Positions 1-64,000 are shown, counted from the stretch's first letter. The stretch: DNA of 64,000 nucleotides from Candidatus Zixiibacteriota bacterium (GCA_029860345.1 JAOUBJ010000004.1:124001-188000), one strand, 5' to 3'. Program-made: numbers and translations. The notes: generated by a model not told the origin, from the letters alone.

Positions 1-245
1 AACAAGTCAGGTCCGCTAAGGGTACTGACCTACTACTCCGCTCAGTCAGTAGGTCGTCCGCCGCGGCGGATTAGCGGTTCCGACAAGCGCGACGGCAGAT
101 CCAGAAGCGGTTCTGCCCTACGAATCAATGGATTCCTGCTTTCGCAGGAATGACTTTGACAGCACCACTGAAGAGATGCGCGATGGCCATGGATGTGAAT
201 TGTCACCGCTAAACCCAAGGAACCCATTTATGGGCCATTTGGGTC

Positions 246-290
246 TGATTTATCATAGCGTGATTTATCACAGCGTGATTCATCACACCG
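246..290. repeat. Three tandem 15-bp repeats upstream of the export gene
   Basis: Three adjacent 15-base units begin TGATTTATCA or TGATTCATCA and differ at a few bases. They end directly before a -35 box. The position suggests a regulatory array such as activator or repressor sites, but no protein can be assigned. The rest of 1-245 holds intergenic repeat sequence: an imperfect inverted repeat near 24-55, a CAGGAATCCA-type repeat near 128-153, and a CCATTTATGGGC element near 226-240. No gene is seen there. Confidence 0.6.
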
Positions 291-291
291 G

Positions 292-320
292 TTGACTTTG
301 TAGACCCTTTTCGCTATTCT
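292..320 (+). promoter_or_regulatory. Sigma70-type promoter for the polysaccharide export operon
   Basis: TTGACT (292-297) and TATTCT (315-320) are separated by exactly 17 bases. The expected transcription start near 327 leaves almost no leader before the ATG at 331. Either the mRNA is nearly leaderless, or translation starts at the GTG at 358, which follows GAAAGG and would still give a complete signal peptide. Confidence 0.6.
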
Positions 321-330
321 TGCCACCTAA

Positions 331-1731
331 ATGTCGAATACCGTGCCCGAAAGGTTCGTGATCAATCGTATTTTGAGACACTCATGGCTCCTGGTGGTTT
401 GTCTGTGGTTTGTGGCGGCGGTTCCGGTAGCTGCCCAAGCTGTGGCCGAGGTCGACAGTCTTGAAGGCTCGTGGGCTGAGATGTATCGCTTCTTTGATGA
501 GCCGGTCGACCCAAAAACCTACCTGATCCGGCCCGGTGAAGAACTGCTGGTTACTTTTCTCCAGGCCAAGCTGGGGCCGCTGACTTTGACTGTCGATCCG
601 CAAGGCCGGATCGTGCACCCAACGCTTGGGTTGTTCGACCTGTCGCACAAGTCACTGGCGGAGGCAAGGACACTGCTTGAGGGCGCTTTGGAGAACCTTT
701 ACAAAGTTGAGCAGATCGAAATATCGGTGCTCAAACCGCAGCGGACAGCCGTGCAGGTATCGGGCGCTGTAACCAGGCCGGGTATGTACAAAGGGTTCAC
801 CTCGCATCGTGTCTCAGAAATCATCGAGCAGGCGGGCGGCATTGCCTGGCACGGCTCGACCCGACAGATTGAGTTCACCGGTGGACCTCGTCCTTTGATT
901 ATCGATCTCGACAAAGTCAGGTACCTCGGTGACAATTCTTCAAATCCCTGTCTTTACGCCGGATACAGCATCCACGTCCCCAGTAAATCGGCCCTGCGGG
1001 TCCAGGTAGTAGGCGAGGTCAACCGTCCGCGCGAGATCGAACTGGTACCGGGTGACGGGGTGTCGACTCTCATCGCTCTGGCCGGTGGCTTTCGCGCCGG
1101 TGCAGATGTCTCTCAGGTGAGTATATCCAGAGGCGCCGATGTTGTAATAACTCCCGATGAAGGTGTACTGCCGCCGTTGCAGCAGGGAGACATTATCACC
1201 GTACCGGCTCGTGAGCGTACCCATGATCAGGAAATGCTGAAACTCTTCGGCGCGGTGTCGGCTCCCGGAATGTATGCGTTTTCGACCGGCCTCACGCTGG
1301 AATCACTGGTTGGAAAGGCCGGTGGTTTCACTCAGGAAGCCAGCCGGGGAATGGTGACACTGTTTCGCAAAGCCGGGGCCGATGAATGGGGCCGCATTTC
1401 GGAACGACGCTATCCGATTACCAGCGCCGTGGGGGCCGATGGTAATATACTGGCTATGACCTTAAGAGCGGGAGATTCGGTTTATGTCCCCTTTCAGGTC
1501 GGTTATGTCAACGTTACCGGCGAGGTGCTTAATCCCGGACGGTATCCCTTTATTGATAACAAAGATGCCCTGTTTTACGTCATGACGGCCGGAGGATTTT
1601 TGCCCAGAGCCAACACCGAAGAAATCTCAATCTATAATCGGATAGCCAAGACTACCGCCGAATTCTCTACCGGGGTGATGGTTCACGATGGCGATGAACT
1701 TATCATCAACCTGCGTGAGGAACTCAGATGA
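331..1731 (+). CDS. Polysaccharide export protein with four SLBB domains (Wza-like)
   Basis: Predicted periplasmic/outer-membrane export component for a surface polysaccharide. A hydrophobic signal segment lies at about residues 15-36 and ends in VAAQA. A Poly_export domain follows (about 60-135, beginning YLIRPGE), then four SLBB repeats near 140-185, 223-268, 302-346 and 392-440, each with a G-x-V...PG or equivalent core and a following AGG turn. There is no clear lipobox, so it may not be lipidated as Wza is. The stop overlaps the start of the next gene by four bases, so export and chain-length genes are translationally coupled. The GTG at 358 is an alternative start that fits the upstream promoter better. 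Confidence 0.88.
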   Translation: MSNTVPERFVINRILRHSWLLVVCLWFVAAVPVAAQAVAEVDSLEGSWAEMYRFFDEPVDPKTYLIRPGEELLVTFLQAKLGPLTLTVDPQGRIVHPTLGLFDLSHKSLAEARTLLEGALENLYKVEQIEISVLKPQRTAVQVSGAVTRPGMYKGFTSHRVSEIIEQAGGIAWHGSTRQIEFTGGPRPLIIDLDKVRYLGDNSSNPCLYAGYSIHVPSKSALRVQVVGEVNRPREIELVPGDGVSTLIALAGGFRAGADVSQVSISRGADVVITPDEGVLPPLQQGDIITVPARERTHDQEMLKLFGAVSAPGMYAFSTGLTLESLVGKAGGFTQEASRGMVTLFRKAGADEWGRISERRYPITSAVGADGNILAMTLRAGDSVYVPFQVGYVNVTGEVLNPGRYPFIDNKDALFYVMTAGGFLPRANTEEISIYNRIAKTTAEFSTGVMVHDGDELIINLREELR

Positions 1732-2933
1732 ACTCTACCGGTTCGACCAATCTGTGGCTTCTGATGGAGGTAATGACGCGCCGCCGCACTTTGATCCTGA
1801 GCATTGTCATTGTTGTAACGTTGACCGCCGTTGTCGTGTCGTTGATCCTGCCCAAATACTACCTGGCTACGGCCCTTCTTTTGCCGCCGAAAGATGTGAG
1901 CATCCCGGTGGCCGGACTGGGACGGATATCGGAAGTGGTGTCGGTAACCAAGGGATTGAACTTGCCGGTGTTGGTCACTACATCGGATGTTTACCGTCGC
2001 ATGCTGATGAGCCACCGGATCACCGACGGGATAATGGAGCAGTTTGAACTTGTCGAGCGTTACGGCGCGCGCAATCGGGACGAGGCATACCTGACCCTTT
2101 TGGAGAATGCCGAGTTTTCGGTCACCGACGAAGGCTTGCTGAATGTGGCCGTCGAGGATCGCGATCCAACTATGGCGGCCGAGATGGTCAACAGTTTTGT
2201 CGAACGGCTCGACCAGGTCAATCGGGAGATAGCTACCTCCCGCGCCCGACAAAACCGTGTCTTCATCGAAGGAAGACTTAGTCAGATCACAGCCGAACTT
2301 GATTCCGCACGGAGCGCGTTCGAATCCTTTCAGATGACCCACAAAACGGTCGATTTCACACAGCAAATCAGGCTGGCCGTGGATCAGGCCATCGAACTCA
2401 AGATCAAGCTGGGGGAGATCGATCTGGAACTTGCCATACTCAGGTCCAAACTGGGCGACGACAACGCCGAACTTCAGGATCGCTTACGGCGACGCCAAAC
2501 GGTCGCTCAGCAACTGGACCGACTGGAATCGACCAACAGTGATTCGTCCTTCTTCTCTTTGCCCGTGTCTGCGATTCCCGTGTTGAAGGGTCAGTACGAG
2601 GAACTGTATAGCCGGGTGCGCGTGAACGAAGGACTGTACACCACTCTGCTGGGACAACTGGAACAAGCGAAAATCCAGGAGAACGAGGAGTTGCCGACTA
2701 TCACCGTTCTCGACTGGGCCGTGCCGCCTGAGATGAGAAGCCGACCCAAGCGAACCATAATGGTCCTTTTGGCTTTCGGATTGAGTTTGATAGGCGCGCT
2801 ATTGCTGGCGGCCTGGCTTGAATTTGTGTCGCGATTGAGAACGCAGAGTCCCGACGATTACAAGCGCGTTTCCCAATTCCTCAATGCCTTTCTTGGCTGG
2901 TTGCCGGGAGTAGGAAAACCCAACAAATCCTGA
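1728..2933 (+). CDS. Wzz/GumC-type polysaccharide chain-length protein
   Basis: Inner-membrane polysaccharide co-polymerase expected to work with the SLBB protein encoded just before it. It has a membrane segment at about 21-43, a long periplasmic part rich in predicted coiled coil (about 170-320), a Pro-rich stretch PPEMRSRPKR and a second membrane segment at about 345-370. That is the usual Wzz topology. The cytoplasmic tail is short and carries no BY-kinase domain or tyrosine cluster, so any kinase partner must be encoded elsewhere. It overlaps the upstream gene (ATGA). Family assignment is firm; the polymer is unknown. Confidence 0.85.
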   Translation: MNSTGSTNLWLLMEVMTRRRTLILSIVIVVTLTAVVVSLILPKYYLATALLLPPKDVSIPVAGLGRISEVVSVTKGLNLPVLVTTSDVYRRMLMSHRITDGIMEQFELVERYGARNRDEAYLTLLENAEFSVTDEGLLNVAVEDRDPTMAAEMVNSFVERLDQVNREIATSRARQNRVFIEGRLSQITAELDSARSAFESFQMTHKTVDFTQQIRLAVDQAIELKIKLGEIDLELAILRSKLGDDNAELQDRLRRRQTVAQQLDRLESTNSDSSFFSLPVSAIPVLKGQYEELYSRVRVNEGLYTTLLGQLEQAKIQENEELPTITVLDWAVPPEMRSRPKRTIMVLLAFGLSLIGALLLAAWLEFVSRLRTQSPDDYKRVSQFLNAFLGWLPGVGKPNKS

Positions 2934-2958
2934 AAGACAAAACAGAGTATAAGACGTT

Positions 2959-3963
2959 ATGAAGAACATTGCCATAGCCGGCGTTGGCGCCTGGGGCAGA
3001 AACCTGCTTCGCAACTTTCACACCCTGGCCGATGGGCACCTGGTGTTGGCCTGCGACGGTGATGAGAAGCGGCTTAGGTACGTCAACCAGACGTACCCCG
3101 ATCTGAAGACGACCAAAGACTATAACGACGTCATCAAGCGTGACGACATTGAGGCGGTCGTCCTGGCCACGCCGCCGGCCGCCCATTTTGAGATGGCCAT
3201 GGCCGCTATCAAGGCCGACAAAGATGTCTTCGTGGAAAAACCGCTGGTCCTATCGGTGGCCGAAGGTGAACAACTGGTCGAAGAGGCGGACAAACGAAAG
3301 CGTGTGCTGATGGTCGGCCATATCATGGTCTATCATCCGGCCACCCTCTACTTGAAAGAGAAGATCGACTCCGGTGATTTGGGCACGGTTTACTATTTAT
3401 GCGCCAGTCGCGTGAACCTCGGCAAAGTGCGCAATATCGAAAACGCGCTGTGGTCTTTTGCGCCGCATGATATCTCGATCATTCTGTTTTTGTTACAAAA
3501 GATGCCGGTACAGGTCACCTCCACCGGTTCGTCCTACCTGCAACCTGGAATAGAAGATGTGGTCTTCACCGTGTTGCACTTTGCAGACGGCACCATGGCT
3601 CACATTCATGTCAGCTGGCTCGACCCGCGCAAGGACCGCAAGCTGGTTGTGGTCGGTTCTGAGAAAATGGCCGAGTTCGACGATAGCCAGGCTGCTGAGA
3701 AAATCCGTCTCTACGACAAGACTGTTAATACCAGGCAGGATTATGAAACCTACGGCGAGTATCTCGCTATCCGTACCGGCGACATCGTCATTCCACGAAT
3801 AAAAACGGCTGAACCGCTGGCCGAAGAGTGCCGGCACTTTCTGGACTGTATCGAGACTCGTACGCAACCCCGCTCCGACGGCGTCGAGGGTCTGCGCGTG
3901 TTGAAAGTTCTCGATGCCGCTCAGCAATCGCTGGCCAAAAGTGGGGCGCCGATTAAACTGTGA
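2959..3963 (+). CDS. Gfo/Idh/MocA oxidoreductase, WbpB/WlbA-like sugar dehydrogenase
   Basis: NAD-dependent sugar dehydrogenase. The N-terminus has a Rossmann motif GVGAWGRN, the sequence EKPL of the family's conserved Lys motif lies near residue 94, and the C-terminal half matches the GFO_IDH_MocA substrate-binding fold. The next two genes encode a WbpD/WlbB-like acetyltransferase and a DegT-type aminotransferase. In known pathways these three enzymes convert UDP-GlcNAc uronic acid to its 2,3-diacetamido form: oxidation at C3, transamination, N-acetylation. The exact substrate is inferred from this neighbourhood. Confidence 0.85.
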   Translation: MKNIAIAGVGAWGRNLLRNFHTLADGHLVLACDGDEKRLRYVNQTYPDLKTTKDYNDVIKRDDIEAVVLATPPAAHFEMAMAAIKADKDVFVEKPLVLSVAEGEQLVEEADKRKRVLMVGHIMVYHPATLYLKEKIDSGDLGTVYYLCASRVNLGKVRNIENALWSFAPHDISIILFLLQKMPVQVTSTGSSYLQPGIEDVVFTVLHFADGTMAHIHVSWLDPRKDRKLVVVGSEKMAEFDDSQAAEKIRLYDKTVNTRQDYETYGEYLAIRTGDIVIPRIKTAEPLAEECRHFLDCIETRTQPRSDGVEGLRVLKVLDAAQQSLAKSGAPIKL

Positions 3964-4014
3964 GGCCAGATCCCTTTGGGTGAGCCAACAAACCAGCAAT
4001 AAGGCAGATTTACA

Positions 4015-4776
4015 ATGTCGACTTCAATTGTAGCAGCAACGGCCAGAATCGATCAAAGTACCAGCGTCGGTGAACAGTGTGTCGTTGGCGAAAACGTTAC
4101 GATAGGTGCCGGGTGTGTCATCGGACACCACGTCGTGATCCACGACGACACCTCCATCGGTGACAACGTGCGCATCGACGACGGAACGTCAATCGGTAAG
4201 TCGCCCATGCGGGCGGCCAATTCCGCCGTGACCAAAGAACAGCAGCTCGATCCGTGCACGATTGAGTCAGACTGTATCATCGGCACCAATGTGGTCATAT
4301 ACCGTGGTTCCGAAATCGGTCGTAAGGTGCTGATCGCCGACCTTTCGACCGTGCGCGAGAACGTATCCATCGGACGGTTCACGATTGTGGGACGCGGTGT
4401 GGCTATTGAAAACTTCTGCAAGATCGGCAATTACGTAAAACTCGAAACCAATGTTTATATCACCGCCTATTCCGAAATAGAAGATCGTGTTTTTGTCGCC
4501 CCGTGCGTGGCAACCTCGAACGACAACTTTGTCGGACGTACCGAAGAGAGGTTCAAGCACTTCAAGGGTGTTACAATTCGGAAAGGCGCACGTGTAGGTG
4601 CAAACGTAACCGTGCTGCCCGGCAAAACCATCAACGAAGATGCCTTGATCGCCGCTGGTGCAACCTTGACAACAGATGCCCCGGCCAGGAAAATCATGTT
4701 AGGCGCCCCGGCCAAACCGTTCCGCGATGTACCCGAGGAACAGTTGCTTGAAAACCAGGGCTGGGAAGACAAGTAA
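4015..4776 (+). CDS. Left-handed beta-helix N-acetyltransferase, WbpD/WlbB-like
   Basis: Hexapeptide-repeat acyltransferase. Isoleucine/valine-spaced hexads run through residues 10-225, for example IGAGCVIGHHVVI and VGANVTVLPG, giving a left-handed beta helix. The signature SNDNFVGRTEERFKHFKG and a C-terminal GAPAK turn are typical of WlbB/WbpD, which acetylate the 3-amino group of UDP-GlcNAc3NA. At 253 residues it is longer than the roughly 190 usual for WbpD because of extra N-terminal coils. It sits between the dehydrogenase and the aminotransferase in the same operon. The role is inferred from family and context. Confidence 0.83.
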   Translation: MSTSIVAATARIDQSTSVGEQCVVGENVTIGAGCVIGHHVVIHDDTSIGDNVRIDDGTSIGKSPMRAANSAVTKEQQLDPCTIESDCIIGTNVVIYRGSEIGRKVLIADLSTVRENVSIGRFTIVGRGVAIENFCKIGNYVKLETNVYITAYSEIEDRVFVAPCVATSNDNFVGRTEERFKHFKGVTIRKGARVGANVTVLPGKTINEDALIAAGATLTTDAPARKIMLGAPAKPFRDVPEEQLLENQGWEDK

Positions 4777-4786
4777 GGAGAATATA

Positions 4787-5893
4787 ATGCCCGTACCGCT
4801 TTTGGATCTGAGTCGTCAATATGCTTACCTGAAACCGGACCTGGATGAAGCCGTGATCCGCGTGCTGACGCACGGCAAGTTTATCCTCGGACCGGAAGTG
4901 GCCGAGCTTGAAAAGAAAGTGGCGTCGCTGTGCGAAGTCGACTATGCCGTCGGCGTGGCCAGCGGCACCGACGCTCTCCTGCTGGCCTTGCGAGCAGCCG
5001 GTGTTGAGCCGGGAGATGAAGTTATCACCACCGATTTTTCGTTCTTTGCCACGGCCGGAGTTATCCACCGGCTCGGCGCCAAACCGGTTTTTGTCGACAT
5101 CGAGAGCGACACCTACAACATCGATCCCAACCTGATCGAGGCTGCCATCACCGACAAAACCAAGGTGATCGTCCCGGTCCATCTGTTTGGGCAGGTGGCC
5201 GACATGGACCCGATCATGAAAGTCGCGGCCAAACACGGCCTCAAAGTGGTCGAGGATGCAGCCCAGGCTATCGGTTCCGAGTACAAGGGGCGCAAAGCCG
5301 GTTCCATCGGCGAATACGGATGCTTTTCGTTTTTCCCCAGCAAGAACTTAGGCGCCGGTGGTGACGGCGGCATGATTGTGGCCGTTACCGAAGAGAGTTT
5401 CGAGAGCTGTCGCTATCTGCGCGTGCACGGCGCCAAACGTAAGTACTATCACGACACCGTTGGCTACAACTCGCGCCTGGCCACTATGCAGGCGGCAATT
5501 TTGCAGGTGAAACTGGCCCACCTGCGCAAATGGTCGCAACAACGTATCGAACATGCCCGCACCTACGACGAAGCCTTGGCCGGCGTTGAAGGCCTTACCA
5601 CGCCGCATGTGACCGAACACTCGACTTTTCATATCTACAACCAGTACACTATCGCCCTGACCAATCGGGAAGCTGTCCAGACAGCTTTGCGCGATGCCGG
5701 TATTGGTAACTGCATTTATTATCCGGTGCCGTTCCATCGCCAACCCTGTTTTGAGTATTTGGGCTATCAGCCGAACGAGTTCCCCGTCACCAACAAGGCC
5801 TGCGAAGAGGTTTTGTCGATCCCGGTTTATCCGGAGCTTACCGCCGCCGAACAGGACCAGGTGATCGACACCATCCGCAAAGCGGTGGGTTGA
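4787..5893 (+). CDS. DegT/DnrJ/EryC1/StrS sugar aminotransferase, WbpE/WlbC-like
   Basis: PLP-dependent aminotransferase acting on a nucleotide-linked 3-keto sugar. The family landmarks are present: LDLSRQY near the N-terminus, SGTDALLLAL, the VEDAAQAIGSEYKG segment binding PLP, and FSFFPSKNLGAGGDGG containing the Schiff-base Lys. I chose the ATG at 4787 because it follows AAGGAG and starts the family-typical MPVPLLDL; the longer reading frame overlaps the previous gene. With the two upstream genes it completes a WbpB-WbpD-WbpE set. No glycosyltransferase follows on this strand. Confidence 0.87.
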   Translation: MPVPLLDLSRQYAYLKPDLDEAVIRVLTHGKFILGPEVAELEKKVASLCEVDYAVGVASGTDALLLALRAAGVEPGDEVITTDFSFFATAGVIHRLGAKPVFVDIESDTYNIDPNLIEAAITDKTKVIVPVHLFGQVADMDPIMKVAAKHGLKVVEDAAQAIGSEYKGRKAGSIGEYGCFSFFPSKNLGAGGDGGMIVAVTEESFESCRYLRVHGAKRKYYHDTVGYNSRLATMQAAILQVKLAHLRKWSQQRIEHARTYDEALAGVEGLTTPHVTEHSTFHIYNQYTIALTNREAVQTALRDAGIGNCIYYPVPFHRQPCFEYLGYQPNEFPVTNKACEEVLSIPVYPELTAAEQDQVIDTIRKAVG

Positions 5894-5906
5894 GATGCGT
5901 CCGGTG

Positions 5907-5957
5907 TGGTGTTGGGCGACCCCGCCTGACACCTCATGCTGAGCGGAGTCGAAGCAT
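5907..5957. repeat. Dispersed palindromes (families A and B) after the export operon
   Basis: Positions 5907-5934 carry a hairpin-forming element built as GGTGT-GGGCG...CGCC-ACACC, seen again near 10452, 37357 and 59235. It is followed by the REP-like CATGCTGAGCGGAGTCGAAG element (5935-5957). The gap 5894-6272 consists almost entirely of such repeats, including a GC-rich GGGTCCGTCTTCGCCTGC copy near 5985 that recurs near 18707. No gene is seen here. Confidence 0.7.
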
Positions 5958-6163
5958 GTGCCGCTTTGGTCTTCAGTAGGGAGGGTCCGTCTTCGCCTGC
6001 GCGCCGCGGCGTGGACCCGCCGCCGCCGGACTCCTCGCAATGGCGTTACCGTGAATCTTTTGACAGTAGTTAACAGTAGGTCAGGACCCCTTGCGGTTTC
6101 GACATCACGCGCTTCGCGTGAGCCTTTGTCTTGTCGTTCGCAGCGCAAAAAGCAGGCTTGCCT

Positions 6164-6225
6164 GTCGAAACCCGCCTTCGGCGGCCATAAATGGTATTTA
6201 TGCCCTTCGGGCCAGGGGTTTCGAC
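6164..6225. repeat. Family C inverted-repeat element GTCGAAACCC...GGGTTTCGAC
   Basis: A 10-base terminal inverted repeat encloses about 42 bases that include internal small hairpins. Related copies with the same ends lie at 32666-32709 and 60291-60334. All three are between genes. The structure resembles a small non-autonomous mobile or REP-type element; no transposase is linked to it. Confidence 0.65.
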
Positions 6226-6272
6226 CTACGAAGACTTCCGGATTCGCATGGCGGCATCGCAGGGATGCCGCC

Positions 6273-8756
6273 CTACTGTTCTGTATCCCCCGGCCTCAGC
6301 GTCAACGTCGACACGGCCCGCGCGTGGACTTTGTCGCGTGAAAAAGGTACGGTCCACCGTTGGCCCTCGCGCCACATTCGATTGAAATCAAAGAAATGCT
6401 CGCTCATCGGATTGCCGGAATTACCGGCCGGTAAAACCATCGTCACGGCATCGATATCGGCAAAGTCGACCACAAAGCGCCAGCTTGGACCCACCACGCA
6501 GTTGAACGTCGTGTCGTTGACTTTGCTGTAAAACGACGAGTTCAACGATCCGGGACTGCCCGACCACGGCCAGGGTCCGTGCTGCAAGTCGAGCAGACTG
6601 TTGATGACCGGTACCACGGCCATGGGATGACGCATACTCAAACTATGCATCTCGCCCCACTGTCTGGGCGGCAGCAGATCACGGTCGGCTTCAACGCCGT
6701 AGACTATCTCGGTCGCCTTGCGCGCGGCTTGTTGTGCAATCTCGTTGCGCGTTTCAATTGCTTCATCGGTATCGACATTGTCGAACCAGCTCAGGTCGTC
6801 GGAGTGATACATTCGATCCAGAGTGAGTTTCGAGATTTGCAAATGCATCCCGTCAAGTTCGTCCTGGTAGGTCAGCCTTTTGAGATGACTGAGGAACAGC
6901 ACCATTAACGGCATCACGCTGGATTCGTCCGTTGAACGTCCATCCCAGTTGCGCACTTCAGACGCCGCTGCAGACTCGTCGATGGCTTCCAGAGCATCGG
7001 CAAGGACATCCCGCCATCTTAACAAGTACTCATCCTGTTGATCCAGTTGCCATGTCCACATCTCGTCCACGGTAACAACACTGCCGGCGTTCAGCAGTCC
7101 GACCGCACGCAGAATCCGATCGGCAGCGTAGTTTCCGGGGACATCGTGCAACCGACTCGCCAGATTGTTACAACTAACCAGCCAGCCTTGAGAGGGATTG
7201 AGAGCATGTGGTGTTTTATCCAAAGGCAAGTATCCTTTTTCTTCTTCACCGGTCGACATCCATCCTTGGCTGGGAAAGGTTCCATCTCCGTCACGGCGAA
7301 TCGGGACCGGCGTGGCCAGTTGGTAGCCTATATCGCCTGAACTGTCGGCGTACATGTAATTGGCGTTCAGCGCACCCAGTTTGGTCACAACGGTGCGAAA
7401 CTGCTCGAACGACTGCACCTGGTGTAGCGCAAACCCCGATGATATCGCCGCGTCGATATCGACATCGTACCCGGCCCACTTGAGAGAAAACAGCTTGCCG
7501 CCTTTTTCGATCATGATCGGCCCGTGACGAGTGAGTTTGGTGGTTACCTCAAGCGGCAGAGCATCTGTTGCATAGATGGTGTCCACGACCACTTCGAGTG
7601 GCTCGACTCCCGAGTTTGTCATAACGCTCAGGCTGTCGTCATCGGACAGTTGTTCCTCGTAGTAGTCGGTTATGTCCACGCCACCGGCGGTGAAGGCCCA
7701 GGCGGCGGCGCCGTTGTGACCCATGACGACGAACGGTAGCCCCGGCACCGTGACACCAAGCACGCCAGACGAAGACTGTTCGACATGTAACCCCACTGCA
7801 TACCAAAACTGCGGCAGTCGTCCGATCTCCAGATGCGGATCGGCGGCCAGCAGGGCATGGTTGGAAGCGGACTTATCCGGAGATACCACCCACGAATTGG
7901 ATGCAGCGCTCATTGACAACGCGGGAACATCGTTGTCAAACAGCGATCCTGCAACGGCCAGTTGAAATGCCGTAGATGATGACTCGATAGATGCATCAGT
8001 TTCGGCACCGTAGTCAGTTGGTATCTTTAGGTCGCGACCTTTCAGACGCCGGTCTACCGGGTGCCGAAGGCTGCCATGTTCACTTTCATGCGGAACAGTG
8101 GACTGCGCCCAGTCCGGATAGCTGCCAACCAGTTGCCTTGCCTGATCGCGTGATAGCAGTTCCATCAGATCGAGGTGAAAGCGGTCGCGGTTCTGAAGTG
8201 CATCGGAGAACCATGTCTGGAAACTGAGAACGGCCAGGCAGTCATACACTGTCCACGGTTCAAAATCGACAGGCAGAAGTTTGTACTCGAACGGCACCGA
8301 ACCACAGGTTACATAGTAGCTGTTGACGCCGTCTGAGTAGGCTTGGAGGAGATTACGATTGTCATCGGAGAGTTGCATGAGGGCTTTTTGGGCGATGCGG
8401 GCATGCCCAATCATACGTTGTCTTTTGTCCGCCTCAAGAGTGACACTACCGAGCATTTGGGAAAGCCGTCCCTGCGACAAACGACGAATCAAGTCCATTT
8501 GAAACATGCGGTCGGCCGCGTGTTGGTAGCCAAGGGCAAAGATAGCATCCGTCTCGCTTTGTGCCCAGATCTGGGGGATACCCAGGCTATCGAAGGTAAT
8601 AGACACGTTGTCCTGCAACTTGTCCAGCCCGACACTTCCGCTGGTGGGCGGAAGAGTGCGCTGCAGCAAAACATACCCGGCGATGCAAAAACCGACAAGC
8701 AAGCCGACGACGGCTAACAGTACTCCCTTTAAGGCGCGGCGACCGGCTGGTTTCAT
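6273..8756 (-). CDS. Penicillin acylase family N-terminal nucleophile hydrolase
   Basis: Predicted exported amidase of the penicillin G acylase/AHL acylase superfamily, made as a precursor that cleaves itself into two subunits. An N-terminal membrane or signal segment lies at about 10-32. The alpha part carries the family segment RMFQMDLIRRLSQGRLSQ. The cleavage site and catalytic serine lie in SAASNSWVVSPDK, with Ser286 the predicted nucleophile, followed by the conserved LLAADPHL. The length of 827 residues is normal. The natural substrate (penicillin, N-acyl homoserine lactone or another acyl amide) cannot be read from sequence. The next gene on this strand, a symporter, ends just upstream and the two may be co-transcribed. 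Confidence 0.88.
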   Translation of the reverse strand: MKPAGRRALKGVLLAVVGLLVGFCIAGYVLLQRTLPPTSGSVGLDKLQDNVSITFDSLGIPQIWAQSETDAIFALGYQHAADRMFQMDLIRRLSQGRLSQMLGSVTLEADKRQRMIGHARIAQKALMQLSDDNRNLLQAYSDGVNSYYVTCGSVPFEYKLLPVDFEPWTVYDCLAVLSFQTWFSDALQNRDRFHLDLMELLSRDQARQLVGSYPDWAQSTVPHESEHGSLRHPVDRRLKGRDLKIPTDYGAETDASIESSSTAFQLAVAGSLFDNDVPALSMSAASNSWVVSPDKSASNHALLAADPHLEIGRLPQFWYAVGLHVEQSSSGVLGVTVPGLPFVVMGHNGAAAWAFTAGGVDITDYYEEQLSDDDSLSVMTNSGVEPLEVVVDTIYATDALPLEVTTKLTRHGPIMIEKGGKLFSLKWAGYDVDIDAAISSGFALHQVQSFEQFRTVVTKLGALNANYMYADSSGDIGYQLATPVPIRRDGDGTFPSQGWMSTGEEEKGYLPLDKTPHALNPSQGWLVSCNNLASRLHDVPGNYAADRILRAVGLLNAGSVVTVDEMWTWQLDQQDEYLLRWRDVLADALEAIDESAAASEVRNWDGRSTDESSVMPLMVLFLSHLKRLTYQDELDGMHLQISKLTLDRMYHSDDLSWFDNVDTDEAIETRNEIAQQAARKATEIVYGVEADRDLLPPRQWGEMHSLSMRHPMAVVPVINSLLDLQHGPWPWSGSPGSLNSSFYSKVNDTTFNCVVGPSWRFVVDFADIDAVTMVLPAGNSGNPMSEHFFDFNRMWREGQRWTVPFSRDKVHARAVSTLTLRPGDTEQ

Positions 8757-8785
8757 GGACTACTCACTTCCTGAAGTGGGACGAC

Positions 8786-10246
8786 TCAACTGTCGCTGTC
8801 GGTTGCATGTTTGGTGGCAAGGCTGACCAGCCAGACAGTCAGAATGGCTAAGACAAAAGCCGGCACCAACTCGTACAGAGCCCCTTTGAGAGCGGGCGTG
8901 TTGCGCCACACCAAAGTGACACCCACACCAACGAGCATGCCCGAGATAACGCCGGTTTTGGTGGTGCCTTTCCACATGAGACCCAGGATCACGACGGGTC
9001 CGAAAGCGGCCCCCAGGGCCGACCAGGAGTACAGAACGAAATCGAAAATGACACGGTTTTCAGATAGCGCAAATCCGATCGACAAGAAGGCCAGGAGAAC
9101 AAGGATCCATCGGTCCCAGCGCTGCGTGGAAAGATAGCTCTCCATACCATCGGATGACATCCCCAGCTTTTTCTTCAGGGGCACAATTACATCGCGGGAA
9201 ATCGTGCTGGACATCACGATCAACTGTGAGTCGGCTGTGGAGCATATTGCCGACACGATGGCCGCAATTACAAACCCACCCAGCACCGGCGGCAGGAATT
9301 CGTTGACAGCCAACGGCAGCGCCTGTTCCGGATCAGGCAGGTCAGGAAAGTAGGCACGAGCAAACAGTCCGAAAAACACGGCTCCGAAGTAGACAAGCAC
9401 GAACCACACCATCGAGATCATCCCGGCTTTTCTTACCGTCGCAAGATTACGCGCCGCCATAAATCTCGACAGCACGTGCGGCATGCCCGGATAGCCCAGG
9501 CCGATTCCGAGCAATCCAACCACGAAACCCAAGCCCACAAATCCCGCGTTACCAGACGCCCAGGTGAGCAGGTCGGGATTGGTCGCACTTATCGTGGCCA
9601 TGAACTCGGAGTATCCACCCAGCTTGGTCAAGACGATAAACGGCATCACCAATAGGGCAATAACCATGAACGTGGCCTGAACGATGTCGGTCCAGCAGAT
9701 GGCCCGGAAGCCGCCGGTGACGGTGTATGTCAGTATGATCGCAGCGCCGACAAGTACGCCCCAACTGTAGTCGAGATCGAACGTCGCCTGGAACGCTTTG
9801 CCGGCAGCGTTCATTTGCGCCGCCACATAGCCGAGCATGGCGGCAGTGATGATCAACACCGGGATAACACGCAGCGCCGCAGATTTTGATCCGAAGCGAT
9901 GCATGATAAACTGGGTGAGTGTCACCGCACCGCTCTCGTGGCTACAGCGGCGCAGTCGTTCGGCGATGACGAACCAATTGAAAAGATAGCCTGCGGCGAT
10001 GCCCGGAATAATCCAAAGCGCCGAAAAACCAAAGACGTATGCCTCGCCAACCAGACCAAGCATTACCCAGCCGGATTCGGAACTGGCCGATGCCGATAAC
10101 GACGCCGCCCACGGTCCTAACTCGCGATTGGCCAGAACGAAATCGTCGCCTGTCTTCTTGCGCAGTTTGGTGGAATACAAACCAAAGGCAACGATCCCGG
10201 CACTATATACAATGAATGAAATGGTCAATACCAGTTGGGAGTCCAT
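8786..10246 (-). CDS. Sodium:solute symporter, PutP-like
   Basis: Inner-membrane Na+-coupled transporter of the SSF family with about 13 predicted transmembrane helices. SASASSESGWVMLGL, GFRAICWTDIVQ and GLGYPGMPHVLSRFMA match the conserved TM2, TM5/6 and loop signatures of the proline permease PutP. Length (486 residues) is close to PutP (about 500). The ATG at 10246 follows AGGAGAG. It lies 29 bases upstream of the acylase gene, so uptake and hydrolysis of an amino-acid-containing compound could be linked. Proline as substrate is the best guess only. Confidence 0.82.
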   Translation of the reverse strand: MDSQLVLTISFIVYSAGIVAFGLYSTKLRKKTGDDFVLANRELGPWAASLSASASSESGWVMLGLVGEAYVFGFSALWIIPGIAAGYLFNWFVIAERLRRCSHESGAVTLTQFIMHRFGSKSAALRVIPVLIITAAMLGYVAAQMNAAGKAFQATFDLDYSWGVLVGAAIILTYTVTGGFRAICWTDIVQATFMVIALLVMPFIVLTKLGGYSEFMATISATNPDLLTWASGNAGFVGLGFVVGLLGIGLGYPGMPHVLSRFMAARNLATVRKAGMISMVWFVLVYFGAVFFGLFARAYFPDLPDPEQALPLAVNEFLPPVLGGFVIAAIVSAICSTADSQLIVMSSTISRDVIVPLKKKLGMSSDGMESYLSTQRWDRWILVLLAFLSIGFALSENRVIFDFVLYSWSALGAAFGPVVILGLMWKGTTKTGVISGMLVGVGVTLVWRNTPALKGALYELVPAFVLAILTVWLVSLATKHATDSDS

Positions 10247-10363
10247 ACATCTCTCCTATGCATGTTGACGAGAAGTCTTGCCATAGCACATTGGTTTAGA
10301 ATAAACGGACGCCGGTGGCCAAAGCAACAAGATTGTTGAGTGGTGGCATGCCACCTTGCGGCC

Positions 10364-10506
10364 TGTTGAAAAAGCCTCTGCGCCGTCAGGTGACGTGCCT
10401 TGCGGTGCATGTGCTGTAAGGCGACTCGCCTGACAGCCAGTGGGTTGGACGGCAGGTGTCGGGCGGGGTCGCCCAACACCACCCACGACATGGACCTTTT
10501 TCAACA
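10364..10506. repeat. 143-bp element with 11-bp terminal inverted repeats
   Basis: TGTTGAAAAAG at 10364-10374 is exactly mirrored by CTTTTTCAACA at 10496-10506. Between them are an inner GTCAGG...CCTGAC inverted pair and one family A palindrome (10451-10484). This is the layout of a MITE-like or composite REP element with no coding capacity. The remaining bases of the gap 10247-10648 show no gene. Confidence 0.6.
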
Positions 10507-10648
10507 CTCCCCTTGCGCTGGATCGCCACGGTTTTGCTTCACAAATGGAAAGCTTTGTATTAAGTTCGGTATAACAATATGACAGCGAGGCAGCCCTGCA
10601 ACGAAGGCGGCTTCTCAGTTCGACATATTCTATGACCGGGAGGACAGT

Positions 10649-12301
10649 GTGATCAAAACCATAACGACTATTGGGGTACCGGCAGTGTTTTGTTTAAGTG
10701 TACTGTGCGGAAGCGTTGCCGCATCAGCTACCCAGGCATTCAAGATCGAAGATTATGTCCCACAGAAGTTCACCGATCTGGAGTGGCGGCTCAACGGCAG
10801 GCTTGAACTTAGGGGATTATCCCAAGATCGCGATGAGTTGCCGGTGGCCACAGACGAACCCCGCAATGAGAAAAGACAGACAGACCAAAAATACAACAGG
10901 CTCGACCTGAGTACGTGGTTACTATACCGTTACGAAACGATCCCCCGTACCCTCACCCTGGGCTCCGGATTTGGCATCTCAATGTATAGGAACAAGCAGG
11001 AGACTTTGTTCGACCGTGTCGATTCTCAAGGACTGCCTCGGTCTATGGAGAGTGAGAGCACCGAACACACGTATTCGATCTCGTACAGCCCGTCTCTGGA
11101 TTACAATACATACTTGATCGGCGATCTGTTCATGGGCCTGACGGGCAACGGGTCGTTTGGCTATATGAAGATACCCAAGGAAGATTACGAGGAATCCAGC
11201 TATCAAGAGCGCCAACTCGGTGATTATAAACGATACTATCTTTATCATCGTGATTCTGATGGGACGGAAGTTCAGAAGTATGCAGCCATCTCTCTAACTG
11301 TAGGTACAGGCTTGGGGCGGTTGTATGAAGGTCATTTTGCTGCCACAGCTTTGTACATTGTCGACGAACTGAAGAGCAGCGGGCTGCTTGAACATGAACC
11401 TTCCACCCTGGAGATGGTGGAACTGACCGAGATCATATATCAAAATCGCATGACTCACGAAGTGGACCACCGGCTTGCGAAGATTGACGCCCTCGATGCC
11501 GTAATGGCATTCCTGACGGATATTGGATCAATCACCGAGTCCCCCCGGATGAGCTATGTCCTCATCCAGGACGTCTGGGATTTCTTCCCTCACAACAGTC
11601 GACGTTTTGGAACACAAGTGAAGGTGGGCGCGGGATGGGATTATTATTACTCAATGTTGGACCAATCGCGAGATGATCTTAGATTCACTCTGACCTATCA
11701 GCATCATGTGGATAGTGTGGATGAGGTAGACACACTGACATACAGCACCAACACCACTCACAATGACTTTACATCAAGACGAGAATTGGATAATGTTTTC
11801 ATATTCCTTGCTGCCAACCACTGCAAGCCGCTCTCTCTGAAATGGCAGTGGGACACCAATGTTGAGTTGACCTACTTCGTCCATGCCGAAGGTGTGAGGC
11901 ATCGGAATCCGAGCAGCGCTTTGGGACGCAGGACAAGCCGCTCTCCTCTCCTTGTGGAAGTCCGGGGGCTTGATGATTACTACCAATTCAAGTGCAGTAG
12001 CGTAGGAACCTACATTCTGAATTCACGGACAAACCTGCGATTCTGGGGAGACTTTACCTACGGTCGTTACGACACACCAGTTGAGTCAGGTTCGGATCGT
12101 ACCAGAACTATCAAATCCTGGGAGGGAAACCTTGGTAGTTCCCTGAACTATCGGTTGTCGATACCGACCAAACTGACGATCTCCGGTCGCTATCGTTTCC
12201 ACAGTGAGCTGAATGTTAACGATTACGGCTCAGTTTACGATTACGAAAACGACTGGGGCCTCTGGCAATTCAATGCGAGTATCTCACACAATCTGTATTA
12301 G
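10649..12301 (+). CDS. Predicted outer-membrane beta-barrel protein, function unknown
   Basis: I do not recognise a named family. The GTG start at 10649 has a good GGGAGGA ribosome site and gives a signal peptide ending near ASA/TQA (residues 25-30). The mature protein has many alternating polar/aromatic strands (LDLSTWLLYRYE, FRFSW-like segments, TLTYQHHVD) and ends in an aromatic terminal strand (FNASISHNLY). This is typical of outer-membrane barrels in FCB bacteria. A region at about 250-300 is more helical. It stands alone between a symporter on the other strand and a convergent DUF2807 gene, so context gives no function. Confidence 0.6.
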   Translation: MIKTITTIGVPAVFCLSVLCGSVAASATQAFKIEDYVPQKFTDLEWRLNGRLELRGLSQDRDELPVATDEPRNEKRQTDQKYNRLDLSTWLLYRYETIPRTLTLGSGFGISMYRNKQETLFDRVDSQGLPRSMESESTEHTYSISYSPSLDYNTYLIGDLFMGLTGNGSFGYMKIPKEDYEESSYQERQLGDYKRYYLYHRDSDGTEVQKYAAISLTVGTGLGRLYEGHFAATALYIVDELKSSGLLEHEPSTLEMVELTEIIYQNRMTHEVDHRLAKIDALDAVMAFLTDIGSITESPRMSYVLIQDVWDFFPHNSRRFGTQVKVGAGWDYYYSMLDQSRDDLRFTLTYQHHVDSVDEVDTLTYSTNTTHNDFTSRRELDNVFIFLAANHCKPLSLKWQWDTNVELTYFVHAEGVRHRNPSSALGRRTSRSPLLVEVRGLDDYYQFKCSSVGTYILNSRTNLRFWGDFTYGRYDTPVESGSDRTRTIKSWEGNLGSSLNYRLSIPTKLTISGRYRFHSELNVNDYGSVYDYENDWGLWQFNASISHNLY

Positions 12302-12311
12302 GGCGTTTAGA

Positions 12312-12998
12312 TCAGCGTTTTCTTTTGCGTATACTGCCCGACCCCGAGATGCTTTTGGAAAAATCGGCCGGGTTACCGTATATGGCAATGTCGCCCGATC
12401 CTGAAAGGCTGCCGTCGAACGACTCTTCGGCATGCACCTTAACTTCACCTGAGCCGGACAGGCTGACATAAGCCTCTTGAGCGATCAGATCACGGGTGTC
12501 AATATCTCCGGAACCGGAAAGGCGCACCTCCAGCTCGTCGGTAGTGCCTTCGGCTACCAGACTGCCTGAGCCGGCCAGTTTGAATTCAAAAAACTCCGCT
12601 TCCAGCCGTTCAACCAGAACATCGCCCGATCCACGCAAGTAGACCCGTTCAAGTTCGGGGACACTGATTTCAATCTTGCAGCCGTTACGCGAACGGTAGT
12701 TCTCACGGTTCCCGATCTTTAGCGTCTTGCCGCGGACTTCTGTTTCAATCAAGTCGATTAGGTTGTCGTCGAAGGTAACTTTGACCGACAGTTCATCACC
12801 AACGGTAATGTAGATATCCGCCGCCCCGTTGGATTCTATGCGCTTGAACGGTTTTACATCCCGCTCTTCGGTGACAACATCGCCCGAGCCTTTGACCCCG
12901 CGAGAATTGAAACCAAACCAATCGGCCGAAACAGAACCGGCCATCAGTGTGACCAACAACGTGACTGTCGGCACCATTTTTTTGATAAGTCTCTTCAC
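12312..12998 (-). CDS. DUF2807 (head-GIN) putative secreted adhesin-like protein
   Basis: Exported protein made of a repetitive beta solenoid. A signal peptide (about 1-25, ending SVSA) is followed by GSGDVV and a ladder of repeats containing L-x-GSG-x-(L/I/V), for example VYLRGSGDVLVE, VRLSGSGDIDTR and VSLSGSGEVKVH, the hallmark of DUF2807/head-GIN domains. I chose the GTG at 12998 because AGGAGAG lies just upstream; the longer frame to 13037 has no ribosome site. The C-terminus is basic (RKRKR). Family members are common in Bacteroidetes and relatives with no proven biochemical role. Confidence 0.82.
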   Translation of the reverse strand: MKRLIKKMVPTVTLLVTLMAGSVSADWFGFNSRGVKGSGDVVTEERDVKPFKRIESNGAADIYITVGDELSVKVTFDDNLIDLIETEVRGKTLKIGNRENYRSRNGCKIEISVPELERVYLRGSGDVLVERLEAEFFEFKLAGSGSLVAEGTTDELEVRLSGSGDIDTRDLIAQEAYVSLSGSGEVKVHAEESFDGSLSGSGDIAIYGNPADFSKSISGSGSIRKRKR

Positions 12999-13138
12999 GT
13001 CTCTCTCCTGAACTTGAATTTGTCTGTCTGCTACCACTGGATACGTGGTTGGTTGGGGCAGGTTTCAGGAGATTTACGGCGCCGATCGAGGCGATCCGGC
13101 TGAGGTAGTTCCGTGAGTGATAGAACGCAGGCGGCCGT

Positions 13139-14257
13139 TTATCTGAGCAGCACCATCTTACGAGTGGACCGAAGCTCACCTGATTCGAGACGATAGAAGT
13201 AGACGCCCGAGGCCGCCTGATTTCCGTTGCTGTCGTGACCGTTCCAGGATGTCACGTACTCGCCCGCGCTCAAGTGTTCATCAACAAGCGTAGCAACTTT
13301 CTGCCCGGCGACATTGTACAACTCCAGGCTTGTATAGCCCGCGCCGGCCAACTCGAAGCGAATACTGGTCTGCGGGTTGAACGGGTTGGGATAGTTCTGC
13401 ATAAGCAGGAACCGATCCGGAAGGGTACCCGACCGATAGTCCTCGACATCCAACGCCAGACTCCAGCCGGCCATCGTCGCCATCATCCACCAGAACGCCT
13501 TCCCCTTGCGGTAGCAAGAGAAGTCGTGCGAATGCGAACATCCGATGTCATAACAGCTGGGGCAATCGTGCGAAGCACACCAGACATCACACCAATCACA
13601 CCACTCGCTGGGGTCGGCGTGATAGACACCGTCCGGATCGTAGCTATCGATATCGGCGAAATCAAAAAGGACCTTGTTGTTTGCCACGCAAAAGTCGCGC
13701 AGTTGTTGGTTGCGCAGCAGCAGGTTGTCGCCGTTGGAATTGTCAAGGTGGCCGGTCATGTAAATGAAGGTGATATCGGGATACTCGGCTTCCAACTGAC
13801 TCATCGAATCACAGAACATATTGATACCCTGCTCGGTCTGCCAGGTCATGCCGCTGCACCACGACCACATGACAACGTTACGATCGCAACCCTCTTGATC
13901 CAGAGCGGTGCGTGTTTGGTTCATCCATGGGAAATCGTAGACTCCACACAGGTCGTTTTGATCGTTTTCCTCGATTGACAAAGAATCGGCAGCCACCGGC
14001 CCCCGAGTGAACGCATACAACGGGTCCTCTCCACGCAGGACATTCATCCCGGCAATTATCTGGTTACCATGAGAGGTGTGGCCATAAAACAACCGAAAGT
14101 CGCTCTTCACTTGCTGTATTACCGAGGCAGGTATGCTTTCAAACTCCGGTATGACGGTGTGGTCGGCAACAATAGCAGCCACACCGGTGCCCGGCGAAGT
14201 TGATAACATCAAGGTCAGAATCAAGCTTGTGAATAGTGCAATCGATTTGGGATTCAT
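13139..14257 (-). CDS. Secreted protein with FlgD-like C-terminal sorting domain
   Basis: An exported protein. The signal peptide at 1-28 is followed by a domain of about 250 residues (FYGHTSHGNQIIAGMNVL, FIYMTGHLDNSNG, LFDFADIDSYDPDG) reminiscent of SGNH-type or related hydrolases, though no catalytic set can be assigned with confidence. A Cys-rich insert (WCDWCDVWCASHDCPSC) may bind metal or form disulfides. Residues about 285-372 form a FlgD-like/type A sorting domain that starts YPNPFNPQTSIRFEL and ends with GVYFYRLESG...RKMVLL, as in secreted proteins of FCB-group bacteria. A sigma70-like promoter lies upstream. Confidence 0.75.
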   Translation of the reverse strand: MNPKSIALFTSLILTLMLSTSPGTGVAAIVADHTVIPEFESIPASVIQQVKSDFRLFYGHTSHGNQIIAGMNVLRGEDPLYAFTRGPVAADSLSIEENDQNDLCGVYDFPWMNQTRTALDQEGCDRNVVMWSWCSGMTWQTEQGINMFCDSMSQLEAEYPDITFIYMTGHLDNSNGDNLLLRNQQLRDFCVANNKVLFDFADIDSYDPDGVYHADPSEWCDWCDVWCASHDCPSCYDIGCSHSHDFSCYRKGKAFWWMMATMAGWSLALDVEDYRSGTLPDRFLLMQNYPNPFNPQTSIRFELAGAGYTSLELYNVAGQKVATLVDEHLSAGEYVTSWNGHDSNGNQAASGVYFYRLESGELRSTRKMVLLR

Positions 14258-14304
14258 GGTCGCCTCTTAATTTGTGGTCCTTCTGGACGTGTTGGTACCG
14301 TATT

Positions 14305-14332
14305 AATATAGATCGCACAATACGCGGGTCAA
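14305..14332 (-). promoter_or_regulatory. Promoter of the sorting-domain protein gene
   Basis: On the minus strand TTGACC (14332-14327) and TATATT (14310-14305) are 16 bases apart. Transcription would start about 40 bases before the ATG at 14257. The rest of the gap 14258-14606 contains GC-rich repeat sequence and no gene that I can support. Confidence 0.5.
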
Positions 14333-14606
14333 CTTTAGTTTTTCGAAAAAATAGACCGATCCGAGCCAACTTCCCGCTGTGCAATTATCTTCCAGGGGAG
14401 AGGCCGGCCTGAGCAAAAGTTGACAAACCCTCCGAGCTGCCGGGTGGCCTGGGTCGCGGTGCCGGTGCTGTCGGGTGACCCGCCGCCGCTGTCCAGTATG
14501 GAGTTAGGTGTCGGGTCACAATCACGCCTTCGGCGCACTCAGGACCCAACACAACATAAACGGGGATTGTCAACAAGCCCCTGGTCGGGGGCCTGCAGCG
14601 AAGGTC

Positions 14607-16571
14607 CTACCCCAAAGGTGAATCCTGTTTGGAAGCCTTGGCCAATACAGAGCTTTCCTTGATGATGCTGATCTCGGAAGGGTCGGCGCCATCGATCATT
14701 ATCTCAACAAAGGCTACTATTTCGCCATCTTTATCTCGTATCGGCGAGGTGGTGATGTTGGACGGTTGGCGACTATCCTGGGTGACTCGTTGCACTCTGG
14801 CCCGGCAGGTAGCCCCCTGCTCGACGCTGATTTCCGCCGGACAGCCGGTACAGATACCATTACCGACGCCTGAGTTGAACAGCTCAAAACACTGTGGGCT
14901 TTGGCCGAGATCGACGTCGGGATACTCTTGTTTGAGTTTTCGATTCATGAAGAGCACTGTCTTTCGGGGGCTGATCACGGCAATCCCCTGGTCGTAATTG
15001 TCGGCAAAGTTCTGGAAACTGCACAAACTGGTATCGGACGAAGACGGCTGGTTTTGACGGTCTGAGATGTCCCGCGCGTAAACGCAGTTGTACATTTGAT
15101 CTTCAAACTCAAGCAGATTCACTGTTACCTCAACCGGGAAAACCCGGCCGGACTTGGTTCGATGGCTCGATTTGATGGTGAAAGACCTGAACTGTTTGAG
15201 ATCCTCCCAATGTTTGGGCCACAGATCAGCCTGCATGTTGGTATCAATGTCGTACACTGTCAATTCCAGCAGTTCTTCATTGGTGTAACCGAGCACGCGA
15301 CAAGCAGCTTCGTTTACATAGACAAAGCGGGCATCAGACCCCATCCAATAGACTGCGTCAGCCGCCTTGTCGACGGTGAACTGGGTCAGGCGTAGGTCTT
15401 GTTCCATTTTGCGGCGTTTGCGCATATCCTGCTCCAGCGTCTCTTTGGCCGTCCTCAGTTGGCGGGAGACTCCACGAATTTTGGCCGTGTGATGCAATCC
15501 GGTCAGGGCGCCTACAGCCAGCAGGATCGAAACCACCAGGCCGGTTGCCAGAACCGCTATGCCCATCCCCGATTCCTGTCGGCGCAGAAACGAGTCAGTT
15601 GGAAGATAGTGAACCGACCAAAGACGATCAGCCAGATTGAGAACGGCTGAGTGGCTTACCTCATCGCTTGCCTCGATTTCATCATCAGAAGATAACAAAC
15701 GAGTTTTCTCGCGGCCTTTCATTTCCGTTTGGTACAGTAGTGGTTGCCCGGACGGAGCCATCATGTCCGAGACCACCAGGTCGAACTGCTCTATTTCCTG
15801 TGGGGTAAGAGTCAGACTGATAATGCGATCTGTTTGGTATGAAGCCGCTACATATCCTCTGAGGTATTTGCGGCGGTCCTTGACGGTGGTAAGTTGGTGT
15901 CCGGTTTGATAGACCGGCATCAACACAAACATGACCGGGTCGGCATCGGGGTGATTATCCACTCGCAGCATTTGGGTGGCGGCCACGGTATTCTGATCGC
16001 AGGACCAGGAGATGGACTCTACCAATTCGGGATGTGAAGCCAGGTTCAGTCCCATCAGGTTCCGGTTTTCATCGTATGGTTCGGTGACGTAAATCGGATA
16101 CAGATACTCGCCTTCCCGAGCAGACTCACCGGTCGGCCAGGACCGCACGGCGAAATCGACTATGCCTTCGGCTCGCGCCGTTTCTTCATATTTGGATTGT
16201 TTGACTCTGGCCAGGCGGGGAATCCACTGGAGGGCTTCGATTTCCGGGTGTGCTGTCAGCAGCGGTTCGACAAACGAACGAAACTCATCACGATAAACAG
16301 AATCCGATGAGCGGTAAAAGGCGCGGAGAGTCTCAAGGGGAGCAATACTGGCCTCGATCGATCGTTCGAGCAAGTTCAGGTGTTTGAGCGCGACCAAATC
16401 GAAGTTGTCCTGCGCCCGGTTCTGTTCCAGCCTGCTAACTGAGCCGTGCAGAATCAAAGATGCTACCAGCCCGAGCATTAAAACAGCCCCCGCTGTCCAC
16501 GGAGGGTGGGATACCAGACGTCCCATTAGACGCCCGGATGGTTCCACGTTGGGTTTAACTTCGTTGGTCAC
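14607..16571 (-). CDS. Membrane sensor with CHASE domain and two PAS domains
   Basis: Signal-sensing membrane protein. A membrane segment near the N-terminus is followed by an extracytoplasmic CHASE domain (core FRSFVEPLLTAHPEIEALQW). A second membrane helix (GIAVLATGLVVSILLAVGAL) leads to a coiled coil and two PAS domains. The second PAS holds a Cys cluster (GICTGCPA) that could bind a cofactor. The protein ends shortly after this PAS with no kinase, GGDEF, EAL or HTH output. The GTG at 16571 has AAAGG nine bases upstream; a GTG at 16598 without a ribosome site would add nine residues. How it signals is unknown. Confidence 0.78.
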   Translation of the reverse strand: MTNEVKPNVEPSGRLMGRLVSHPPWTAGAVLMLGLVASLILHGSVSRLEQNRAQDNFDLVALKHLNLLERSIEASIAPLETLRAFYRSSDSVYRDEFRSFVEPLLTAHPEIEALQWIPRLARVKQSKYEETARAEGIVDFAVRSWPTGESAREGEYLYPIYVTEPYDENRNLMGLNLASHPELVESISWSCDQNTVAATQMLRVDNHPDADPVMFVLMPVYQTGHQLTTVKDRRKYLRGYVAASYQTDRIISLTLTPQEIEQFDLVVSDMMAPSGQPLLYQTEMKGREKTRLLSSDDEIEASDEVSHSAVLNLADRLWSVHYLPTDSFLRRQESGMGIAVLATGLVVSILLAVGALTGLHHTAKIRGVSRQLRTAKETLEQDMRKRRKMEQDLRLTQFTVDKAADAVYWMGSDARFVYVNEAACRVLGYTNEELLELTVYDIDTNMQADLWPKHWEDLKQFRSFTIKSSHRTKSGRVFPVEVTVNLLEFEDQMYNCVYARDISDRQNQPSSSDTSLCSFQNFADNYDQGIAVISPRKTVLFMNRKLKQEYPDVDLGQSPQCFELFNSGVGNGICTGCPAEISVEQGATCRARVQRVTQDSRQPSNITTSPIRDKDGEIVAFVEIMIDGADPSEISIIKESSVLAKASKQDSPLG

Positions 16572-16806
16572 AAACAAATACCTTTGACAGAGAAACACCG
16601 GATATAACTGTGAACCAGTAAATGCCGAATCCGGACTTCATTAGGATTGTCGACCACAAATCAGCAATCCTTGACCCGGCGGGGTGGCCGTCTCAGGCCT
16701 TGTTTGGGGCGACAGGCAAGCCTGTCCCTTTCGCAACGGGGCGCTTGTGTGCCAACAATCTAACGAAACCACAGCAACACGGCTCGACCGAGTCACCCTT
16801 CGACTC

Positions 16807-16886
16807 CGCTCAGGGTGAGGTGGGGGTGCGCTCAGGGTGAGGTGGGGGTGCGCTCGGGGTGAGGTGGGGGTGCGCTCGGGGTGAGC
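16807..16886. repeat. 22-bp tandem repeat, about 3.6 copies
   Basis: Units of CGCTC(A/G)GGGTGAGGTGGGGGTG follow one another, with a partial fourth copy. The first unit begins inside a REP-like CTCCGCTCAGGGTGA element, so the array looks like local amplification of the end of a dispersed repeat. It sits between the CHASE gene and enolase and has no coding content. Confidence 0.75.
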
Positions 16887-16913
16887 TATAGATGCACGAA
16901 GCTTGGTAAAAGG

Positions 16914-16942
16914 AAAAAAAGAGGGCCGGTCGAAGCCGGCCC
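16914..16942 (-). terminator. Intrinsic terminator reading leftward, no obvious gene upstream
   Basis: On the minus strand a seven-base all-GC stem, GGGCCGG paired with CCGGCCC (16942-16923), is followed closely by seven T (16920-16914). This is a strong rho-independent terminator pointing left. The only sequence it could terminate is the 250-base gap before enolase, which is on the other strand. Confidence 0.65.
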
Positions 16943-17120
16943 CAGGCCAGGTCTTTTCTAATCCACTGACCCTGTCTTCGGTGGTCTGACCACCTGAACT
17001 CTTACTGAAACATATACAACTGCCGTGCCGGCAGCCAAATGATTGACATCAAGCCGATTGTCTAAGAACTCGTTCACGAAAAGTGTGGGCGCCGGTCTTT
17101 ACTTGAAGGATTTCGTCAAT
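16943..17120 (-). ncRNA. Candidate leftward small RNA ahead of enolase
   Basis: The space between the leftward terminator and the enolase start contains two perfect short hairpins: GGTGGT-ctg-ACCACC at 16980-16994 and CTGCCG-tgc-CGGCAG at 17020-17034. No reading frame is convincing here. A structured, terminated transcript divergent from enolase is the simplest reading. It matches no small RNA I can name (not tmRNA, SRP or RNase P by eye), and the 5' end is not defined. Confidence 0.25.
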
Positions 17121-17161
17121 TTGAGATGTTAAAAGTTGATCGGGACAAGCCCCTCGAATAA

Positions 17162-18493
<1,332 letters not shown>

Positions 18494-19018
18494 GGGCATC
18501 TGTTCCGGAACTTGTCGATATACCCTCGCCAACGTCATTGCGGCCCACGCGGCCACGAATGGCTCCTAAGTCGCGTGGTGTGGCGATCTCATGCCTCGAC
18601 TGCGCTCGGTACGACATACGAACCACGAAATGAGATTGCCGCGCACCCGGCCTGTCCGCTCAGGGTGCGGTGGTAGGTGCTAAGGGCATGGTTTGAGAAG
18701 TAGGGCGGGTCCGTCTTCGCCTGCGCGCCGTGGCGTGAACCCGCCAGCCAATTTTCGATGGCGGTAGTTTTTTGGGGCGTCCGCCGCGGCGGACTGCCCT
18801 TCTACCGCAATCAACCCCGGCGGGTCCACGGACGGACGGACCCTACTTCAGGCTGGATACTGGCCTGCGCCAGTATGACAAAACGCAAGACCCTTGGTGG
18901 GCTACTCGACTGGATGGTACTATAGAGCGAAGCACGAAAAACAGGCTTGCCTGTCAGCGGCGCGCGAAGCGAGAGAGAGTGATTTATCACCGCGAAGCGC
19001 AAGAAAGCCATTTACGGG
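18494..19018. other. Non-coding gap after enolase, repeat-rich
   Basis: This stretch carries a REP-like GACTGCGCTCGGTACGACA element near 18597, a copy of the GGGTCCGTCTTCGCCTGC GC-rich repeat near 18707, and a CAGGCTTGCCTGTC palindrome near 18942. The only open frames are short and encode repeat-derived peptides. I see no gene. Confidence 0.6.
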
Positions 19019-19477
19019 CTACTCCACCGTAAACGCAATCGTCTTCAAGACGTGCCAGTCGGCATCAACGATTTTCACTTCCCACTGACCAGTCCAGTGC
19101 GGCATGATTGTCTTCTTACTCCAGGTGCGCCATGATGCCGCTTTGACCGGCAGCTTGATCGAAGCCTTTTCTTCACCCTTGTAATACCAAAGATGCTCGA
19201 CATGCGTTGTGTCGGTGGCACCATTGACCCGACACCACAGGTAAACCTGGCCTACCTCACTGCCGAATTTGATTGCTTCGCCCTGGGCCTTACGGTCGAC
19301 GACTGAGGTGCAGAGTTTAGCTTCGACAGTCAGGCTTGAGGCTGTCTCTTTCTTGAACGTTTTGGTCGGCGTGGTAGTGTCTTCGGCCTTAGCCGGCTCA
19401 GTACTATCCGGTTGCTGCGCCCGAACGCTGCTGAGCATGGCGATGAGAACTGCTGACAGTAACAAGAACTTGCCCAT
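19019..19477 (-). CDS. Secreted DUF2914-domain protein
   Basis: Small exported protein. The signal peptide (1-20, ending VRAQ) is followed by a Thr/Pro/Lys-rich linker and a single C-terminal DUF2914 domain (about 50-152). Its core reads VYLWCRVNG, HLWYYKGEE, ASWRTWSKKT and GQWEVKIVDADWHVL, a pattern well known for DUF2914, which is usually found at the end of larger membrane or periplasmic proteins. The ATG follows AGGAGG at ideal distance. Function is unknown. It ends downstream of the molybdopterin operon but is separated by about 70 bases. Confidence 0.8.
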   Translation of the reverse strand: MGKFLLLSAVLIAMLSSVRAQQPDSTEPAKAEDTTTPTKTFKKETASSLTVEAKLCTSVVDRKAQGEAIKFGSEVGQVYLWCRVNGATDTTHVEHLWYYKGEEKASIKLPVKAASWRTWSKKTIMPHWTGQWEVKIVDADWHVLKTIAFTVE

Positions 19478-19545
19478 TTTTACCTCCTGGAAACGTTGTC
19501 CAACGGTCAGTTGAAGGTAATGAAGTCTTCTGCCTGGTGCAATCG

Positions 19546-21060
19546 TTAACAGTGATTAGTATGCTTTGACAGGGATTCTGCGCCACCGTGAAGGGAGTAA
19601 AAATTACCCAGCCCCAGACCACGAAGCTGATGAGCTAACCGTTTGCTGGTGTTACCATGCTCGCAGATCAGCAGGTATTCTCGGCCCGGTGGCAAGGTTT
19701 GCAGATGCTCAAGGCTGGGCTGCCCGACGGTCTGAGATTCGTTGGGAATTCCGGAATCGACAAGCCCGCTGGCCTCGGCTCTGAGATCGACGGTCACAAA
19801 CCTGCTCGGATGGTTGGCGACGTTCCGAGAGTCAACTTCGAACTCACCGAATTGACTCGCTCTGGCCGCTGGCCTTGGGCTGTCGGTATCGGCATCCGGA
19901 CAGCAGACAGAACAACCCACCCGTTGCATACGGCGGTACCGCTGAATCGCGAGACTCTGTAAATCGATGAGGATACCATGATCGGCCGATGTTGGTTTCA
20001 TACCAAGCAAGAGACTGATGACTTCACCGGCCTGCAGCGTGCCGACCAGGTTGGGCACGACACCCATGATACCCGATTCCGTGCAGCCGGTGACACAATC
20101 GTCGTTCGGCGTGTTATCAGAGAGGCAATTAAAGCAGCCGCCTGAGTCTTGGGTGAAGAAAGTGTGCAAAACCGCCTGCCAGTGATGAACCGCTGCCAGC
20201 ACCAACGGCGTCTGTGTGTCCAGACATTTCCTGTTGAGCAGGTATTTCGTTTCGAGATTGTCGGTTCCATCGACCACGACGTCAAAACCATCAAGCATGT
20301 GCAGGGATTCGTCGGTGGATACTCGGAGTGAGTGGGCTTCGATTTTAACGAATGGATTCAACGCCTCAAGGCGCTCTTTGGCTGCGACCGCTTTGTCACG
20401 TCCGACATCGTCGACCGTATATAGAGTCTGTCGGTGCAGGTTGGAGGTCTCCACCTTATCATGATCAAAAACGGCCAGCCGACCGACTCCAGCAGCAGCC
20501 AGATTGGTCAGTACCGGGCATCCCAACCCGCCGGCGCCGACCACAGCTACCCGGGCGTTTTTCAGCCGCTCTTGTCCCGATGTCCCGACCTGGGGCAACA
20601 ACCGTTGTTTTGAGTAGTAGTCGCTTTCTGAGAGGTCGGGTTTCCCGGTGTGGGTGCAACTTACCCAGTCGATACTTCCGTCGGTGTAGAACTCTTTCTT
20701 CCAGATAGGTACGCGCCTTTTGATCTCATCGATAACGTACCGACAAGCCTCGAAAGCGGCCGCCCGATGCGCGGCCAGGACACCTATCCAAATCGCAACC
20801 TCGCCGATCTGAAGCGAACCCACCCGGTGCACAGCCTCAATTTTGATTATGTCAAATTTATCAATCGCCTCAGCAACTATTCGCCTGCCTTCTTTTGTCG
20901 CCAGAGCATCATAGGCATGGTATTCGAGGCTGCCTACCGACCGTCCTTGGTGCCGGTTGCGCACTCTGCCTTCAAAAGATGCGAGAGCCCCGGCGGAATC
21001 GCTGGTGAACCCTCGGGTAATGGCTGCTACATCGATCTCTGTCCGGGCAATCTCAAACAC
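19546..21060 (-). CDS. MoaE-MoeB-rhodanese fusion protein of molybdopterin synthesis
   Basis: One polypeptide carries three activities of molybdopterin dithiolene formation. Residues 1-140 are MoaE, the large molybdopterin synthase subunit, with catalytic Lys121/Lys122 in VPIWKKEFY. Residues about 145-390 are MoeB, which adenylates the MoaD C-terminus: nucleotide loop GAGGLG (175-180), SNLHRQ, and zinc cysteines C309/C312 and C383/C386. Residues about 400-504 are a reduced rhodanese-like domain with active-site Cys466 in CEHGNTS, expected to pass sulfur to MoaD. The gene starts with GTG, three bases after the moaD stop. MoeB-rhodanese fusions are known (MOCS3/Uba4); adding MoaE in front is unusual. 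Confidence 0.88.
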   Translation of the reverse strand: MFEIARTEIDVAAITRGFTSDSAGALASFEGRVRNRHQGRSVGSLEYHAYDALATKEGRRIVAEAIDKFDIIKIEAVHRVGSLQIGEVAIWIGVLAAHRAAAFEACRYVIDEIKRRVPIWKKEFYTDGSIDWVSCTHTGKPDLSESDYYSKQRLLPQVGTSGQERLKNARVAVVGAGGLGCPVLTNLAAAGVGRLAVFDHDKVETSNLHRQTLYTVDDVGRDKAVAAKERLEALNPFVKIEAHSLRVSTDESLHMLDGFDVVVDGTDNLETKYLLNRKCLDTQTPLVLAAVHHWQAVLHTFFTQDSGGCFNCLSDNTPNDDCVTGCTESGIMGVVPNLVGTLQAGEVISLLLGMKPTSADHGILIDLQSLAIQRYRRMQRVGCSVCCPDADTDSPRPAARASQFGEFEVDSRNVANHPSRFVTVDLRAEASGLVDSGIPNESQTVGQPSLEHLQTLPPGREYLLICEHGNTSKRLAHQLRGLGLGNFYSLHGGAESLSKHTNHC

Positions 21061-21063
21061 AAC

Positions 21064-21306
21064 TCAACCCCCGGCCACCGGCGGAATAAACACGACCTGA
21101 TCGCCGTCGGTTAACTCAGTGTTCATTGTTGCGAATTCCTCGTTGATGGCAACCTGGGTAACGGAAGAGTCGAGTGAGAACAAGTAGCGGTCACGCAATT
21201 CATCATAGAGATTGGCCGCCGTGTGGGCGCTGGTTGAAACAGTTTCCGAATCAACTCCGGTCTCTTCTTTGAGTTTGGCGAAGTACAGCATCTTGATCTG
21301 CTTCAT
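21064..21306 (-). CDS. moaD: Molybdopterin synthase sulfur-carrier subunit MoaD
   Basis: Ubiquitin-like small protein whose C-terminal Gly-Gly (VAGG) is adenylated by MoeB and thiocarboxylated, then donates sulfur in molybdopterin synthase. Length (80 residues) and the start KMLYFAKLKEETG match MoaD. DGDQVVFIPPVAGG is the canonical end. It lies between moaA and the MoaE-MoeB fusion with which it must interact, and three bases separate it from the fusion gene. GGAGAGG precedes the ATG. Confidence 0.93.
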   Translation of the reverse strand: MKQIKMLYFAKLKEETGVDSETVSTSAHTAANLYDELRDRYLFSLDSSVTQVAINEEFATMNTELTDGDQVVFIPPVAGG

Positions 21307-21334
21307 CTGATCCTCTCCATATCTGCCGTCATGC

Positions 21335-22306
21335 TCAACCTCCGATTTCGTTCATGTTTTGAGGCACTTCGTAGATCCTGCCGGTCGGCTTCAATTTGAG
21401 TGTCTTATGAAACACTTCGTCAAGCTGGTCGTCGTTCTTATAGGCAATGTCATGGCCTTCTTCTTTCATCAGACATGGCCTCAGTTTGCCGGTCGAGGAC
21501 AAACGCCAGCGAGAACAAGCGCCACAGAACGGCTTGGACTCCGATGCTATGATTCCGATCTTGGCGCCGGAAGTGGTCTTGAAATTGATCGAGGTTGAAT
21601 CGTAAGAAGCCGTACGGACTTCGAGTTGGTATCGCCCGCGGATTATCTCGAGAATGTCATCGGCCGGAATGAAGTTGCTTATCTGGTTTTCACGCGCCTG
21701 ACCGATCCGCATAAGTTCCAGAAAACGAACTTCGATCCCCGTTCGTTCGCTGAAGTCGACAAAGTCCAGAATCTCATCGTCGTTGACATCACGCATGGCC
21801 AGAACATTGAGTTTGGTGTGAAAACCTTGATCGTTGGTGGCTTCTATGGCCCGCATGACTCTCGTGAAATGTTTGGAGTGAGTAATCTGGTTGAAACGTT
21901 CTTCCTTGAGAGAGTCCAGACTGATGTTGATATGTTTACAATTGGTCGTCTTGAGAAACGGCAGCAGCCGCTCGAGCTTTGATGCGTTGGTAGTCAGAGC
22001 CAGCATCTTAAGCGGCAGTTCCGAAAGCCGTGTGACGATCTCATTGAACTCAGGGCGCATGGTCGGCTCGCCGCCTGTCAGTCTGATTTCTTCGACCCCG
22101 TAATCCAGAAGTATCCGGCACAAGCGCACTATTTCATCGGGCGGAATACGGTTGCTGCGATGAGGAAATCTGGCGTCCAGAGGCATGCAATAATGACAGC
22201 GGAAATTGCAGTCTTCCAAAAGGGAGACACGGAGCTTGCGCACTTTTCTTCCGTGGCTATCGATCAGGGGCAGTTTGGTGGTTCGGGCCGGGCTTACAGA
22301 TTCCAT
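21335..22306 (-). CDS. moaA: GTP 3',8-cyclase MoaA (radical SAM)
   Basis: First enzyme of molybdenum cofactor synthesis, converting GTP to 3',8-cyclo-GTP. The radical SAM cluster Cys are C33, C37 and C40 (CNFRCHYC). The SAM-binding GGEP is present (78-81). The second 4Fe-4S cluster ligands are C261, C264 and C278, and the protein ends in the Gly-Gly needed for activity. Length of 323 residues is normal. It heads the operon moaA-moaD-moaE/moeB. moaC, mogA and moeA are not in this window. No molybdenum cofactor riboswitch could be recognised in the 195-base leader. Confidence 0.95.
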   Translation of the reverse strand: MESVSPARTTKLPLIDSHGRKVRKLRVSLLEDCNFRCHYCMPLDARFPHRSNRIPPDEIVRLCRILLDYGVEEIRLTGGEPTMRPEFNEIVTRLSELPLKMLALTTNASKLERLLPFLKTTNCKHINISLDSLKEERFNQITHSKHFTRVMRAIEATNDQGFHTKLNVLAMRDVNDDEILDFVDFSERTGIEVRFLELMRIGQARENQISNFIPADDILEIIRGRYQLEVRTASYDSTSINFKTTSGAKIGIIASESKPFCGACSRWRLSSTGKLRPCLMKEEGHDIAYKNDDQLDEVFHKTLKLKPTGRIYEVPQNMNEIGG

Positions 22307-22501
22307 CCGGATTCCTATTCAGAAGTTTGACGACCAACGCTGCTTACAACGATCCATATTGACTACGTTGTCGATGCCAAATAAACGCAGGCCGCGGTGG
22401 CATTGTTCCTGGGTTTGTGAGGGTGGTGGTAGAACCGCGTCTGGTTCCGCCGGCTACAAATGGGGCTTATTCGCTTAGTACCGCTACGGACTAGCGCAGT
22501 T

Positions 22502-23431
22502 TCAATCCAAGCCGGTGGTTTTCTTTGCAGCTAAGGTCCAGGTTCGGATTTCTGATACCGTTTCGTCAGGGATGTTCCTACTGAATTCGACTAGACGGCA
22601 TCTGTCGAGAAGGACACCAGCTAAAGTATTGTATTCTTCCCATTTGGCCCTGTCTACCGCCTCTGATACGCAAAACGCTTTCAATGGAGTGACAAAAACG
22701 TTCCCTTCGATCCACAATCTAACGAAATCACCGGGTTGTAGCTGTGTCGTCGAATCACGCCAGCTCGTGCCTGTCTTGCATTGAGCAAAGACGATTAGCT
22801 GACCGGGCAAACCGTCAGCAAATGGAACCCAGGCAACCGCATCCAACTTGCCATCCTTCGTATATGTGAGCGTGTTGTGTGGGTTACGAAATCCAGAACC
22901 TTCACGAAGTTCCTGACATAGATTGTCAACCTTATTCCGAAACGTACTTTGGCTGGAAGTTCCAAAGACAAGAGATCGCGCCTTCGACTGCCCAAGGTAA
23001 GTCTTCAAAACCTGAGCCGAAAGAGTCTCAAGCAAATATGTGCCATCAATGCTGGCATGGATGCGATTATCCTTCATCTTCAGGCGCGTACTAAGTAGAA
23101 GGTACATGTACACTATTGACTGAGCGTTTTCGGGATCGGGACAATCGCACTTTAAGACCGTACCTGTCGAGTCAAGAGTAAAGGGATAGCCCGAGCCGCA
23201 GGCAGTTTCCCTATGTTCAATTTCATTCATGACTTCGTCAAGCATCTCTGCGTGCTTATCCTCATCATCATGGCAGCCATCATTTGTTTCGTTGTCGTCA
23301 AGTCGCCCGAGGTCTGCAACGATTTCACTTTCCGATGTGCTTCCACGAATCCAGCACAACAGTTCAGCATAGTCTGCTAACTCATGTGTGCCCGCTTGTG
23401 CAGACGGCGGATGCGGTAATTTGAACGTCAT
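22502..23431 (-). CDS. Putative restriction-type nuclease (PD-(D/E)xK-like, QxK variant)
   Basis: No named family recognised. The C-terminal half has the layout of a PD-(D/E)xK nuclease: KLDAVAW with Asp197, then LIVFAQCKTG with Gln217 and Lys219. This is the D...QxK pattern of Mrr-like enzymes. Glu135 in a preceding helix (YLLETLS) could complete the site. The N-terminal 110 residues are acidic and hold a CDCP motif. The ATG touches the stop of the ParB-like gene (TGAATG), so the two are translationally coupled. With the methyltransferase further upstream, a DNA-cleaving role is inferred. The DNA is visibly A+T-richer than the flanking moa and dnaX genes. Confidence 0.5.
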   Translation of the reverse strand: MTFKLPHPPSAQAGTHELADYAELLCWIRGSTSESEIVADLGRLDDNETNDGCHDDEDKHAEMLDEVMNEIEHRETACGSGYPFTLDSTGTVLKCDCPDPENAQSIVYMYLLLSTRLKMKDNRIHASIDGTYLLETLSAQVLKTYLGQSKARSLVFGTSSQSTFRNKVDNLCQELREGSGFRNPHNTLTYTKDGKLDAVAWVPFADGLPGQLIVFAQCKTGTSWRDSTTQLQPGDFVRLWIEGNVFVTPLKAFCVSEAVDRAKWEEYNTLAGVLLDRCRLVEFSRNIPDETVSEIRTWTLAAKKTTGLD

Positions 23432-24532
23432 TCAGCTCTCCGTCCGACGAGCCTTTTTGCCCGGACTTATCTTGCGTTCCATCTGCTCATAAATATCATC
23501 GGCCAGGTTGGCAACTGTACCGGCGATACGAAGAAGTTCTTCTGAATTATCATAGCCGGCGGTGAGATGGCTGGCGGCCCGTTGGAGTTCGCGCTTGGCT
23601 GCGAGCAGAGCTTCTCCGAAGACCTTAGTCGGTGGAAGACTTAACTCAAAAGAAGCTGCCAAGCCATTACCCTTTCTGAGGGAATCAACAGCCTCAAGAT
23701 TGGCTAAGACATCATCGAGTTGGCCAAGGTGAGGGTTTTGCGATTGAACAACCGGGGGTATGTCAGCCTTCTTGCTTCCATACAGCCAAACACACAACTC
23801 CCCGAGTTTTTTCAGCGCTTCTCTTGGAACTGGATTTCTGGTTTCGGCGTCCGCAGGTTTTAGCGTAAGAAACTTGCTGATGCCGTTGTAACCCAACCCG
23901 GTATACAGATGAGAAAAGGCGAATCGCTGACGAAACCGATCTTCGCGATCATAGACATTCTCCCGCTCCGCTTGCTCTATGACCATCAAGCCGCGATAGA
24001 GGCGCTGCACTGTCTTGTGCCGGTCGCCAATCTGCTCCGCGATGTCCTCCAGTGAGATGTTGTATTCATTGTGAATACTCGAAATGTACTTGGCCTTGGC
24101 ATAGCTGGTCCATTTTGCTGGACCGTTAACATGCTTGAATCCGAGATAATGCCAAGCATCCTTACGTCCTGAGATAGTAGCGGGCAGGTTGTTAAGTTCC
24201 GCAGGATCGAAGTTGGTTACTGTAGGAATACCCCATCCCATCGATTTAGCGAGGTCTGGAACTGTGAGTGCCTTTACAGCAGCGAGTCGCCGGTTCCCCT
24301 CGATAACAATGTACTTTTCGTCTTCTATCGTAACTATCAGCGGTTCATGTGGAAAGAAGCCACACGCTGAAATAGATTGAACGAGTTCTTTCACATCCAT
24401 TGCATCCCAAAGGATGGTAATGATATCGTCATCGGTTGTTCTATCGGTGATCCCATACTCGGCAAGCCGGGGGTTTTTCCAGTCAAAGTGCAAGTCCGCA
24501 GTCGGCAGTTGAACAATCTCCGAATTGGGCAT
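23432..24532 (-). CDS. ParB/Srx-fold N-terminal domain protein of a methyltransferase cassette
   Basis: The first 95 residues form a ParB/sulfiredoxin-like domain. PNSEIVQLPTADLHFDWKNPR opens it and VIEGNRRLAAVKAL (76-89) is the phosphate-binding box, the equivalent of GERR in chromosomal ParB. A helix-turn-helix-like segment follows (about 160-185: ISLEDIAEQIGDRHKTVQRLY). The C-terminal 180 residues are helical with no recognised domain. It is not a chromosomal ParB, because there is no parA neighbour. It lies 12 bases after the methyltransferase with AAGGAG before its ATG, and directly before the nuclease. It may bind DNA and use NTP to direct the other two proteins. Confidence 0.72.
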   Translation of the reverse strand: MPNSEIVQLPTADLHFDWKNPRLAEYGITDRTTDDDIITILWDAMDVKELVQSISACGFFPHEPLIVTIEDEKYIVIEGNRRLAAVKALTVPDLAKSMGWGIPTVTNFDPAELNNLPATISGRKDAWHYLGFKHVNGPAKWTSYAKAKYISSIHNEYNISLEDIAEQIGDRHKTVQRLYRGLMVIEQAERENVYDREDRFRQRFAFSHLYTGLGYNGISKFLTLKPADAETRNPVPREALKKLGELCVWLYGSKKADIPPVVQSQNPHLGQLDDVLANLEAVDSLRKGNGLAASFELSLPPTKVFGEALLAAKRELQRAASHLTAGYDNSEELLRIAGTVANLADDIYEQMERKISPGKKARRTES

Positions 24533-24544
24533 GACTTCTCCTTC

Positions 24545-25432
24545 CTATGCGATTTCCGACAAAGGGTTCTCGTCCCGGCCCATGCGGCAGGTAGACGGCA
24601 TCACGATATTATCTGGCGCAATGATCAACTCTTGGGCTGACCGCTTTGACTGTAATGAGTAACGAATCGGCAGCAACGCCACCTTGCGTGACTGATACAG
24701 TTCTCGTACAAGTGCGCTATCATCGTAGGACATAATCCACGGTAGTGTCTTCTGAGTACGTAGATACTTAGCCAGGAACTTGTGGTCTTTTGCCTCGTAC
24801 GCATTCAAGTAAAGACGTTGTCCTTTGTTCACATAGGGTGGATCGATGTAAACAAAAACACGCTTTCTTCCGCGTCCACGCGGCAGATTCGTCTTCAGAA
24901 AATCGATGGCATCTTTTCGAGAAACATGAATGTTCTTTCGCATCCTGCTGAGCCTTAAGATGCGCTCGGTCAAGGTGTCTCGGTAGAAACGTACACCCAT
25001 GGACCACGCTCCAGATTGCTCATACCCCCCGATCGGCCCCGAACCCGTAAGAACACCCGACCTATTACACCGATTCATGTAGAATGCTGCGAAACCCACA
25101 TCGAACAAACGGTATTTCGACGGATGCGAACAGATTTCGTGTTGCCTCCTCCATTCCGCAATAGTTAATGGCACTGATGCGATACGCTCAACAAACCGGT
25201 CGGTGCGATGGAGAGCGGCTCGCCAGAAGGCATAAATACGGACATCGGCGTCATTCAGATAGACTTCGGGGACTACTCCGTTCTTCAGCAACGTAAGGGC
25301 AGCACCCGCGCCTCCTGCGTAGGGCTCGAAATAGGCGCAGCCCCTGAGATCGTTTTGGTCAATGACGTCGGTGAGAAACTCGGAAAGAATGGTCTTCCCC
25401 CCGGGATACCGAAGTGGGCTGGGATATCTCAT
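24545..25432 (-). CDS. D12-class DNA adenine N6-methyltransferase (Dam family)
   Basis: Transfers methyl from SAM to adenine in DNA. The N-terminus PSPLRYPGGK is the D12-family start. FEPYAGGAGAAL (35-46) is the SAM-binding motif I. YIDPPY (195-200) contains the catalytic DPPY. I chose the ATG at 25432 because GGAG lies eight bases upstream and the family begins here; the frame stays open for 234 more codons, but that stretch runs antisense through the start of dnaX and shows no family similarity. Length (295) suits Dam/DpnM-type enzymes. It heads a three-gene operon with the ParB-like and nuclease genes. The recognition site cannot be predicted. Confidence 0.92.
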   Translation of the reverse strand: MRYPSPLRYPGGKTILSEFLTDVIDQNDLRGCAYFEPYAGGAGAALTLLKNGVVPEVYLNDADVRIYAFWRAALHRTDRFVERIASVPLTIAEWRRQHEICSHPSKYRLFDVGFAAFYMNRCNRSGVLTGSGPIGGYEQSGAWSMGVRFYRDTLTERILRLSRMRKNIHVSRKDAIDFLKTNLPRGRGRKRVFVYIDPPYVNKGQRLYLNAYEAKDHKFLAKYLRTQKTLPWIMSYDDSALVRELYQSRKVALLPIRYSLQSKRSAQELIIAPDNIVMPSTCRMGRDENPLSEIA

Positions 25433-25687
25433 TGCCGATCTCCATTCCTCTCCAAATGCAGTCGGCGCTGCATGTTCGGAAGCAGTCGTCATGGGCATGG
25501 TCCGTAGTCTCAGCGTTTGAGTCATAGCTCTTTGGCGCCTATCGATAGTAATGTCGTTATCCATGAATTCAATGTCAACAATTGCGTTACGGCCATGACA
25601 CCCCCGCCGGGCACTGACTAAGTGGTGGTGAAGCCCTTTATAAAATATGATTCCCCAGCCGGTCGGTTTTGCGTATATTGGTTGTCT

Positions 25688-27364
25688 ATGAGCTATCTGG
25701 TGTTGGCCCGCAAGTATCGTCCGCAACGATTTGAAGACATCGTGGCCCAGGAGCATGTCAGCCGCACCCTGCAAAACGCCGTCAAGAACGACCGCGTGGG
25801 CTCCGGCTATCTGTTCTGTGGACCCCGAGGCACCGGCAAAACAACCACCGCGCGCGTACTGGCCAAGGCTCTCAACTGTGTCAACGGTCCCACGCCCGAT
25901 CCGTGTGGCCAGTGTGACGCCTGCAAAGAGATCACGGCCGGGAGTTCGCTGGATGTACTCGAAATCGACGCCGCCTCCAACACCGGCGTCGACGACGTGC
26001 GCACGCTGCGGGAAAACGTCCGCTATCTGCCGGCCGGTGGCAAGAAACGAATCTATATCATAGACGAAGTGCATCGGCTCTCCGGGGCCGCTTTCGATGC
26101 TCTGCTGAAAACGCTGGAGGAGCCGCCGCCGCATGTGATATTCATGTTCGCCACGACCGAACCGACCAAAGTGCCGGAGACTATTATGTCTCGCACCCAG
26201 CGCTTCGACCTCAAACGGGTCTCGGCCAAGGCGCTGGCCTCACATCTGACCTTGATTGCGCGCAAAGAAGGACTTGAAATCGAGGAGGCGGCCATCAGTT
26301 TGCTGGCCCGCAAGGCCGACGGCTCGGTACGTGATAGTCTGTCGCTGTTGGATCAATTGACCGCCTTTGCCTCGGAGAAAATAACCAGCGAGACGGTGGT
26401 TTCCGCGCTGGGACTGGTCGACCGTCAGATGTTGTTCAGTTTCGTCAACGCTGTTGCCGCCCGTGACAGCAAGGGTGTACTGGCCTTGATCAGGCAGGTG
26501 ATCGAAGGTGGCGGCGATATCTCAGACTTTACAGCCGAGTTGTTGGAACACCTCAGACTGTTGATGGTCTTGGCCACGGATGAAGAAGCCGGTCAGTTGC
26601 TCGGTTTTAGCGGCGACGAGTTGACCGAGCTTTCGCAACAGGCCGGGAATTTCGCGTTGGGCGATATTGTCCGCATGATCAAGATAGGTATGGACCTCAA
26701 CCGTGACCTCAAAAGCAAAAGCGGTCTGGATGAACGACTGCTTTTGGATGTCGCCGCCATCAAGATGGCCGAGATGGAGGGAACGGTTCGCTTTGAAGAG
26801 ATTCTCGCCCACCTGAAACAGGGACCGGCTCCAACCGCCACCGGCAATCTGTTCGGGCCCGATCAAAAAAAAAAGGGTGAACCACAGGCCAGCGCAGGAT
26901 TGAAATTAGTCAGAAGTGAAGAGCCACCTCAGGCGCCAATCGCGGAGCCGTTCAAATCGCGGGCCGTCAATTTGGTTATGATGCGGACAGGCTGGAAAAG
27001 TTTTATTGGTCGTCTCAAACAGAAGAACAGTATGCTGGCCTCGCAGCTGGCTATGGCTGAAGTCCGTGATGTTAAGGACAATCGAATTTTGGCCGTATTT
27101 GGTCGGTCGGCCGGGGTGGCCCGTCAGTTGGCCGAAAAACCAGCCAATGTGAGCCTGATCAAAGCGGCCTTGGCCGATCAGTTTGCCGCTAATCTGAGTA
27201 TAACATTCGAGACCGACTCACAGAAAGATGACGAAAAAATCGATAACGATAAAAAACAGTCCACGAGTGTCGATCTAAAGAAACTGGTGGAAGAATCACC
27301 GCGACTGCAAAAACTGATGGAGAAAGTTGACGGCGAGATCATCGGGGTAAGAAACGGTGAATAA
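25688..27364 (+). CDS. dnaX: DNA polymerase III subunits gamma/tau
   Basis: Clamp-loader ATPase of the replicative polymerase. It starts MSYLVLARKYRPQRFEDIVAQ, the universal DnaX opening, so I use the ATG at 25688 rather than the longer frame. The Walker A motif is GPRGTGKTT (45-53). Zinc ligands are C64, C73, C76 and C79. DEVHRLSG is Walker B, and SRTQRFDLKR contains the arginine finger region. The C-terminal tau part ends at residue 558. A run of ten A at 26865-26874 lies at codons 393-396; a -1 shift there gives G then stop and a gamma form of about 397 residues. It forms a conserved block with ebfC and recR. Confidence 0.96.
   Translation: MSYLVLARKYRPQRFEDIVAQEHVSRTLQNAVKNDRVGSGYLFCGPRGTGKTTTARVLAKALNCVNGPTPDPCGQCDACKEITAGSSLDVLEIDAASNTGVDDVRTLRENVRYLPAGGKKRIYIIDEVHRLSGAAFDALLKTLEEPPPHVIFMFATTEPTKVPETIMSRTQRFDLKRVSAKALASHLTLIARKEGLEIEEAAISLLARKADGSVRDSLSLLDQLTAFASEKITSETVVSALGLVDRQMLFSFVNAVAARDSKGVLALIRQVIEGGGDISDFTAELLEHLRLLMVLATDEEAGQLLGFSGDELTELSQQAGNFALGDIVRMIKIGMDLNRDLKSKSGLDERLLLDVAAIKMAEMEGTVRFEEILAHLKQGPAPTATGNLFGPDQKKKGEPQASAGLKLVRSEEPPQAPIAEPFKSRAVNLVMMRTGWKSFIGRLKQKNSMLASQLAMAEVRDVKDNRILAVFGRSAGVARQLAEKPANVSLIKAALADQFAANLSITFETDSQKDDEKIDNDKKQSTSVDLKKLVEESPRLQKLMEKVDGEIIGVRNGE
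26865..26880 (+). promoter_or_regulatory. A10 slippery run in dnaX with immediate -1 stop
   Basis: Ten consecutive A (26865-26874) are followed by GGG and TGA. In frame 0 the codons read CAA AAA AAA AAG GGT GAA. In the -1 frame, or after gain of one A in the mRNA, they read AAA GGG TGA. That is the arrangement by which Thermus thermophilus (transcriptional slippage on A9) and Escherichia coli (ribosomal shift) make gamma. No strong upstream Shine-Dalgarno or downstream hairpin is obvious, which favours polymerase slippage. Confidence 0.65.
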
Positions 27365-27397
27365 CAGAAGAACGACAGACCTACACAGGAGATGATT

Positions 27398-27724
27398 ATG
27401 GGTAAGGGCGGCATCGGCAATATGATGAAGCAGGTTCAACAGATGCAGGCCAAGATGGAGGCAATTCAGGCCGAACTGGAACAGACCGAAGTGGAAGGAA
27501 CTGCAGGCGGCGGTATGGTCAAAGTGGTAGCCAACGGTAAACAGGATATCGTGTCGGTCACCATTGATCCGGAAGTGGTCGATCCCGATGACGTTGAGAT
27601 GCTGCAGGACCTTATCCTAGCCGCGATCAGTCAGGCTCGCACCAAGGCGCAGGAATTGCAAACAGAAAAAATGGCCAGCCTTACCGGCGGCCTGAATATA
27701 CCCGGGATGAACCTGCCGTTCTAA
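27398..27724 (+). CDS. YbaB/EbfC family nucleoid-associated protein
   Basis: Small DNA-binding protein that forms a dimer and coats the nucleoid. The family core is present: a Met/Gln-rich helix (NMMKQVQQMQAKMEAIQAEL), then VEGTAGGGMVKVVANGKQ and the DPEVVDPDDVEMLQDLI helix. I use the second ATG (27398) because AGGA lies seven bases before it, whereas the ATG at 27392 is too close. It sits between dnaX and recR, the classical bacterial order, and is probably co-transcribed with both. Confidence 0.93.
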   Translation: MGKGGIGNMMKQVQQMQAKMEAIQAELEQTEVEGTAGGGMVKVVANGKQDIVSVTIDPEVVDPDDVEMLQDLILAAISQARTKAQELQTEKMASLTGGLNIPGMNLPF

Positions 27725-27739
27725 GCGGAAAGACCTGCC

Positions 27740-28336
27740 ATGTTCAAATCGGCTACTTCGGTTGAACGATTGGCCAATCGTCTGGCGCGTATGCCGGGGA
27801 TAGGGCGCAAGTCGGCCTCGCGGCTGGCTTTCTATATTCTCAACCTGCCCAAAGAAGAGGCGCTGGAGCTTTCCGACATCATCCGCGAGGTGATCGACAA
27901 GGTTGGCTTCTGTTCAACATGTTTCAACATCTCAGAGAATGATCCCTGCCGAATCTGCAGCGATCCCAAACGGGACGCAACGGTCTTGTGTGTGGTCGAA
28001 GAAACGGCCGATGCCGCTGCTATCGATAAGGTCGATGGATTCAACGGTCGCTTTCACATACTGGGTGGACGCCTCTCACCGCTGGACGGGCTGGGGCCGG
28101 ACGAACTGAAAATACAAGAACTGTTGAAAAGACTGTCCGGCGACATAACCGAGGTCGTGCTGGCCACCAATCCAAATGTCGAAGGTGAGGCTACTGCCAT
28201 CTACCTGGCCAAACTGCTCAAGCCGTTGGGCGTGAAAGTGACTCGTATCGCACGCGGACTGCCGGTCGGCTCCGATCTGGAATTTGCCGACTCGGCCACG
28301 CTCGGTCGGGCCTTGGAGGGGCGGCAGGAGTTCTGA
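27740..28336 (+). CDS. recR: Recombination protein RecR
   Basis: RecFOR-pathway protein that helps load RecA on gapped DNA. It shows the helix-hairpin-helix (LARMPGIGRKSASRLAFYIL), a four-Cys zinc finger (CSTCFNISENDPCRIC), the Toprim domain (LCVVEETADAAAID ... TNPNVEGEATAIYL) and the conserved C-terminal RIARGLPVGSDLEFAD. Length of 198 residues is standard. It starts 15 bases after ebfC. Confidence 0.97.
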   Translation: MFKSATSVERLANRLARMPGIGRKSASRLAFYILNLPKEEALELSDIIREVIDKVGFCSTCFNISENDPCRICSDPKRDATVLCVVEETADAAAIDKVDGFNGRFHILGGRLSPLDGLGPDELKIQELLKRLSGDITEVVLATNPNVEGEATAIYLAKLLKPLGVKVTRIARGLPVGSDLEFADSATLGRALEGRQEF

Positions 28337-28345
28337 GTTCTGATC

Positions 28346-30523
28346 ATGGCTGACTCCAGACATATCTCCCAGGCGCTGTACCTGTTGATGGCGGTCTCCC
28401 TGCTCTTTCTGGCCGCCCGGTTCCTGGGCGGTGCCCTGTTTGAAAACAACTGGTCGTTCACCCACTTTTGGCACCTGCCGCTCTGGTATCCCATCCTATG
28501 GCTGGCCCTTTCGGCCGGACTTTTATACCTGTTCATCGGTCGCATCGAGTCTATCGGCAAACTCTGTACCTCGTCCAGGCAGGTTGTGATCGCGGCGACC
28601 ATCTTGTTCGTTCTGTTGGTCATATTCCGGCATGATTCTTTTGTTCTCGGCGGCGGCAACCTGAAGGTTGCCATGCTGGCCCAAGCTGAAGTCTTCAACC
28701 CTCGGTGGTTTGAGTACGGTACATCGATGCTGGTATCGTGGCTGCACACGCTCCTCACTCTGTTTGAGATGCCGCGCACGATGCCGGCGGTGTTGAGTTG
28801 GACGGTTGTGAGTTTCATGTCTACCCTGGCCGCGTTGGTGGCATGTATCCAGCTCAGTCGTGCTCTCGCCCCCGACTCCCAGCGGCGGGGGCTGCTTTTC
28901 ACTGTCATGTTCTTCGGACCGCAGGGTGTGGTCTACTTTGGGTTTATCGGAGTGGAACCGGTAGTACCGGCTATCTGTAGTTGGCTGGCGCTTTTGGTGG
29001 TGCGCACCAACCGCGAGGGAGGAGTCAAAAACCTGGCCCTGCTCTGGCTGATTGCCGCTGTTGGCGTCTTCATGTACAGTTGGTTGGTTTTCCTGATTCC
29101 TTCCGCCCTGTTTGTGACAGTACGCAGGCTTGGACGGCAGACCAAAAAACTGTCCCTGGGCACCCTTATCGTAGGCTTGGTCGGATACGTTATCGTGTTG
29201 GCCTTCGTCTACCGTCAAGGAGTAATCGACTTTGAGTTCTCACGGTTCTTACTGTTCCCGGGGGGCAAAAGTCCTTTCGGTAACTACGGCCTGTTCTCCC
29301 TGAGACACATCAGCGATGTCGTTCAACTGTTCTTTCTGGCAGCGCCGACTGTCGTGGTCACCAAACTTCTGTGGATGCGCAGACTGTCCGCTGTGCGAAA
29401 CGATGCCAATCTTGTCGCCTTCAGCCTGATGGCCCTGGGTGGCGGAACGGTTCTATTTGTAATGGACCCATTCAACAGCATTGTCTTCGACATGCCGCGC
29501 ATGGCTGCCTTTCTCACGCCCGTGGCCCTTTTGGCCGGACTGTTACTGGCCAGGGTGCCGACCGACTCAGCAGCGGGACGACGGCTCTTGGGAGCTATGG
29601 CGGCGCTGTCGCTGATCGTGCCGCTTTGCTATCTTCCGGTAATGTTGGAAATCGACCGGGTGGAATCGCATGCCGTTGAGCAGTTCGACAAACAAGAGGT
29701 TCACTATTTGCACGCCGGTTTCGCATTTAGAGATGCCTACTTCTATCGACGCCACTTTGATGAACGCAAGACGATCATTCGTATCCCGGGATTCGAACAT
29801 ATCGTTCCGGATAACTTGCTACAGGGTTATGATTCATCGGCTGTTTCCGTCGACAGCTCAGGCGGCCAACGCCACAGACTCGGGCTGGACACAACCAATC
29901 TCGAAAAGGCCAATCAGTGGGATTGGCTGATGCCGACCAAGTCCGAAGATTTTCTTAACCTGCGAGGCGCCGGCGACCTGATCACGGCCGGCAAGCCGGA
30001 GGTGGCGCTTAGGTATCTTTACGCCATGAAAGCCAAACGGCCCTATTGGACCGATGCCCGAGCCAGACTGATCAATGTACTGATGCGACTGGGCCGTTAT
30101 GCCCAGACCCGGCCGGAACTCGACAGCGTGTTGATGCTCCAACCATACCGGCGTGAGCACCATCAGAACAATTACATTTTCTGGCGCGATCAACGAAAGT
30201 ACACCGAGGCTTTTGCAGCTATCGACCGTGCCGTCGAGCTATTTCCGAATGACCCGGAGATACTCACCGACCTGATGCTGATGCATCATCAGATCGGCAA
30301 CAAAGAGGAGGCTGCCGAGTTAGCATCGTCGTTGAACGCCACCGATTCGACGCTGCCATATCCTTACCTGGTCCGGGCATTTCAGGAAGATGCGAGCGAG
30401 AACTACAGCGCTGCAATCCGTTACTATCAGAGATTCGTCTCTTTAGCGCCTAATGATCCGGACACCGAACGCATGCGCGCGCGCATGAACGAGTTGGCCG
30501 AGAAGCTGCGGGAGGGGGAGTAG
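28346..30523 (+). CDS. Multi-spanning membrane protein with C-terminal TPR-like repeats
   Basis: Large inner-membrane protein. About 10-12 hydrophobic helices occupy residues 8-455 and are followed by a soluble part. Residues about 540-720 show tetratricopeptide-like helix pairs (YAQTRPELDSVLMLQP, YTEAFAAIDRAVELFPNDPE, YSAAIRYYQRFVSLAPNDP). The layout resembles O-GlcNAc-like or oligosaccharyl/polymannosyl transferase-type proteins with TPR tails, but no catalytic motif can be pinned down. It starts ten bases after recR, so it may ride on the dnaX operon. Function is unknown. Confidence 0.7.
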   Translation: MADSRHISQALYLLMAVSLLFLAARFLGGALFENNWSFTHFWHLPLWYPILWLALSAGLLYLFIGRIESIGKLCTSSRQVVIAATILFVLLVIFRHDSFVLGGGNLKVAMLAQAEVFNPRWFEYGTSMLVSWLHTLLTLFEMPRTMPAVLSWTVVSFMSTLAALVACIQLSRALAPDSQRRGLLFTVMFFGPQGVVYFGFIGVEPVVPAICSWLALLVVRTNREGGVKNLALLWLIAAVGVFMYSWLVFLIPSALFVTVRRLGRQTKKLSLGTLIVGLVGYVIVLAFVYRQGVIDFEFSRFLLFPGGKSPFGNYGLFSLRHISDVVQLFFLAAPTVVVTKLLWMRRLSAVRNDANLVAFSLMALGGGTVLFVMDPFNSIVFDMPRMAAFLTPVALLAGLLLARVPTDSAAGRRLLGAMAALSLIVPLCYLPVMLEIDRVESHAVEQFDKQEVHYLHAGFAFRDAYFYRRHFDERKTIIRIPGFEHIVPDNLLQGYDSSAVSVDSSGGQRHRLGLDTTNLEKANQWDWLMPTKSEDFLNLRGAGDLITAGKPEVALRYLYAMKAKRPYWTDARARLINVLMRLGRYAQTRPELDSVLMLQPYRREHHQNNYIFWRDQRKYTEAFAAIDRAVELFPNDPEILTDLMLMHHQIGNKEEAAELASSLNATDSTLPYPYLVRAFQEDASENYSAAIRYYQRFVSLAPNDPDTERMRARMNELAEKLREGE

Positions 30524-30662
30524 GGGGGAAGGTCTCTGTGTTGGTTCCTGTATTTCAGAGTTCATATTAGTTGAATTTGATGATGGTTTTACCGTTCTTC
30601 ATGTTTGTTGGTAAGGAGTAAAGGAAGATATCGATGAATGAGTTTTGTAGGAGATGGCACTC

Positions 30663-32072
30663 ATGATACGTGACCTCAAAATCGGAAACTTCAAGTGCTG
30701 GAGTGATACGGGGACCATCAGAATGTCGCCGATAACATTATTTTTCGGGACGAATAGTTCCGGGAAGTCAAGTATTGGCCAATTCCTAATGATGCTCCGC
30801 CAAACAGTGGACTCTCCTGATAGAAAGGCCGTTTTCTATACCGGTGGTAAGAACTCGGCTGTGCAGTTAGGTTCCTACCAAGACATGGTCTACCAGCGTG
30901 ATTCAGGTGCAAGCATCAGTTTCGATTATACGTGGGACTTGGCAAGCTCTTTGAAAATCAAGGACCCCATTTCACTTAAGTCCTTCACTGGGACACAATT
31001 GGAGTTTGCAGCCGTTGCTGGCATGAAAGATGAAGGTCAGAAAACTCTAATCCTAAACCAATTGAAATATATCCTCAAGGATGACGAAGAAACGGCCCTT
31101 AGCATTCAAATGGCTCTTCGGCAGACAACCAGAATAGAATACGAAGTTGACGCAGAAAACTACACGCTTGTGCGTAACCAAGGTCGAGCATGGTATCCCA
31201 AATCGCCGGTACGATTTTATGGGTTTCCTGACGAAGTAGTCGCCTATTATCAAAATGCAGCATTTGTGCAAGAATTGAATCTCGTGCATGAAAACCTCTT
31301 TCGTTCATTGTGTTATCTCGGTCCGTTGCGGACTAAGGCGGAACGGCTCTATTCATGGACAGGAACCGAGCCAGAACAAGTAGGCTACTCTGGCGAAAAT
31401 ACAGTAGCTGCGATGCTTGCAGCTAAGAACCGCAAGATCAGTTTTGGATATAAACAAACAGCCAAACCTTTTCAACAGCTCATTGCAGAAGAACTGACAA
31501 AAATGGGGCTGATAGAGAGATTTCAGGTTAACGCCATTTCTAAGCAGCGTCAAGAATATGAAGTTAAGGTCTGCACAAAAGGCTCGGAAGATTGGGTTGA
31601 TTTGCCAGATGTGGGGTTTGGGGTTTCACAAGTACTTCCCGTGCTGGTGCAGTGTTTCTATGCACCTCGGAACTCAATCATTATTATGGAACAACCGGAA
31701 ATCCACCTACATCCATCAGCCCAGGCTGCTCTGGCCGATGTCATGATTGACGTAATGAATTCACGAGAAGATGGTTCTGATCGGAACATCCAACTCATTG
31801 TCGAAACGCATTCGGAGCACTTCTTGAGACGGTTGCAACGACGGATAGCTGAGGGGACCATTTCAACCAACAAAGTTTCAGCGTATTTTTCAGATGTATC
31901 GAAGATGCCGGCACGATTGGACACTCTTCAGATAGATATGTTCGGTAATATCATGAATTGGCCGGAGAACTTCTTTGGCGATGACATGGGAGACATAACA
32001 GCGCAGGCCAAAGCCGCGATGGAAAAGAGAATTGATCAAACCTCCGATCATGCAGATACTCCGAATGGTTAG
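30663..32072 (+). CDS. AAA/ABC-type ATPase with DUF3696, partner of a PIN-like nuclease
   Basis: SMC/OLD-like ATPase. The Walker A motif is GTNSSGKSS (about residues 29-37). The signature-like GFGVSQVLPVLVQ, the Walker B IIIMEQPEIHLHP and the H-loop VETHSEHFLRRL follow in order. The tail FGNIMNWPENFFGDDMGD is typical of DUF3696. There is no Toprim or other nuclease domain inside the protein. I use the ATG at 30663, nine bases after AGGAG; the ATG at 30654 touches that site. The next gene overlaps its stop codon. The DNA is A+T-richer than the neighbours. Such ATPases act in anti-phage systems of the Septu/Gabija/OLD type; a defence role here is inferred. Confidence 0.8.
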   Translation: MIRDLKIGNFKCWSDTGTIRMSPITLFFGTNSSGKSSIGQFLMMLRQTVDSPDRKAVFYTGGKNSAVQLGSYQDMVYQRDSGASISFDYTWDLASSLKIKDPISLKSFTGTQLEFAAVAGMKDEGQKTLILNQLKYILKDDEETALSIQMALRQTTRIEYEVDAENYTLVRNQGRAWYPKSPVRFYGFPDEVVAYYQNAAFVQELNLVHENLFRSLCYLGPLRTKAERLYSWTGTEPEQVGYSGENTVAAMLAAKNRKISFGYKQTAKPFQQLIAEELTKMGLIERFQVNAISKQRQEYEVKVCTKGSEDWVDLPDVGFGVSQVLPVLVQCFYAPRNSIIIMEQPEIHLHPSAQAALADVMIDVMNSREDGSDRNIQLIVETHSEHFLRRLQRRIAEGTISTNKVSAYFSDVSKMPARLDTLQIDMFGNIMNWPENFFGDDMGDITAQAKAAMEKRIDQTSDHADTPNG

Positions 32073-32598
32073 TCTTCCCAAGAAATGTGTAGTTGATTCT
32101 AATATTCCCATAAATGCGAATATGGCAACCAAAGCTGGGGCAATCCCTGATGAACTGAGCGAGTGCGTACTTGCATGTATCCAAGCCGTGGAACATGTCG
32201 TTGAAAATGGCGGGCTGGTTGTCGATGTAGGTGGCGAGATATTTGATGAGTATCGCAAGGGTCTATCGATGCGCGGTCAACCTGGGCAAGGCGATGTGTT
32301 TATGAAGTGGCTTCACGACCATCAATGGATGGATACTTTGGTGGATCGCGTCGACATCACCCCAACAGGAGACTCATACGTCGAGTTTCCCGATCACGCC
32401 GAACTCTCCGATTTTGATATTTCTGATAGGAAATTCGTGGCTGTTGCCAAAGCGCACCGAGATGCACCGCCGATACTGCAAGCCACCGACAGCAAATGGT
32501 GGGGTTTTAAGGACGCACTTCATTCGGTTGGGGTTTCGGTGACGTTCTTGTGCCCGGAGTATGTTAGAGCCAAGTACGAACAGAAAATGGACGGATAA
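32065..32598 (+). CDS. PIN-like nuclease encoded with the DUF3696 ATPase
   Basis: The order of acidic residues fits a PIN-domain ribonuclease: Asp in CVVDSNIPI at the N-terminus, Glu in EIFDEYRKGL, Asp in ISDRKFVAVAKAH and Asp in ILQATDSKWW. The predicted start overlaps the ATPase stop by eight bases (ATGGTTAG); an ATG at 32050 is also possible and none has a good ribosome site, which points to translational coupling. The pair looks like a two-gene toxin or defence module in which the ATPase senses and the PIN protein cuts RNA. That role is inferred. Confidence 0.6.
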   Translation: MVSLPKKCVVDSNIPINANMATKAGAIPDELSECVLACIQAVEHVVENGGLVVDVGGEIFDEYRKGLSMRGQPGQGDVFMKWLHDHQWMDTLVDRVDITPTGDSYVEFPDHAELSDFDISDRKFVAVAKAHRDAPPILQATDSKWWGFKDALHSVGVSVTFLCPEYVRAKYEQKMDG

Positions 32599-32840
32599 CA
32601 ACGACCTCTTTCTAAGACAGTACCCCACCAAGAGCTCAACGCCGGGTGGGTTCTTCAGTTAGCGTGTCGAAACCCGCCTGCGGCGGTCCTACGGACCAGG
32701 GGTTTCGACATACCGTAACTTCCAGCCTCATCCTTCGACTGCGCTCAGGATGACACGGTCAAGCCGTGTTTCTGGCGCTTCGCGCGTGTTGGTGCAAGGT
32801 AACGCAAGAGACCCATTTATGGCAAGTTCCCATTTATGGG
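32599..32840. repeat. Repeat cluster between the PIN gene and the transhydrogenase genes
   Basis: This gap begins with an imperfect CCCACC...GGTGGG hairpin (about 32623-32650) that might terminate the ATPase/PIN transcript. A family C element (32666-32709), a REP-like CTTCGACTGCGCTCAGGAT copy (about 32732-32751), the palindrome ACACGG-tcaag-CCGTGT (32753-32769, also the core of the 99-bp tandem repeat at 40473) and two CCATTTATGG motifs follow. No gene is seen. Confidence 0.65.
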
Positions 32841-34397
32841 TCAGGACTCCTTCACAGCAGTCACAATGTCCAGGATAGCCTTCTTGCCGTCGTTGAAAAA
32901 CATCAGAGTATTGTCCAGCGCAAACAATGGATTGGGTATCCCTGCAAATCCGGGGCTGAGGCTGCGCTTGATAACAACAACCGTGCGCGCTTTGTCGACA
33001 TCGATAATCGGCATCCCGGCAATCGGTGAAGTGGGATCGGTCCGGGCGACCGGATTGACCACGTCGTTGGCGCCGATGACAATAGCCACATCGACCTGCG
33101 GCATAGTCGGGTTGATCTCATCCATCTCGCGTAGCTTGTCGTATTCGACATTGGCTTCGGCCAGCAGGACGTTCATGTGGCCCGGCATCCGCCCGGCTAC
33201 CGGATGAATGGCAAAGTCCACTTCCATACCGCGCTGTTCCAACAGATTGGCCAGGTCACGCACGGCATGCTGCGCCTGGGCGACAGCCATACCGTAACCG
33301 GGAATGATGGCCACCCGACGGGCGCCGTCGAAAAGCATGGCGATCTCCTCAGCCGATGTGGCTTTGACCTTGCCTGCGTATACTTCATCGTCGGAGGGTG
33401 TGTCACTGGTGGGTCCCATGACACCGAACAGGACGTTAGCGAGAGAACGATTCATCGCCTTGCACATGATCTGCGTGAGAATAATCCCGGAAGCACCCAC
33501 CAGTGATCCGGCAATGATAAGCACGTTATTGTTAATCACAAATCCGGTGGCCGCGGCGGCGATACCTGAGTATGAATTCAACAGCGCAATCACTACCGGC
33601 ATGTCGGCGCCGCCGATCGACAGTGTCAGTAAAACACCCAGAACACCGGCTGCGCCCACCATCAACCAGAACAACATTATATTGGCCGGATCAAGCACCA
33701 CCATGATGCCGAGCGCCACTGACACTATGGCCATGATTATCTTCAGCGCATTCATTCCAGGGAAGCGGTCTTTTTTGTTGAGTAGCAGCAGCCCGATCAG
33801 GACGCCGGATAGCATGATCCCGCCGGAGATCGGCATTCCCACTTCGGTCCATGACACCACCCCAAACCAAATCGCGCCGCCTGCTACGATCAGTGAAAAA
33901 CCGTACTTGATAACTTTCTGCCAGGTGTGCAGTTTCCATTTGACGGCCAGGAACTCAGCCAGCTTGCCAAAGGCGACGTAGCTGCCAAAGAAAGTGACCG
34001 AACCGATTACTCCAGTAGCCACGGTGGCGACTTTCATTTGCATGTTGGGAGAGGCGCCTACATGCTGCATCACTGCTACCAGGGCCGATCCGGCGACGAG
34101 AATAGAGGCTGCCCCGCCGAAGCCGTTGAACAACCCGACCATCTCAGGCATAGCGGTCATTTTTACTTTCATGGCCGCAGCCGCACCAAGAACAGAACCG
34201 ATGGCAACGCCCAATAAGATGTAATGCCACTCAAATCTGCCGCTGAGCAAAGTCGCCGCGATCGCTACAATCATGGCCAGGGCAGCGATGCGGTTGCCTC
34301 GCACGGCTGTCCTGGGATGGGCCAGACCTTTGAGACCCCAAATGAACAACATGGCAGCAAGAAGGTAGGCGGAATTGACGATACTTGGATTCAGCAC
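32841..34397 (-). CDS. pntB: NAD(P) transhydrogenase subunit beta
   Basis: Membrane and NADP(H)-binding subunit of the proton-translocating transhydrogenase, which makes NADPH from NADH using the proton gradient. About nine membrane helices (residues 5-270) precede the soluble dIII domain, which contains the NADP-binding GYGMAVAQAQ and GANDVVNPVA motifs and ends with the family's KRSLSPGFAGIPNPLF. Length of 518 is slightly above E. coli PntB (462). It starts with GTG preceded by AAGGA, immediately after the stop of the small membrane subunit gene. Confidence 0.95.
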   Translation of the reverse strand: MLNPSIVNSAYLLAAMLFIWGLKGLAHPRTAVRGNRIAALAMIVAIAATLLSGRFEWHYILLGVAIGSVLGAAAAMKVKMTAMPEMVGLFNGFGGAASILVAGSALVAVMQHVGASPNMQMKVATVATGVIGSVTFFGSYVAFGKLAEFLAVKWKLHTWQKVIKYGFSLIVAGGAIWFGVVSWTEVGMPISGGIMLSGVLIGLLLLNKKDRFPGMNALKIIMAIVSVALGIMVVLDPANIMLFWLMVGAAGVLGVLLTLSIGGADMPVVIALLNSYSGIAAAATGFVINNNVLIIAGSLVGASGIILTQIMCKAMNRSLANVLFGVMGPTSDTPSDDEVYAGKVKATSAEEIAMLFDGARRVAIIPGYGMAVAQAQHAVRDLANLLEQRGMEVDFAIHPVAGRMPGHMNVLLAEANVEYDKLREMDEINPTMPQVDVAIVIGANDVVNPVARTDPTSPIAGMPIIDVDKARTVVVIKRSLSPGFAGIPNPLFALDNTLMFFNDGKKAILDIVTAVKES

Positions 34398-34399
34398 GA

Positions 34400-34684
34400 T
34401 CAGTCCTTTTTCTTAAACATCTTGAGCATGCGGTCGGTGACCAGGAAGCCACCGACAACGTTGATGGCTGCAAATATCACGGCAACAAAGGCCAGAATCT
34501 GAGCCAAAGGACTCGAATCCATCTGACCGGCCAGCACCAGCGCACCGATAATAGTAATCCCGGAAATAGCGTTGGACCCGGACATCAGCGGCGTGTGCAG
34601 GGTTGGTGGAACTTTCGTTATTATCTCAAAGCCAACTACAATAGCCAGCACGAAGACAGTCAGAATCATCACGAATCCATCCAT
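34400..34684 (-). CDS. pntA2: NAD(P) transhydrogenase alpha subunit 2 (membrane part)
   Basis: Small membrane subunit with three to four helices, corresponding to the C-terminal membrane part of E. coli PntA. FEIITKVPPTLHTPLMSGSNAISGI is interrupted by no gap and is the diagnostic segment of this family. The ATG overlaps the stop of the alpha-1 gene by one base (TAATG). A split alpha subunit (three-gene arrangement) is common outside the enterobacteria. Confidence 0.93.
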   Translation of the reverse strand: MDGFVMILTVFVLAIVVGFEIITKVPPTLHTPLMSGSNAISGITIIGALVLAGQMDSSPLAQILAFVAVIFAAINVVGGFLVTDRMLKMFKKKD

Positions 34685-35883
34685 TAGCCCTCGCTCCTTT
34701 CTGTCGTTGTATCCATGCCGAAAGCCTCACGCAGTCGGGCATTTACCACCTTGCCATCGTGAGTCATCAGGGTATCTCGAATGATCTCATCTTCCATATC
34801 GCGGCGGACCTTACCATCTTCGATCAGGTGCTTCATCAGCGCCAGCAGGTTGCGTGAATACATCTGGCTGGCATGAAACGGAATCGTGGAGGGGAGGTTG
34901 TTGGGGCCGAGGATTGTGATGCCGTTTTCGACAACCGTTTCATCGAGCCTGGTCAGTTCACAATTGCCGCCCCGTTCGGCGGCCAGGTCGACGATCACCG
35001 AGCCTCGACGCATCTGCCGGACCATATCGGCGGTGATCAGAACCGGTGCTTTTCGGCCGGGAATGGCGGCGGTAGTAATCACAACATCGTTTTCTGAAAC
35101 CACTTTGGTTAGTAATTCGCGCTGCTTGCGGTAGAATTCTTCATCCATCGCTTTGGCGTATCCGCCCTTGTCTTCCGAATCTGCGGCTTCGACATCGATT
35201 TCGACAAAAGATGCGCCCAGGCTCTCTACTTGCTCCCGCACGGCCGGGCGCAGGTCGTAGGCTGAGACTACCGCGCCAAGCCGTTTGGCCGTGGCTATAG
35301 CCTGCAAACCGGCCACACCGGCGCCGATTACAAAGACATGGGCCGGGGAGACAGTTCCGGCGGCGGTCATCAACATAGGAAACATCTTGGGCAGCAACTG
35401 AGCCGAAAGAAGGACCGCCTTGTACCCGGCCACGGTAGCCATCGAAGAAAGCACATCCATGCTCTGGGCGCGCGTGATCCTGGGAATCAACTCCATGGCG
35501 AAAGCCAGGACGCCTCGCTGGGCCACCGCCGTTACCTCATCCTTGGCTGTCAGCGGCTCAAATAAGGCCACCAATGTTTGGTCTTTACGCAACAGCTCAA
35601 GGTCCGTCTTTCCAAAATCGGGATTGGCCCCAAAGCCGCGAACCTGCAGAATGACATCGCTCTTGTCAAAGACAGACTTGCGATCCGGGGCGATTTCGGC
35701 TCCCTTGGCGGAATAGTCGTCATCGGACAGCCCGGAAAGAAGGCCGGCCCCCGATTCGACAACGATAGTCATCCCAGCCTTGCCGAAGAGCGGAACCATG
35801 TCGGCCACTACGGCAACGCGACGTTCGCCGGGAAATGTCTCTTTGGGAATCCCGAGAACCAGCGGCTTTGCATCATCAGTCAT
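34684..35883 (-). CDS. pntA1: NAD(P) transhydrogenase alpha subunit 1 (NAD-binding)
   Basis: Soluble dI subunit that binds NAD(H). The N-terminus has IPKETFPGERRVA, shared with alanine dehydrogenase. The nucleotide-binding loop is VIGAGVAGLQAIATAKRLGA. VITTAAIPGRKAPVLIT and SVIVDLAAERGGNCELT are also diagnostic. Length of 399 fits split PntA-1. First gene of the pntA1-pntA2-pntB operon. Confidence 0.95.
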   Translation of the reverse strand: MTDDAKPLVLGIPKETFPGERRVAVVADMVPLFGKAGMTIVVESGAGLLSGLSDDDYSAKGAEIAPDRKSVFDKSDVILQVRGFGANPDFGKTDLELLRKDQTLVALFEPLTAKDEVTAVAQRGVLAFAMELIPRITRAQSMDVLSSMATVAGYKAVLLSAQLLPKMFPMLMTAAGTVSPAHVFVIGAGVAGLQAIATAKRLGAVVSAYDLRPAVREQVESLGASFVEIDVEAADSEDKGGYAKAMDEEFYRKQRELLTKVVSENDVVITTAAIPGRKAPVLITADMVRQMRRGSVIVDLAAERGGNCELTRLDETVVENGITILGPNNLPSTIPFHASQMYSRNLLALMKHLIEDGKVRRDMEDEIIRDTLMTHDGKVVNARLREAFGMDTTTERSEG

Positions 35884-36381
35884 TTATGTGAGGCCTTTCT
35901 GAGTCAATGTCTTTCGCTTCAGCCGATTATTGACCTGAATAACCGGACCTAATAGTCAATGGTTCCCGGAATGTTTGACGGTTCATCCGAGTAGCCGAGG
36001 CCCCAGTTAACCTATTTGGCAGAAGCGGTTGCTCGTTCTTGATGAAACCTGCGCAGACTGTCCTGCCCCTGATCGTATTAGCATATCCCCTGGGGACAGG
36101 GAACATCGATCGAGTCCGTCGGCGGGTGCTCATCGCCGATTTGGTCTGTTTTGGTGCAATCAAATAGAGAGACCACCCGGCATGACAGGAGGTCCGGAAG
36201 ACCGTTTTGCTTTGGCCATAGGAATGAAAAGCCGGGAGTTTCTTCTTTCTCAGGCAAGAGCGACGGATAGGTATCCTTGCGATACCCGGGACGCCGATGG
36301 ATTATCTCAGACATAATGCCTGCAGGTGTGGATTTACCAGCAGACAGAGTCGATATAGTGAGTAGTAGTAGCAGGAGGCAA
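35884..36381. other. Non-coding region between the transhydrogenase and HD-GYP genes
   Basis: Divergent promoter region. It contains an odd palindrome TCCCCTGGGGA at 36086-36096. Reading frames here are short and unconvincing; the frame of the HD-GYP gene stays open back to 36277, but the strong AGGAGG at 36373 argues that translation starts at 36382. I see no RNA gene. Confidence 0.5.
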
Positions 36382-37356
36382 ATGGTGTTCACCAAAGAAG
36401 CTGCCAAGGTTGCGGCTGAAGCATATATACCCGTTTCGCTGAAGACGCTCCGTATCGATACGGTGCTGGACTTCGATCTCTATATCAAGATCAACGGCGA
36501 ATACATACTTTACCGGGCAAACGAAACGGCCTTCTCCGGACACTCCCTAAAAGCGCTAATGGAACACAACGTTCCAAACATCTTCGTATCTTCGACCGAT
36601 TGCGGCGGATACCAGAAGTACATTGAACAACATTTGGAAGATATCCTAAGGGACGACAGCGTCGATGATTCCTCCAAAGCCACCATCATGTATGACACGG
36701 CTCAACTTTTGGTCAAAGATGTCATGACCAAACCGAGTTCGGTTGAGTCCATCAAGCGCAGCATGAAACTGGTCGAAACCACCGTGCTCCACAATTTGAA
36801 AAACTCCAGCGCCTTTCACAATATGCTGAAGGTGATGCAATTCGATTACAGCACCTATACGCACAGTATAAATGTCTGCACGTTCTCACTGGCCCTGGCC
36901 CAGGCGGCCGGAATCAGCGACCACGAAGAACTGAGCCGGCTTGGCTTGGGTGCGCTCTTGCACGATGTGGGTAAGACCAGAATAGATGAGTCCATACTGA
37001 ATAAGAAGGGCTCATTGTCGCCCGAAGAATGGAAACTGATAGAGAAGCACCCGCAGTGGGGCTTCGAGATCATACTTGAGACCGACATCCTACCCCACGA
37101 AGCACACTACCCGATCCTGCAACACCACGAGCGCGAGGACGGCTCCGGCTATCCGCACCATCTAACAGCGGACGAAATCCATCCATACTCGAAAATCGTT
37201 GCGATCGCAGATGTTTTTGACGCCATGACCACCCAACGGGTGTACCGAAATGCGGTGGAGACCTTTCATGCGCTCAAGGAAATGTACTCCGAGCATTTCA
37301 AGTTCAGTGGTGATTACATTGAATCATTTACCAGAATGATGGGCCCGCAGGAATAG
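36382..37356 (+). CDS. HD-GYP domain protein, putative cyclic-di-GMP phosphodiesterase
   Basis: Residues about 12-110 form an N-terminal domain like DUF3391 (YIPVSLKTLRIDTVLDFDLYI). Residues about 140-310 form an HD-GYP domain with the metal-binding HD pair His194-Asp195 in LLHDVGK, HHEREDGSGYP (248-258) carrying the GYP motif, and ADVFDAMTTQRVYR. All key ligands are present, so it is probably active against c-di-GMP. AGGAGG precedes the ATG at 36382 by three bases, a short spacing, so the adjacent GTG codon is a possible start too. It is transcribed alone. Confidence 0.88.
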   Translation: MVFTKEAAKVAAEAYIPVSLKTLRIDTVLDFDLYIKINGEYILYRANETAFSGHSLKALMEHNVPNIFVSSTDCGGYQKYIEQHLEDILRDDSVDDSSKATIMYDTAQLLVKDVMTKPSSVESIKRSMKLVETTVLHNLKNSSAFHNMLKVMQFDYSTYTHSINVCTFSLALAQAAGISDHEELSRLGLGALLHDVGKTRIDESILNKKGSLSPEEWKLIEKHPQWGFEIILETDILPHEAHYPILQHHEREDGSGYPHHLTADEIHPYSKIVAIADVFDAMTTQRVYRNAVETFHALKEMYSEHFKFSGDYIESFTRMMGPQE

Positions 37357-37424
37357 CAGGTGTCGGGCGGGGTCGCCCAACACCACCTGCAAATCACCTC
37401 ACCCCTCGACTCCGCTCGGGGTGA
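37357..37424. repeat. Family A palindrome and REP-like element
   Basis: GGTGT-CGGGCG-gggt-CGCCCA-ACACC forms a near-perfect hairpin at 37357-37390, directly after the HD-GYP stop. A second palindromic REP-like element (CCCTCGACTCCGCTCGGGG) follows at about 37399-37424. A copy of the CGCCGCGGCGTGGACCCGCC repeat lies near 37470. Confidence 0.7.
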
Positions 37425-37558
37425 CATTGTGAAGATTGGATTCCGGCATTCGCCTGCACGCCGCGGCGTGGACCCGCCATGCCAGGCCCACGATCCGCCG
37501 CGGCGGACTGATCTCCTGGCCGCCTGCGAAGAGATGGCCGGCGATCCGACGCTAAGAC

Positions 37559-37586
37559 AAAAAAGCCGGTGCAGAACACCGGCTTT
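37559..37586 (-). terminator. Terminator of the heme-binding-type lipoprotein gene
   Basis: On the minus strand AAAGCCGGTG (37586-37577), a five-base loop and CACCGGCTTT (37571-37562) form a perfect ten-base stem that runs into six T (37564-37559). It lies 27 bases after the stop at 37613. Confidence 0.85.
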
Positions 37587-37612
37587 GGCAATCTTTGTAT
37601 GGTGAAGGGCGC

Positions 37613-38608
37613 TTACGGCAGGGCAATCCAGAAATCAGCGGAGAAAGCACGTTGCGAACTGCCGGGCGCAATATCGGTATAGTTGTCAAGAACACCGATC
37701 CTGGTTTTGATCCGACTAATATTCGCCATGCTGACATCATCGGTCGAACCGGCCAACGTGCGCGACATAACAACTGTCCATTGTCCTGCCTGCTCGTCGA
37801 AGTGGTGAGCGGTGCGAACATCCCAGCGGCTTTCGTCAATGTTCTCCCAGTCGACACCGGCGACTATGTACCAACCAGGAACCGTTTGACCAACCGTCCA
37901 GTTGCGGGCGTTGGCTTGTACCCAGATATCCAGATTTCTCATATGGTTGCTGTACATGACATCGCCGGTGAACTCCCATTCACTGGAATCAACGTATGTG
38001 GGTTGAGTCGGATCGTTAATCGATTTGGGTCGGTTTTGGAAGGCAACTGAGTTAGCCCCGGCATCCGCGATCAGGGAGTCATTACGAAATGTTAAGTCCT
38101 CGGCCAAATTCTGTGTCCCGGTGGTTAGTAATCTCCAGTTCCAGGTATCCCATCCACCGCCGGGCGCTCCTTCGAACATAGCGAAGACTTCGTCCTCGCC
38201 ACGAGTCCCCTCATACCACGTGAATCGGAAAGTCTCGTTGTTGTTGAGCTCCCAATTGTCTCGCTGAATGCTCCGGCTGGCGTCGGCCCACTGAAACCTC
38301 AGGTAGAGCCGGTCACCTATCTTTATAGCCTGAAGGTCGACCGAGGAAGGCGCCGCCAAAGATTTGTCGGGGCCAAGTGGTGATTTGATCGGACCGACCG
38401 GCAGGGCAGCGCCGGTCGAGAGTGAGATGGTAGTCGCAGTAACGTCGTCCCAGGCGGCGTCGTTGTAGACCAACGGCCAGGCCGGGGCAACCGTGGTACC
38501 CGGTGTCACTGTTATGCTGTTGTCGCCGGGAATTACTTCGTCGTCGTCACCACAACCGATCCATAACAACGTGCTAAGGGCGATTGTCGACACAATGAGC
38601 TTTTTCAT
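37613..38608 (-). CDS. Lipoprotein with ethylbenzene-dehydrogenase-like heme-binding domain
   Basis: Exported lipoprotein. The lipobox is LLWIGC, so Cys19 would be lipidated and the mature protein begins CGDDD. The remainder resembles the heme-binding gamma-subunit domain of ethylbenzene dehydrogenase and related DMSO-reductase-family enzymes: DAAWDDVTATTISL, IKIGDRLYLRFQWADAS and the terminal VMSRTLAGSTDD...FSADFWIALP. AGGAGG lies seven bases before the ATG. A TATAAT box is at 38646-38641 without a clear -35. No catalytic subunit is nearby. Whether it binds heme is inferred from the family. Confidence 0.72.
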   Translation of the reverse strand: MKKLIVSTIALSTLLWIGCGDDDEVIPGDNSITVTPGTTVAPAWPLVYNDAAWDDVTATTISLSTGAALPVGPIKSPLGPDKSLAAPSSVDLQAIKIGDRLYLRFQWADASRSIQRDNWELNNNETFRFTWYEGTRGEDEVFAMFEGAPGGGWDTWNWRLLTTGTQNLAEDLTFRNDSLIADAGANSVAFQNRPKSINDPTQPTYVDSSEWEFTGDVMYSNHMRNLDIWVQANARNWTVGQTVPGWYIVAGVDWENIDESRWDVRTAHHFDEQAGQWTVVMSRTLAGSTDDVSMANISRIKTRIGVLDNYTDIAPGSSQRAFSADFWIALP

Positions 38609-38681
38609 ATTCCATCCTCCTGAATGATAATCAATCGTACATTATACAAGATAAGGCCGACCAAGTGATCTGAAAAGCGAA

Positions 38682-40433
38682 TTATTCGGACAGTCGTTTG
38701 ACGACAATCATGGTCAGATCATCATAAACATGCTGTGGTGCGGCGAATCTGGTGACAGCACGGTAGACGGCCTCGAGTATTTCGGCTGCCGACTTATCAG
38801 CGTTTTCCCGGATGACCTCGGTCAGTTGCTCCAACTCGATTTCATTGTCGTCCGGATCGAACACTTCGCTGATACCGTCAGTGTACAGAAAGATTATGTC
38901 TGAGGCATTTATGTACACCGGACGCTCTTCGTACTCAGCCTCCGGGGACACACCCAACAAAGGTCCCCCCTCGCTCAGATATTCGACACTCCCGTCGGCC
39001 CGAATCAAAATCGGCAGGCAGTGACCACAGTTGGCAAAAGTAAAGACATGGTTCTTTGAATCGAGGACACCATAGACAGCCGTCACGAAGTTACCCGGCT
39101 GTACCGATTCGCACAGGAGGTTGTTGACTTTGCTGCAGATAGTACGGATAGCGTAGTTGTTGCGGATTTCGGCGATGAGTGAAGCACGGAAAGAAGCCAT
39201 TATCAACGAGGCCGGGATTCCCTTGCCGGAGACGTCGCCGATAGCCACACCAAACTGAGATTCGACAATCTTGATGAAATCATAGTAATCTCCGCCGACC
39301 TCAAAGGAGGGAATATTTCGCCCGCACAGATCATAACCGGCGATCTGTGGGTTGGCGCCCGGCAGAAAACTCCGCTGGATTTTTCGTGCAATGTGCAACT
39401 GCTCTTCAAGTTTGTGGGCCGACAACATCCGCTCGTGCATCCTGGCCCGTTCGACCGATACGGCAGCCTGAGAGGCAAAGGCCGCTACCAAAGACGCCTG
39501 CGGTTGGGTGAATGCGGCTATGCGATCAGATTCGAGATTGATCGCGCCTATGGTGCGGTCCCCCAAAATGATCGGCACCACCATCTCACTCCGGGTGTCA
39601 TCGCGCGAATTGACATAGCGTTCGTCGACCGCAACATCGGGCACGATCACCGCCCGGCCCGACTTGGCCACGCTGCCGACCAGACCCTGCCCGACTTTCA
39701 AGTGTATCTTGGGTCCACTTGCGGAATCGTATCCCTGTGTGGAGAGAGTCTGAATATCACCGGTATCGGCATCTATCAGGAAAACGCCGCCGGCATCGAA
39801 TTCGACTGCCCTTTTAAGTGAATCCAACATCATGCGTAACACTTCATCCAAACCGAGCGAACTTGACAGTTGCCGACAAATTTCCAACAGCAGGTCTTTC
39901 TGCAAAGCCTCGCGACGAACCATGCGGTACAGGTGGGCGTTGTCGACAGCCACAGCGATCTGGTTGGCCAGGCCGATCAAAACATCCATGTCGCCCGAAT
40001 CAAACTGCCCCTCCTGTTTGTTGATCGCCTCTATCACCCCGATCATCTGGCCCTTACCGATCAACGGCACGGAAACCAGTGAACGTGTCTCCACTCCGGC
40101 CAGGCGTCCGATCTCCTGGTCTACTCGCTGGTCGGTCGAGGCATCGGCGATTACTACCGGCTCTCGGAAGTTGGTCACCCAGCCCACCACCCCGGCGCCC
40201 ACGTCAAGGTAAAAATGTTTCATCTCGAAATCGGCTGAGTTCATGAAACGAACCTTCATGTCGGTTCGTTCATGGTCTACTCGAAACACCAAAGCGGCCT
40301 CGGAACCGGCGGCGGCGATAATCAATCTTAGTACCCGCTCAATCAACTCCTCATATTCCAGAGTCGAATTGAAAGTGCGGCTGGCCTCAAGCAGCAGTTT
40401 CTCGGCCCGTGTATGGTCGGCGGCAAAGTTCAT
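38682..40433 (-). CDS. GAF-GAF-SpoIIE serine phosphatase (RsbU-type)
   Basis: Soluble signalling phosphatase. Two GAF domains occupy about residues 10-165 and 180-335. A short coiled-coil linker (LEEQLHIARKIQRSFLPG) leads into a PP2C/SpoIIE domain (about 370-583) with metal-binding Asp residues in GGDYYDFI, AIGDVSGKGIPASL and FLYTDGISEVFD. Such enzymes dephosphorylate anti-anti-sigma factors in partner-switching pathways. No STAS or RsbW-like gene lies nearby. The 99-bp tandem repeat array lies immediately upstream and, on this strand, encodes a repeated peptide that ends 20 bases before this start codon. Confidence 0.9.
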   Translation of the reverse strand: MNFAADHTRAEKLLLEASRTFNSTLEYEELIERVLRLIIAAAGSEAALVFRVDHERTDMKVRFMNSADFEMKHFYLDVGAGVVGWVTNFREPVVIADASTDQRVDQEIGRLAGVETRSLVSVPLIGKGQMIGVIEAINKQEGQFDSGDMDVLIGLANQIAVAVDNAHLYRMVRREALQKDLLLEICRQLSSSLGLDEVLRMMLDSLKRAVEFDAGGVFLIDADTGDIQTLSTQGYDSASGPKIHLKVGQGLVGSVAKSGRAVIVPDVAVDERYVNSRDDTRSEMVVPIILGDRTIGAINLESDRIAAFTQPQASLVAAFASQAAVSVERARMHERMLSAHKLEEQLHIARKIQRSFLPGANPQIAGYDLCGRNIPSFEVGGDYYDFIKIVESQFGVAIGDVSGKGIPASLIMASFRASLIAEIRNNYAIRTICSKVNNLLCESVQPGNFVTAVYGVLDSKNHVFTFANCGHCLPILIRADGSVEYLSEGGPLLGVSPEAEYEERPVYINASDIIFLYTDGISEVFDPDDNEIELEQLTEVIRENADKSAAEILEAVYRAVTRFAAPQHVYDDLTMIVVKRLSE

Positions 40434-40472
40434 GGTTGGGAAAGTACGATTTCCTAAGGTAATGTCAATCGG

Positions 40473-40868
40473 AATGACACGGTCAAGCCGTGTTTCTCGC
40501 GTATCGCGCGGCGCTGAACCAACAGCATGGGAGCTCGGGGGAACATGTCTCCTCCTGGTATGCCGACTCGTAATGACACGGTCAAGCCGTGTTTCTCGCG
40601 TATCGCGCGGCGCTGAACCAGAAGCATGGGAGCTCGGGGGAACATGTCTCCTCCTGGTATGCCGACTCGTAATGACACGGTCAAGCCGTGTTTCTCGCGT
40701 ATCGCGCGGCGCTGAACCAGAAGCATGGGAGCTCGGGGGAACATGTCTCCTCCTGGTATGCCGACTCGTAATGACACGGTCAAGCCCTGTTTCTCACGCA
40801 TCGCGCGGCGCTGACCCAACAGCATGGGAGCTCGGGGGAACATGTCTCCTAATAGTATGCCGACTCGG
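40473..40868. repeat. Four tandem copies of a 99-bp repeat
   Basis: Copies begin at 40473, 40572, 40671 and 40770. Copies 2 and 3 are nearly identical; 1 and 4 have a few changes. Each holds the palindrome ACACGG-tcaag-CCGTGT (damaged in copy 4). On the minus strand the first three carry AGGAGG four bases before an ATG, and copy 4 has AGGAG two bases before it. Because 99 is divisible by three, frames stay open on both strands; on the minus strand 40843-40454 would encode a 33-residue unit four times. The core palindrome also occurs once near 32753. It lies between divergent genes. Confidence 0.9.
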
Positions 40869-40926
40869 TTAGAATGATTCGGGTGTTTCCCTTGTCAGCC
40901 GTCGGTGCATTCGCTAAATTGGCGGC

Positions 40927-41922
40927 ATGTCGAATGGAAAACCGAGCGTACTGGTCACCGGCGCCAACGGGTTCGTGGGGACGCGACTGTGCCACTTACT
41001 GCTGAAGGAAGGCCTGGCCGTTGTGGCCGGTGTGCGGAAAAGCTCGGACTTGAAGTCGCTTGAGTCTATGAATATCGAGTACCGCTATGGTGATGTAACG
41101 CGGCCTGAGAGCCTGCCCGAGATGGTGACCGGTGTCGATTACATCGTGCATAACGCCGGCATCACCAAGGCGCGAAACAAAGATGACTTTCGAAGGATAA
41201 ACGAACAAGGGACCCAGGCGCTGTTCGATGCGGCTGCCGAACATAATAACTCGGTGAAAAAAATCGTCTACATATCATCGTTGGCCGCGGCCGGTCCCTC
41301 GGTGCCGGGTCGTCCGGTAACCGAAGAAGACACGCCCCATCCCATCACGACCTATGGACGCTCCAAACTTGGGGGTGAACAGACTGCCCTTGGGTTCTCG
41401 GACCGGTTGCCGGTTCTGTCGATCCGTCCGCCTGGTGTGTACGGACCGGGCGACAGAGAGATCTTCGGTTTCTTTGAGGCCGTGCACAAAGGGATCCGTC
41501 CGCTAATCGGCGATACCAAACGACGTATACAAATAGTGCATGTCGACGATCTGGCCCGTGGGATATTTCTGGCCCTGACCAAGGAGACAAAACCCGGCGC
41601 GGTATACTTCATTGCCGAGAACATGTCCTACACCATGGCCGAACTAATCGGCTTGTTGCAACAAGCGTGTGGTCGAAAGGGTTTTCCGCTGAAGCTTCCG
41701 GCCCCACTGTTCCGAGCCGCGGCGGTAGTTTCGGAAGTAGCCTGCAAGCTGTTTCGCACCACGCCGATGTTGACCCGCGAGAAAGCGGCCGAACTGCTCG
41801 ACTGGTGGGAGATGTCGCTTGACAAAGCTCACAACGAGTTGGATTACCGGTCGCGCATTCCATTCGCGCAGGGAGCAAAAGATACCTATGACTGGTACAT
41901 CCGTATGGGGTGGCTCAAATGA
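40927..41922 (+). CDS. NAD-dependent epimerase/dehydratase (extended SDR)
   Basis: Extended short-chain dehydrogenase/reductase. The nucleotide-binding motif is VTGANGFVGTRL near the N-terminus. The catalytic YxxxK is YGRSK, with a conserved ISSLAA Ser upstream, and RPPGVYGPGDR is the typical substrate-loop start. Members act on nucleotide sugars, sterols or isoprenoid-derived groups; the C-terminal part (LTREKAAELLDWW...D) resembles hopanoid- or hydroxysteroid-associated SDRs, but the substrate is not known. The next gene overlaps its stop (ATGA). Confidence 0.85.
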   Translation: MSNGKPSVLVTGANGFVGTRLCHLLLKEGLAVVAGVRKSSDLKSLESMNIEYRYGDVTRPESLPEMVTGVDYIVHNAGITKARNKDDFRRINEQGTQALFDAAAEHNNSVKKIVYISSLAAAGPSVPGRPVTEEDTPHPITTYGRSKLGGEQTALGFSDRLPVLSIRPPGVYGPGDREIFGFFEAVHKGIRPLIGDTKRRIQIVHVDDLARGIFLALTKETKPGAVYFIAENMSYTMAELIGLLQQACGRKGFPLKLPAPLFRAAAVVSEVACKLFRTTPMLTREKAAELLDWWEMSLDKAHNELDYRSRIPFAQGAKDTYDWYIRMGWLK

Positions 41923-42338
41923 TTTCCACTGAGCTTGTTGTATACTGTCTCGTTTTGGGTGGGGCGGCGCTGTTGGTGGTTACTGTACTTTATGAGTTGC
42001 TCGGCAGAATAATCAAAGCCTCACGAGACATGCCCGTCGCCCTTATCGAACCGACCTCACCGGCCTGGTATCTGTTGAATTTTGTCATGGAGTACTTGTT
42101 CCTGGTGGCCGTGCCGACCTTCGCCTACCTGGTATTTGTCGTAGCCTTGCCGCTTGAGGGCATCAAGCCGGCCCTGGCCGCGGCGGTGATGGCTTTCACA
42201 CTGGGTGCGGCGCCGACACTGTTGGCGGTTTCTGTTCGCATCAAGTTGTCGGTGTCGTATTTGTTGTATATTCTTCTGGGCGTACTCTTGAAACTGGCCG
42301 CGGTGATGGCCACTATCGGCTACTTGTACTCACTCTAA
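41919..42338 (+). CDS. Small membrane protein, function unknown
   Basis: No family recognised. About 139 residues with four predicted membrane helices (near 8-28, 48-72, 80-102 and 112-135). I use the ATG at 41919, which overlaps the SDR stop (ATGA), instead of the frame start at 41910. It lies between the SDR and a PLP enzyme, 12 bases before the latter, so the three genes likely form one operon. Confidence 0.6.
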   Translation: MISTELVVYCLVLGGAALLVVTVLYELLGRIIKASRDMPVALIEPTSPAWYLLNFVMEYLFLVAVPTFAYLVFVVALPLEGIKPALAAAVMAFTLGAAPTLLAVSVRIKLSVSYLLYILLGVLLKLAAVMATIGYLYSL

Positions 42339-42350
42339 GAAGGGTCACGC

Positions 42351-43511
42351 ATGGCTTCCAATGACAAGTTCGCTCTTATCCGACGACGGTTTCCGCACAC
42401 AAAAAAGGTGACCTACTTCAACGCCGGTTCCTATGGGCCGTTTTCCATCGATGTGCAACAGGCGATTGAAGCCAACATCAGCCAGCGAGTGGCAGCCGAG
42501 CGTGATGACTCACACGATGCCTTCGAGACCCAGGATGAATTGCGGGCGATCTATGCGCGCATGATCGGCGCACGCAAACGTGAAGTCGGTATCGGGCTGA
42601 ATACTTCATTTGGTTTGAACATTGCCGCCTTTGGTTTGCCGCTGAATAAGACCGACGAAGTGCTGGTGTCCGATGTTGAGTTCCCGGCTATTCGATACAC
42701 CTGGCGGGCCGCGGCTGAGGCGCGCGGCTTCAGGCTGAAAGTGCTCAAGTCACGCGGCCGCTGTTTTGATATGGATGCACTCAGGCGCGGAGTGACAAAG
42801 CGTTCCAAAGTGCTGACCGTGTCGTGGGTGCAGTTTTTCAATGGATACAAGGCCGACCTGCAACAGTTGTCGGAATTCTGCCGCGAAAACGGCATGTTTT
42901 TCGTGGTCGATGGTATCCAGGGGATGGGCGTGGAACCGATCAATACCAAGATCATCGACATCGATGTTTTTACGTCGGGATGTCAGAAGTGGATGTTGGC
43001 GCCGCAGGGGTGTGGGTTCTTCTATCTGTCCGACCGTATCCGTGACCGGCTCAAACAACCGTTCATGAGCTGGTTGGGGTCGGACTGGAAGATGAACTTC
43101 ACTGATCTGTTTCGATATGAGCAACCGTTTTTTGATTCGGCGCGACGGTTCGAGATGGGATACTACGTCGTGCTGAACATGATGGCGATGAAGGCTGCGG
43201 CTGAGATGTTTGTCGATCTCGGTATCAGAAACATCCAGCGACACAACTACGCTCTCATCGACCGCCTGGCCGACTTTATAGACAGCCATCCCTACTATAC
43301 CATCACGTCCAACATGGAACCGACCCATCGCTCGTCGATTTTCACTTTCACCTGCGATGATTACAAATCACTGCATCGTGAGTTGTTGAAGAACAAGATT
43401 ATCCTGGTGCAGCGCGAGGGGTCTATCCGTGTCTCGGTGCATCTTTACAACAACGAACGCGACATCGACAAGACCATCGGCGTGCTCCAGAAATTCGCAC
43501 GGGGGAGATAG
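42351..43511 (+). CDS. Class V-fold PLP-dependent aminotransferase/desulfurase-like enzyme
   Basis: PLP enzyme of the aminotransferase class V fold (cysteine desulfurase, isopenicillin N epimerase and relatives). It opens with VTYFNAGSYGPFSIDV. The PLP-binding Asp lies in FFVVDGIQGMGV, and the Schiff-base Lys in SGCQKWMLAPQGCGFFYL. The C-terminal domain ends with IRVSVHLYNNERDID. The cysteine-desulfurase active-site Cys loop is not apparent, so it is more like the epimerase/aminotransferase branch. It is the last gene of a small operon with the SDR and a membrane protein. Confidence 0.85.
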   Translation: MASNDKFALIRRRFPHTKKVTYFNAGSYGPFSIDVQQAIEANISQRVAAERDDSHDAFETQDELRAIYARMIGARKREVGIGLNTSFGLNIAAFGLPLNKTDEVLVSDVEFPAIRYTWRAAAEARGFRLKVLKSRGRCFDMDALRRGVTKRSKVLTVSWVQFFNGYKADLQQLSEFCRENGMFFVVDGIQGMGVEPINTKIIDIDVFTSGCQKWMLAPQGCGFFYLSDRIRDRLKQPFMSWLGSDWKMNFTDLFRYEQPFFDSARRFEMGYYVVLNMMAMKAAAEMFVDLGIRNIQRHNYALIDRLADFIDSHPYYTITSNMEPTHRSSIFTFTCDDYKSLHRELLKNKIILVQREGSIRVSVHLYNNERDIDKTIGVLQKFARGR

Positions 43512-43867
43512 CTAGTAAACCGAATACTCCTGGGGCTTGGGCCCGCGCGAAGCGCGAAAGGCAGGCTTGCCTGTGGTTCGACACCGCTCACCAAGTGGGA
43601 GAGCGCGAAGCACCACAAACCTGGCTTGCCAGTCATTCCCGCGCAGGCGGGAATCCATCTTCTCTTGTGCCGTCATGCGACTCCGCTTGCCGGCTTCTGT
43701 CGTTCCTGTACAAGCAGGAATCCATCATCTTTTCTTTTTCTTTTCCCCTCTCGAGAGGGGTGCCCCGCCGACGGCGGGGCGGGGTGTGTTCTTCGCGGTG
43801 TCAAACCAATAACACACCCCTATATCCCCTCTCAAGAGGGGACTTTGAAGAAGCTCTGTATCTATGG
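43512..43867. repeat. Palindromic repeat cluster, CCCCTCTCGAGAGGGG family
   Basis: CAGGCTTGCCTGT (about 43563), two GGAATCCATC-type repeats (about 43650 and 43720), the perfect 16-base palindrome CCCCTCTCGAGAGGGG (43745-43760), GCCCCGCC-gac-GGCGGGGC (43762-43780) and CCCCTCTCAAGAGGGG (43826-43841) fill this gap. A related AACACACCCCGCC...CAAGAGGGG segment lies at about 59400-59453. There is no gene; the short frames here are repeat-derived. Confidence 0.7.
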
Positions 43868-44973
43868 CTATGTAACGTGGTTGGACGCCGACTGGCTTAA
43901 CAGCGGACTAAGTTCCGCGTCATCACGAATGACCTCGAAGATCTTCTCGCAGGCAGGCGCGACGTTTTCGACATCGAGGTCAACAGCCTGGAACTTACTC
44001 AAAAACCCGTGCGGATCATCAAGCACTTTCAGGGGAAAGATCTTCTTGTCGCGAGCATCCGCATAGCCTGCTTCGTGATCGGTCCACTCGGATCCTCTGT
44101 AGTTCTCTGTTAGCAGTGCTAGAAACACGTGGCAGTCGTTGAGTTCGTTCAGAATACTGGTCATCCACTTTTTAGACGGTTCGATGCTCGCGTGTGCCAA
44201 GAATGCCTTGACTCCATGCTTCTCCAATGCCATTTGGATTTGCCCCGCGAGTTTCGCGTCCTTCGTCGAATAACTGATGAAAGCACGGAGTGGGCCCACG
44301 ATCACGGGTTGATCTTTCGCTCGTCTTCGATACTCCTCCGCCTCCTGGTGTACTTTGTCATCAGCACCTGGAATTATGTTCACAGCACATTGCAACATCT
44401 CGTACTCTTGATTGTGTCCCGCAGACAACATGCTGTCAAAGGAGGTAGGAAAGTCAGGACCCTTGAGGGACGCCAATAATAAACGTCCTCTTATAGACAG
44501 GTTATTTAGAGACTCTATGATTCTATTTGGGTTGCGAGGAAGCGCAGACAGTATTTCTATCAGCGTAGGAGGCGGTTTCGGATATTCTTCCATCCTCCTA
44601 TCGATATACTCCAGAATCTCTAATCTAATGATCTTCTTTGACGTTCCCTCACCCTCAATGAGATCTTCAAGGGCCGACTTACTCAGAGTGCACTCGAACT
44701 TGCCCGTTCCCAATAAGGTAAAAACAGCCCGAGCTGCTATTACATTTCCCTCTGCTCTCTTAATCTGCGCCAAGGCCAACTCACCGGCTATGACGTTTTG
44801 CGGTTGCCAGTCCGACTCACCCAATTCTCGTGCCGAAGCACGATAGACCGCCGTGATTCGGCCGTCCGTCAATGGCCAAGCTCTCACCGGAAGGGCAACG
44901 TTGTAAACAGCCTCTCCTTTGACCACCGAGTAGGTAATCACTTCATTGGCGTACTTATCATGCAAATGCGCCA

Positions 44974-44974
<1 letters not shown>
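43868..44974 (-). CDS. TIR-domain protein abutting secA
   Basis: The C-terminal 140 residues form a TIR domain: LRAFISYSTKDAKLA (about 230-244), then VFLALLTENYRGSEWTDHEAGYA with the predicted catalytic Glu of NAD-cleaving TIR enzymes (S-E-W...E). The N-terminal 225 residues are not recognised; they mix strands (first 60) and helices. I use the GTG at 44974, which overlaps the secA stop (TAGTG) and follows GGAAGG; the frame stays open 17 codons into secA, but this is probably not translated. The DNA looks A+T-richer than secA. A role in NAD-depleting defence is inferred from the TIR domain. Confidence 0.75.
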
Positions 44975-47949
<2,975 letters not shown>

Positions 47950-48086
47950 ACCTCTTTTGACTCCTTGGAGTTTATACTCAGGGAGGATACGAAAATTTGA
48001 TATCTGAGGCAATGAGAGTTGTGAGGTCCGGAACACCACCCCACACTTTCCTCTTGCTGCCAACCGCTCGGTCCGGTAGATTGAAT

Positions 48087-48998
48087 ATGAACATGGATAA
48101 GTTTGAACCAGGAATCGTAGTTGCAACCCGCGGCAAAGTCTTCGAAGTACGCACCCAAGACGGCAGTCGGATCAGTTGCGAAGTACGTCAGAAAGTAAAA
48201 GACGAAGTGGCGCACACCACACCGGTGGCAGTCGGTGACGACGTGCTGTTCAGCCGCAGTCACGAAGGTTCCGGCGCCATCGAAAAAGTGCTGGAACGTC
48301 GCACCACGTTCTGTAGGCCGGCCAAAGGAGTCGAAGGCAAACTGCAAGTGATCGCGGCCAATCTCGAACAACTGGCGATAGTCGTCTCGGCCAAACAACC
48401 TGCTCTCAAAACAGGATTGATAGATCGGTTTCTTGTCGCGGCCCAAGTGGGCTCGCTTGAGCCGATTTTGGTGATCAATAAAGTTGATCTCGATTGGTCC
48501 GATAGTCTAAAGGCAATCGCCGCAGCTTACCAAAAAATCGGCATCCCGGTTTTCATGCTATCGGCTGTCTCAGGTGTTGGTGTCGATGATCTGGAACGCA
48601 ATCTGGCCGTCAGTCGCACATTGTTTGCCGGTCATTCCGGAGTGGGCAAATCTACGCTGCTCAATCGACTTATCCCCAAGCTGGAACTCAAAACCAAAGA
48701 AGTGTCGGCTTTCAGTGATCGCGGAACACACGCCACGACCAATATTGAATTGTATGAGTTGCCCGACGGCGGCTTTGTGGTCGATTCGCCCGGCCTGAAA
48801 GTGATGGGTCTGTGGGAGGTGGACACCGACCAACTGCCCTACTACTTTGCCGAGTTTGATTTGTATAATGAACAGTGCCGGTTTCAACCGTGCAGTCACA
48901 CGCACGAGCCGGACTGCGCGGTTAAACAAGCGGTCTCAGACGGTCTGATCGCTGACTTTCGGTATCACAACTATGTGGCCATAGCCGACAGCCTGTGA
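48087..48998 (+). CDS. rsgA: Ribosome small-subunit GTPase RsgA (YjeQ)
   Basis: Circularly permuted GTPase that checks maturation of the 30S subunit. An OB-fold occupies about 10-75. The permuted motifs come in the order NKVDL (G4), [14 protein letters not shown] (G1), [11 protein letters not shown] (G2), [10 protein letters not shown] (G3). The C-terminal zinc site is [15 protein letters not shown] use the ATG at 48087; the longer frame reaches back to 47997 without family similarity. It is divergent from secA across 137 bases. Confidence 0.95.
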
Positions 48999-49058
48999 GA
49001 GTATTTCGCTCAGTTAACTTAATTGAAGTAGCCGACTTACCGATATTGTAAGAATAGT

Positions 49059-49961
49059 ATGGCAAGCAAGAATATAGAATTTCGCGTCGGCGTTATTATC
49101 CTGATCGGAATCGTCATTCTGGCCGGATCGTTGTACTGGTTGCAGGGTTACAAACTCAAAGCCAACTCGCAGCGAGTCCTGGTGCTGTTTGACGATGTCG
49201 GCACCCTGGCCGCAGGCGATGGTGTGACCGTATCCGGTGTGCGAAAAGGAAAAGTGAATGACCTTCGTTTGACTCCACAGGGAGTTGAGGTTGAGTTGTG
49301 GCTAAGCCAGGATGTGATGCTTAAGAAGGATGCGCAGATTGTAATCAAGAACCTCGGCCTTATGGGGGAGCGATTCGTGGCTATCACGCCGGGACGAGAC
49401 CAGGAAGGCTTTGACTTCAGCCGACCCGCGCGCGGCCTGTATGACACCGGTCTGCCGGAAGTGATGGGGCTGATGGGGGAGATGATCACCGAGTTGCGCA
49501 ATCTGGTAATATCGTTCAAGCGAACGGTCGGGTCTGACTCCTCACTAAGTTTGTTTTCGAGCAGCCTGGAAAACCTTCAACAGGTTTCATCGTCACTGGC
49601 CGGTTACATGGAGCGCAACGAGGCCAAGCTGGACCGGACGGCGGAGAATTTTCTCTCGGCCTCGAAGGAACTCAACCTTATGCTCAAGACCAACCGCGGA
49701 CATATAGATTCCAGCCTGCAAAGAGCCGATCGGGTAACAGCCAGCCTCGAACAGATGGTGGGACGACTGGACACCCTGTCGATCTCGGCCCGGGAGTTCG
49801 CCGACAATCTGAACAATCCGGAAGGTACCTTGCAGTTACTCATTGAAGACCGACGCTTGTATGATGACCTGCGCAAAACCGCCGACAATATTGATGATCT
49901 TGTTAATGATATACGCGCCAATCCGCGTAAGTACATAAATCTGACTTTGGAGATATTCTGA
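49059..49961 (+). CDS. MCE/MlaD family protein
   Basis: Periplasmic lipid-transport protein anchored by one N-terminal membrane helix (about 10-29, VGVIILIGIVILAGSLYWLQ). The MCE domain follows (about 38-118: VLVLFDDVGTLAAGDGVTVSGVRKGKV ... NLGLMGERFVAITPG, here given in parts). A long helical C-terminus (about 140-300) could form the tunnel or a coiled coil. Partner permease and ATPase genes (mlaE, mlaF) are not adjacent. Four bases separate it from the GH57 gene downstream. Confidence 0.87.
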   Translation: MASKNIEFRVGVIILIGIVILAGSLYWLQGYKLKANSQRVLVLFDDVGTLAAGDGVTVSGVRKGKVNDLRLTPQGVEVELWLSQDVMLKKDAQIVIKNLGLMGERFVAITPGRDQEGFDFSRPARGLYDTGLPEVMGLMGEMITELRNLVISFKRTVGSDSSLSLFSSSLENLQQVSSSLAGYMERNEAKLDRTAENFLSASKELNLMLKTNRGHIDSSLQRADRVTASLEQMVGRLDTLSISAREFADNLNNPEGTLQLLIEDRRLYDDLRKTADNIDDLVNDIRANPRKYINLTLEIF

Positions 49962-49965
49962 GCCC

Positions 49966-52140
49966 ATGGCAAAATTCCGATTAGCTCTCGGTCTGCACAA
50001 CCACCAACCGGTGGGGAATTTCGAGGCGGTTTTCGAAGAAGCGCATCAGAAGGCATACTTGCCGTTTCTCAAACTGGCCACCGAACATCCCAGCATTCGT
50101 TTCTCCCTGCACCAGTCGGGTATCCTGTGGCGCTGGCAGAAACTGGCTCATGCCGACTATTTCCAACTGGTCGGCAACATGGTCGACCAGGGTCAGATCG
50201 AACTGATGACCGGCGGTTTCTATGAGCCTATCCTGACCGCCGTGCCCGAACGCGATGCCCTTGGGCAGATTAAGGAACTCACCAGCTATCTGCACGATCA
50301 TTTCGAGGTCGCTCCTTCCGGGCTGTGGCTCACCGAACGAATCTGGGAACCGCACCTGCCCAAATTGCTGGCTGCGGCAGGCGTCTCCTACCTGCCGATT
50401 GACGACACTCATTTTCTGTACGCCGGTTTTGAGCCGAACCAACTGGGCGGACCTTTCGTGACCGAGAACGAGGGGCACACCGTGACACTGCTGCCGATTC
50501 AGAAACGTCTGCGCTACCTGCTGCCGTTCGGCACGGTGGAGGATGTAATAGAAGAACTCAAAGTGCAGGCGGAACGGAATTCATCGGGACTGGCAATTTA
50601 TGCCGACGATGGTGAGAAGTTCGGTGTCTGGCCCAAGACTTTCAGGCATTGTTATGAGGAAGAATGGCTGAGACGGCTTTTTGAAGCTATCGAAAAAAAC
50701 TCCGACTGGCTGGAAGTCATCACGCTCGGTGAGGCGGCCGCATTGGAACCTGTCGGACGGGCCTATCTGCCCTCGGCTTCGTATTCTGAGATGCTGCACT
50801 GGGCGCTGCCGTCAACTGCTTTTGTTGAGTACGAACGGTTGGAGACATGGCTTGAAGATCAGGGTCAACTCGAACGGTACGGACGGTTTGTCCGTGGTGG
50901 ACACTGGCGGGGCTTCCTGTCCAAGTATGAAGAATCCAACCTGATGCACAAAAAGATGCTCTCGGTTTCAAACAAGCTGGCTGAGTTCGAACGGCTCAAC
51001 CCCGGCAAGACCGAACTTGCCGATAACGCACGTGACCGTCTGTACGCCGGTCAGTGCAACTGTCCTTACTGGCATGGCGTCTTTGGCGGCCTTTACCTAC
51101 CGCATATACGCCAGGCCGTGTACGAAAGCCTGATCGAAGCGGATGTCACGCTGGACCAATTGATGGACCTTCAACCGACCAACTTCTCCGTGTACGACTA
51201 CGATGCCGACGGTGTCGATGAGGTCATGCTGCAAAGTGGAACCTTTACCGCCGTATTCAAGCCGGGAAGAGGCGGCCTGCTTTTGGACCTGGCCCTGAAC
51301 AAACACAACTACTGCATCACTGATACGCTCACCCGCCGACGCGAAGGATACCATCTCAAACTGGATCGTGCCATCACCAACGCCTCCGAAGATGTTACTG
51401 CGTCCATTCACGATGTCGTCATGGCCAAAGAAGAAGGGCTGAAGAATTTTCTCAACGAAGACTGGTATCTCAAACGCTGTTTTATCGATCATTTCATGAC
51501 CGACGATGTTGACTTCGACAAGTTCCTGGCCGGAAAGTATGGCGAAGAGGGCGATTTTATTCTGGAACCTTACGCTGTGGAAACCGATCGCTCATCGTCC
51601 AAAGTCAGTTTGGTTCGACAAGGTCATCTGTGGCGACCGCTGAACGTGGTGCCGGTAACGGTCCAAAAGCAGTTCACTTTTGCTCCCAACAGCGATCAGA
51701 TTGAGATTCGCTACCAGTTGTCTTCGCGATCCAAAGAACCAGTGACGGCTACCTTTGCCCTTGAGAACAATTTCAGTTTCCAGGCCGGTCATGCCGAAGA
51801 CAGAACCATCCTCATCAACAAGCGGCAGCTTATCAACTCCTATCTGGATTCCACCGGACGCCACGAACACGAGCGGTCCTGGGCCATGATAGACCAGTAT
51901 CGATCTCTGGCCGTGGCTCTGGACTCAGATCAGGAGTGCGAGTTGTGGCACGCCCCCATCTTTACGGTATCACTTTCCGAAGGTGGCTTTGAAAAAGTAT
52001 ATCAGGGCACCACTTTCGTGAACGTCTACCGTTTGCAGCTTGGCGAGCAACCGGTGGAGATTAATCTGACTCTCTACGCGGGCGACCTGGCGAAATTCGA
52101 AGCCGGTCTCAAAACAATGTCGGCGGCCGGGTCGCCGTGA
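49966..52140 (+). CDS. GH57 4-alpha-glucanotransferase/alpha-amylase-type enzyme
   Basis: Glycoside hydrolase family 57, acting on alpha-1,4-glucans such as glycogen or maltodextrins. The catalytic barrel starts LALGLHNHQPVGNF. The nucleophile is Glu124 in WLTERIWEP and the acid/base is in YADDGEKFGVW (Asp214 or 215), aligning with the Thermococcus litoralis enzyme (E123, D214). The middle DUF1925 region (about 300-390) and the C-terminal DUF1926 beta domain (about 410-720) follow. Length (724) fits the glucanotransferase subgroup. There is no signal peptide, so it is cytoplasmic. Its pairing with an MCE gene is unusual. Confidence 0.9.
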   Translation: MAKFRLALGLHNHQPVGNFEAVFEEAHQKAYLPFLKLATEHPSIRFSLHQSGILWRWQKLAHADYFQLVGNMVDQGQIELMTGGFYEPILTAVPERDALGQIKELTSYLHDHFEVAPSGLWLTERIWEPHLPKLLAAAGVSYLPIDDTHFLYAGFEPNQLGGPFVTENEGHTVTLLPIQKRLRYLLPFGTVEDVIEELKVQAERNSSGLAIYADDGEKFGVWPKTFRHCYEEEWLRRLFEAIEKNSDWLEVITLGEAAALEPVGRAYLPSASYSEMLHWALPSTAFVEYERLETWLEDQGQLERYGRFVRGGHWRGFLSKYEESNLMHKKMLSVSNKLAEFERLNPGKTELADNARDRLYAGQCNCPYWHGVFGGLYLPHIRQAVYESLIEADVTLDQLMDLQPTNFSVYDYDADGVDEVMLQSGTFTAVFKPGRGGLLLDLALNKHNYCITDTLTRRREGYHLKLDRAITNASEDVTASIHDVVMAKEEGLKNFLNEDWYLKRCFIDHFMTDDVDFDKFLAGKYGEEGDFILEPYAVETDRSSSKVSLVRQGHLWRPLNVVPVTVQKQFTFAPNSDQIEIRYQLSSRSKEPVTATFALENNFSFQAGHAEDRTILINKRQLINSYLDSTGRHEHERSWAMIDQYRSLAVALDSDQECELWHAPIFTVSLSEGGFEKVYQGTTFVNVYRLQLGEQPVEINLTLYAGDLAKFEAGLKTMSAAGSP

Positions 52141-52410
52141 TGGGGGTACCGTCAACACAAGGCCTGTCGAGCACTTGTTGAAGGGAGTTTTCTCTGAGCC
52201 GTTTCTAGGCCCCCTTTGACAAGCCAAGCAGTGCGTTTCACGTCGATCATACCTGCGCGAAAACCACCATTCTTGAGTTTTCACACAAGCCACGTAAGTC
52301 TTTGTCACCAAGCAGATTGGGGTTTATCTTGTTAGTTGCCTGGTTAACATGTTAACTAACACCAGATTGCATTATATTGTGACATGTAAAACATATATAA
52401 AACATATGTG
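52141..52410. other. Non-coding gap before the Fic gene; composition shift
   Basis: The first 170 bases have average composition and no gene. From about 52330 the sequence becomes strongly A+T-rich with repeated ACATAT and TAACAT motifs, marking the left edge of the Fic module. No target-site duplication or mobile element end was found. Confidence 0.5.
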
Positions 52411-52439
52411 TTGACTTTACGTATCGAAATATGTATAAT
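52411..52439 (+). promoter_or_regulatory. Consensus sigma70 promoter of the Fic gene
   Basis: TTGACT (52411-52416) and a perfect TATAAT (52434-52439) are exactly 17 bases apart. Transcription would start near 52446, leaving a leader of about 60 bases before the ATG at 52507. It is the best promoter match in the window. Confidence 0.85.
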
Positions 52440-52471
52440 ATATGTAAAGTATACATAAAGAGTTTACATAT
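52440..52471 (+). promoter_or_regulatory. Inverted repeat over the Fic transcription start (putative operator)
   Basis: ATATGTAAA at 52440-52448 is exactly mirrored by TTTACATAT at 52463-52471, with 14 bases between. Related half-sites (ACATGTAAA near 52383, ATACATAAA near 52451) surround it. Position directly on the start point suggests repression, perhaps by the C-terminal winged helix of the Fic protein itself. Confidence 0.55.
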
Positions 52472-52506
52472 TCACTGCCGCTGACCTAACCGGAGCAACC
52501 AAGAAC

Positions 52507-53838
52507 ATGGAAGTTTTCAAACTTACTAAACCAGACATAAGCGCCAACACTGATAAAGTACTGGATCGCATTTTGAAGGGTGAAGACTTCTCCAAATTCA
52601 TTGAAAGCACGAGTCGACCCGAGTACTTGTTCTGGGATAAGGCAAAATACAAGTCGCGCCCTCAAGGCGTCAGCGCAGGGGAGTTCTGGTCTCTAATAAA
52701 GCTGTTTCGACAGCATTCACCAAATCGCACAAACACGATTATTCGCGACGAACGAGACACGCCTTTTTCTTGGCAGCCACTCCCCGGTCAGGACTACTTC
52801 CTTCACGAAATAGATATGGAGCTCGGCGGCGCACTCATGGCAAATGTCATTGATGACGACGCGACACGTCAACGGTTCATCACTCGTGGTATAATCGAAG
52901 AAGCTATAGCTTCATCCCAACTGGAAGGAGCCAATACAACGCGTCGAGTTGCAAAACAAATGTTGCTTGAGAAACGAAAACCTGCGAATAAGTCGGAGCG
53001 AATGATCATCAACAACTACAACGCGATGCGTGCGGTTGAAAGCCAGTTAGGGAAGAAAACGTTAAGCATAGAAACACTGTTGGATTTGCACGTAATGCTT
53101 ACCAAAGACACTATTGACGATAGCCTGGTCGGTAGATTCCGACGCGATAAGGATGAAATTGTGGTATGCGATGCTGCAACTAATATTGTCTATCATGTTC
53201 CGCCTTCTGAGCGATTCATGAAGAAGGAGATCAAACGATTCATCCAGTACGCCAATGACACGTCCAAAGAGGTCCAGTTTGTTCATCCACTAATAAAGGC
53301 GATTCTTATACATTTTTGGATGGGATTTCTGCATCCCTTCGCTGATGGAAATGGCAGAATGGCCAGAACACTTTTTTATTGGTATTTACTCAAGAATAAC
53401 TATTGGGCATTCTCGTATTTGCCGGTCTCGAAGGTTATAAAGAACTCGCCGGCGCAGTATCGCGACGCCTATATTTACTCTGAACAAGACGATAATGATC
53501 TGACGTATTTCATTGACTATAACTTCCGAAGAATCACACAAGCGAAGCGTGATTTCGAAACTTATTGTAAAAGGAAAGAGATTCAGAATCGCAAGATGGC
53601 GGGGATTGCAAGAGCGAAATACAATCTCAACGATAGGCAGATTCAACTGCTACGATATCTCCACAAGAACAGCAGTGCTTCAACAGCTATAAAGACCTAC
53701 GCACAAATCCATGGCGTATCAAGGCCGACCTCTCGGAAAGACCTTGAGCAGCTTGAGCAGCTCGGTCTTCTGTCTTCCACCAAGCTCGGGCGCGATCGCC
53801 CATTTAGAGGTACAAAGGCTATATCTGAATTGTTCTGA
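52507..53838 (+). CDS. Fic-domain AMP/UMP-transferase with C-terminal winged helix
   Basis: Fic protein that would transfer a nucleotide monophosphate to a target protein. The catalytic motif HPFADGNGRMAR is at 276-287 and intact. An inhibitory helix motif S-x-x-x-E-G is present in the same chain (Ser136 to Gly141, SSQLEG), so this is a class II, self-inhibited Fic. The C-terminal 75 residues form a winged helix (QIHGVSRPTSRKDLEQLEQLG). The gene has its own consensus promoter and inverted repeat, is visibly A+T-rich and sits alone between GH57 and chemoreceptor genes, suggesting acquisition by transfer. The target is unknown. Confidence 0.92.
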   Translation: MEVFKLTKPDISANTDKVLDRILKGEDFSKFIESTSRPEYLFWDKAKYKSRPQGVSAGEFWSLIKLFRQHSPNRTNTIIRDERDTPFSWQPLPGQDYFLHEIDMELGGALMANVIDDDATRQRFITRGIIEEAIASSQLEGANTTRRVAKQMLLEKRKPANKSERMIINNYNAMRAVESQLGKKTLSIETLLDLHVMLTKDTIDDSLVGRFRRDKDEIVVCDAATNIVYHVPPSERFMKKEIKRFIQYANDTSKEVQFVHPLIKAILIHFWMGFLHPFADGNGRMARTLFYWYLLKNNYWAFSYLPVSKVIKNSPAQYRDAYIYSEQDDNDLTYFIDYNFRRITQAKRDFETYCKRKEIQNRKMAGIARAKYNLNDRQIQLLRYLHKNSSASTAIKTYAQIHGVSRPTSRKDLEQLEQLGLLSSTKLGRDRPFRGTKAISELF

Positions 53839-54236
53839 TCTAAGTTTCTGGTCGATTATTGTCTAATCCTCTGTCTTAACATCAATATCCCAGATAGTTG
53901 GATGGATTGTACCGGCGCCGAAATCTCCGCCCCCTCGGCTGTGCAATGGTTGGACAGTCAGCCGCCTCAAGGCCGACCGAAATTGAACCGATTCATCGTG
54001 TATAGACTCTCTTCCGGGATGATTGTCCGAGTCTCTTTTGCTCGGGCCGATTATCGAGAGTAGATGTCGAGTATCATAAGAATTGTGATACCGTCCGAAT
54101 GCAGCAAGTTGGATTGGAGCGGTAGTGTGCAGACCGAGACAGAGTGGTCCGACTCGACCAATCGCCACCTCTGGCCATCATGTTCTGTCGGAACAAGTTT
54201 CACTTACAAGGAACGTACTTTAGAAAGGACATTGTT
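53839..54236. other. Non-coding leader region of the chemoreceptor gene
   Basis: No gene, tRNA or dispersed repeat recognised. GCCGATTA near 54046 resembles a flagellar sigma factor -10 (GCCGATAA), but no matching -35 lies 15 bases upstream. No GEMM-type cyclic-di-GMP riboswitch core was recognised. AAAGGA precedes the ATG by eight bases. Confidence 0.4.
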
Positions 54237-56357
54237 ATGTTCAAGAGCCTGAAGATCAACACCAAGCTAGTCGCTGTCTTTTTGCTGGTGGGGCTGATTC
54301 CTTTGGGAACGATGAGCTTCTTTGCTATCAACAATTCGAAATCCGCTTTGGAGAAACAAGCCTTCAATCAGTTGGTTTCGCTGTGTACCGTCAAGAAGAC
54401 TCAGGTCGAAGGCTATTTTCGGGAACGCTTGAGCGATGTTCAGGCTCTGGCCGGCAATCCCATTGTGGTCAGTGCCGTGCAGGATTTCGAGGACGCTATC
54501 TTGTCCGAAGGGGCCGACAGTGATGATTTCCGTGATGCGGAAGAATCGTATGCGAAGTGGCTGGAGCGATATAAAACAGTGTTTGGTTATTCTGATCTGT
54601 ACCTGGTCTCGGCCGGTGGTACCATTGTATACTCCATCGACAAAGGGCCGGACTTTACAACCAACTTAGTCGATGGTCAATACTCGCGTGAGAACATTGG
54701 CGATTTGTTCAAACAGGCGCAGCACGGCACAGCCATGGTGGATATCGCCGACTATACACCAAACCAAGGAGCTCCCGCGTCGTTTGTCGGTGCACCCATC
54801 CATGACGGCGGCGGCGATCTGGTCGGTGAGGTGATACTGCAAATCCCACTGGGGCAACTGAACAAGATGATGCAGGAAAGCTCCGGGCTGGGTCAATCCG
54901 GTGAAACGTACCTGGTCGGCAAAGACCTCATGATGCGATCCGACTCTCGGTTTTCAAGCCAACCGACGATGCTGAAACAAAAGATCGAGACTTCAACCTG
55001 CCAATACGGCCTGGCCGGGGAGACCGGAGTGGATGTCGTGGCCGGTTATCGCGGTCGACAGGTCTTATCGGCCTCGACGCCTCTTACGATCGGCGACATG
55101 CAGTGGTGCCTCATGGCCGAGCTGGATGAATCCGAAGCTCTGGCCGATGTCAGTTCGTTGCAACTATCGCTGATTATTCTGTCCGGTGTCATGGTTGCTC
55201 TCTTGTTTGTGTTTGGCGCGTTTTTCGCCCGTTCCATCTCGCGGCCGATTATACAGATTACCCAAGCGGCACGTCATGTCTCCACCGGAGATTTGGAACA
55301 GCGTCTTGATATTAGATCCCAGGATGAACTGGGCGCCCTGGCCGGTTCTTTCGGGGAGCTTATCGAGTACATGAAATCACTGGCCTCAGCCGCCGAGAAA
55401 ATCGCCCACAATGACCTGACCGTGTCGATTGAACCCAGAAGTGATAAGGATATTCTTGGTATGTCATTCAGAACAATGCTGAGCAACCTGGTAGCGGTGA
55501 TCCGCCAACTTGGCGAGGCCGCAGCCAAATTGGTTTCGGCCTCCACTGAGATATCAACCTCGTCCGACCAGATGTCACAAGGAGCCAACAGTCAGGCACA
55601 TCAGATCAGCCAGGTGGCAACGGCTATCGAGCAGATGTCGATCACAGTGGTTGAGTCGGCCCGGAATGCCGGCGATGCTACCGAGACATCCAAATCGGCG
55701 GCTGAAACCGCGACCTCCGGCGGTCAGATTGTCAACGACTCCATCCAGGGAATGCAGCGAATCGCCGACACCGTGCGCTCATCGGCTGAGTCGATTGCCA
55801 AACTGGCCGTGTCGGCCGATCAGATCGGCGAGATTGTCTCTGTGATCGACGACATTGCCGACCAGACCAATTTGCTGGCATTGAACGCCGCCATCGAAGC
55901 GGCCCGAGCCGGTGAGCAGGGTCGGGGCTTTGCCGTCGTGGCCGATGAGGTCCGAAAGCTGGCCGAACGTACCAGCAAAGCGACCGGTGAAATCACCGAC
56001 ATGATCAAAGGTATCCAGGGTGAAACCGAAGATGCCGTCAACTCTATGGAAGCCGGAGTCCAGGAGGTCGACAAAGGCCGTGAACTGGCCGATCGAGCCG
56101 GTAACAGTCTGAGCGAGATTGTCACCATGTCTCAGCAAGTGATGGAAATGGTCCAGCAGATCGCCACCGCCACCGATCAGCAATCGGTTTCAGCCGATGA
56201 GATTTCCAAAAACATTGAGCAGGTTTCGACCATCACCAAGGAGACCGCAGTCGGGGCGGATCAATCGGCCTCGGCGGCTGAAGAGTTGAACCGGCAGGCG
56301 GAAACTCTTCGGGAGATGATGAGTCGTTTCAAAGTTGCAAAGAGTGGTAGCAAATAA
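54237..56357 (+). CDS. Methyl-accepting chemotaxis protein
   Basis: Membrane chemoreceptor that controls CheA. TM1 is at about 10-31 and a periplasmic double-Cache-type sensor at about 35-300 ([37 protein letters not shown]). TM2 is at about 305-328, a HAMP domain at 328-380, and a long signalling coiled coil at about 430-700 with the invariant tip [20 protein letters not shown] and [20 protein letters not shown]. The ATG at 54237 follows AAAGGA; the longer frame has no support. No CheB/CheR tether pentapeptide is seen at the end (VAKSGSK). No che genes are in the window. Confidence 0.93.
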
Positions 56358-56481
56358 GTAGGGCAGGAGCCCTGCGGTCCTGACACAAACTGTATACTAT
56401 CTCTTGACACCGTACATCATCGAACCCGCCATTCGTCGTCCTGTCATACTGGCGGAGGCCAGTATCCAGCCTTCACCCTGT

Positions 56482-56535
56482 CATGCTGAGCGCAGTCGAA
56501 GCATGAGCGCAGTCGAAGCATGAGCGCAGTCGGAG
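56482..56535. repeat. REP-like element amplified in tandem (17-bp unit)
   Basis: A CATGCTGAGCGCAGTCGAA element is followed by two more copies of GCATGAGCGCAGTCGAA or GCATGAGCGCAGTCGGA. This is the family B dispersed repeat expanded locally. It lies in the gap 56358-56923, which also has a GGGCAGGAGCCCT palindrome near 56362 and a CCATTTATGGGC motif near 56564. Confidence 0.7.
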
Positions 56536-56577
56536 AGTGAGAGCGCGCGAAGCGCCAGGGAACCATTTATGGGCAAT

Positions 56578-56682
56578 TCACCTGTGGAGCTTTTTCTTGT
56601 CGGAGCCCATCAGACAGCCGGTGCCAAAGAGTATCCAGGGCACGGCTACAAGCAACAGATAGAAGAATTCTTTGATTTCCAT
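56578..56682 (-). CDS. Possible 34-residue single-span membrane protein
   Basis: A short frame too small for routine gene calls. It starts MEIKEFFYLLLVAVPWILFG, giving one membrane helix at about 5-24, and ends with a basic tail (SDKKKLHR). AAGGAG lies ten bases before the ATG. The 3' end merges with a CCATTTATGG repeat. The hydrophobic profile with an acidic start and Lys-rich end is typical of real small membrane proteins, but there is no family to compare with. Confidence 0.35.
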   Translation of the reverse strand: MEIKEFFYLLLVAVPWILFGTGCLMGSDKKKLHR

Positions 56683-56853
56683 ATCATCTTATCTCCTTAC
56701 CACTGCTCTATTGCAGACCGTGTGCCAAACTGAAGCGGGCGATAAGCTGTTATTTGGGAATAGTTTAAGTTATGATTGGGGTCGGAATGGGTACTGGTGG
56801 GGAAGGGAATGACCACTCGAAAGGACCGATTCTTCCTTTTTGGCGATAAACAC

Positions 56854-56882
56854 TTGACAAACAAACTAGTTTGTTCTATTAT
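56854..56882 (+). promoter_or_regulatory. Promoter of the PadR-type regulator gene
   Basis: TTGACA (56854-56859, perfect -35) and TATTAT (56877-56882) are separated by exactly 17 bases. Transcription would begin near 56889, 35 bases before the TTG start codon. The whole spacer is taken up by a palindrome listed separately. Confidence 0.85.
56860..56875. promoter_or_regulatory. Perfect 16-bp palindrome between -35 and -10 (PadR operator)
   Basis: AACAAACTAGTTTGTT is a perfect palindrome filling the spacer of the promoter. A dimeric PadR repressor bound here would block RNA polymerase. The likely binder is the product of the gene directly downstream, giving autorepression lifted by a ligand. 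Confidence 0.75.
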
Positions 56883-56923
56883 GTAAAAGAAATAGGACAA
56901 CCGCCGAAGATAGGAGTCGAATA

Positions 56924-57256
56924 TTGGCTGAAGGTCAATTTCTGGGAAAACTTGAATTCGCTGTACTGATGGCCGTTGCCCGTCTTCGCAAAAAAGCGTA
57001 TGGGGTTGCCATCCGTCGAGAGCTACTTGAGTATGCTGAATTGGATGTGTCGGTGGGTGCTTTGTACGCGACTCTCTACCGCCTTGAACGCAAAGGTCTG
57101 GTGTCTTCGAGACTCGGTGAGCCTTCTCCGGTGCGTGGTGGCCGGGCCAAGAAGTTCTTTGAGATTGAGGCCCCGGGTGAAACAGCCCTCTCACAACACA
57201 TGGAAGCTATGAGCAGGATGCAGGCCAGCTGGAAGCCCCAGTGGGGAGCGTCGTGA
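56924..57256 (+). CDS. PadR-family transcriptional regulator
   Basis: Winged-helix repressor of 110 residues. The DNA-binding domain reads FLGKLEFAVLMAVARLRKKAYGVAI (given in part: LGKLEFAVLMAV, AYGVAIRREL), then VSVGALYATLYRLERKGLV with the recognition helix and GGRAKKFFEIEAPG for the wing. The C-terminal helix for dimerisation is short. It starts with TTG, preceded by AGGAG at good distance. One base separates it from the following gene. A consensus promoter with a palindromic operator precedes it, so it probably controls itself and its partner. Confidence 0.9.
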   Translation: MAEGQFLGKLEFAVLMAVARLRKKAYGVAIRRELLEYAELDVSVGALYATLYRLERKGLVSSRLGEPSPVRGGRAKKFFEIEAPGETALSQHMEAMSRMQASWKPQWGAS

Positions 57257-57257
57257 C

Positions 57258-57836
57258 ATGGGCAAGAAAGTGACGTGCGAAAGTTGCGGGATACGTGATG
57301 CAAGCGCACAAATATCGGATGTTGCCATCGACAACAATAACACGTTGTCACTCTGTAGTGCCTGTCACGATCTGATTGGCATACATATAGATGTGGACTC
57401 AGTTCACTTCGATCCTCAGTTTGGTGCCAAGATAGACTGGCTCAACTTGGATGGTCTGAGGTCTGAGGACGTCAACATCGAAGAGCCATGGTTCGGTGAC
57501 CAGGATGTATTGTCGGGGAGCCACACAGCCTCAGCGGACTCACCTTCAGTTACTGAGCCAACTTCACCCCCCGAGCCACCTTCGCCGCCCACGCATGCTG
57601 AGTATGTCCTCAATCTTCTGTTGTCCAAAGCTGACCGTGAAACAATCATCGGAGATTTTGCCGAGGAATTCGCTACCAGAATCCAGCCGAAGTTCGGACA
57701 GAAGCGGGCCGAAGTCTGGTATTGGACTCAGGTATATAAGTCCCTCGTTTCTATTATCTGGCTTAGACTGTTGAAGGTTTCTGTCGTCGCGGCGGTGGTC
57801 AAGCTGGTCGACAACCTTATCCGACGATTCATCTAA
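57258..57836 (+). CDS. Zinc-ribbon protein co-transcribed with PadR, function unknown
   Basis: No family recognised for the whole. Residues 7-36 form a four-Cys zinc ribbon (C7, C10, C33, C36; CESC and CSAC). A Ser/Thr/Pro-rich linker follows (about 92-113). Residues about 115-170 (YVLNLLLSKADRETIIGDFAEEF and AEVWYWTQVYKSL, read in two parts) resemble the EE-x-WYW module placed before permease or PadR-linked membrane proteins. A hydrophobic C-terminus (about 165-188) may span or lie on the membrane. The ATG is one base after the PadR stop, so regulation is shared. Confidence 0.6.
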   Translation: MGKKVTCESCGIRDASAQISDVAIDNNNTLSLCSACHDLIGIHIDVDSVHFDPQFGAKIDWLNLDGLRSEDVNIEEPWFGDQDVLSGSHTASADSPSVTEPTSPPEPPSPPTHAEYVLNLLLSKADRETIIGDFAEEFATRIQPKFGQKRAEVWYWTQVYKSLVSIIWLRLLKVSVVAAVVKLVDNLIRRFI

Positions 57837-58005
57837 ACCGCCAAATTCCGCTCTGTGGGCGGCGAGTGGAAGCCACTTGTGGCCGTCCTCGTCTGCCCCT
57901 TGAAAACGCTTCGGCTGCACACACCCTTCGACTGCGCTCAGCATGACATGGACGTAGCGCACGAGGACGTACACCAAGCACAGACTTCGTGCTGCCGATA
58001 TCCTA

Positions 58006-59157
58006 TCAACCCCGACCGCCCAACTCATCGAACAGTGTTTCGATCAGCAGTACCTGGCGGTGATGCGAATATTTCTCAACAGCCTCCAAAGCGGCCCGCG
58101 AAGCCAAACTTCTTGCGTGCGTCGGGTTGTTCATTAGACTCAAAAGAGCCGAGGCAAGACTCTCCTCGTCCTGCGGCGGCACCAGAAGTCCGTTGACACC
58201 ATCGTTGATAATCTGAACCGTGCCGCCTTCTGCAGTCCCGATAACCGGCAGACCCGAGGCCATCGCCTCGATTGTAACCATGCCGTAGGTTTCCGAGTGC
58301 GATGCCATAACAAAGAGGTCCATGGCCGCATACACACTGACCACATCGGACTGATGCGGATGAAAATGCACGAACGACTTCAGGTCAAGTTGCTCAGTCA
58401 GGCTGTCCAGATACTGCGGGTATCCCTCCGGGTCGTTTATCGTTTTGTCACCGACGATCAACAGATGCAAGCGCCCACCGGCGTCGTGTACACCACGACA
58501 GGCTTTGATGAGTACATCCTGTCCTTTCTTGCTTTCCAGCCGACCCACGATACCGGCTATGTACGCATCGGCGGGCAACCCTAGTCCTTGCCGGGCTGCT
58601 GCGCGGTCGGGGCGGTTGGATGTCAGTCTGTCAAGCTCGATCCCGAAGGGTATGACATGGATTTTGTCAGTCTCAAGCCGGGTGTATTGAACAAGTCGAT
58701 CCTTGAACATCGGCAATGGTGCTATCCAGGCATCAAGATGATTGTACTCCCAAGTGTGGAAGGCATCTTTCTTGTGGCCGCCGACATGCATGTGTTGTTG
58801 CATCAGAAGTTTGAAAAAACCGCGCGCGAACTTCTTGGCCAGTACGGCCAGAAAGAGGTCCTTGCCATAATTTATGATTAGCCGCTGTACGTTATCTTTT
58901 TTTACATACCGCGCCAACCGACTGGCGTTGATCAGATCGCCGTATTTGAACGTCGAGTGCAAATGCCGCACACTCAGACCGTCGCGTTCAGCCTCGTCGA
59001 ACAGTTTGGTGTCTCGTTGACCATACAGCACCACCTGCCATCCGCGCTGCTTCAGCCAAATGCCCAATCTGAGAACATTCATCTCCAGCCCACCCCATGA
59101 CCCTGATGAACATAGAAGACCTATCGAGTAGTCACGGCTGGTTGAGGGTTCGTTCAT
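58006..59157 (-). CDS. Glycosyltransferase family 4 protein
   Basis: GT-B fold retaining glycosyltransferase. The N-terminal domain has the G-G loop SSGSWGGLEMNVLRL. The C-terminal domain begins near 195 (YIAGIVGRLESKKGQDVLI) and carries the E-x7-E pair in SETYGMVTIEAMASGLP plus EGGTVQIINDGVNGLLV, which bind the nucleotide sugar. Length of 383 is standard. It is likely involved in lipopolysaccharide or exopolysaccharide assembly, in keeping with the O-antigen ligase and gmhA genes downstream at 60.8-62.7 kb on the same strand, but it is not in their operon. Confidence 0.9.
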   Translation of the reverse strand: MNEPSTSRDYSIGLLCSSGSWGGLEMNVLRLGIWLKQRGWQVVLYGQRDTKLFDEAERDGLSVRHLHSTFKYGDLINASRLARYVKKDNVQRLIINYGKDLFLAVLAKKFARGFFKLLMQQHMHVGGHKKDAFHTWEYNHLDAWIAPLPMFKDRLVQYTRLETDKIHVIPFGIELDRLTSNRPDRAAARQGLGLPADAYIAGIVGRLESKKGQDVLIKACRGVHDAGGRLHLLIVGDKTINDPEGYPQYLDSLTEQLDLKSFVHFHPHQSDVVSVYAAMDLFVMASHSETYGMVTIEAMASGLPVIGTAEGGTVQIINDGVNGLLVPPQDEESLASALLSLMNNPTHARSLASRAALEAVEKYSHHRQVLLIETLFDELGGRG

Positions 59158-59522
59158 TACAATCTCGTCCTAACTTCGGTACCCCACCCACCGGGTGGGC
59201 TTGTGATTGGGGTTGCACCCACAACTGGGGGCGAGTGGTGTCGGGCGACCCCGCCCGACACTTGCCATACATGATACAGACAGACTCCGCAATGAGCAAC
59301 TTCATACCTCGAGTGCGCTCGGTATGACAAAGTAGGGCAGGATCGCTGTGATACTGCCGAACTTGGCGGCATCGCAAGAATGCCGCCCTACTAAGAAAGA
59401 ACACACCCCGCCCCCCGCCATCTGGCGGTGTACGGCCCGCTCAAGAGGGGATGAAGAGAACTCGACCCGCCCACGGCTTGGCCTCAAGGATCGACTGCGT
59501 TCGATATGACTTGGGTGGCCCA
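59158..59522. repeat. Repeat-rich gap with family A palindrome
   Basis: CCCACCCACCGGGTGGGC-type hairpin near 59183, a family A element at 59235-59262, a REP-like GAGTGCGCTCGGTATGAC near 59309, GGCGGCATCGCAAGAATGCC (59363-59382) also seen near 6251, and the CCCCGCC...CAAGAGGGG segment near 59405-59450 fill this space. No gene is seen. Confidence 0.65.
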
Positions 59523-60173
59523 TCAGCTTGCTGTGGGAACTTTGTCACCCCGAGCGGAGTCGAGGGGAGGTTGTGAAATGGGTTTGTTTTGCGGAAAAAA
59601 GTTTTTGGCGGCAAGCTGGGCTGGGGAATCGGATTGGTCGGGGTGTTGCAGGCGGTGCAAAAGGGTGAAAGCGCGAGTAAGTTGGCGGTCGAGGCGCATT
59701 TCGTAGTGTTGCAGGGTTTCGCGGAAAGATTGATCGGGGACTGCTTGGGACGAGACACGGTTGGCGTTCTGGCGCGCGAGCGCTTCTTCGTCGAGGTCGT
59801 CGGGATCATCGAGAATGCTGACGTAATGACCGCGTTCGATGCTGTCGGCGGTGTCTTCGAGTTGCCGGTTGATGCGGGCGGTTTCGGCGTTGATGACTCG
59901 TCGGTAGCGCCAAAGGGCGTTGGCAATTTTCAGAACGAGATGATCCTGCATGGTGCCTTGTGGTTTGAGCTCATCGATCAGCGAGTCGAGGAGTTGCTCG
60001 TACTCCGTGCGGTCCTCGGTTAGGTGAGGGGATTTGAGGATAATGTCGCAGGCATGAAGGCCATGTTTGATAGCGTTACGGCTGACGACAGCTTTGCCTT
60101 CAGTAGACGTGGGGCCGGTGGATTTCTTGGCGTTACGCCGATTGGCGGCGACTTGTTTTTTGCTGGTAGGCAT
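59523..60173 (-). CDS. Hypothetical protein with N-terminal STGPxxxxGKAxxSRNAxKHGL motif
   Basis: It belongs to a loosely described bacterial family recognised by NRRNAKKSTGPTSTEGKAVV followed by SRNAIKHGL near the N-terminus, then a helical region rich in Glu, Arg and Gln (about 50-190). Homologues are often multicopy and linked to repeats; no activity is known. I use the ATG at 60173 (AAAGG nine bases upstream) over the TTG at 60191. The last 15 or so residues (PPLDSARGDKVPTAS) are encoded by a family B dispersed repeat, so the natural C-terminus was altered by repeat insertion. Confidence 0.6.
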   Translation of the reverse strand: MPTSKKQVAANRRNAKKSTGPTSTEGKAVVSRNAIKHGLHACDIILKSPHLTEDRTEYEQLLDSLIDELKPQGTMQDHLVLKIANALWRYRRVINAETARINRQLEDTADSIERGHYVSILDDPDDLDEEALARQNANRVSSQAVPDQSFRETLQHYEMRLDRQLTRAFTLLHRLQHPDQSDSPAQLAAKNFFPQNKPISQPPLDSARGDKVPTAS

Positions 60174-60290
60174 AGGACTAACCTTTACCAATAAGCAACC
60201 AGCCGGATTATGCAGGGATGTTGTGGGGAAAGTGTGGAGGGCACTCGTTCCTTAACGATCCCAGAACAGGAATCACGCGAAGCGCGTGAT

Positions 60291-60334
60291 GTCGAAACCT
60301 CGCTTCGCGAACCCTTCGGGTCAGGGGTTTCGAC
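60291..60334. repeat. Family C inverted-repeat element, third copy
   Basis: GTCGAAACCT...GGGGTTTCGAC ends with a small internal hairpin; it matches the copies at 6164-6225 and 32666-32709. The adjoining TCACGCG-aag-CGCGTGA hairpin (about 60273-60289) is also found next to the copy near 6105. The gap 60174-60466 holds no gene. Confidence 0.65.
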
Positions 60335-60466
60335 CTACGGTTCCCTGCGCTCGGGGTGACCGGGCGAAGATGGATGCCGGATCAAGGTCCGGCATGACAG
60401 AGGATGGAGATTGCCGCGGCCATGCGAAAGGCGAGGCCTGGCAATGACGGATCAGAGTTCGCCCAC

Positions 60467-60495
60467 AAAAAAAACTCCGCCTTCAGAAGGCGGAG
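60467..60495 (-). terminator. Terminator of the alaS-to-DUF3098 operon
   Basis: On the minus strand CTCCGCCTT-ctg-AAGGCGGAG (60495-60475) is a perfect nine-base stem followed by eight T (60474-60467). It lies 28 bases after the stop of the DUF3098-like gene and would end the whole leftward operon. Confidence 0.9.
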
Positions 60496-60523
60496 GAATA
60501 TTCCAATCTGCCCAACAGCCTGT

Positions 60524-60796
60524 CTATTTCGCGCTTAGATCGGGCCGAGCGGCGTCGGGTGTGGTATCGTCCGGCTTGTCTTTAATGACGATAGCAACCG
60601 GAATCAACACACAGTAACCCAGCACCAAGAGTATCGGCGCCAGGGTCATCGAGCCGGTACCCAGGGTCACATAACCGACTACGATCACCACTAAGGCAGC
60701 GGCGAAAATCAAATAATTCTTCATTCCGAACGGCCAACTGACATCCTCAGATTTGGCTGCGGCTTTCGGGGCGGGTCTGTTGGTTTTTTTGGCCAT
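60524..60796 (-). CDS. Small DUF3098-like membrane protein
   Basis: About 90 residues with a Lys/Pro/Ala-rich cytoplasmic start (MAKKTNRPAPKAAAKSED), two membrane helices (about 28-46 and 52-72, with GYVTLGTGSMTLAPILLVLG between and within them) and a charged tail. The pattern matches DUF3098, found across the Bacteroidetes/FCB group. I use the ATG at 60796, six bases after GGAG; the longer frame overlaps the O-antigen ligase gene. It is the last gene of its operon. Function is unknown. Confidence 0.7.
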   Translation of the reverse strand: MAKKTNRPAPKAAAKSEDVSWPFGMKNYLIFAAALVVIVVGYVTLGTGSMTLAPILLVLGYCVLIPVAIVIKDKPDDTTPDAARPDLSAK

Positions 60797-60830
60797 AACA
60801 GTCTCCAAGAAAGAGATATCGGCTTCAAAG

Positions 60831-62099
60831 TCAAGACCTTTTAGCGGCCGATCTTTTTGCCTTTCGTTGCTCATTATACCAGGGCCACAGCCCGACCGCC
60901 CAAACGAACATCAACAGTTGACGCACTTCCTCATCGGCAAAGGTGGCCTCAAACAGCGCCGTTGTGAAAAAGGCCACTGCGCCCAGTGATGCCGCCAGGA
61001 AAAAGCGATCGCCTTCCGCAAATGACCGACGCCGTCTGAACCCGCCGAAAGTATATCCAAACAACACCATCCACAGTCCGGCAAAAAGCAAAAAACCCGG
61101 CAGACCGTAGACTGCGACCATGTTTATAAGATCATTGTGGGCGTGGACATGCTTGCGATAATCAGGGATATCGGGGCGCAGCCTGGCTGCGTACTCGGTT
61201 TCGAAATTGCCCGGGCCAACGCCGAAAACCGGATGCTCGCGGGCAATCGACAGAGATTTTTGCCAGATGAACGGTCGGCTTCCCTCATATTCCAAACTGA
61301 GTTCTTTGTCCATCGCCCCCGTGAATCGTTCGACCAGCCCCGGTAACAACAGCGCTACCACCAAAGCCATTGCGGCCAAACCGCCAATCATGCTTATCAA
61401 GTACTTTCGACCGAGCACCACACCGGCCACCAGCAGACCCACCACCAGCGCGATGACCGATCCGCGACTGAACGAGAGCAGCGTTACGGCCATGGCCAAA
61501 AGAGAAGCGGCCAGAAACAGTTGCCTTCGCCCGGCTCTCAGATTCTCGACTTTTCGGACGCCCAATCCAAATAGCATCAGGGCGGCCGTGGCGTAGTAGT
61601 TGCCGAATGTCAGCCGATGTGAGAAATTTCCGCGCACCCGATAGCCAAAACCATCGGCCGCTGTGAGAGCCGAGTCTTTGAACCAGTTTAGACCGAGTGA
61701 GTATTGCAAAAGACCATAGATCGAAACCAACAACACACCGACCGCGAAAATCGCCATCAATCGCTCACGGTACGTCTTGTTCTGCATCAGGAAGACACCG
61801 ATGGGCACAATCAAAAACAGCCAGTCTTCTTTCATGATATACAACGACCGACCGACCGTCTCGCCCAACATCGAACAAACGAATATCCATATTATGTAGA
61901 GGGCCACGAAAACGTAAAACCGCTTCAATGAATCGACGAAAGGCTGGTAACGGTGAACGACAATCACTGTGATAAACAAGGCCAGCGACACACCCAAGGC
62001 CATCTGAGCCAGGGCTATCGAAAAGGTGCTGCCGAATATGAACAGAGCATAGAAGAAAAAGAGAGCGTCGGTTAATCTTGACGGCGCGATTTGGTTCAT
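60831..62099 (-). CDS. O-antigen ligase/polymerase family membrane protein
   Basis: Inner-membrane protein with about 11 hydrophobic helices. The large periplasmic loop before the last helices contains YEGSRPFIWQKSLSIAREHP and FGVGPGNFETEYAARL, then HAHNDLINMVAVYGLPGF, the Wzy_C (O-antigen ligase) signature with the catalytic His of WaaL-type enzymes. It would join or polymerise glycans on the periplasmic side. The ATG overlaps the gmhA stop (ATGA). Ligase and polymerase cannot be told apart from sequence alone. Confidence 0.87.
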   Translation of the reverse strand: MNQIAPSRLTDALFFFYALFIFGSTFSIALAQMALGVSLALFITVIVVHRYQPFVDSLKRFYVFVALYIIWIFVCSMLGETVGRSLYIMKEDWLFLIVPIGVFLMQNKTYRERLMAIFAVGVLLVSIYGLLQYSLGLNWFKDSALTAADGFGYRVRGNFSHRLTFGNYYATAALMLFGLGVRKVENLRAGRRQLFLAASLLAMAVTLLSFSRGSVIALVVGLLVAGVVLGRKYLISMIGGLAAMALVVALLLPGLVERFTGAMDKELSLEYEGSRPFIWQKSLSIAREHPVFGVGPGNFETEYAARLRPDIPDYRKHVHAHNDLINMVAVYGLPGFLLFAGLWMVLFGYTFGGFRRRRSFAEGDRFFLAASLGAVAFFTTALFEATFADEEVRQLLMFVWAVGLWPWYNEQRKAKRSAAKRS

Positions 62100-62686
62100 C
62101 CGAATAGATCGCCTTCGATCAGTTCCACCAGGCTGTGGATGATGAAAATATGTTCTTCCTGGATGCGTTGAGTCGAGGTGTGCGGTATTATCAACGGTCG
62201 TTCGATCTGTTTGGCCAGCTTGCCCCCGCGTCCGCCCAGTAAAGCCGCCGATAACATGCCGCGCTCACGAGCCACGGCCACGGCCTTGATCAAATTCGGT
62301 GAATTGCCGGAAGTGGAGAGAACAAACAACAGGTCCCCTTTGCTACCCAGCCCTTCCACCTGTCGGGCGAAGACGTTTTCGTATCCGAAATCATTGGCCG
62401 CGGCTGTGGTCACGGATGGGTCCATCCCGAGCGCGATAGCCGGCAGCGACTGGCGGTTTCGTTCCGCAGTTAGCCGCACAATCATCTCGGCCGCAAAGTG
62501 GGAGGCGTCAGAAGCGGAGCCACCATTGCCGGCTATGAGTAACTTGCCGCCGGCTCCGATCACTCCTGAGATCACAGCAGCCAGATCGAGAATTTGCAGT
62601 CCTAATTGATCGACCACTGCGCGGCGCAGAATAGCTGAATCTTCGGCTGCTTTTTTCAGTGGTGCCAGGCGGACATCTTCGTTCAT
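62096..62686 (-). CDS. gmhA: Phosphoheptose isomerase
   Basis: SIS-domain enzyme converting sedoheptulose 7-phosphate to heptose 7-phosphate, the first step to ADP- or GDP-heptose for lipopolysaccharide core or other heptose glycans. Conserved segments: LLIAGNGGSASDASHFAAE, the catalytic region LTAERNRQSLPAIALG, and LLFVLSTSGNSPNLIKAV; HTSTQRIQEEHIFIIH holds the active-site Glu/His of GmhA. Length 196 is standard. It overlaps its neighbours on both sides by four bases (ATGA), so translation of the three genes is coupled. Confidence 0.92.
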   Translation of the reverse strand: MNEDVRLAPLKKAAEDSAILRRAVVDQLGLQILDLAAVISGVIGAGGKLLIAGNGGSASDASHFAAEMIVRLTAERNRQSLPAIALGMDPSVTTAAANDFGYENVFARQVEGLGSKGDLLFVLSTSGNSPNLIKAVAVARERGMLSAALLGGRGGKLAKQIERPLIIPHTSTQRIQEEHIFIIHSLVELIEGDLFG

Positions 62687-63450
62687 GCCGTTACTTTCTC
62701 CTTATAATGAATAGCCGCGCCGAACTCACGCATCAACTCCGGGTCCGGTTCACACTCCAAACCACTGCCGATTACCACAAACGAAGCACCGGCCTTGACT
62801 CGGGCTTCGCAATCCGAGGGTGTTCGCAGCCCTCCGCCGACAATGATCCCAATATCGACATAAGACGACACTGCTTCGACCATTTCCACCGACACCGGCC
62901 ACTCGGCACCGGAGCCTGCTTCCAGATAGACCAGCTTCATTCCGAGGTATTGAGCGGCCAGGGCATGGGCGCAGGCGATGTCGTTCTTGCTGCGCGGAAT
63001 CGGCAAAGTGCCGGATATGTATTGCACCGATGTCAGTGGTCCGGATTCAATCAATAGATAGCCGGTCGGGATAGTTTCGAGATTGCATCTTTTGATAATC
63101 GGGGCTCCTTTTACTTGTTCGTCGATTAGGTAGCTCGGGTTGCGGCCGGACAGCAACGAAGTGAACAGGATAGCATCCGCCGATGGACAAATCTGGGCAT
63201 ACGATCCCGGAAAAATAATCACCGGCACGGGTGAAATCTGTTTTATTTCCTTAACGGAAGTGGCGAAATCTCCGTCCAACATAAACGATGTTCCTACCAG
63301 AATAGCATCCACGCCACAGTCAGCGGCCGCTTCAGCCAGCGGCAGATAGACCTCCCGGCTGACCCGGTCCGGGTCCAGAAGAAGCAGAAACCCGGCGCCA
63401 CGTTCTGAGCAGGCGGTTATCAATTTTGTGTAGATCGGTCCATCGATCAC
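62683..63450 (-). CDS. Geranylgeranylglyceryl phosphate synthase family protein (PcrB/GGGPS)
   Basis: TIM-barrel prenyltransferase that joins a polyprenyl diphosphate to sn-glycerol-1-phosphate, the first ether-bond step of archaeal-type lipids. Family marks: LLLDPDRVS near the N-terminus, VGTSFMLDG, VIIFPGSYAQICPSADAILF, LLSGRNPSYLI, LVYLEAGSGAEWPV and the phosphate-binding GIIVGGGLRTP and VVIGSGLE. Length 255 fits the group II enzymes found in Bacteroidetes and relatives. GTG start after AAGGA. It follows alaS by 33 bases and overlaps gmhA. Prenyl length is not predictable here. Confidence 0.92.
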   Translation of the reverse strand: MIDGPIYTKLITACSERGAGFLLLLDPDRVSREVYLPLAEAAADCGVDAILVGTSFMLDGDFATSVKEIKQISPVPVIIFPGSYAQICPSADAILFTSLLSGRNPSYLIDEQVKGAPIIKRCNLETIPTGYLLIESGPLTSVQYISGTLPIPRSKNDIACAHALAAQYLGMKLVYLEAGSGAEWPVSVEMVEAVSSYVDIGIIVGGGLRTPSDCEARVKAGASFVVIGSGLECEPDPELMREFGAAIHYKEKVTA

Positions 63451-63483
63451 TTGTTCTTCCTTGTTGGTGACATACTCTGACTA

Positions 63484-64000
63484 CTATGCTCTCGCTACTT
63501 CCTTGATTTTTTTCCCGAAAACTTCATAGACTTCACTGGCCGCTGTGCCCGTGGCGATCGTTCCCTGCGCGAAGTTCGGTTTGCCGCCGCCGCGACCACC
63601 GAGTATGCTGAGGCACTCCTTAGCCAGCGACCCGCTGTGCAGATCATACTGACTTGTCGCTGTGGCGCTGGAGCCGATCATAACCGTCGGTTTATCTGCA
63701 ATGGTACCGAAAGCCAGCACCACAACAGGTTCGTTGATGGATTTCTCACTGTCCACCCAGCCGGCCATCACATCACGATCCGACTGGCCGAAATCATGCG
63801 TAATGTAGCTCACCTTTCCAATGGGCCGACGTTCACCAATCGACTGGCCGCCGCCTGAGAACATCTCGGCTTTTACTTTCTTGATCTCTTTCTCAAGCGC
63901 GAGGTTGCTTTCTTTCAACTGTTGCAGCGCATCCCCCACCTCTTCCTCTGACCGTCCGAGCAGTTGAGATGCATCCTGACGGAATCGCTTGGCATCAAGC
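63484..64000 (-). CDS. alaS: Alanyl-tRNA synthetase, C-terminal part (runs off the window)
   Basis: Only the last 171 codons are present; the frame is open to the right edge. The coiled-coil segment (LKESNLALEKEIKKVKAEMF) and the DHHA1 C-Ala domain with the glycine-rich motif LGGRGGGKPNFAQG identify the 3' end of alaS. The rest, with the catalytic and editing domains, lies beyond 64000. It is the first visible gene of the operon continuing with GGGP synthase, gmhA, O-antigen ligase and the DUF3098 protein. Confidence 0.93.
   Translation of the reverse strand, partial: LDAKRFRQDASQLLGRSEEEVGDALQQLKESNLALEKEIKKVKAEMFSGGGQSIGERRPIGKVSYITHDFGQSDRDVMAGWVDSEKSINEPVVVLAFGTIADKPTVMIGSSATATSQYDLHSGSLAKECLSILGGRGGGKPNFAQGTIATGTAASEVYEVFGKKIKEVARA

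Follow-up and report, generated by a model that had tools for sequence, protein, structure and literature searches.

The usual view of restriction enzymes binds each of them to a single mark and a single site. The nearest named system to the locus described here appears, from profile matches, to be PD-Lambda-5, with which it shares the methyltransferase (MTase) and the N terminus of a ParB-like protein but not the nuclease; Vassallo et al. described PD-Lambda-5 as RM+Abi-like, in a prophage setting (PMC9519451). Other ParB-fold proteins, DndI and SspE, pair with phosphorothioation, and the mark acts on them in opposite directions: in DndI, mark-stimulated ATP hydrolysis releases the nuclease from self DNA, whereas SspE is a ParB-fold nuclease that needs phosphorothioate and is activated by it (PMC11662687). 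Nucleases next to Dnd genes have been catalogued by Rakesh et al., the available part of whose paper also records that cytosine methylases replace phosphorothioation in CxC-type systems, and makes no mention of a ParB and REase pair (PMC10853773).

The locus lies in a 64,000-nucleotide stretch of DNA (the window) and comprises three genes arranged head to tail in the order MTase, ParB-like protein, and G3 (Table 1). The gaps between them measure 12 and 0 bases, with the ParB stop codon TGA directly abutting the ATG of G3. An earlier note on this DNA had reported three adjacent same-strand reading frames between moaA and dnaX, carrying the motifs DPPY, VIEGNRR, and D197...Q217-x-K219; both the coordinates and the motifs are borne out. 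The A+T-richer composition that it described holds as well, albeit modestly: GC is 0.48–0.51 in the cassette against 0.53–0.58 in most flanking DNA, and the dip also covers moaA. Judged by the profile matches of the MTase, ParB, and G3, the three-gene observation stands far beyond chance.

Table 1. Features of the cassette and its flanks (window coordinates).
Feature	Position	Strand	Description
D12 MTase	24545-25432	(-)	D12-class adenine-N6 DNA methyltransferase, PD-Lambda-5_B family
ParB-like protein	23432-24532	(-)	366 aa, ParB/Srx fold
G3 (gene 3)	22502-23431	(-)	309 aa, predicted winged helix + PD-(D/Q)xK nuclease
G3 codon D197	22841-22843	(-)	D in 82/82 homologues
G3 codons Q217-C218-K219	22775-22783	(-)	Q in 77/82, K219 in 12/82
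moaA (molybdopterin gene)	21335-22306		One flank of the cassette
dnaX ORF	25622-27364	Opposite to cassette	Other flank of the cassette

No repeats were found at the cassette borders, and a clean empty site could not be shown in sister genomes, since moaA of the relatives is only ~32%–34% identical and the neighbouring genes are thus variable too. The moa genes beside the cassette are divergent as well, and 2.9–25.4 kb of the window forms a variable region; in a genome of the same genus (G002), the genes found at window positions 331–2933 lie ~6 kb from dnaX, compared with ~23 kb in the window. Downstream of dnaX, ~5 kb from the cassette and in DNA of 45% GC, PADLOC detects a candidate defence pair, HEC-03, made up of the AAA ATPase HEC-03B (30654–32072, + strand, 1.7e-128) and its small partner HEC-03A (32083–32598, + strand, 1e-33). 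Further along, at 40469–40867, four 99-bp tandem copies (96% match) translate as repeated MFPRAPMLLVQRRAIREKHGLTVSLRVGIPGGD.

The MTase matches the Pfam D12 family (PF02086) at 4.4e-15 and has intact FEPYAGGAG and DPPY motifs. Its match to NCBIfam dam (1.3e-13) falls under the cut-off, and that to PADLOC PD-Lambda-5_B (PDLC04018) reaches 5.5e-101 over residues 27–308, starting just after the methionine at 25432. The match of the ParB-like protein to phrog_3694 extends along its full length (residues 4–351, 3.9e-73); that to ParB_N is weak (0.005), and the PADLOC profiles for PD-Lambda-5_A reach no further than its N-terminal half. The N-terminal fold carries D17xxNPR22, E63-P-L, and E78-G-N-R-R82 and is followed by a helix-turn-helix (HTH) at ~143–181 and then by a helical C terminus. 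Residues D17, N20-P21-R22, E63, E78-G79-N80, and R82 are invariant over 66 homologues, and in this family these positions lie in the nucleotide-binding boxes of ParB. In Foldseek, an AlphaFold2 model built from the homologue alignment (pLDDT 94.1) has matches among the nucleotide-bound structures of ParB, Noc, and KorB (E 4e-6 to 5e-4, prob 1.00), including ParB bound to CTP-gamma-S or CDP (E ~5e-6, prob 1.00). On this model, the protein has a ParB_N fold with nucleotide-binding boxes, that is, a ParB-CTPase fold.

Two other assignments of this protein were rejected. Membership of the DUF262/GmrSD family fails because PF03235 (GmrSD_N/DUF262) scores 12.6 bits (E 0.15) against a cut-off of 33.2, and a Pfam search found no HNH domain in the cassette proteins. 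Assignment as a partition ParB of the ParABS type fails because the cassette adjoins no ParA gene in the window, lying instead between moa genes and dnaX. Nor does any ParA-like cluster stand out among those that recur beside related loci.

G3 has no match in Pfam, NCBIfam, or PADLOC but hits two function-unknown phage families (phrog_14650 at 7.4e-18, and phrog_3984). A profile search of the PDB returned a single match, to MspJI (4f0p, E 0.012), and it covers precisely the catalytic core. Foldseek likewise ranks MspJI first (prob 1.00, E 3.4e-3) for an AlphaFold2 model built from the homologue alignment (pLDDT 92.5); the whole-chain TM-score is only 0.30, and hence the fold call rests on the core. 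Ahead of the nuclease domain, residues 15–95 form a helix-strand-helix-helix-strand-strand segment, read here as a probable winged helix. In Mrr, a winged helix likewise precedes the nuclease. Weak matches to Mrr_cat (PF04471) occur in 3 of the 82 G3 homologues (best E 0.023) and not in the G3 of the window; neither an SRA-like 5mC reader nor a sulfur-binding domain was recognised in G3. Profile, motif, and structural evidence together point to G3 being a winged helix followed by a PD-(D/Q)xK nuclease.

The active-site residues sharpen this prediction. Q217 is replaced by G in three homologues (L024, L027, and L109), and K219 is the minority state, K227—mostly as W-x-x-K—occurring in 71 of 82. 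Loss of the lysine in most homologues was ruled out, as column analysis showed migration between the two positions: 11 sequences have only 219, 70 only 227, one both, and none neither (Fisher p 8.6e-13, a value that ignores the relatedness of the sequences). That no member lacks both is to be expected if the catalytic lysine has migrated. The window G3 has the lysine at the classical position 219, and its catalytic site (D197, Q217, and K219) appears intact. The reading of the third gene as a nuclease, which the earlier note had staked on its not folding as something else, is thus strengthened by the MspJI core match and the lysine reciprocity.

Related loci were drawn from a ParB alignment (A2) as 80 bacterial and 80 viral loci, in each case the 80 best, out of 180 and 121 relatives, respectively; with five loci from phages or plasmids and the window itself, the set comes to 166. 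A G3 relative follows ParB directly, on the same strand and within 150 bp, at 161 of these 166 best-scoring loci, a count biased by seeds taken from paired loci and by partly redundant viral contigs. The five unpaired loci are L057, L062, and L117, all cut by contig ends, together with L084 and L085 (483 aa). Single-protein scans with the window G3 and a broad G3 alignment (A1) yielded no G3 relatives; these were recovered with closer G3 alignments, and searching from the G3 side then placed ParB upstream at 46 of 47 loci, the exception being cut by a contig start. This second set includes a ParB, G3, and D12 locus (L200) in a genome of the window's own class. Computationally, ParB–G3 pairing is near-obligate. 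At L084, the ParB N terminus is instead fused to an AAA ATPase in a 722-aa protein (648–2816; full-length match to PDC-M38A, 3.6e-267), by its profile match a case in which the ParB-fold front end carries a different effector.

Marking genes accompany almost every pair. The partner is a C5 MTase in 90 of the 161 pairs, a D12 MTase in 32, and an N6/N4-type MTase in 11 (133 in all, 124 of them within 100 bp), and dndC, dndD, and/or dndE are present in 19. Representative partners match PF00145 at 9.5e-61 (C5) and PF01555 at 3.3e-15 (N6/N4); at L065, a Flagellimonas onchidii module, DndC (6.4e-125) and DndD (2e-76) are above the NCBIfam cut-offs and DndE (3.7e-17) is under its cut-off. No locus among the 161 pairs has both an MTase and Dnd genes. 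Nine have neither; in seven of them the contig breaks off within ~400 bases, and the other two are L004 and L075. Exchange of marks and their mutual exclusivity are, like the genes, folds, and motifs, direct computational observations. The suspicion that homologues of the ParB-like and nuclease genes might only rarely adjoin an MTase can therefore be set aside; the restriction-modification logic first proposed gains support from these comparisons, but its premise that the mark is methylation does not hold throughout, given the 19 DndCDE-linked loci (L037, L044, L045, L050, L051, L053, L055, L058, L059, L063, L064, L065, L067, L071, L074, L077, L078, L081, and L083).

Between ParB and G3, pairwise distances show a correlation of 0.87 in the C5 set and 0.90 in the D12 set, against 0.58 and 0.46, respectively, for ParB and the MTase. 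ParB and G3 thus seem to co-evolve tightly and the MTase loosely; the latter correlations nevertheless exceed those of shuffles, and exchange of the MTase is therefore not free. In a ParB tree of 103 rows, unrooted and built by a quick method, the partner labels need 8 changes. Dnd-linked members form one supported group, joining C5-linked rows, and D12 and N4/N6 labels interleave, with at least three N4/N6 label changes forced by starred branches. Together, the tight and looser correlations and the label changes suggest that ParB–G3 is the constant element and the marking machinery the exchangeable one. At many Dnd-linked loci, the DndE gene is ~525 aa long, with a DndE-like start and then a HerA/TraC-like ATPase part. 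A Vsr mismatch endonuclease adjoins C5-type versions at L033, L042, L073, and L130, as expected where m5C is really made. Beside ParB–G3 at L004, L039, L046, L073, and L079, mostly on actinobacterial contigs, lies a Z1-domain (MzaC-like) helicase.

The window ParB is closest to relatives from a Nitrospirae bin (65%–66% identity) and from Pseudomonas yangonensis (64%); in each, a D12 MTase lies upstream. None of 60 relatives has a ParB of the window type, and 4 of the 60 have PD-Lambda-5_A-like proteins; the cassette is hence sporadic and was probably acquired horizontally. Many ParB–G3 homologues lie within prophages, and some modules are chromosomal, with Dnd genes and without phage genes. 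At 39 loci, the module adjoins portal or gpA in P2-type phages, in a region that Vassallo et al. regard as a hotspot for defence (PMC9519451).

Prophage Wphi of Escherichia coli W contains a C5 version, annotated as 'ParB N-terminal domain-containing protein, hypothetical protein, DNA cytosine methyltransferase'. Its proteins are WP_000368931 (ParB), WP_000570053 (G3), and WP_001143634 (C5 MTase). This version recurs at ≥99% in 103 of 5426 complete E. coli genomes, and a diverged version is present in two checked genomes among 36 others. In strain SCEC020026, the cassette is intact within a decayed P2-type prophage whose portal and gpA are truncated and whose capsid genes are missing. Among the records listed, four E. 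coli copies are broken, three by insertion sequences (IS) and one by a split frame, and in all four the break falls in G3 with ParB and the MTase intact. From gene length alone, the chance of this is ~0.013 (1038/3051 bases, to the fourth power), although the sample is small and two of the insertions are apparently at one site. Such a pattern is expected if loss of the nuclease is tolerated and loss of the MTase is not. In strain E2, an IS lies upstream of the module.

Taken together, these observations make it probable that the cassette is a restriction-modification-type defence. The D12 MTase would mark the cell's own DNA at its target sites, and the ParB-fold protein and G3 would act as an obligate restriction pair. 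ParB would bind nucleoside triphosphate and DNA and serve as the switch or clamp that decides whether G3 cuts, coupling the mark to cleavage so that unmarked DNA is attacked and marked self DNA spared. This reading draws on the ParB–G3 pairing, the exclusivity of MTase and Dnd genes, the lysine reciprocity, the MspJI fold, and the distance correlations, as well as on the P2 hotspot, the intact cassette in a decayed prophage, the breaks confined to G3 among the records listed, and Vsr. The DNA restricted would presumably be that of phages or plasmids. The cutting decision would most likely lie with the ParB NTP cycle, for which DndI offers a precedent. ParB–G3 must then match the sequence specificity of many different MTases, possibly through direct contact with the modification enzyme or through clamp loading at the MTase's sites. 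A bolder proposal, that the pair is chemistry-agnostic and reads marked versus unmarked DNA whatever the mark (m6A, m5C, N4/N6, or phosphorothioate), is a real possibility, but one towards which we lean slightly less than evenly.

That the marks protect is itself something we infer, and the opposite polarity deserves weight. ParB–G3 could sense modification in a Type IV-like or SspE-like manner, the MTase or Dnd genes supplying an activating or orienting mark that licenses or stimulates the nuclease. The nearest nuclease structure, MspJI, is indeed a modification-dependent enzyme, the winged helix ahead of the nuclease recalls Mrr, and SspE requires its mark, its relative DndI being instead released from self DNA (PMC11662687). 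Nevertheless, nearly all loci encode an MTase of their own, and a cell whose nuclease cut marked DNA would destroy itself; G3 has no recognised SRA or sulfur-binding domain, and the E. coli breaks listed, in G3 with the MTase intact, are those expected of a protective mark. Triggering by the mark is thus unlikely.

Two further readings place the cassette elsewhere. It might be PD-Lambda-5, with its ParB-fold protein, D12 MTase, and restriction plus abortive infection, to which a gene has been added: the MTase match to PD-Lambda-5_B (5e-101) and the ParB N-terminal match to PD-Lambda-5_A suggest as much, and at L010, L016, L024, and L025 a PD-Lambda-5_A-like gene lies beside ParB–G3, apparently sharing one D12 MTase with it. 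Yet a further C-terminal domain of ~250 residues, present in PD-Lambda-5_A, is absent from the cassette, five PD-Lambda-5_A-like loci lack G3, and most ParB–G3 pairs have a C5 MTase or Dnd rather than D12, which renders this very improbable. Nor is it credible, save as an outside chance, that restriction is not involved at all and that ParB serves a mobile element in partition or transcription, that the MTase shields this element from host restriction, and that G3 is a processing or repair nuclease. Many homologues do reside in prophages, and ParB-fold proteins commonly partition or regulate; however, the clusters that recur as neighbours include no evident ParA-like gene, the module is also chromosomal with Dnd genes and without phage genes, and it stays intact in a decayed prophage.

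Restriction-modification is thus retained as the preferred reading, in a type of system that, on comparative sequence evidence, is real and widespread and appears uncharacterised, its restriction-modification logic being well supported by comparison. One conserved switch–nuclease pair occurs with three MTase classes and, in a single clade, with phosphorothioation genes. If the pair restricts, one effector would connect methylation-based and sulfur-based immunity, and how a ParB-fold NTPase reads DNA marks would become directly testable, with the E. coli W copy as a ready test bed. Were the chemistry-agnostic proposal true, evolution could plug the same cutter onto unrelated self-marking systems. 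A function can also be proposed for the unknown phage families phrog_3694, phrog_14650, and phrog_3984.

In the literature searched, outside which lie most subscription papers and preprints, no named system combining ParB, a PD-(D/E)xK nuclease, and an MTase was found, in agreement with the earlier note, which knew of none with exactly these three parts. PD-Lambda-5 resembles the cassette in its D12 MTase of the same family, its ParB-fold N terminus, and its prophage setting, but it has two genes and no separate PD-(D/Q)xK nuclease gene, and its A protein is a single chain of ~430–590 aa with the extra C-terminal domain. Membership was rejected: the best match of the 366-aa cassette ParB spans residues 8–170 and profile positions 13–177 of 473, compared with 1–464 of 466 for the full PD-Lambda-5_A of L016. 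The G3 profile has no match in the five PD-Lambda-5_A-like loci of relatives, and G3 as a diverged C-terminal part of PD-Lambda-5_A was ruled out on that ground.

SspE, DndI, and GmrSD likewise tie a ParB-superfamily NTPase to a nuclease and a DNA mark. They are mostly one chain, with a DUF262 ParB fold, an HNH nuclease, and a DGQQR motif, whereas the cassette has two genes, the motif EGNRR, an HTH, and a nuclease of the PD-(D/Q)xK type, and pairs of this kind occur mostly with MTases. MspJI shares the D...Q-x-K catalytic core with G3 but cuts m5C DNA alone by means of an SRA-like reader, in place of which G3 comes with ParB as its partner and with a cognate marking enzyme. The HEPN-ParB-methylase operons of Anantharaman et al. 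(2013) likewise combine ParB and a DNA methylase with an effector, there a HEPN RNase rather than a PD-(D/Q)xK nuclease (PMC3710099). As in Type II restriction-modification, an MTase adjoins a nuclease of the PD-(D/E)xK fold; what sets the cassette apart is its obligate ParB partner and a single nuclease family with m6A, m5C, N4/N6, and phosphorothioate partners.
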